Positions 1 to 24,224 of a stretch of 24,224 bases of DNA are shown piece by piece (position 1 is the stretch's first letter; the number at the start of each line of letters is the position of its first letter). Source of the stretch: a virus. The stretch covers positions 1 to 24,224 of IMG/VR virus record IMGVR_UViG_3300027801_000165; one strand, written 5' to 3'. Both the position numbers and the translations under genes were made by a program. The notes beneath the pieces are model-generated. The model was given only the letters and a program-made list of their open reading frames with translations, was not told the DNA's origin and ran no database searches.

Positions 1-39
1 ATCTATGATGAGGCACATCCTAAGGCAAGAAAACAATGA
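1..39 (+). CDS. 3' end of an upstream gene, truncated by the window edge
   Basis: Frame 1 is open from the first base to a TGA at 37-39 and gives only the 12 C-terminal residues, IYDEAHPKARKQ. The next frame is also open, to a TAA at 41-43, so which frame is real cannot be decided here. The fragment is too short to assign a family. All other genes in the window run the same way, so a + strand gene ending here is the simplest reading. Confidence 0.3.
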   Translation: MYDEAHPKARKQ

Positions 40-43
40 GTAA

Positions 44-216
44 CATTAAACTAATAAGGATTCAAAGGTTTTTACGTCTTGGAAAAAGCACAATAAAATA
101 CCCTCAAACAATTACCCTAAATGTTTGCTACTAATATGTGTATTAATTTCACATTTTATATATACAAATTATATATATTTTAATATATTATCAAATCGAG
201 TAAAAGGAGAACAGAC
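44..216 (+). promoter_or_regulatory. AT-rich leader, possible early promoter region
   Basis: I see no gene in this 173-base gap. Bases 141-190 are almost pure A/T with several TATATA-like -10 candidates (about 158-163 and 170-175). No good TTGACA-type -35 box lies at 16-18 bases from any of them, so no single promoter can be picked. It ends in a strong ribosome binding site, AAAGGAGA, about 8 bases before the ATG at 217. Its length compared with the near-zero gaps elsewhere, and its position before a run of early genes, suggest transcription starts here. Confidence 0.3.
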
Positions 217-468
217 ATGAGGACATACTTTCAATCAAGCAAGCGTTTAACCATACCGCTTGAATCTGCAATGCACTTAGAAACTGCTATTACTGTTTTA
301 GAAGAACTTTTAACTGATCTTAAAAAGATAAAGAGAAGTCCATACGGAGCTGTAACCAAGATTAGCGAATGTCATAGAATTATGTTTAGTGCTAATAGGG
401 AATTAAAAGAATCTGCTAATGGCAGTGACGTAATCAATCCAACTAAAGCATATAAGGGGGCTACATGA
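217..468 (+). CDS. Small phage protein of unknown function
   Basis: This 83-residue protein matches no family I recognise. It has no signal peptide, membrane segment or metal-binding pattern. Residues 18-60 are likely helical, with regular hydrophobic spacing (LETAITVLEELLTDLKKI), followed by a polar tail. The ATG is supported by a strong AAAGGAGA ribosome binding site, and it is the first gene after the AT-rich leader. Its TGA overlaps the next gene's start (ATGA), so the two are probably co-translated. Position suggests an early gene; function is unknown. Confidence 0.6.
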   Translation: MRTYFQSSKRLTIPLESAMHLETAITVLEELLTDLKKIKRSPYGAVTKISECHRIMFSANRELKESANGSDVINPTKAYKGAT

Positions 469-866
469 TTAATAACAGACAAGGTGACTCTTTAGAAACT
501 ACAAACTCTGGTATCAATCATTGCAGTTGGTATGCAAAGAAGAAAGCCTATAGGAGTGGGACACAACAGCTAGAGTTTAATTTTAATGGCTCTAATGGTT
601 CGCATAATATATATTATATCAAGTCCAACTGCTTAGGCAGGTTGTTACAAAAATCTGATGTATCTAAAACATCTGGGAAACCTGGTAAATCTATTTCATT
701 AAATACATTTGGCCAGACAGATATTTTAAAGGTTTATGTGCAATCTATCAAATCTTATTATAAAGACCTATACAGCAATGTATGGATTGAGCTGGTAGGT
801 AAAAACCCCATTCTCCTTAGAAACTCTATAAATGAAATAGAAAATAAAATTATAAGGAGTAGATAA
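465..866 (+). CDS. Unknown phage protein
   Basis: This 133-residue protein is not recognised. The N-terminal half is polar and rich in Ser, Asn and Gly. Residues 90-130 are more hydrophobic and probably helical (ILKVYVQSIKSYY, then a Lys/Arg-rich end). It starts in an ATGA overlap with the previous gene, behind an AGGGGG ribosome binding site near 455, and ends two bases before the exonuclease gene, so it belongs to the early operon. Its place next to the exonuclease hints at a recombination-linked role, but the sequence gives no direct support for that. Confidence 0.55.
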   Translation: MINNRQGDSLETTNSGINHCSWYAKKKAYRSGTQQLEFNFNGSNGSHNIYYIKSNCLGRLLQKSDVSKTSGKPGKSISLNTFGQTDILKVYVQSIKSYYKDLYSNVWIELVGKNPILLRNSINEIENKIIRSR

Positions 867-867
867 A

Positions 868-1824
868 ATGGTAGGTAAATTAACCAAAGACGATATATGC
901 ACTAGCTCAATAGTGGTGGCATTGTTTGATGAGGCAAAATGGGGATCTAAGCAGCAGGCATTAGCAAACTGTATAAAGGCAAGAAGGGGAGAAAATGTAA
1001 GGTTTGAACAAACATCATGGCAAGAGATTGGGGATCTGTTAGAGCCAGTCTTAATAGACAAGAGCTGCAAAAGATTAGGTATTACTGAATATGATGCGGA
1101 TATAACTGAAAAGAGATCACACGCTTTTTTACCACTTGAGGCGAGCTTGGACGGAATAGCCTGGTGTAAAGATCACGTTGTTAAAGAAGATAAAGAGAAA
1201 GGGATATATCTACCTCAAGGACAGGATCAAATTGTCTTAAATGGATCTGTTGTTATTGAGTGCAAATGTACTAGAGACTTTCCAGAAGATATGCCGCCAC
1301 CACATTTGGGCGTAAGGCAATGTCAAAGCTCTTGTGAAGTTACAGGATCTGATTTTTACATTATTTGTATTCTTTATAATTCTACGGATCTGCGCACTTA
1401 TGTATTTGAAAAAGATCCTACTTTTATAAATAAACTTAAACCTTTAGTAGAGGATTTTAATAGAAGAATTAATGAAGAGGATTATTACGACATAAGCATT
1501 AGTGAAGATGCTTACCATATCTATAGTGATGCGGATGTTAGTGAAGATACGTTAGTATTTGATACTAAGCAGATTGACCATGTAGACGAATATGTAGAGC
1601 TAAAAAAGATGGCTAGCAAATATAACGAAATGGCTGATATAGCTATGGGTAGACTGATGATGCACATGGGTAATTTTTCTAAAGCTCAGGCGGCTAATTA
1701 TGAAATCTCTTGGCCTTCGCGAAACTATAAAGAAGTTAAGGCCAGCACTAAAGATATAGCCTGGAAGGCTGCCAGAACTATCAGACAGAAACAATTAACA
1801 ATAAAGGAGACTAACAATGGATAA
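868..1824 (+). CDS. YqaJ/lambda-Exo-family recombination exonuclease
   Basis: This 318-residue protein carries the ordered motifs of the lambda Exo/YqaJ nuclease fold: Glu59 in LLEP, Asp95 in SLDG (the usual SPDG position), the catalytic E-x-K pair Glu131 and Lys133 in IECKC, and Gln151/Gln153 in VRQCQ. Such enzymes degrade one strand of double-stranded DNA ends to expose single strands for annealing. No Beta/RecT-like annealase is recognisable in the window; the SSB-like protein at 3436 or an unseen gene could be the partner. The start has a good AAGGAG site. A C-terminal extension (about residues 235-318) is predicted helical. The last codons lie inside a perfect 67-bp repeat that recurs at 2164, and the stop overlaps the next start. 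Confidence 0.85.
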   Translation: MVGKLTKDDICTSSIVVALFDEAKWGSKQQALANCIKARRGENVRFEQTSWQEIGDLLEPVLIDKSCKRLGITEYDADITEKRSHAFLPLEASLDGIAWCKDHVVKEDKEKGIYLPQGQDQIVLNGSVVIECKCTRDFPEDMPPPHLGVRQCQSSCEVTGSDFYIICILYNSTDLRTYVFEKDPTFINKLKPLVEDFNRRINEEDYYDISISEDAYHIYSDADVSEDTLVFDTKQIDHVDEYVELKKMASKYNEMADIAMGRLMMHMGNFSKAQAANYEISWPSRNYKEVKASTKDIAWKAARTIRQKQLTIKETNNG

Positions 1825-1849
1825 ACAAACTCTGGCTAAAATAGCCTTA
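1783..1849 (+). repeat. 67-bp direct repeat, copy 1
   Basis: This is a perfect 67-base match to 2164-2230, offset 381 bases. It spans the last codons and stop of the exonuclease gene, an AAAGGAGA ribosome binding site, the ATG at 1817 and the codons for MDKQTLAKIAL. The match ends abruptly at both edges (C against G at the left, C against A at the right). The lack of any silent difference implies a recent duplication or ongoing recombination between the copies. Confidence 0.95.
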
Positions 1850-2179
1850 CAAAAAATAGAACAACGAAATAATTTTTTACAAAACCATATCAGTACAAAA
1901 ATTATTTATACACAAGAAAAAAAAGATTCTATTAATAAATTTACATCTATTTCTTTTAATGATTTTCTACTGAGACCAATTGAGGAGATTGATTTAACCA
2001 ATCATTGCACCAAGACTTTAAAAGTACATGGGGTTTATCTTGTTGGTCATTTAATACAAAAAACAATATGGGATATTATGAAAATGGAAAATTTAGGAAA
2101 AAAATCATGGACAGAAATACAAAATGCACTTTATAACAAGGGATGGCGATTAGCTGAATATCGAGACAGAAACAATTAA
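1817..2179 (+). CDS. Stand-alone RNA polymerase alpha C-terminal domain (alphaCTD) homologue
   Basis: This is a 120-residue protein. Residues 51-113 align without gaps to bacterial RpoA alphaCTD: LLRPIEEIDLT matches the E. coli LLRPVDDLELT, and ENLGKKSWTEIQNAL matches PNLGKKSLTEIKDVL. By hand, from memory of the E. coli sequence, I count about 25 identities in 63 positions. The helix-hairpin-helix GKKS...E signature is intact (Gly94, Lys95, Lys96, Ser97, Glu100), but the positions of E. coli Arg265 and Asn268 are His63 and Lys66. There is no alpha N-terminal assembly domain, so it cannot replace alpha. It could bind DNA, sigma or activators and redirect or compete with host transcription; that is inference. 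Residues 1-11 are identical to those of the 51-residue ORF at 2198. GC is about 26% over 1861-2160 against about 40% over 901-1200, which suggests separate origin. Confidence 0.85.
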   Translation: MDKQTLAKIALQKIEQRNNFLQNHISTKIIYTQEKKDSINKFTSISFNDFLLRPIEEIDLTNHCTKTLKVHGVYLVGHLIQKTIWDIMKMENLGKKSWTEIQNALYNKGWRLAEYRDRNN

Positions 2180-2230
2180 CAATAAAGGAGACTAACAATG
2201 GATAAACAAACTCTGGCTAAAATAGCCTTA
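2164..2230 (+). repeat. 67-bp direct repeat, copy 2
   Basis: This is identical to 1783-1849. Here the left part is read in a different frame and supplies the last residues (RDRNN) and stop of the alphaCTD gene. The right part supplies the ribosome binding site, ATG and first 11 codons of the ORF at 2198. Recombination between the copies would delete exactly 381 bases, remove the alphaCTD gene and leave the exonuclease and the 2198 ORF intact. Confidence 0.95.
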
Positions 2231-2353
2231 AAACATAAAGAAGATAATTTGATTCGCTTGGGCGAAAAATATAAGAACGCAGAATTAGATCTGTTTTTAT
2301 TTAGAATTGAGTTAGAGCAGGATGCAAAGAGAACTGATATAAGAAAGAACTAG
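2198..2353 (+). CDS. Small unknown protein sharing its N-terminus with the alphaCTD gene
   Basis: This is a 51-residue ORF. Its start MDKQTLAKIAL is the same as that of the alphaCTD protein because both starts lie in the 67-bp repeat; the rest (KHKEDNLIRLGEKYKNAELDL and onward) is unrelated. It is charged and predicted to be one long helix. The ribosome binding site AAAGGAGA is 10 bases upstream. The shared start fits as the continuous native beginning of this gene, so I infer it followed the exonuclease directly before the alphaCTD unit arrived. No family recognised. Confidence 0.6.
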   Translation: MDKQTLAKIALKHKEDNLIRLGEKYKNAELDLFLFRIELEQDAKRTDIRKN

Positions 2354-2358
2354 AAGAG

Positions 2359-2410
2359 AAGGGCAAATACCAAGAGAGAGAGAGTATGGAGAGTTATTGG
2401 TAATGCCCTT
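2359..2410 (+). terminator. Stem-loop between small early genes, possible weak terminator or mRNA-end structure
   Basis: AAGGGCA at 2359-2365 pairs with TGCCCTT at 2404-2410, and TACCAA at 2368-2373 pairs with TTGGTA at 2397-2402, with a small 2x1 internal loop between the two stems and a 23-base purine-rich loop. The bases after it (CATTTTAAATT) form only a poor T-tract, so efficient Rho-independent termination is doubtful. It follows the stop at 2353 and precedes an otherwise empty stretch up to 2495. Confidence 0.4.
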
Positions 2411-2495
2411 CATTTTAAATTATAAAATGTAATTTCTAAACTTGTAATTGCAAAACTATAAATAAGAGAATAATATTAAAAAGGAGAGATAAGAA

Positions 2496-2666
2496 ATGAA
2501 AGCACAAAAAAAGATTGAGAAACAGGCTTTATGGCTAACAACGGATATGCACACTATTTTAAAAGAATTTGCAGACCAAAACTACATGAAACTTAACGGA
2601 GCTGGCGAGTTCTTAATTAAGTTAGGTATATGCCAACACGAATTAGAAAAGAAAAATGTTAAATAA
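2496..2666 (+). CDS. Small unknown protein, possibly DNA-associated
   Basis: This 56-residue ORF begins MKAQKKIEKQALWLTTDMHT. It has a strong ribosome binding site (AAAAAGGAGAGA, 7-10 bases before the ATG). It is predicted helical; the middle (DMHTILKEFADQNYMKLNGAGEFLIKLGI) looks like a ribbon-helix-helix or small antirepressor-type fold, but that is a weak impression from helix spacing only. A gap of about 140 bases with a stem-loop separates it from the gene before, so it may belong to a separate transcript. I do not recognise the family. Confidence 0.6.
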   Translation: MKAQKKIEKQALWLTTDMHTILKEFADQNYMKLNGAGEFLIKLGICQHELEKKNVK

Positions 2667-2738
2667 GTTACACCATCTAAAATTTGTCTCAGACAAAAAT
2701 TATTTAATATTAATGAAATTATTTAGAGCTAGGTTTTA

Positions 2739-2849
2739 ATGCAGACTTTATTTTATATTTTAGGCGGTGTTTTTTTATTAACTGGTGTAGCTTTGGTAAG
2801 TAGTTATTTTATTTTTATTTGGATTATTGAAGAAAATGAAAAAGATTAA
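2739..2849 (+). CDS. 36-residue single-span membrane protein
   Basis: The ORF reads MQTLFYILGGVFLLTGVALV, then SSYFIFIWIIEENEKD. Residues 4-30 form one long hydrophobic span with a short acidic tail, typical of small phage inner-membrane proteins. Its last 14 bases overlap the ATG of the nuclease gene at 2836, which suggests translational coupling. The ribosome binding site is weak (GAGCTAGG, about 7-14 bases upstream). It could be a small membrane effector such as an exclusion or lysis-modulating protein; nothing in the sequence fixes the role. Confidence 0.5.
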   Translation: MQTLFYILGGVFLLTGVALVSSYFIFIWIIEENEKD

Positions 2850-3249
2850 TTCAAGAAACAAAGGCGCTGCATTTGAAAGATTAATAGTTAATAAGCTAAA
2901 TGACTGCCTTGTGGATCTTGGTATGGAAAGAAAAGCAAAAAGAAATTTAGACCAGGCATATATCAAAGGTTTAGCTGATATTTATATTGGCCAGTTTGCA
3001 ATCGAGTGCAAAAGATATGGTGACTCTAAAAGCAATATGTATAAGCAGGCTTGGTGGGATCAGGTAATTAGTTCAGCTGGTGATAAGTTAATCCCTATTC
3101 TCATATACAAATATAACAACAAAGACATTATGGCTGTTGTGCCAGGTTGGATTGTTAGTGATATGAAGAGAAACAACCAATGCACATACATGTGTCCGCT
3201 TATAGATATATGCGACAACTTGAAAAAGATTTTAAAAAAATGTTCATAG
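2836..3249 (+). CDS. PD-(D/E)XK nuclease, Holliday-junction-resolvase-like
   Basis: This 137-residue protein has the ordered motifs of the restriction-endonuclease fold: Glu14 in the first helix (GAAFERLIV), Asp48 in GLADIYIG, the E-x-K pair Glu57 and Lys59 in IECKR, and Gln76 in WWDQ. Archaeal Hjc-type and phage resolvases share this arrangement and cut branched DNA. Four cysteines cluster at the C-terminus (117, 120, 126, 136), perhaps binding a metal. I prefer the ATG at 2836; a TTG at 2827 would add three residues. Its place between the exonuclease and the SSB-like and primase genes fits a role in resolving recombination or replication intermediates. Confidence 0.7.
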   Translation: MKKINSRNKGAAFERLIVNKLNDCLVDLGMERKAKRNLDQAYIKGLADIYIGQFAIECKRYGDSKSNMYKQAWWDQVISSAGDKLIPILIYKYNNKDIMAVVPGWIVSDMKRNNQCTYMCPLIDICDNLKKILKKCS

Positions 3250-3419
3250 TAAATGATGATGATTTTTTAGAGTTTTGCCGAAAAGAATTCGAATCAGTAA
3301 ACAGAGTTTTAGATCTGCTTGGACTGATAAATGATGATAATTTTGAGGGCTATTTAGCGCGCAACTATAGCAGGCTAGAAAGCATTTATATAAACGAGAT
3401 AGATAAAACTATCCATTAA
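3240..3419 (+). CDS. Small acidic protein of unknown function
   Basis: This 59-residue ORF begins MFIVNDDDFLEFCRKEFESV. It overlaps the nuclease gene by 10 bases. An in-frame ATG at 3180 would add 20 residues lying wholly within the nuclease gene, and I consider that start less likely. The protein is acidic and predicted helical, with no recognised domain. The ribosome binding site is weak (GAAAAAGA in an A-rich run), so expression may depend on coupling to the gene before. Confidence 0.5.
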   Translation: MFIVNDDDFLEFCRKEFESVNRVLDLLGLINDDNFEGYLARNYSRLESIYINEIDKTIH

Positions 3420-3435
3420 AGAGAGGAAAAGAGAG

Positions 3436-4074
3436 ATGAATATATTAGAAACCATGAATGATTCAACACAAAGCATTTATTTAGGCTATAGAGGCCGTGA
3501 GGAGTGTTGGTATGTTGGTAAAGAGGAAACGATTGATATTGAATATATGCAGGTTGATTGGACAACGCTAGCAACTGGTTGGGGGCGTTGGCATGAGAAT
3601 GAATACCAATACAGTTGGGATGATGCACCTGGAGTAACTTCTAAAATGCCAGGCATTGCAAATTGGGATGAGAGGTACAAAAGAGCTTTTAGCTGTTGGG
3701 TTATGGTGCATGGTTATGAAGCGCCATTACTTTATAGAAGATTTTACTCAGGCGAGGCTAAGGGCTTTCAGGGCATGTTGGATCTCTTCTGGAATGAACG
3801 TAACAACAATAATAAGCAGTTACCTACATTTAAATCTACTGGCAAGCGTATTGATAAAAATAAGAATGAAAAAACAGGCAAAGAGTGGACGCTAATAGTG
3901 CCAACTTGGGACTTTGTTAAGTTTGCAGATAGATGGGAAAATTTTGAGCTTCCAGGTATTGATAAAAATGGTACGCCAACTTTTGATGACCAAGATCCAT
4001 TAATAGCTAATGGTAATGTTTCATTTCCTAGTTCTCAAGAAACTAGTTTAACTGATTCAGACATACCTTTTTAA
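3436..4074 (+). CDS. Candidate single-stranded-DNA-binding protein with SSB-type acidic tip
   Basis: This 212-residue protein ends in TDSDIPF, which is essentially the C-terminal peptide by which bacterial SSB recruits replication and repair proteins (DDDIPF in E. coli). The body is rich in Trp, Tyr and Phe (for example WGRW near 49-52 and WVMV near 88-91), as expected for stacking on DNA bases. Residues 128-150 are very polar and Lys-rich and resemble a linker. I cannot trace a canonical OB fold, so it may be a divergent or phage-specific SSB. The ribosome binding site GAGAGGAAAAGAG is strong. It sits one base before the primase-helicase gene, the expected company for a phage SSB. Confidence 0.6.
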   Translation: MNILETMNDSTQSIYLGYRGREECWYVGKEETIDIEYMQVDWTTLATGWGRWHENEYQYSWDDAPGVTSKMPGIANWDERYKRAFSCWVMVHGYEAPLLYRRFYSGEAKGFQGMLDLFWNERNNNNKQLPTFKSTGKRIDKNKNEKTGKEWTLIVPTWDFVKFADRWENFELPGIDKNGTPTFDDQDPLIANGNVSFPSSQETSLTDSDIPF

Positions 4075-4075
4075 T

Positions 4076-6037
4076 ATGCACGATACTGATTGGCAAAGAA
4101 TAGCGCCAGAAGTTGCTAGACAACTTCTAGGCGAGCCAACCAGCGTCAAGTCTAATGAATGGCGTTGGGGAAATAAAGGATCTATGGTTTTTACTTTAGA
4201 TACTGGTCAATTCTACGATTTTGAAGAAGGCGTAGGCTTTGGGGTTGCTGGCCTTATAAAGCATTTAGGTAAAAATGTTGAAGAGGTTTTAAAGCAGCAT
4301 GGTTTTGAACGGCCATTACCACACTTACACTCCTTAAGTAGTAGCTCCCCTGCTACAAAAAGTAGTGGCCGTTCATTCTCGCGTGAGCAGATGGTAGATC
4401 TCTGGAAACAGGCTGTAATTAAAATGAAATATTCTGAAGATTTTATGGTTTTAAGATTTCCAGAAGGCCACCATATAAGACAAAAATATGCACCCTTTAC
4501 AAAGCAGCCTAACGGCTCTTGGTCAATGAATAGGCCAGAGGGATTAATGCCATTATTTATAACTAACAACTACCCTGATAAGCCTGTATTGATTAGTGAG
4601 GGAGAAAAAGCCTGTCAGGGATCAGCTACATTACATAGTTATGATGTTTGTACTTGGCATGGTGGATGTAACTCATGGGATAAATCTGATTGGTCTAAAA
4701 TTTATGGCAGAGATGTAGTTATATGGCCAGATAAGGATGCGGCTGGTTTAGAGGTTGCTGAAAAGATATCAGCATTTTTAAAACAAAATGGATGCAAGGT
4801 GAAAGTTGCACCAATACCAGATAACTTTAAAGATAAAGATGATTTATGGGATGCAGCAGCTAATGGTTATTTTAAAGATCCGCAAGAGTTTGAGGATTAC
4901 ATAAGAAAGTGCGAAGAAGTTAAATTAAAAGGATCTTTAACTTTTACCAGAGCAGACAAGGTATTGCAGCAGGTAACAAACCCAGAGTGGTTAATTAAGG
5001 ATTGTATTGAGCAGAGATCATTAATACAGGTGTATGGCCCAGCTAAGAGTGGTAAATCATTTATTGCAATATCAATGGCATGTGCAATAGCTTCAGGCAA
5101 GCCGTTTTATGGCTTAAAAACCTCTAAAAAGCCTGTCCTTTATATTTGTGGTGAAGGTCAGCGTGGGGTAAAACGAAGGTTGGCAGCCTGGCAGCAGGCT
5201 CAGTATGACTTAACAGAAGTCCCGTTATTCTTGTCAGATAGGGCAGTCAGGATTGGTGATAAGGATGATTTTGACAGATTAAAAAAGGAAATTGAGGCTG
5301 TAGTGCTTATTGAGGGTGAGATATCAATGCTGGTTATAGACACTTTTCAAAGATGCTTTGCTGGCGGTGGTGGTAATGAAAACTCAGCTGAAGATGTTGG
5401 GAATTTTGTAGCTCAATTAGATACGCTGATAGCTGAATATGGCTGCGCAATATGCTTAGTACATCACTCAGGACATCAAGGTGGAAGAGCTAGAGGATCT
5501 TCAGTAATTGGAGCTTCTTTAGATTATGAATTTAAGGTAACAAGAAATGATGTTAGGGAAGATGATATGTTAGTGGAATTTCAGCAGACGCTTAATAAAG
5601 ACGGACAAGGTATGTCGTCTATGAATTTTATATTTGAAGAGGTTGAGCTGATAGGGCAAGGTTTAGACTTAACAAGCGGATATTTAAAGCAAACTGATAA
5701 AAAGATTGAACCAAAAAGAGTAGGATCACCAGAACAGAGATTAGTTTTACAAGCAATAAATAGATTAGCTCTTAGGATTGATGAAGATAATCCAGAAGAT
5801 GTCTTTGTAATGCCAAAGGACTTAAAATACCTAATCAAAAATACTAAAGGCGAGGTTATGAAGTATGAAAATTATAAAAAGATGTTTGGATCAATGAAAG
5901 AAAACGGAATGCTTTACCACATAAGTAAAGTTGGCTATCAAGATTATAAATTTAAAAAATTAGAGCCTAATTTTACAGAGGGAACTAACAGGGAAGTTAC
6001 AGGAAAGAATGAGGGAAGTATTAATGAAAAATCATAA
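4076..6037 (+). CDS. Bifunctional TOPRIM primase - RepA/RecA-like helicase
   Basis: This 653-residue protein has three parts. Residues 1-65 form a primase-type N-terminal module (GQFYDFEEGVGFGVAGLIKHL region, no zinc-finger cysteines). Residues 168-260 are a TOPRIM domain with Glu176 in ISEGEKA and Asp219/Asp221 in WPDKDAAG. Residues 290-530 form a RecA-fold ATPase with Walker A GPAKSGKS at 321-328, Walker B LVID near 419-422, and LVHHSGHQGG plus the RGSSVIGA sensor loop at 461-480, typical of the AAA_25/RepA helicase family. The C-terminal 100 residues may hold a winged-helix-like segment. It would unwind DNA and lay down primers at the phage fork. There is no clear ribosome binding site, so it is likely coupled to the SSB-like gene one base upstream. 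Confidence 0.88.
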   Translation: MHDTDWQRIAPEVARQLLGEPTSVKSNEWRWGNKGSMVFTLDTGQFYDFEEGVGFGVAGLIKHLGKNVEEVLKQHGFERPLPHLHSLSSSSPATKSSGRSFSREQMVDLWKQAVIKMKYSEDFMVLRFPEGHHIRQKYAPFTKQPNGSWSMNRPEGLMPLFITNNYPDKPVLISEGEKACQGSATLHSYDVCTWHGGCNSWDKSDWSKIYGRDVVIWPDKDAAGLEVAEKISAFLKQNGCKVKVAPIPDNFKDKDDLWDAAANGYFKDPQEFEDYIRKCEEVKLKGSLTFTRADKVLQQVTNPEWLIKDCIEQRSLIQVYGPAKSGKSFIAISMACAIASGKPFYGLKTSKKPVLYICGEGQRGVKRRLAAWQQAQYDLTEVPLFLSDRAVRIGDKDDFDRLKKEIEAVVLIEGEISMLVIDTFQRCFAGGGGNENSAEDVGNFVAQLDTLIAEYGCAICLVHHSGHQGGRARGSSVIGASLDYEFKVTRNDVREDDMLVEFQQTLNKDGQGMSSMNFIFEEVELIGQGLDLTSGYLKQTDKKIEPKRVGSPEQRLVLQAINRLALRIDEDNPEDVFVMPKDLKYLIKNTKGEVMKYENYKKMFGSMKENGMLYHISKVGYQDYKFKKLEPNFTEGTNREVTGKNEGSINEKS

Positions 6038-6045
6038 GATTAGCA

Positions 6046-6090
6046 GGGAAGGAAGGGATATATATATGCGTAGCATATATCCTTCCTCCC
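6046..6090 (+). other. Strong imperfect hairpin between the primase-helicase and methyltransferase genes
   Basis: GGG 6046-6048 pairs with CCC 6088-6090 (one bulged A), AGGAAGG 6050-6056 pairs with CCTTCCT 6081-6087, and ATATATGC 6062-6069 pairs with GCATATAT 6073-6080 around a three-base GTA loop; five unpaired bases bulge at 6057-6061. It fills most of the 76-base gap. The following bases are A-rich rather than T-rich, so a + strand intrinsic terminator is unlikely. It may protect mRNA ends, be an RNase site, or be a protein-binding site in front of the methyltransferase gene. Confidence 0.55.
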
Positions 6091-6113
6091 AAAAATGATG
6101 CAAAGGAAAAAGT

Positions 6114-7418
6114 ATGAATGTATTAAGTTTATTTGATGGAATGAGTTGTGGACGTATTGCTTTAGATCGTCTTAACATTAAAGTAGATAATTATTATTCA
6201 AGTGAGATTGATAAATATGCTATGAAAGTGAGTGAAGCTAATTACCCAGATATTATTCAGGTTGGAGATATTACTGCATTAGATTTATCAACATTACCTA
6301 AGATTGATTTAATTATGGGCGGTAGTCCATGTCAGGGATTTAGTTTTGCTGGTAAACAGCTTGCATTTGATGATCCTAGAAGTGCTTTATTTTTTGAGTT
6401 TGTTAGATGTGTTAAGGAGCTAAACCCAAAATATTTTTTATTAGAAAATGTAAGAATGAAAAAAGAATACCTAGATGTCATATCTGAGCAAATGGGCGTT
6501 GAACCTATCTGTATTAACTCAGCCTTAGTAAGCGCACAAAACAGAGTTAGATATTATTGGACTAATATACCTGGAATAGAACAACCTGAACAAAGAGGTA
6601 TAGTTTTAAGGGATATATTGGAGACTAATGAATCTGATGTTTTAGATAACATACAAGAAAAATCACACGTTATAAAAGCTCAGTATTATAAAAATAGTAA
6701 AGCTAACTTTAAAGCTAACAATGGTTTTAGAGCAACAGGTATACCACAAAAACCAATCCAAAGTGAAAATGGTAAGTCCCCAACACTTACTGCTGGCAAT
6801 AAAGAGCAGTACATAGAAACCCACGACACACCTAAAAAAATACACGATATACCAAGAGATATATTAAAAGATAATGAAAGGCAAAGGAGAGTTTATGCAG
6901 AAGATGGCAAATCTCCATCATTATTAGCAAGGTCTGATAGTCCTAAAATAATGAAAGAAACCTACGACACACCTAAACAAGTAGGCGTTGCAGTAGATAT
7001 TAAAGGCCATGACCAAATAAAAAGGGTTTATTCAGAGGATGGCAAATCATCAACGCTTACAACTTGTGGCGGTGGACATAGAGAGCCAAAGGTAATAACA
7101 GGCGGTGCGTTGCGAGCAAGATCAGTTAATGCAGAAGGTAAAAATGTAGCCTGGAAGGAAACGAAACCAAAACAAATGCTTGAATTAAGAAAGGATGATA
7201 AATCAAATGCAATATCCTCAGTAACTAAAGATATCGTGGTTGTAGAACAAGAAGTCTACTGGCGAAAACTAACACCTGTTGAGTGCGAACGCTTGCAAAC
7301 AGCGCCAGATAATTACACGAACCATGTAAGCAATACCCAAAGGTATAAGATGCTTGGCAATGGATGGACTATTGAAGTAATAGCACACATCCTAAAAAAA
7401 ATTAAACAAGATATATAA
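6114..7418 (+). CDS. Phage DNA cytosine-5 methyltransferase
   Basis: This 434-residue protein has the m5C methyltransferase motifs in order: motif I (SAM binding) LSLFDGMSCGRIAL at 4-17, motif IV with the catalytic Cys74 in GGSPCQGFSFAG, motif VI ENV at 111-113, motif VIII QNRVR at 142-146, and motifs IX-X in KLTPVECERLQTAP and RYKMLGNGWT near 385-418. The variable region between VIII and IX (residues 200-375) holds three copies of an (E)x(D/N)GKSPTLT-type unit (218-226, 263-271, 308-316) plus a degenerate fourth (DDKSNAISS, 361-369). It probably methylates phage DNA against host restriction; no partner restriction enzyme is visible. The ribosome binding site AAAGGA is good. Target sequence unknown. 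Confidence 0.93.
   Translation: MNVLSLFDGMSCGRIALDRLNIKVDNYYSSEIDKYAMKVSEANYPDIIQVGDITALDLSTLPKIDLIMGGSPCQGFSFAGKQLAFDDPRSALFFEFVRCVKELNPKYFLLENVRMKKEYLDVISEQMGVEPICINSALVSAQNRVRYYWTNIPGIEQPEQRGIVLRDILETNESDVLDNIQEKSHVIKAQYYKNSKANFKANNGFRATGIPQKPIQSENGKSPTLTAGNKEQYIETHDTPKKIHDIPRDILKDNERQRRVYAEDGKSPSLLARSDSPKIMKETYDTPKQVGVAVDIKGHDQIKRVYSEDGKSSTLTTCGGGHREPKVITGGALRARSVNAEGKNVAWKETKPKQMLELRKDDKSNAISSVTKDIVVVEQEVYWRKLTPVECERLQTAPDNYTNHVSNTQRYKMLGNGWTIEVIAHILKKIKQDI
6816..6977 (+). repeat. Short direct repeats inside the methyltransferase recognition region
   Basis: A 21-base segment at 6816-6836 recurs at 6957-6977 with one mismatch; both contain ACGACACACCTAAA and encode (E)T(H/Y)DTPK. The 141-base spacing equals 47 codons, close to the 45-residue spacing of the GKSPTLT units, so a whole module appears to have been duplicated at DNA level. 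Confidence 0.8.
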
Positions 7419-7433
7419 ACACTAAACCTATAA

Positions 7434-7928
7434 ATGAATAATTATTTAGAAGAAACATTTAATAAGGCCATAAAAGACTACAGATCTTTTGAGTCTGAAA
7501 TAAATGCCAAATGGGGTGGTAGAAGAAGGCTATTTAAATGTGTGGATGTATCTCTGGAAATTAAGTTCTGTAAAGCTGAGATGATTTTTAAAGATAGTTT
7601 AGCTAACGAACATTATAAAAAGAAGATGGATAGACTGGCCATGATGAAAAGGGCTTATACGGCTCTAATTAAAAAGGCATTAGAGAATGGTTATAAAGAA
7701 TTGCAGCTAGATTGCAGGTGCTATGAATATGCTAAAGACCAGGTTGCTATTGTTTGTGATTATGACTCACAACTACCTGGACTAAAGAAGATTCACGGCA
7801 AGGATAAGGACGTTGTTTTGTTTAGTGTGCAGGAGTTGTTTAGGTTTGTAGATCCATATATAGGCGTAAAGAGATCCTTAAAAGATATAAATATAAATGG
7901 GACGTTTACCAAAGTTAATTACAAATGA
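7434..7928 (+). CDS. Unknown phage protein
   Basis: This 164-residue protein is not recognised. Residues 1-85 are charged and likely helical (with KWGGRRRLFKC near 26-36); residues 90-140 have alternating beta-like segments (KELQLDCRCYEY, DQVAIVCDYDS, DVVLFSV). There is no catalytic motif I can name. There is no good ribosome binding site in front of the ATG, which lies 16 bases after the methyltransferase stop. Its stop overlaps the next start (ATGA). It belongs to the accessory block between replication and packaging genes. Confidence 0.6.
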   Translation: MNNYLEETFNKAIKDYRSFESEINAKWGGRRRLFKCVDVSLEIKFCKAEMIFKDSLANEHYKKKMDRLAMMKRAYTALIKKALENGYKELQLDCRCYEYAKDQVAIVCDYDSQLPGLKKIHGKDKDVVLFSVQELFRFVDPYIGVKRSLKDININGTFTKVNYK

Positions 7929-8212
7929 ATGGAAAGGGAGACAAAAGGAGAGGAATGCAAATTACTAACAATGAATTTAATAATAATTTTGATCAAATAT
8001 TTAACAAGAGGAACAAGGCTATGCCAATAAAACTAAAACCAAGTCAGAAGATTAAAGATAAATCTACAGGCAAAACTAAAACAGAACATTTCTACTTAAA
8101 AAGTATGACACTTGAGCAGCTAAAGGATCAGATAGATAACGCTAAAACGCTGCCTAAAATTAAGTTGAAATGTATTAGAGAAATTATTAAAAGGAATAAA
8201 GATGCTAAGTAA
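7925..8212 (+). CDS. Small protein with GKGDKRRG N-terminal motif, composite architecture
   Basis: This 95-residue protein begins MNGKGDKRRG and continues to NNNFDQIF at 20-27. That pattern (GKGDxRRP followed by a W/F-D-x-I-F end) makes up a whole tiny protein in many phages. A second segment starts at Met33 (PIKLKPSQKIKDKSTGKTKTEHFYLKS) and resembles another common phage small basic protein. So two usually separate small proteins may be fused here, or the second may also start by itself at 8021, which has GAGG and AAGG upstream. Both families have unknown function. The start overlaps the previous stop. Confidence 0.65.
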   Translation: MNGKGDKRRGMQITNNEFNNNFDQIFNKRNKAMPIKLKPSQKIKDKSTGKTKTEHFYLKSMTLEQLKDQIDNAKTLPKIKLKCIREIIKRNKDAK

Positions 8213-8429
8213 ATATGATGCAGTAAACAAACCAAAACATTATCAGGGCATTGTAGAGTGCTGGGATCTAATAAGGGATAGATTAGGTGCTAAGGGCTTT
8301 GCAGACTATGCATTAGGTAATGTGCATAAGTATTTATTTAGGCATAGAGATAAGGGTGAGAATATAAGAGATTTAAAAAAGTGTCGTATATACCTTGATG
8401 AAGTCATCAAATACTACGAAAATTTGTAA
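8202..8429 (+). CDS. DUF3310 family phage protein
   Basis: This 75-residue protein has the DUF3310 pattern: VNKPKHYQG at 8-16, an ECWDLI segment, then GNVHKYLFRHRDKG (39-52) and DLKKCRIYLDEVI (57-69). These small proteins are common next to phage replication and nucleotide-metabolism genes; some relatives are labelled nucleotide kinase, but they lack a P-loop and the role is not settled. The start at 8202 overlaps the previous gene by 11 bases and has an AAAAGGA ribosome binding site about 8 bases upstream. Confidence 0.85.
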   Translation: MLSKYDAVNKPKHYQGIVECWDLIRDRLGAKGFADYALGNVHKYLFRHRDKGENIRDLKKCRIYLDEVIKYYENL

Positions 8430-8438
8430 ATACTAAAC

Positions 8439-8597
8439 ATGAATATAGATAAAGATAAATTAAAAGAAAAGATTAACGAGGGTAAAAGCTCGCGTGAAGT
8501 AGCTATGTCATTGGGATGCAGTCCATCTACAGTGAGAAAAGCAGCAAAAGAAGCAGGCTTAAAGTTTGCATGTAAATCAAATTGGAGAAAAGATTAA
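8439..8597 (+). CDS. Small helix-turn-helix DNA-binding protein
   Basis: This 52-residue ORF reads MNIDKDKLKEKINEGKSSRE, then VAMSLGCSPSTVRKAAKEAGLKF and a short tail. Residues 15-42 form a clear helix-turn-helix of the resolvase/homeodomain-like type (E-V-A-x-x-L-G-C-S-x-S-T-V-R-K). It is too small to be an enzyme, so it is likely a DNA-binding accessory or regulator. No strong ribosome binding site is seen; it starts nine bases after the DUF3310 stop. Its TAA overlaps the next ATG (TAATG). It lies just upstream of the terminase region, so a control or packaging-linked role is possible. Confidence 0.7.
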   Translation: MNIDKDKLKEKINEGKSSREVAMSLGCSPSTVRKAAKEAGLKFACKSNWRKD

Positions 8598-9211
8598 TGA
8601 AAATTAAGGTCAAACATAATATAAAAGAAGTAAGTATCTGGACTAAATCTGTTTATAAAAATGAGATCCCTTTTGCTACAGCTATGGCAATAAATAAAAC
8701 GCTTGGCATAGCTCCATTTAAGTTAAAGGGTTTAGACAAAGTATTAGGCCAACAAATGAAGGCAAAATTAGATAGGCCCAGAGACCAAACAATTAAGGCT
8801 TTTTTTAGAATACAAGCCAGAAAACAGAATTTAACTGGGACGCTTGGATTTCAGGACTGGGCGGCAAAGATAATGAAATTCCAAATAGAGGGCGGCACAA
8901 GAACTAAAAAGGGCAAAGTTGGTGTGCCAATGAAAGACAATCCAGCATTAAATGCATTTGGTAATATTAGAGGATTAAGAGGTAAAGGTTATATTAAAAA
9001 TAAGAAGCAAAAAATATTAACTATCAATGGCAAGACTGGTGTATGGGAGAAGCATAAAGATAAAACACTTAAATTAATGGTGATATTTAGAGACTCAGTT
9101 CAATACAAAATTAGATTTCCTTTTTATAAAATAGCAAAAGGTTATGTTAATAATAATTTTGATAAAAACTTAACAGCAGAATTTAATAAAGCTGTTAAAG
9201 GATCTAAATGA
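8597..9211 (+). CDS. Minor tail protein Z-like (tail completion) candidate
   Basis: This 204-residue basic protein resembles the lambda gpZ family: an N-terminal IPFATAMAINKTLGIAPFKLKG segment, a Lys-rich middle, and a C-terminal FPFYKIAKGYVNNNFDKNLTAEFNKAV segment. gpZ-type proteins complete the tail end that joins the head. In lambda the gene lies between FII and U, but here it is upstream of the terminase genes. I prefer the ATG at 8597 in a TAATG overlap; a TTG at 8582 would add five residues and has no special support. Resemblance is by pattern only, so another DNA-binding or structural role is possible. Confidence 0.5.
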   Translation: MKIKVKHNIKEVSIWTKSVYKNEIPFATAMAINKTLGIAPFKLKGLDKVLGQQMKAKLDRPRDQTIKAFFRIQARKQNLTGTLGFQDWAAKIMKFQIEGGTRTKKGKVGVPMKDNPALNAFGNIRGLRGKGYIKNKKQKILTINGKTGVWEKHKDKTLKLMVIFRDSVQYKIRFPFYKIAKGYVNNNFDKNLTAEFNKAVKGSK

Positions 9212-9540
9212 ATTTAGCATTAGATTTTGACGAAACTTATACTCTAGATCCAGAGACGTGGAATAAAGTTATACAGTTATTTTTAACGTCAGGTCACAAA
9301 GTCTATTGCGTCACTAAAAGATATGAACATCTATCCAAAGATATAAAAAATGTTTTAGACATTCCAATAATTTTTGTACCAAGAAGCGTAGCTAAAATGC
9401 AAGCGGTAAAAAGCGTTGGTATTAAAATTGATGTATGGATAGACGACAAACCTCAATCAATCTATCCATATAAGATAAACAAAAAGAAATTATCTGCATT
9501 CCATGTAAGCAATAAGCCAATAAGTAGGTGGAAAAAATGA
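9208..9540 (+). CDS. HAD-superfamily phosphatase
   Basis: This 110-residue protein has all HAD motifs in a short form: motif I LDFDET with nucleophile Asp6 and Asp8, motif II Thr36 in VTKRYE, motif III Lys63 in AKMQAV, and motif IV WIDDKP with Asp79/Asp80. No cap domain is present, so it probably acts on an exposed phosphate such as a nucleotide or nucleic-acid end. Small HAD proteins of this type are common in phages, and the substrate is not established. It starts in an ATGA overlap with an AAAGGA ribosome binding site. Confidence 0.82.
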   Translation: MNLALDFDETYTLDPETWNKVIQLFLTSGHKVYCVTKRYEHLSKDIKNVLDIPIIFVPRSVAKMQAVKSVGIKIDVWIDDKPQSIYPYKINKKKLSAFHVSNKPISRWKK

Positions 9541-9620
9541 TAGGTTCTTCTAGCCAAAGACACAAGGGTAATTCAAAATCGCAATTTTCTTTTAGACTAA
9601 CCCTTTCTCAACTAAGGTAA
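9537..9620 (+). CDS. Very small ORF before terminase, doubtful
   Basis: A 27-residue ORF (MIGSSSQRHKGNSKSQFSFR, then LTLSQLR) begins in an ATGA overlap with the HAD gene. It is basic and Ser-rich with no domain. Such coupled mini-ORFs can be real, but it may only be the spacer between the HAD and terminase genes, or the remnant of a lost gene. Confidence 0.3.
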   Translation: MIGSSSQRHKGNSKSQFSFRLTLSQLR

Positions 9621-9634
9621 TTACAGCGCATTCT

Positions 9635-10138
9635 ATGGCTACACAAAGAGATCTTGCAGAACACTTGGATCTAAGCACTAAGCGGATAAGCGAGCTTATA
9701 AGGGACGGCATACTACCTTCTAAAATGGGTAGGAGTCCTTTAAATATAGATGTTTGCAGAATAGCTTACATTTCTTACCTCAGAAAACTTGGTGGCTACA
9801 ACAAGAGAAGCGGATCAGGAGATATAGCTGAGGAAAAGACCAGGCTAACTAAAGCACAAGCTGATAAAGCTGAGTTAGAAGTATCTTCATTAGAAGGTGA
9901 GCTAATACCAGCAAAGCTTGTACAAGATACCTGGTCTGAGCTTGTAGCAAACGTAAGAGCAAAACTGCTAGGACTACCATCTAAAATTGCTCATCAAGTT
10001 ATAGCGGTTGAAACATACCAGGATGCAGAATTAATAATCAAAGATCAGGTGTATGAAACACTTGATGAACTTTCAGGAACTAATGGAATACCAACTGAAT
10101 ATGCTGAACGTGTTGAAGAACACCAGGCAGACATTTAA
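9635..10138 (+). CDS. Terminase small subunit (Nu1-like)
   Basis: This 167-residue protein begins with a winged helix-turn-helix (TQRDLAEHLDLSTKRISELIRDGIL, residues 3-27), the DNA-recognition domain of Nu1-type small terminases. It is followed by a coiled-coil-like stretch (EEKTRLTKAQADKAELEVSSLEGELIP, about 68-94) and a helical C-terminus for assembly and large-subunit contact. It recognises the packaging site and loads the large subunit. The ATG at 9635 has no clear ribosome binding site; upstream in frame there is a stop at 9593 and no other ATG, GTG or TTG. It overlaps the large subunit gene, as is usual. A cos or pac site would be expected near here, but I cannot identify one. Confidence 0.82.
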   Translation: MATQRDLAEHLDLSTKRISELIRDGILPSKMGRSPLNIDVCRIAYISYLRKLGGYNKRSGSGDIAEEKTRLTKAQADKAELEVSSLEGELIPAKLVQDTWSELVANVRAKLLGLPSKIAHQVIAVETYQDAELIIKDQVYETLDELSGTNGIPTEYAERVEEHQADI

Positions 10139-11915
10139 ACCACCGCCAAAATTAACAATAAGCGAATGGGCGGATAGTTATAGAAAACTATCGCCTGAAT
10201 CTTCTGCTGAGTCAGGATCATGGAGAACTTCACGTTGTGAATACCAACGTGAAATAATGGACACCTTTAATGATCCAACTACTGAAAGAATTGTTGTTAT
10301 GACTTCAAGCCAAGTAGGTAAAACTGAAATCCTCTTAAATGCTATTGGATATTATATAGATCAAGATGCTTCACCAATTTTAGTAGTACAGCCTAATCTT
10401 TCTATGGGACAGGCTTTTAGTAAAGATAGACTTGCTGCAATGATAAGAGATAGTGAAAAGCTAAAAGATTGTGTGGCTGATGCTAAAAGAAAAGACTCAT
10501 CCAATACAACCATGCACAAAAAGTTTGCAGGTGGCCATATTTCTATAGTTGGATCTAATTCTAGTGCTGGACTCGCTAGTAGACCTATCCGTATTTTATT
10601 ACTAGATGAGTGTGATAGGTTTGAACAAAGCGTAGGTGGTGAAGGTTCACCAATAGCATTAGCGGTAGCCAGAACTAAAACTTTCTTTAATCGCAAGATC
10701 TTTATGTGTAGCACCCCAACAATAAAAGGTTTATCCGCTATTGAGGCTGCATTTGAAGAATCAGATCAAAGATACTTTAATGTGCCTTGCCCTGAGTGTA
10801 ATTTTAAACAGATATTAAAATGGAAAAACGTAGTATGGGAAGAAGATAAACCTGAGACTGCTGCCTATGCTTGTGAAGATTGCGGATCTGTAATAGAAGA
10901 ATCAAAGAAGCAGTGGATGATTACCAATGGCGAGTGGATAGCTACAGCTCCCAAAGTTAAAACTGCTGGCTTTCATATTTCAGAACTCTATTCAGTTTGG
11001 AGTACCTGGTCTGATATGGCTATTAACTTTCTGGAAGCTAAGAAAAACCCTGAAACTTTAAAGACATTTATAAATACTAGCTTGGGTGAGAGTTGGGAAG
11101 AAAAAGGTCAAAGTATTAATTATGAAGATCTCCTAGATAGAAGGCTTAATTATGATATTAATACAATACCTGAAGATGTTATGGTTCTGGTTGCAGGAGT
11201 TGATACCCAAAAAGATAGATTAGAGATCTCATTAGTTGGTTTTGCTAGAGATTATGAATGTTATGTTATTGACCACCGCATATTCTGGGGAGATCCAAAC
11301 GCTGCTCAGGTATGGAATGATCTTGATGATTTCTTAAAGAAAAGATTTCAAACTGAATCAGGTAGGATCATGCCAATATCTTGCACATGTATTGACTCAG
11401 GCGGACACCACACCAATCAGGTTTACCAATTTACTAAACCAAGACAAGCAAGAAGGGTTTTTGCTATTAAGGGTTTATCAGTTGCTGGCAAGCCAATAGC
11501 AAATAAGCCAACATTTGTAGGTAAGAATAGAGCTGTACTTTATGGAGTAGGTACAGATCAGGCTAAAGAATTAATATATGGAAGATTAGCAGTTGAACCA
11601 GATAAAACCACATTACATTTTGCAGCAGATCTTGATGAAGAATACTTTAAGCAGCTTACAGCTGAGAAAAGAATAACCACCTTTACAAGAGGAAAGAAAC
11701 AAATGGTCTGGAAACAGATACGTCCAAGAAATGAAACTCTTGATTGTTTGGTTTATTCATTTGCAGCTATCTATATACTAAATCCCAACTGGGATTCTAT
11801 TGAGACTAAAATTCTAAATCAATCAGCAGATCCAGTTAAAAATAATCAATCACAAAGAAATAATGCAAATATAAGACCTGGAAGAAATTTTGTTAATTCT
11901 TGGAAAGATTTATAA
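10101..11915 (+). CDS. Terminase large subunit (GpA family)
   Basis: With the start at 10101 this is 605 residues, near the usual length for lambda gpA-type terminases. Features are: ATPase Walker A-like TSSQVGKT at 68-75, Walker B ILLLDE at 165-170, a zinc-ribbon-like pair C230/C233 and C258/C261, and a nuclease domain with Asp368 in AGVDTQKD and Asp432 in CIDSGGHH. The protein cuts concatemeric DNA and pumps it into the prohead. An in-frame ATG at 10053 would lengthen it by 16 residues inside the small-subunit gene; I prefer 10101, which has GGAA about 12 bases upstream and starts just before the conserved TISEWAD region. Confidence 0.95.
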   Translation: MLNVLKNTRQTFKPPPKLTISEWADSYRKLSPESSAESGSWRTSRCEYQREIMDTFNDPTTERIVVMTSSQVGKTEILLNAIGYYIDQDASPILVVQPNLSMGQAFSKDRLAAMIRDSEKLKDCVADAKRKDSSNTTMHKKFAGGHISIVGSNSSAGLASRPIRILLLDECDRFEQSVGGEGSPIALAVARTKTFFNRKIFMCSTPTIKGLSAIEAAFEESDQRYFNVPCPECNFKQILKWKNVVWEEDKPETAAYACEDCGSVIEESKKQWMITNGEWIATAPKVKTAGFHISELYSVWSTWSDMAINFLEAKKNPETLKTFINTSLGESWEEKGQSINYEDLLDRRLNYDINTIPEDVMVLVAGVDTQKDRLEISLVGFARDYECYVIDHRIFWGDPNAAQVWNDLDDFLKKRFQTESGRIMPISCTCIDSGGHHTNQVYQFTKPRQARRVFAIKGLSVAGKPIANKPTFVGKNRAVLYGVGTDQAKELIYGRLAVEPDKTTLHFAADLDEEYFKQLTAEKRITTFTRGKKQMVWKQIRPRNETLDCLVYSFAAIYILNPNWDSIETKILNQSADPVKNNQSQRNNANIRPGRNFVNSWKDL

Positions 11916-11930
11916 TCATTAAACATAGCC

Positions 11931-11978
11931 TTGACACCTATAATCTGCACCCATAGTGTTTTAGTTAGATTAATCTAA
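11931..11978 (+). promoter_or_regulatory. Candidate promoter and palindrome upstream of the structural operon
   Basis: A perfect -35 box TTGACA at 11931-11936 is followed after 17 bases by TAGTGT at 11954-11959, a weak -10 box. A perfect TATAAT at 11939-11944 lacks a matched -35. A perfect 14-base palindrome TTAGATTAATCTAA at 11965-11978 lies just downstream and could be an operator. This 83-base gap is the only sizeable one between 9635 and the end of the window, so it is the natural place for a late-gene control point. Confidence 0.4.
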
Positions 11979-11998
11979 TTACATTTTGGGGTTTTTGT

Positions 11999-12598
11999 TT
12001 GAGCAATATCTTTGATACTGAAAATTATCCATTAGAAATACCAACTACCTTACAGGTTAATGGCTATTGGGCGTGGAAAAGAACAGACCTGTCAAATGAT
12101 TATCCTACTGCTGATTATTCATTAGTATATAAATTGAATTTAATTAGCGGATCTACAGCAACCGCAATATCAATAACAGCTACAGAAGCTAATAATGAAT
12201 ACATATTTTTACACACAAGCACCAACTCAGTAACTCCAGGCGATTATAAATATGTAGTTAAGATTACTAAAACAGCTGGCGGAGCTGAAGCACATTTAGA
12301 AACAGGCTATGTAACTATCGAGAACGAAACTGTTAGATCTTTTGCAAAACAGATGTTAGATGCTATTGAAGCAGTGGCACTTAATAGAGCAACTATGGAT
12401 CAATCATCAATGAGTATTGCTGGCAGATCATTAAGCAGAATGTCTATAGATGAATTAAATACATTTAGAGATAAATATAAAACTGAATATTTACAAGAAG
12501 TAAAAATGGCAAGAGTAAAGAACAAACAAGGAAGCGGTAATAATATAAAAGTAAGGTTTGGATCTACAAACACCTATAACCCTACAGACCTAACATAA
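11999..12598 (+). CDS. Head-tail connector with gpW-like C-terminal segment
   Basis: This 199-residue protein starts at a TTG, the only plausible start, since the next Met is far inside the conserved sequence; a GGGG element at 11988-11991 is 7 bases upstream. Residues 1-110 are beta-rich and immunoglobulin-like (TLQVNGYWAWKR, YSLVYKLNL, ATAISITA, YVTIEN). Residues 113-180 resemble gpW-type connectors: FAKQMLDAIEAVALNR, then SMSIAGRSLSRMSIDEL. gpW plugs the filled head and joins it to the tail. Position between terminase and portal matches lambda W. The stop overlaps the portal ATG (TAATG). Confidence 0.65.
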   Translation: MSNIFDTENYPLEIPTTLQVNGYWAWKRTDLSNDYPTADYSLVYKLNLISGSTATAISITATEANNEYIFLHTSTNSVTPGDYKYVVKITKTAGGAEAHLETGYVTIENETVRSFAKQMLDAIEAVALNRATMDQSSMSIAGRSLSRMSIDELNTFRDKYKTEYLQEVKMARVKNKQGSGNNIKVRFGSTNTYNPTDLT

Positions 12599-14079
12599 TG
12601 GCTTGGTATAACAACATATTTAAAACTAAGCCCGAAAAAAGATCTTTTACATTTAAAAGAAATTATACAGGTGCTAGTACAGGTAGGCTGTTTGCTGATT
12701 TTATAACCAGTTCTAAATCAGCAGATGCTGAAATTAAAGACAGCCTAAGAACCCTAAGAGATAGAGCCAGAAACTTATCAAATAATGACTCTTATGTTTC
12801 TAGATATTTAAAGTTAATGGTAAGCAATGTTATTGGAAAACATGGCGTAAGAATTTCAGCTAAGGCCAGAGATGACAATGGATCTCTTGACCTATCAGCT
12901 AATAAACAAATAGAAGATGCCTGGAAAAAATGGACTAAAGTAGGAACTTGCACCGCCAATGGCAGAATGTCGTTTTTAGATTGTCAAAAACTTTTTGTTG
13001 AGTCTCTTGCAAGAGATGGCGAGGTTCTTATTAGACATATTAAGACCAATAATAGTCCTTATGGTTATCAGATACAGTTTATTGAAAGTGATTTATTAGA
13101 TGAGACTTTAAATTACACGCTTAAAAATGGCAATAAAGTCTGCATGGGTGTAGAAGTAGATCAATACAGAAAGCCTATTGCATACCATTTGTATAAAGAA
13201 AATCCTTATGGTGACTCATACGACATAAGTAACAAGCATATCAGAGTGCCAGCAGAAGAAATTACACACTGCTACATGCCTAATAGAGCAGAACAAACTA
13301 GAGGTGTGAGCCATATTGCCACTGCAATGTCTAATATTAAACAGCTTTCAGGATATTTAGAAGCAGAAATAGTAGCTGCAAGACTAGGAGCAAGTAAGTC
13401 AGGTTTCTTTAGTTCAGCTGATGGTAGTTCTTATGTTGGAGATGACCATGAAGATACTTTTAATCCTGTTATGAATGTAGAGCCTGGAACATTTCAACAA
13501 CTGCCAGACGGCATGACCTTTACCCCTTATGATCCTACTCATCCAACTAGTGCATTTGAAGGTTTCACAACTACAGTATTAAGATCTATAGCTTCAGGCC
13601 TAAACATCTCATACCACGCTTTGAGCAACGATTTAACCAGTGTCAACTACTCTTCAATCCGTCAGGGTGCATTAGAAGATAGATCTAACTACCAGCTTTG
13701 GCAAGAGTTTATAGTTCAACATTTTGTAGATGTAGTTTTTAAAAGATGGTTAGAAATGTCTATAACAACTAAAGCTATAAATCTTCCAATGGGTAAATTT
13801 GATAAGTTTGCTGATAGCGTTAATTACATTCCAAGATCATTTGCCTGGATAGATCCACTTAAAGAAATGCAAGCCAATGTAGTAGGTCTGCAAAATGGCA
13901 TTATTTCTTACTCAGATATTGTTAGTAGCTATGGAAAAGATGTTGAGGAAACATTTGAACAACATGCAAAAGAACAAGAATTAGCCAAATTATATGGCAT
14001 TAGCACTGCTTTCCAGCCTTTTGGTAATAAAGCACCAGTTCCAGCTGAAGTAGAAGGAGAAGCTGAAAATGAAGAATAA
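12598..14079 (+). CDS. Portal protein (lambda gpB family)
   Basis: This 493-residue protein shows the pattern of lambda-type portals: RARNLSNNDSYVSRYLKLMVSNVIGKHG near 52-80, RDGEVLIRHI at 138-147, a HCYMPNRAEQTRGVSHIATAMSNIKQLSGYLEAEIVAARLGASKSGF core (about 224-270) and SSIRQGALEDRSNY near 351-364. It forms the dodecameric ring at one vertex through which DNA enters and to which connectors attach. Length is normal. It begins in a TAATG overlap and its end overlaps the protease-capsid gene by 11 bases, fitting a translationally coupled operon. Confidence 0.93.
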   Translation: MAWYNNIFKTKPEKRSFTFKRNYTGASTGRLFADFITSSKSADAEIKDSLRTLRDRARNLSNNDSYVSRYLKLMVSNVIGKHGVRISAKARDDNGSLDLSANKQIEDAWKKWTKVGTCTANGRMSFLDCQKLFVESLARDGEVLIRHIKTNNSPYGYQIQFIESDLLDETLNYTLKNGNKVCMGVEVDQYRKPIAYHLYKENPYGDSYDISNKHIRVPAEEITHCYMPNRAEQTRGVSHIATAMSNIKQLSGYLEAEIVAARLGASKSGFFSSADGSSYVGDDHEDTFNPVMNVEPGTFQQLPDGMTFTPYDPTHPTSAFEGFTTTVLRSIASGLNISYHALSNDLTSVNYSSIRQGALEDRSNYQLWQEFIVQHFVDVVFKRWLEMSITTKAINLPMGKFDKFADSVNYIPRSFAWIDPLKEMQANVVGLQNGIISYSDIVSSYGKDVEETFEQHAKEQELAKLYGISTAFQPFGNKAPVPAEVEGEAENEE

Positions 14080-16030
14080 AGAAGTTCAAGAGGTAGAAAT
14101 ACCAAATGAAAAACATCCATTAACTAGCGAGGTTAAAAATATGGAAATTGAAAACAATGAACATATCCTTGACGAAGTAGCAGCTGAAGAAATATTAGCT
14201 GTTGAAACAGTAGAGGATGTGGTTGTAGAAGAAGAAATTAATGTAGATGGAAATGATAGATTATTTAGCAATGAAATTGCTTACAGAACAATAGACCTAT
14301 CAAGAGCTAAATATATTGATGAAGATAATAGACGCGTCCGTATTTCAGTCTCAAGTGAAAGTGAAGTGCTGCGCGATTTTGGCTTAGAAGTTTTAAGCCA
14401 TAAAGCTGAAGATATAGATATGTCATTTATAGCCTCAGGCAATGCTCCACTACTTGCGAATCATAGAATGGATGAGCAGATTGGGATTGTTGAAGAATTT
14501 AAACTTGATGAGACTGCTAAGAGGACAACAGCAGTAGTCAGATTTGGGCAATCTGATTTAGCCACTCAAGCATGGTTAGACGTAAAAAGCGGTATAAAGA
14601 AAAATATCTCCGTTGGTTACAAAATTAACACACTAGAACGATCAAACAACGACATTATCGGAGATCATTACAGAGCATCATGGATGCCAATGGAAGCCAG
14701 CTTAGTTGCAATAGGGGCAGATTTATCGGTAGGTATTGGAAGGTCAAAATCAAAAACAAACAAAAAGGTAAAAATTAAAATGGAAGAAAAAAAAGAAATT
14801 AACCTTGATGAAGTAAGATCCCAAAGTGCGGATGATGCTAGAAAAGAAATGGCTAAAAACTCAAAAGAGATTTTAGATCTAGCTGCTAAACACAACAAAA
14901 GAGATCTTGGTAATCAAGCAATAGGAAATGGATCAAGTGTTGAAGAATTTAGAGGAACATTACTAAATGAAATTGGTAATTCACAACCTTTAGAAACTCC
15001 TGCAAATATTGGCTTAACAGAAAAAGAAACTAAAAGGTTCTCAATTCTAAAAGCAGTAAATGCTATGGCTAATCCAACTGATAGACGTGCGCAAGAGGAT
15101 GCTGCATTTGAATTTGAATGTTCAGCTGCTGCTGCGGATGTGCAAGGTAGAACAGCACAAGGCGTAATGCTTCCTGCTGAGATTATGTCTCAATGGGGAA
15201 ATAGAGGAATGACAATGGGTAATGAAGGTGATCTTTCAGGTGAAGATTTCAGACCTCAAGACTTTATAGATGTTCTAAGAGCTAATTCAAGCATCATGTC
15301 AGCAGGCGCGACCATGCTTCGTGGATTAACAGGTGATGTGAAAATACCGAAGAAATTAACTGCTTCAGCCGCTGCTTTTGTAGCTACTGAAGGTGGTGCG
15401 GTTGCTAACCAGACTCCTACTATTGGAAATATTAGTCTTACTCCCCGCACATTAGGAGCATTTGTAGATACAACTCGCCAACTTATGATTCAATCTTCAT
15501 TAGATGTTGAAAATCTAATTAGAGACGATCTAACTAAGGCTATAGCAATTCATATCGACAATGTAGCTATTAGCGGTTCTGGTAATAATGGAAACCCAAA
15601 AGGCATTTTAAATACAACTGGAATTAACTCTGCCGCAGCTTTTGCAGCAGCAGCTTCTCCAACTTATTTAGAAATGCTTGGAATGGAATCTTTAGTTGCT
15701 GCCGACAATGCTCTGCTTGGTGATTTAAGTTACATAGTAAATCCTACAAATATGGGAAATATGAAAGGAACTCCAAAAGTAGCAGGAACATCTAGCTTTG
15801 TCGCAGAAGGTGGTCAAATAAATGGATATAACGCAATAGTTTCAACACAAATTGATGCTAATAAATATTTATTTGGTAACTTCTCAGACTTCCTAGTTGG
15901 CTTCTTTGGAACGCTTGATATTGTTGTAGATCCATATAGCTTATCTTCAACTGGTAGTGTCAGAATCGTGGCATTAAATTCAGTAGATATGGCCGTAAGA
16001 CACCCAGTATCATTCTGTAAAGCTGGTTAA
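14069..16030 (+). CDS. Prohead protease - major capsid protein fusion (HK97-type)
   Basis: This 653-residue polyprotein has two halves. After a Glu-rich leader (1-60), residues 62-225 form an S78 prohead protease, with His132 in LLANHRMDEQIG, Ser181 in NISVGYK and Glu209 in PMEASLVA. A Lys-rich hinge (225-245) and a helical delta-like segment (245-300) follow. Residues about 385-653 are an HK97-fold capsid protein (SSIMSAGATMLRGLTG, LTPRTLGAFVDTTRQL, HIDNVAISGSGNNGNPKGIL). In most phages these are separate genes. The fusion would self-cleave during maturation. An internal ATG at 14780 could also make free capsid protein. Confidence 0.92.
   Translation: MKNKEVQEVEIPNEKHPLTSEVKNMEIENNEHILDEVAAEEILAVETVEDVVVEEEINVDGNDRLFSNEIAYRTIDLSRAKYIDEDNRRVRISVSSESEVLRDFGLEVLSHKAEDIDMSFIASGNAPLLANHRMDEQIGIVEEFKLDETAKRTTAVVRFGQSDLATQAWLDVKSGIKKNISVGYKINTLERSNNDIIGDHYRASWMPMEASLVAIGADLSVGIGRSKSKTNKKVKIKMEEKKEINLDEVRSQSADDARKEMAKNSKEILDLAAKHNKRDLGNQAIGNGSSVEEFRGTLLNEIGNSQPLETPANIGLTEKETKRFSILKAVNAMANPTDRRAQEDAAFEFECSAAAADVQGRTAQGVMLPAEIMSQWGNRGMTMGNEGDLSGEDFRPQDFIDVLRANSSIMSAGATMLRGLTGDVKIPKKLTASAAAFVATEGGAVANQTPTIGNISLTPRTLGAFVDTTRQLMIQSSLDVENLIRDDLTKAIAIHIDNVAISGSGNNGNPKGILNTTGINSAAAFAAAASPTYLEMLGMESLVAADNALLGDLSYIVNPTNMGNMKGTPKVAGTSSFVAEGGQINGYNAIVSTQIDANKYLFGNFSDFLVGFFGTLDIVVDPYSLSSTGSVRIVALNSVDMAVRHPVSFCKAG
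14764..14782 (+). promoter_or_regulatory. Possible internal ribosome binding site and start for free capsid precursor
   Basis: AAAGG at 14764-14768 lies 11 bases before an in-frame ATG at 14780-14782 (Met238, MEEKKEINLD), exactly in the hinge between protease and capsid domains. A product from here would be 416 residues (delta-like segment plus capsid). The spacing is slightly long but acceptable in this genome. Confidence 0.4.
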
Positions 16031-16033
16031 TTA

Positions 16034-16300
16034 ATGGTGATGACAACCAATAATGGGAATGGTGGCAGCAATGCCACCATCACTAATATGAAAAAATATG
16101 TAGTAATAAAAGATACAGTTCTAGATTCAGAAACAGTCTACGTTGGCGATATAGTAGAAATTGTTGAGTCTGTTGGTAATGAGCTTGTCTACTATGGCAA
16201 AGTTGAAGAATATAATGGCAAAGGATCTAAGAAATCAGATAGATCTGAAGGCCTTAAAAGTTCAGAAACTAAACCAATGAAAACTAGAGCTGATAAGTAA
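16034..16300 (+). CDS. Small protein in the FI position, unknown function
   Basis: The longest form is 88 residues from ATG 16034, four bases after the capsid stop. A second in-frame ATG at 16088 (MKKYVVIKDTVLD) would give 70 residues and begin right after a hairpin. The core YVVIKDTVLDSETVYVGDIVEIVE is an SH3-like beta barrel pattern, followed by a Lys/Ser-rich tail (about 60-88). Lambda FI occupies this place and helps packaging, but I see no direct similarity. Neither start has a strong ribosome binding site, so re-initiation after the capsid gene is likely. Confidence 0.6.
   Translation: MVMTTNNGNGGSNATITNMKKYVVIKDTVLDSETVYVGDIVEIVESVGNELVYYGKVEEYNGKGSKKSDRSEGLKSSETKPMKTRADK
16059..16080 (+). 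other. 9-bp perfect hairpin with GCAA tetraloop after the capsid gene
   Basis: ATGGTGGCA at 16059-16067 pairs perfectly with TGCCACCAT at 16072-16080 around a GCAA loop, a GNRA tetraloop that is unusually stable in RNA. It lies 29 bases after the capsid stop and 8 bases before the ATG at 16088. No T-run follows, so it is not a standard terminator. A stable 3' structure could protect the abundant capsid mRNA or lower expression of downstream genes. Confidence 0.7.
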
Positions 16301-16302
16301 TT

Positions 16303-16662
16303 ATGGCTCTTGAAAGTGCAGCAGATTTCAGATCTTATACCAATCCAGGTATAGGTGGCGTGTCTGCTACATTTTTAGAGATCCAGAATAATTTAAGCGG
16401 TAACACGTCAATAATTAACATAATAATTGACCAAGAATATTTTAATATACAAGGTAATAGCGTTGGCGTAGATGGCTACCAGCCAAGAGCAATGATAAGC
16501 ATTTTAGATGCACCATATATAAGTATTGATGATAAATTAACAGTACATGCGGTTACGACAAATAAAGGGAGCCAATTAACTCCAGAGACTGTATTTAAGG
16601 TTGTCTCAGCTGAGAATGACAATCTAGGAATGGTTAATCTTGTTTTGGCTGAATTTGCATGA
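16303..16662 (+). CDS. Head-tail attachment protein, FII-like, copy A
   Basis: This 119-residue protein resembles lambda gpFII (117 residues): ATFLEIQNNLSG...SIINIIIDQEYF near 22-48, then VGVDGYQPRAMISILDA (53-70) and DDKLTVHAV (76-84), matching the FII pattern of a strand, a G-V-x-V-x-G-x-x-P turn and DTLTI. FII joins the finished head to the tail. It is paralogous to the next gene. It starts two bases after the previous stop with a weak ribosome binding site and its TGA overlaps the next ATG. Confidence 0.65.
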   Translation: MALESAADFRSYTNPGIGGVSATFLEIQNNLSGNTSIINIIIDQEYFNIQGNSVGVDGYQPRAMISILDAPYISIDDKLTVHAVTTNKGSQLTPETVFKVVSAENDNLGMVNLVLAEFA

Positions 16663-17012
16663 GTTTATACGAGCTAGAAACCGAAGAAGATATGGACTCT
16701 TATTTAGATACAGAATTTGGTCATGGAATACAGGCCACTTATGTAAATAGCAATAATGCTAGTGCTGTAATTAATATTATTTTAAATAATGAATTTTTAG
16801 AAAATGATGCAGGTGTTGGAATAGAAGGAACTCAACCCATTGCCTATTGTAGATCTATAGATCTACCAAGTATTGCATTTGGCAATCAATTAAATGTAAC
16901 AGCGGTAAAGGATGTTGATGGAAATATATTAAGTCCTGCTCAAAATTATACAGTTGTAAGCATTCAATCAGATAGAACTGGATTTACTTCTTTAGAGTTG
17001 GAGAAAGCATAA
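16659..17012 (+). CDS. Head-tail attachment protein, FII-like, copy B
   Basis: This 117-residue protein has the same plan as copy A: ATYVNSNNASAVINIILNNEFL, GVGIEGTQPIAYCRSIDLP, GNQLNVTAV, a L(T/S)P...(F/Y)(K/T)VVS strand, and SLELEKA. Shared positions, including the VG(V/I)(D/E)GxQP turn and the VINII strand, support a tandem duplication followed by divergence. It starts in an ATGA overlap. One copy may serve the head side and the other the tail side of the joint, or one may replace the missing gpZ at its usual place; both ideas are inference. Confidence 0.65.
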   Translation: MSLYELETEEDMDSYLDTEFGHGIQATYVNSNNASAVINIILNNEFLENDAGVGIEGTQPIAYCRSIDLPSIAFGNQLNVTAVKDVDGNILSPAQNYTVVSIQSDRTGFTSLELEKA

Positions 17013-17471
17013 ATGGCTAACCACTTACGCACACAAATAAGAGATCAGATTAAAACAACATTGACTGGCCTTACAACCACTGGAAATAGGGTTACTGATT
17101 CCAGAGTATATCCAATAGCAAGCAACGGCACACCAGCTCTTGTTATTTATACAAAAGAAGAAACATCCATGCCCTTAGACATGGGAACTAACACCACAAG
17201 AATTATAGATAGAAATTTAACAGTAGCAGTAGAAATCTATGTAAAAGCTACTGCAAATTTTGATACTACTCTCGATACTATCTGCAAAGAAATCGAGATG
17301 GCAATATATGCAGATCCAACATTAAACGGATTGGTTCAGGACTGCTATTTGGAAACAACTAGTATTGAATTTAATGCAGAAGGTGAAGCTCCAGTTGCTT
17401 TTGCAACTTTGGATCTTTTAACAAACTATATGAATTTGGCTACCACGCCTGATTCAACAACAGGAACATAA
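17013..17471 (+). CDS. Tail terminator, gpU-like
   Basis: This 152-residue protein resembles lambda gpU in plan: an N-terminal helix HLRTQIRDQIKTTLTGL (3-19), DSRVYPIASNGTPALVIYTKEE (29-50), IIDRNLTVAVEIYVKA (66-81), a helical TLDTICKEIEMAIYADPTL (86-104) and a C-terminal strand with a TLDLLTNYMN end. gpU forms the hexameric ring that stops tail-tube growth and binds the head connector. A GGAGAAA ribosome binding site lies 6-12 bases upstream. Its position between FII and the major tail protein is as in lambda. Confidence 0.75.
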   Translation: MANHLRTQIRDQIKTTLTGLTTTGNRVTDSRVYPIASNGTPALVIYTKEETSMPLDMGTNTTRIIDRNLTVAVEIYVKATANFDTTLDTICKEIEMAIYADPTLNGLVQDCYLETTSIEFNAEGEAPVAFATLDLLTNYMNLATTPDSTTGT

Positions 17472-17473
17472 TT

Positions 17474-17611
17474 ATGGTCTTACATAAAAACGGAACTTCA
17501 GTAATAGCTCATCCAGCGTGTGTTGAGAGTATGTTGAACAATGGCTGGAAAGAAGAAGCAGCTAAATCTAAACCTTCTTCAAAACAAGAAAATAAAAAAA
17601 GCGAGGAATAA
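17474..17611 (+). CDS. 45-residue protein before the major tail gene
   Basis: The ORF reads MVLHKNGTSVIAHPACVESM, then LNNGWKEEAA and a Lys/Ser-rich tail. The HP-x-x-V-x-x-x-x-x-x-G-W-K-E pattern is one I have seen in small accessory ORFs among phage structural genes, with a conserved hydrophobic core and a charged C-terminus. Function is not known. It begins two bases after the gpU-like stop, and its final GAGG forms the ribosome binding site of the major tail gene four bases downstream. Confidence 0.6.
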   Translation: MVLHKNGTSVIAHPACVESMLNNGWKEEAAKSKPSSKQENKKSEE

Positions 17612-17614
17612 AAA

Positions 17615-18004
17615 ATGGCAGTTCAAAAAGGAAATGCTGGAATAATAAAGGTAGGGGGTTCAAATGCCGTTGGGGAAATGAAATCCTACTCTTTTGAGCA
17701 TAACAGCGACACAATCGAAAGTTCAGCAATGGGTTCAACTTTCAAAACTTATGAAACAGGATTAACGGATTTCACGGCTAGCATTGATGCTTACTGGGAT
17801 GAAGATAGCGCAGCTCAAACAGCAATGACAGCTGGCGCAGAAGTTAGTTTAATCTTCTTTCCTGAAGGCGAGGCAAGTGGTGCAACCAGATATACAGGAA
17901 CTGCATTAGTTACTAGCATATCAACACAAGCCAGCCATGATGGATTAGTAGAAATTTCATTCTCTGTACAGGGTAAATCAGCTCTAGTAACTTCAACTCC
18001 ATAA
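17615..18004 (+). CDS. Major tail (tube) protein
   Basis: This 129-residue protein has the beta-rich pattern of siphovirus tube proteins: GNAGIIKVGGSNAVGEMKSYSFEHNSDTIE near 6-35, FKTYETGLTDFTASIDAYWDEDSAAQTAM near 43-71, and SLIFFPEGEASGATRYTGTALVTSISTQASHDGLVEISFSVQG near 78-120. Hexamers stack to make the tube around the tape measure protein. The GAGGAA ribosome binding site is strong, as expected for an abundant protein. Length is at the short end of the family. Position between gpU-like and G/GT genes matches lambda V. The stop overlaps the next start (TAATG). Confidence 0.85.
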   Translation: MAVQKGNAGIIKVGGSNAVGEMKSYSFEHNSDTIESSAMGSTFKTYETGLTDFTASIDAYWDEDSAAQTAMTAGAEVSLIFFPEGEASGATRYTGTALVTSISTQASHDGLVEISFSVQGKSALVTSTP

Positions 18005-18342
18005 TGAATGCTATAGAGAGAGCAAAGGGACACTTTGCGGAGCAGGAGATAAAAATTATTGAAGTGCCTGAATGGGCGGATGAGCATGGGAAACCATTAA
18101 CGATATATGCGAAGCCGTTAACTCTAGCTGAAACTAGCAAACTCTACAAAATGAGTAAGCAGGATAATTTAGAGATGATGGCTTATGTATTAATTTACAA
18201 GGCCTTAGACGAGGACATGGAAAAAATGTTTAGTCTAAGCGATAAACAAGACTTACTAAATAATGTAGATCGTGAGGTGTTAGTTGCCGTTGCTCAACAA
18301 ATTATGGGTGAAGAGCCTATTGAGGAAACAAAAAAAAACTAA
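18004..18342 (+). CDS. Tail assembly chaperone, G-type (short form)
   Basis: This 112-residue protein begins MNAIERAKGHFAEQEIKIIE and continues with VPEWADEHGKPLTIYAKPLTLAETSKLYKM, the recurrent pattern of siphovirus G-type chaperones, where a phrase like VPEWG...V..R.LT..E...L is shared. It coats the tape measure protein and recruits tube subunits. Its last codons AAA AAA AAC then TAA carry a -1 slippery heptamer, so some ribosomes make the longer GT form. Confidence 0.88.
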   Translation: MNAIERAKGHFAEQEIKIIEVPEWADEHGKPLTIYAKPLTLAETSKLYKMSKQDNLEMMAYVLIYKALDEDMEKMFSLSDKQDLLNNVDREVLVAVAQQIMGEEPIEETKKN

Positions 18343-18485
18343 CAAAGGACGCTAGTTTGTTTATGCAATATGCACTAGCAGAAAAACTTGGTAAAACTCA
18401 TAAGGAGATCCAAGAAATTAGCGTCCAAGAATTCCAAACGTGGATAGCTTATTTAGAAATAATTGAGGAAAAGAATAATGGCTAA
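18004..18485 (+). CDS. GT tail assembly chaperone made by programmed -1 frameshift
   Basis: Slipping at A AAA AAC (18333-18339) continues reading at 18339 in the -1 frame for 48 more codons to TAA at 18483-18485. The product is 160 residues. The extension reads LTKDASLFMQYALAEKLGKT, then HKEIQEISVQEFQTWIAYLE and IIEEKNNG. ALAEKLGKT and EFQTWIAYLE are typical T-domain features, the second box usually reading E(L/F)xxWxAY(F/L). The T extension lets the chaperone bind tube subunits. The frame has no convincing independent start and its end overlaps the TMP start by 8 bases, as in lambda. Confidence 0.9.
18333..18339 (+). other. Slippery heptamer for -1 ribosomal frameshift
   Basis: A AAA AAC in phase with the G frame matches the X XXY YYZ rule. 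The zero-frame stop TAA follows at once (18340-18342). The run includes eight A's (18331-18338). Confidence 0.92.
18347..18426 (+). other. Candidate stimulatory RNA structure for the G/GT frameshift
   Basis: GGACGCTA at 18347-18354 is perfectly complementary to TAGCGTCC at 18419-18426 and begins exactly seven bases after the slippery site, an ideal spacing. Inside the loop GCTAGT at 18351-18356 can alternatively pair with ACTAGC at 18374-18379. The two stems share bases 18351-18354, so they cannot form fully at the same time and may be competing conformations. Confidence 0.55.
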
Positions 18486-20190
18486 AAAGAAAATTGATTT
18501 TATATTAAGTGCTGTTAATAATACTAAAAAATCTTTTGATGTTGTAACCAGTGGACTTGGAAAAATGGCTGGCGTTGCTGGCAGTGCAACCAAAGGCGTT
18601 GCTGCTGTTGGTTTGGCAGCCGTTGGAACGGCTACTGCTCTTGCTGTTCTTGTTGATAAATCCTTTCAGACTGTTGATGCTATAGGAAAAACATCAACTC
18701 AAACAGGTATAGCTACAGATACACTTCAGGCATTCCACTTAGCTGCAAGAGAGTCAGGAACTACTATTGAGGGAGCTAATACAGCATTAATTAAATTTGC
18801 CAGGACAATAGGTGATGCTGATAAGGGGCTAAAAACTCAAGCAGATATATTTAAGGATCTTGGTATTAATTTGCGCGACACGTCTGGTGATATGCGTTCT
18901 TTTGATGATATTTTAGCTGATACTGCCAAAGGTATTAGCTCAATGGGATCTCAAAGCGAAAGAGCTAGTGCATTAGCTGGTTTATTTGGCAGACAGGGTG
19001 TTATTTTAACTGGTGCTATAAAAGATTTATCAGAAAAAGGACTAATTAAATTTATTGAAAGAGCAAAAGACTTAGGCGTGGTTTTAGATAAATCAGTCAT
19101 AAGAAGAACTGAGGAATTCAATGATGCTATTGGCGTTATAAAAATGCAACTTGGATCTTTTGTTAATAATATTACAACATCTTTTTTACCAGTATTTGAA
19201 AAAATGCAAACAGCAATAGCTGGTTTTATAACAGAGGCTATTGATGAGGCTGGCGGCATGGATCAGTTGGGGGTGGATATAGCAAATGGAATTATAGAAG
19301 CATTAGCCAGTGCTGTTGAAACTATGGGGCTATTTGCTGATAGCACTATTAATATGGCAAGTAGATCAAAAGTTGCATTAGCAAAACTTTCTAACGGCTA
19401 TTTGGCTTTAAGAGTAACAATATTAAAAACTAAAAACTTACTTGGTGATTATGATGACGAACTTAAAACTGTAACTGATGCTATATATGAAAATAATATT
19501 GCTATTGTTTTTGGAGAACAAAAGACAACCAAATATGGGGATGCTGCGACATTAACAGCAGGTAAAATGAGGAGTTATAAAATGACTCTTGATGATGCTG
19601 CTGATGGCACGGATGCCGTAGTGGTTGCTACAGATGAATTGACAACTAAATTAGTTAATATTGGTAGTCCTCTTCAGGTATTTATTGCAAGTTTAGGCAA
19701 AGATGGTTTAGCAAAAACTATTGAAACAACAACTGTTGGAGCTATGAGAAAGTTTGAAGATTCTATTGTTGAAACAATAAAAACTGGCAAATTGTCATTT
19801 AAAGGTTTTGCTGATTATGTTATTGAACAAATGCTAAGAATTGCTATACAGCAAATGATCTTAAAACCAATTACAGGATCTTTTGAGTCATTTTTTGCAG
19901 ATTTTGGAAGCATGTTTGGTTCTGGTGAGGGTGGAGCTTTTACTGGATCTGGCAATAGATCAGGTGGTATGGATGGTCGTGGTGGATTTCCAATGATGGT
20001 ACATCCAAATGAAACAGTGGTAGATCATACAAAAGGTCAGTCTTTAGGTGGTGGATCTACAACAGTTAATTTTAATATTTCTACAGTTGATGCTGCTGGT
20101 TTTGATGACCTATTACAGTCAAGAAAAGGCCTTATAACTCAAATAATAAATAACAGCATGAACAAGCAAGGCAAAATGGGAATCTTATAA
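18478..20190 (+). CDS. Tape measure protein (lambda gpH type), short
   Basis: This 570-residue protein has an N-terminal helical domain, hydrophobic segments (MAGVAGSATKGVAAVGLAAV around 29-48 and following), a phage_tail/TMP-like region (LQAFHLAARESGTTIEGA, near 82-99; QSERASALAGLFGRQG near 159-174), and a C-terminus like lambda gpH (TTVNFNISTVDAAGFDDLLQSRKGLI) with a Gly-rich stretch before it. It sets tail length; at about 1.5 angstrom per residue this predicts a tail near 85 nm, shorter than lambda. The ATG at 18478 has GAGGAA 8 bases upstream, better than the TTG at 18463. It overlaps the GT stop. Confidence 0.9.
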   Translation: MAKKKIDFILSAVNNTKKSFDVVTSGLGKMAGVAGSATKGVAAVGLAAVGTATALAVLVDKSFQTVDAIGKTSTQTGIATDTLQAFHLAARESGTTIEGANTALIKFARTIGDADKGLKTQADIFKDLGINLRDTSGDMRSFDDILADTAKGISSMGSQSERASALAGLFGRQGVILTGAIKDLSEKGLIKFIERAKDLGVVLDKSVIRRTEEFNDAIGVIKMQLGSFVNNITTSFLPVFEKMQTAIAGFITEAIDEAGGMDQLGVDIANGIIEALASAVETMGLFADSTINMASRSKVALAKLSNGYLALRVTILKTKNLLGDYDDELKTVTDAIYENNIAIVFGEQKTTKYGDAATLTAGKMRSYKMTLDDAADGTDAVVVATDELTTKLVNIGSPLQVFIASLGKDGLAKTIETTTVGAMRKFEDSIVETIKTGKLSFKGFADYVIEQMLRIAIQQMILKPITGSFESFFADFGSMFGSGEGGAFTGSGNRSGGMDGRGGFPMMVHPNETVVDHTKGQSLGGGSTTVNFNISTVDAAGFDDLLQSRKGLITQIINNSMNKQGKMGIL

Positions 20191-20789
20191 TGGCACTTTA
20201 TCCAACAACAGTTAATTTTGGTGCGACCAGCTTCCAAGACAATAGACCAACCCTTTTAAATCAAACATTATCAGGATCAAGGTCTGTTAGACAAATAGGT
20301 GGTCAGTATTTTTCCTTTACTGTACAAATGCCACCAATGACACAAGAAAATGCTCAGGCTTATTTTGCTTTTTTACAAAAACAGAAGGGACGTTTTACAC
20401 ATTTTACGATTACAGCACCATTAGATAATCTTGGTGGAAGTCGCTTAGAAACAGATATAAAAGTAGTAGGAGCTCAGGCAGTAGGAGATACAAGTATTGA
20501 AGTAGACGGCCTTACAAACAACCAGGCAGGTGCTTTCAAGGCTGGAGATGTTATAAAGTTTAATGACCATGATAAGGTCTACATGATTCAATCTGATATG
20601 GATGCTACTGGCACTTCTGCCACAATTTTAATATCACCGCCATTAATATCAACTCTTGCAGACAATGAAGTTGTTGTTACTAATAAGCCGCAATATACAG
20701 TTTATTTAGCTAATGATGAAATTATGTATACAACTGATTCAAGCGGTATGTTTAATATTTCATTTGATGTCAGGGAACGTATTACCTAA
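20190..20789 (+). CDS. Tail-tip protein in the gpM position
   Basis: This 199-residue beta-rich protein begins MALYPTTVNFGATSFQDNRP and has a strand-rich pattern with SGSRSVRQIGGQYFSFTVQMPPMTQENAQAYFAFLQKQKGRFTHFTI (about 29-74), then GDTSIEVDGL and FKAGDVIKFNDHDKVYMI (near 98-130) and a closing MFNISFDVRERI strand. Similar proteins follow the tape measure gene in marine and other lambda-like siphophages and form the distal-tail ring. It starts in TAATG and ends in TAATG, so it is coupled on both sides. The exact family is not certain. Confidence 0.65.
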   Translation: MALYPTTVNFGATSFQDNRPTLLNQTLSGSRSVRQIGGQYFSFTVQMPPMTQENAQAYFAFLQKQKGRFTHFTITAPLDNLGGSRLETDIKVVGAQAVGDTSIEVDGLTNNQAGAFKAGDVIKFNDHDKVYMIQSDMDATGTSATILISPPLISTLADNEVVVTNKPQYTVYLANDEIMYTTDSSGMFNISFDVRERIT

Positions 20790-21337
20790 TGCCACGATCA
20801 TTATCTACTGCACTACAAAATCAAGTATCAGCAGAAGCCACAACAACAGCCTTTTTAATTGAGCTTAATTTATCTAGTGTAATTCGATTAACAGACCATC
20901 ATGTGAATGTTACTTATAACTCAGAAGCCTACGAAGCTGGCGGATCTTTTTTAAGCGTAGATAACACAACAGAAACAGGTCAACTCCAGGTAGATGAATT
21001 ATTAATAGGCTTTTCTAATGTTACAGATCAGGTTAGGTCTTTAATACAAGATGGATCTTTTACAGATAAAGTTGTTGAAGTAAATTTAGCTTATTTTGAT
21101 GCAGCTGGAGCTATAGTTGGCGCAATATCTTATTTTACTGGTCAAATACAAAGCGTATCTATAGATGAGTCTATAAATAATTCAGTTATTAGTTTAAGTG
21201 TCGCTAGTCACTGGGCAAATTGGAACTTAGCGAAGGGCCTTTATTATACAGACGAAAGCCAGCAGGCATTCAGTACAGGTGATAAAGGCCTTGAATTTGC
21301 TACTCAGGCTAAAAGTAATGTTAGGTGGGGTTCTTAA
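20789..21337 (+). CDS. Tail-tip protein, DUF2163/BR0599-like, in the gpL position
   Basis: This 182-residue protein starts MPRSLSTALQNQVSAEATTT, then AFLIELNLSSVIRLTDHHVNVTYNSEAYEAGGSFLSVDN, typical of the DUF2163 N-terminal segment that begins with a residue-poor helix and leads to a baseplate-hub-like beta barrel. The C-terminal HWANWNLAKGLYYTDESQQAFSTGDKGLEFA resembles the BR0599 family end. Unlike lambda gpL it has no cysteines, so no iron-sulfur cluster is possible. It would sit between the distal ring and the J-like protein. Overlaps the previous stop by TAATG. Confidence 0.72.
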   Translation: MPRSLSTALQNQVSAEATTTAFLIELNLSSVIRLTDHHVNVTYNSEAYEAGGSFLSVDNTTETGQLQVDELLIGFSNVTDQVRSLIQDGSFTDKVVEVNLAYFDAAGAIVGAISYFTGQIQSVSIDESINNSVISLSVASHWANWNLAKGLYYTDESQQAFSTGDKGLEFATQAKSNVRWGS

Positions 21338-24224
21338 ATGATTTCAATGACATTTTTTCAAACAGTTGCATTTGTAGCCAAAAAACTAGCAGTAATTAAA
21401 AAAATATTATTTATAGCTACCATTGCTATGGGTGTTAAAAACTGGCGTACTGCAAAAGATATGTTGGCAAAAGGCCAAGATATTATGGGGACTAAAATTG
21501 CAGCTGGTGGCGGTATTCCTATTGTGTACGGAACAAGAAGAGTAGGTAGCACTATTGTCTATATGGACACTTCTGCCAATAGATCTAAGGATCTTTATGT
21601 GGTTTATGCAATAGCTCTGGGTGAGTTAGATGAAATTATGCTTGAAACTATTGAGGTAGATGGCAATAGACTTACAGACTCTAATCAGTTTAGAAATGGT
21701 GGTTATCTAGGTACAGATAAAATTACTTCTGGTAATGGCAGTTTATGTACAGGAAATCAAACTGGCGGATCAACCAATTTGACTGGTGGTACATTTGGAA
21801 CAAATCCAGCTTTATCTTATAGATATGTATTTAATGCTCATCATGGTAAAGCAGCACAAACAGCAGATCCAATGCTTAGAGCTTCTATTGGATCTACCTG
21901 GACAACTGCACACAAACTAAATGGTATAGCTTATATTAGTTCCTCATTTGAGTATGATTCTAATGGTATGTTTTCTGGTATTCCAGCAATTACAGTTGTG
22001 GTTAAAGGTAAAAAAGTTTATGACCAGAGATCTGATTCAACAGCTGGCGGATCAGGAGATCAAAGAATTGCAGATGTTAATACTTATCAATATTCCAATA
22101 ATCCAGCTATTTGCTTTCAGGACTATATTTTAAATGCAGATTATGGAAAACAAATACCAGCCGCAAAAGTAAATTTACCAACATTTACTACAGCTGCAAA
22201 CTTGTGTGATACAGAAGTAGATCAGCCATTTTTTAACGGCACGGCCAAACCTATTACCTGGAGTGGCGTTAGTGGCAATAAATTTATAAGTATTACAGAT
22301 GAGGATAAGTGGTGGCAAAATAAAGTAGGAGAGCTAATTGATTTATATGATTCTAATGGCAACCAGGTGCTTGATGCAGCAGAAATAATCGCAGCTATAA
22401 GGGATGGGTTTTTTGATGAAAATGAGCAATATCTTTTATACATAGATGCAACTCTAGGATCTAATTATTCAAGCAATACAGGTACTTATTTAAACAAGGT
22501 AAAACGCTTTACTCTCAATGGCGTGCTTGATACCAATAATTCTGTAATGGATAACTCAAAAGAGATGCTATCGAGCATGAGAGGTGTCTTTACTTACTTT
22601 AATGGGCAGTATGAGCTGCAAGTAGAAGATACTGGATCTGCAACTTTTAATATTAATGATTCACATATTATTGCTGAAGCAGGCATAAGTGTGGATTACG
22701 GAAATAAAGATAAAAAAGCTAACAAGGTTGTAGTTGAATATTTTAATGCACAAAAAAGATATGAGCTAGACACTCAAAGTGTTTTGCATGTAGTCAATGG
22801 TCAAGACTATACCTATGATGATGGCGGTGAAATTTTAGAAGTACGCGTTGAGTTTCCGTTTTGTACAGATCCCTATTTAGCTTTTAATTATGGAAAGGCC
22901 ATATTAACAAGAAGCAGAAAGCAGACCAGTGTGCAATTTGTTGGGACACCAGAACTTTATAAAACGAATGTTGGGGATATAGTAAATCTTACTTATCTTG
23001 GACTTGGTTTTGATGGGAAAATATTTAGAATTGAAGCGCTTGAATTAACAGCGGACGGATTAGTTAGCGTTAGCATGATTGAATACTTTGACATCTATAC
23101 TTGGGAAGTTCCAGCACAAGAACCAGTAGAAACTCATGTAAATATTCCTTCAGCTTATGCTGTAAAAAAACCAGAAAATATTGCATTTACTGATACAGAT
23201 GATTCAGCTACAGATAGACCTTTTTTAGCCTGGACACTTCCTACAGATTATCCGTATTATCAATGGCGCGTAAATATAGTTGATTCAAGCGGCAACCAGC
23301 AAATTAATAGAATAGTTGATGTTAATAATTGTGATTTAAATTATTTGCCAAAAGGAACTGGCTATATAGCAAGTATTACGGCCTTAAATACTTTAGGTGT
23401 TGAATCTTTACCAGAAACTAAAACCTTTACAGTTGGAGATGAGCCAACAGGAACTGGTGATCTTCAAGATGGAGCTGTTACAGATCTAAAGGTAAATGAT
23501 TTATCTGCTGTAAAAATTAATACTGGTGAGCTTAATTTAGGAACTGAAAATGGCATGGCCGTTAAGCAAGCCAAGTCAGGCTATACAGATACAACTACTG
23601 GTTTTTGGTTAGGTAATGATGGTGGTACTCCTAAATTTAACATTGGAACTAGTAGTAATCATTTTAAATTTGATGGTACAGGTGTAAGTATTAAGGGTGC
23701 TTTAGAAGCAACGGCTTTGACTATAGATGGCAATGCTACTATTACAGGAACGCTTGATGCTTCACACATTACAGTTGATGGCGACGCTTTAGATACTTTA
23801 TTGGGCGTTGCAGGTACGGGAGCAAATAAGGTTTTAACACTTGGCTATGATGCAAAGAATAAGCTAGAAGTTACTGGTACACATTTAAAATATACAGCTT
23901 ACGACCAGGTGCAAGCAAATGGTGATCTAGCATTAGATATGTTTGAAACTAGTGCTACTTTTTATCCTTCAGCATCAAGAATTGGTTGGATTCCAACTGT
24001 TATTAATGCAGGTGGTCAGGTTACTACAAGAAATTTAGAACTTAATTCACAAACCACACCAACCTATTCAACAAGCAATCTTTTATATAATCTAGGCGGT
24101 GCTTTATATTGGAATGGCAATGCGGTTGGAACTGGTAACTCATTTATAACATCAATAGTTGCAGGAACAAATCTTAATGGTGGCGGTGCTTCTGGAGCTG
24201 TTACTTTAAATTTAGACTCAACTA
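21338..24224 (+). CDS. Central tail tip / host-specificity protein J-like, C-terminus beyond the window
   Basis: One frame is open from ATG 21338 to the end of the window (962 full codons, incomplete). Residues 1-35 include a hydrophobic, membrane-like helix (KKILFIATIAMGV). Residues 45-75 hold IAAGGGIPIVYGTRRVGSTIVYM, a hallmark of J-type proteins. A hub region runs to about 600 (VGDIVNLTYLGLGFDGKIFRIEALELT near 546-572). A fibronectin-III-like domain follows at about 608-705 (PFLAWTLPTDYPYYQWRVNI). A fiber-like part begins near 715, with GFWLGNDGGTPKFNIG near 754-769 and repeated beta turns that usually lie before the receptor-binding end. It directly follows the gpL-like gene; no separate gpK or gpI gene is seen. 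Confidence 0.88.
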   Translation, partial: MISMTFFQTVAFVAKKLAVIKKILFIATIAMGVKNWRTAKDMLAKGQDIMGTKIAAGGGIPIVYGTRRVGSTIVYMDTSANRSKDLYVVYAIALGELDEIMLETIEVDGNRLTDSNQFRNGGYLGTDKITSGNGSLCTGNQTGGSTNLTGGTFGTNPALSYRYVFNAHHGKAAQTADPMLRASIGSTWTTAHKLNGIAYISSSFEYDSNGMFSGIPAITVVVKGKKVYDQRSDSTAGGSGDQRIADVNTYQYSNNPAICFQDYILNADYGKQIPAAKVNLPTFTTAANLCDTEVDQPFFNGTAKPITWSGVSGNKFISITDEDKWWQNKVGELIDLYDSNGNQVLDAAEIIAAIRDGFFDENEQYLLYIDATLGSNYSSNTGTYLNKVKRFTLNGVLDTNNSVMDNSKEMLSSMRGVFTYFNGQYELQVEDTGSATFNINDSHIIAEAGISVDYGNKDKKANKVVVEYFNAQKRYELDTQSVLHVVNGQDYTYDDGGEILEVRVEFPFCTDPYLAFNYGKAILTRSRKQTSVQFVGTPELYKTNVGDIVNLTYLGLGFDGKIFRIEALELTADGLVSVSMIEYFDIYTWEVPAQEPVETHVNIPSAYAVKKPENIAFTDTDDSATDRPFLAWTLPTDYPYYQWRVNIVDSSGNQQINRIVDVNNCDLNYLPKGTGYIASITALNTLGVESLPETKTFTVGDEPTGTGDLQDGAVTDLKVNDLSAVKINTGELNLGTENGMAVKQAKSGYTDTTTGFWLGNDGGTPKFNIGTSSNHFKFDGTGVSIKGALEATALTIDGNATITGTLDASHITVDGDALDTLLGVAGTGANKVLTLGYDAKNKLEVTGTHLKYTAYDQVQANGDLALDMFETSATFYPSASRIGWIPTVINAGGQVTTRNLELNSQTTPTYSTSNLLYNLGGALYWNGNAVGTGNSFITSIVAGTNLNGGGASGAVTLNLDST

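Follow-up and report, generated by a model that had tools for sequence, protein, structure and literature searches.

A viral gene at positions 14069-16030 of the 24,224-base stretch of an IMG/VR virus record analyzed here (hereafter "the window"; all features lie on the plus strand) very probably has two in-frame starts, yielding both a protease-capsid fusion and a 416-aa capsid precursor similar to HK97 gp5, with the two products co-assembling. The features that point to this can all be read from the sequences: the fusion, the position of its hinge, an initiation codon conserved there, the placement of an SD element before it, low local structure around it, and the starts used by relatives in which protease and capsid genes are split. 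The comparative evidence across these sequences is strong, and it is the relatives, not the window copy, that give the candidate internal start at ATG 14780 its significance. Protease-capsid fusions as such are already known and not unusual.

Domain organization of the fused gene

The open reading frame spans 653 uninterrupted codons and encodes an S78-type prohead protease, a scaffold-like helical region, and an HK97-fold major capsid protein in a single 653-aa product. It starts behind an AAGGAG element (14054-14059) with an SD energy (that of the best duplex formed between ACCUCCUUA and bases -20 to -4) of -8.8, and its first 11 nt are shared with the 3′ end of a lambda-type portal protein gene (12598-14079). 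A lambda-type terminase (gpA) gene (10053-11915) lies further upstream, and a match to a lambda-type head-tail attachment family is found downstream of the fusion (16659-17012). The first 68 residues of the fusion are acidic and predicted to be disordered, and translation of the fusion might alternatively start at a second in-frame ATG at 14141 (Met25; SD energy -7.1).

The capsid domain (residues 396-651, 15254-16021) was delineated from a Phage_capsid match (PF05065, E 3.9e-36) and structure comparison (Z about 18 to both 8gta and 8fqk), and residues 71-651 match the full-length profile of PHROG 617 (phrog_617, E 1e-134). The helical, delta/scaffold-like region (residues 246-376, 14804-15196) is supported by the predicted structure and comparison to HK97, and the protease domain (residues 71-225, 14279-14743) by alignments, predicted structure, and Pfam and PDB matches. 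The window's own protease half scored below threshold in the Pfam search for S78 (PF04586). This N-terminal part is nevertheless an S78-type protease, with predicted activity, because PF04586 was matched by 24 of 25 aligned protease halves from relatives, His132 (14462-14464) and Ser181 (14609-14611) are invariant across 33 aligned sequences, and the best PDB match of its structural model is the T4 protease gp21 (5jbl, E 4e-4). A profile-based PDB search with the protease half returned a single match (E 0.28), which was taken as chance, and the NCBIfam model for prohead protease/major capsid protein fusions (NF045541) matched the N-terminal part only, at 132.5 bits, short of its curated cut-off of 525. 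The PF05065, phrog_617, and T4 gp21 matches, along with PF04586 in relatives, bear out an earlier sequence-only reading that had placed an S78 protease and an HK97-fold capsid in one frame.

That reading had also proposed an in-frame ATG at 14780, lying exactly at the domain hinge with AAAGG 11 nt upstream, as a start for free capsid precursor, and its description of the site is accurate. The ATG (14780-14782) is codon 238, AAAGG occupies 14764-14768, and Met238 falls inside a disordered hinge (residues 216-250, 14714-14818; AlphaFold2 pLDDT <50) between the protease strands, which extend to residue 213, and the helical region, which begins at 246. Initiation there is predicted to yield the 416-aa short product (14780-16030). 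Judged from the window alone, the internal-start signal is weak, since its SD energy is only -3.9, its 11-nt spacing is longer than typical, and three of the 19 other in-frame ATGs have a better SD (14141; 15209, -5.5; 15215, -6.0). The SD is also weaker than the median of family representatives (-5.9). It is ordinary for this contig, in which 10 of 25 likely gene starts have weaker SDs, among them the starts of the portal and terminase open reading frames, and ATG 14780 has the least structured context among the in-frame ATGs of the gene (fold 0.0).

The hinge codon across relatives

A tblastn search against 50,697 phage records identified 76 with a match, which in 51 of them spans 80% or more of the protein; matches include VP882, phiHAP-1, S-CBS1, RcRhea, and ep3, and most carry the annotation "major capsid" or "major head" protein. 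Relatives from four further clades were retrieved using the capsid half so as to avoid selection on the protease; the R4C capsid half used on its own retrieved none. After exclusion of L001, L110, and L124, 442 source loci were left, of which 441 had a domain detected by profile HMMs built for this study (by elimination, L123 did not). These comprised 419 fused loci, 21 capsid-only loci (18 cut by a contig end and three split), and a single protease-only locus (L122), in which the hinge has an ATG with an SD energy of -9.5. The fused loci include near-duplicates, and were reduced to 196 nonredundant genes, 193 of them with an ATG at the hinge. Because the hinge aligns badly, Met238 is absent from the invariant positions of the alignments, and counts were therefore made gene by gene. 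Several loci (L010, L011, L024, L034, L036, and others) have frames that stay open from stop to stop for 780-960 codons and extend well beyond the protease domain on its upstream side, and the capsid gene is annotated as >800 aa in some records; these starts look over-extended. Close relatives of the capsid gene also occur in bins labelled Euryarchaeota, Sphingobacteriales, Flavobacteriaceae, and SAR86 (L112, L113, L114, and L117), probably as mis-binned viral contigs.

An initiation codon is present at the protease-capsid joint in all 419 fused loci. In 413 of these, an in-frame ATG is found in the 50 residues that follow the protease domain, 0-48 residues past its end (median 17). Among the remaining six, one has an ATG at residue 51 along with an SD-like stretch (L441), and five have a GTG, preceded by GGAGG in L120 and, in the other four (L236, L237, L240, and L241), standing at the place of an ATG in their relatives. 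The presence of a Met is by itself weak evidence, since 83% of other downstream 50-residue windows contain one. In an initial set of 20 phages and 80 metagenomic relatives, linkers vary in length and sequence, yet nearly all place a Met at the beginning of the capsid precursor, often with start-like residues after it (MSE, MTD, MEN).

The hinge Met could instead be a processing site, or a structural linker residue, cut by the S78 protease. The hinge must indeed be cut at maturation, and the deposited R4C capsid chain begins far downstream of it, at the equivalent of window residue 387. However, across the flanking positions -9 to +9, entropy never falls below 2.86 bits (193 aligned representatives), and this lack of conserved neighbors argues against a cleavage site. 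In addition, the Val replacing Met is encoded by GTG in five of five loci, even though the share of GTG among Val codons, determined for three of the genes, is only 39-53%, and the SD is enriched at the codon level (see below). The five GTG cases represent perhaps three independent changes, so that taken alone they are supportive but short of conclusive. Given the absence of a flanking motif and the consistent use of GTG, we rejected the cleavage-site reading as very improbable.

Beyond the codon itself, hinge ATGs are associated with SD elements much more often than other Met codons. SD energies of -5 or lower were found for 288 of 413 hinge ATGs compared to 345 of 3401 capsid-domain Met codons, and for 137 of 193 compared to 165 of 1586 in the nonredundant set. 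For genes with several hinge ATGs, the 413-gene count takes the one with the best SD, a choice avoided by restricting the analysis to representatives with a single hinge Met. Outside of the cyanophage-type clade, these (n = 124) have a mean SD energy of -6.26, whereas 495 controls average -1.67 (p 4.7e-51; p values ignore the relatedness of genes and are indicative only). When codons were shuffled synonymously using the same gene's usage, this set yielded a Z of -1.10 at the hinge and +0.23 at controls, so that codon choice, and not amino acids alone, creates the hinge SD. Local folding is likewise reduced at the hinge (-5.5 vs. -11.6 kcal/mol in controls), and AGG, GGA, and GAG triplets peak at positions -14 to -9 before the hinge codon (168 genes). 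The same SD result was obtained with an earlier set of 106 genes (75 nonredundant), from which three of 109 lacking the VGxGR motif had been left out and inspected separately.

These patterns bear on whether the full-length fusion alone is made, with a protease on every shell subunit and Met238 incidental. Such a scenario would fit the strong SD of the upstream start (-8.8) and the modest SD at 14780, which is not the best of the gene, but it is difficult to reconcile with an initiation codon at every joint, a position-specific SD and open structure in most clades, and an unconserved linker, and we consider it improbable.

The cyanophage-type relatives (L205-L284, L011, L014, and L024) differ in their signals. 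Their hinge codon, which is ATG except for a GTG in four loci, sits in a C-rich, G-poor, unstructured leader. It lacks an SD in the 16 representatives that have a single Met there (mean +1.0, a poorer value than in controls), while local folding was again low (-5.2 vs. -14.6 in controls). With the SD absent, only the codon and the open structure argue for a start in this clade, which we read as a possible SD-independent internal initiation. Initiation of this kind is often used by cyanobacteria.

Linkers are open in frame in all 419 fused genes, which follows from the definition of "fused", and among loci not cut by a contig end, split genes occur in only three. As no fused linker has an in-frame stop and none has lost its initiation codon, both the long and the short products seem to be under selection. 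In the three split loci (L343, L344, and L358), an S78 protease open reading frame (PF04586, E 2e-37 to 7e-20) is accompanied by a separate capsid gene in a different frame. That gene opens with an ATG of its own, preceded by AAAGGAG or GAGG and located close to the end of the protease or overlapping it; the capsid of L344 is also a member of PHROG 617. This layout would be the one expected before fusion, or after fission. The check proposed from sequence alone, i.e., conservation of the ATG and its SD in relatives, was thus strongly positive, with split relatives using such a start as a true gene start. The presumed older arrangement seen in these relatives might also suggest that the start and SD of fused genes are no longer used and are left over from a formerly separate capsid gene. 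Such a relic, however, would have had to persist through 196 nonredundant genes with diverged linkers, at the levels of codon choice, spacing, structure, and the start codon alike, which we deem highly unlikely.

Comparison with known head genes and other fusion types

The same one-frame S78 and HK97-type architecture is found in PHROG 617 members from Vibrio phage VP882, Halomonas phage phiHAP-1, Escherichia phage ep3, Synechococcus phage S-CBS1, and Dinoroseobacter phage R4C. In 20 phage records of this type, the internal start is not annotated, and each lists one protein. In HK97, the protease gp4 and capsid gp5 are encoded by two separate genes, whereas here a single frame holds a nested start. 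The predicted short product nonetheless shares the capsid fold of gp5 and the same layout, with a helical scaffold-like region before the capsid. Residue 76 of HK97 prohead I aligns with window residue 321, which by extrapolation places gp5 residue 1 near window residue 246, close to Met238. The late beginning of the R4C chain (equivalent of residue 387) indicates that the mature capsid has probably lost the protease, linker, and helical region, or holds them in disordered form. Passages of the R4C structure paper (PMC10276861) mention 415 copies of the major capsid protein and contain neither "protease" nor "cleav".

The window gene can also be compared to other nested head genes. Nested in-frame head genes are known: in lambda, an in-frame internal start inside the head protease gene C gives rise to the shorter Nu3, which is a scaffold, and the capsid gene is separate. 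The earlier suggestion of a lambda C/Nu3-like arrangement thus fits with respect to mechanism, as the window gene has, at the sequence level, an in-frame internal initiation codon with an SD and a shared C-terminus, but not with respect to product, as the short frame contains the HK97-fold capsid rather than an independent scaffold protein. In herpesviruses, the long protease form UL26 and the short protease-free form UL26.5 share their C-terminal part, as would the two products here; UL26.5, a scaffold, is translated from an mRNA of its own. By analogy, the short form could come from a separate, shorter mRNA transcribed from a promoter inside the protease region, with the same proteins as a result. 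A scan of 13900-14900, limited to certain promoter types, found two promoter-like matches when 3.7 were expected by chance, and the hinge SD would be needed in either case. We therefore set this nested-mRNA alternative aside as unlikely and retain internal initiation.

Similar joints were observed in two other fusion types. Salmonella phage Gifsy-2 reportedly has a "tripartite capsid gene" with protease, scaffold, and capsid in one frame. As in the window gene, a Met with an SD is found at its protease/scaffold joint (M221), although the protease is ClpP-type and the capsid belongs to another family (phrog_133). Among 82 ClpP-type protease-scaffold-capsid fusions examined (L124, 7472-9562; L445; and L447-L526), all 16 nonredundant genes have a Met 22 residues after GFAD, with an SD energy of -5.4 to -8.8, but this test is weaker because the stretch around that Met is conserved as protein. 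In RcKai (PHROG 4523), where an S78 protease is fused to a phrog_133-type capsid, Met214 is associated with AAAGG (SD energy -5.6).

Proposed mechanism and implications

We infer the production of both proteins, their co-assembly, their ratio, and the cleavage steps as follows. Initiation at 14069 would yield the full protease-capsid fusion, and initiation at 14780, via the SD in the linker, a capsid precursor with the helical scaffold-like domain but without the protease. Because the capsid half is common to both, long and short products should co-assemble into a mosaic prohead, in which a fraction of the subunits would have a tethered internal protease, and the protease would then cut away the linker and scaffold region at maturation. 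The sequence-only reading had further proposed that protease-free capsid is made in excess. While the relatives support the internal start itself, SD strength does not support the excess: in the window, the fusion start (-8.8) outscores the internal one (-3.9), and across 16 genes the internal SD was stronger in eight, weaker in seven (including the window), and equal in one. Given the strong SD at the fusion start, the short form does not have to predominate.

On balance, we lean towards protease-capsid fusions being dual-output genes more generally, with a selected start, mostly SD-led but SD-free in the cyanophage type, setting how many prohead subunits bear a protease. This would have been kept, or have arisen, in three fusion types: S78 with an HK97-type capsid (phrog_617), S78 with a phrog_133-type capsid (RcKai, phrog_4523), and ClpP with a phrog_133-type capsid (Gifsy-2). 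Searches of open-access papers yielded no report of an internal start separating capsid from protease in such fusions. If true, the dual-start reading would resolve the apparent stoichiometry puzzle of one protease per shell subunit in a widespread phage group, and a class of database "major capsid proteins" would probably correspond to two proteins per gene. This would in turn affect annotation, proteomics, and recombinant capsid work, in which a construct producing only the long form may misassemble, and the number of proteases a prohead needs would become directly testable through a single start codon.
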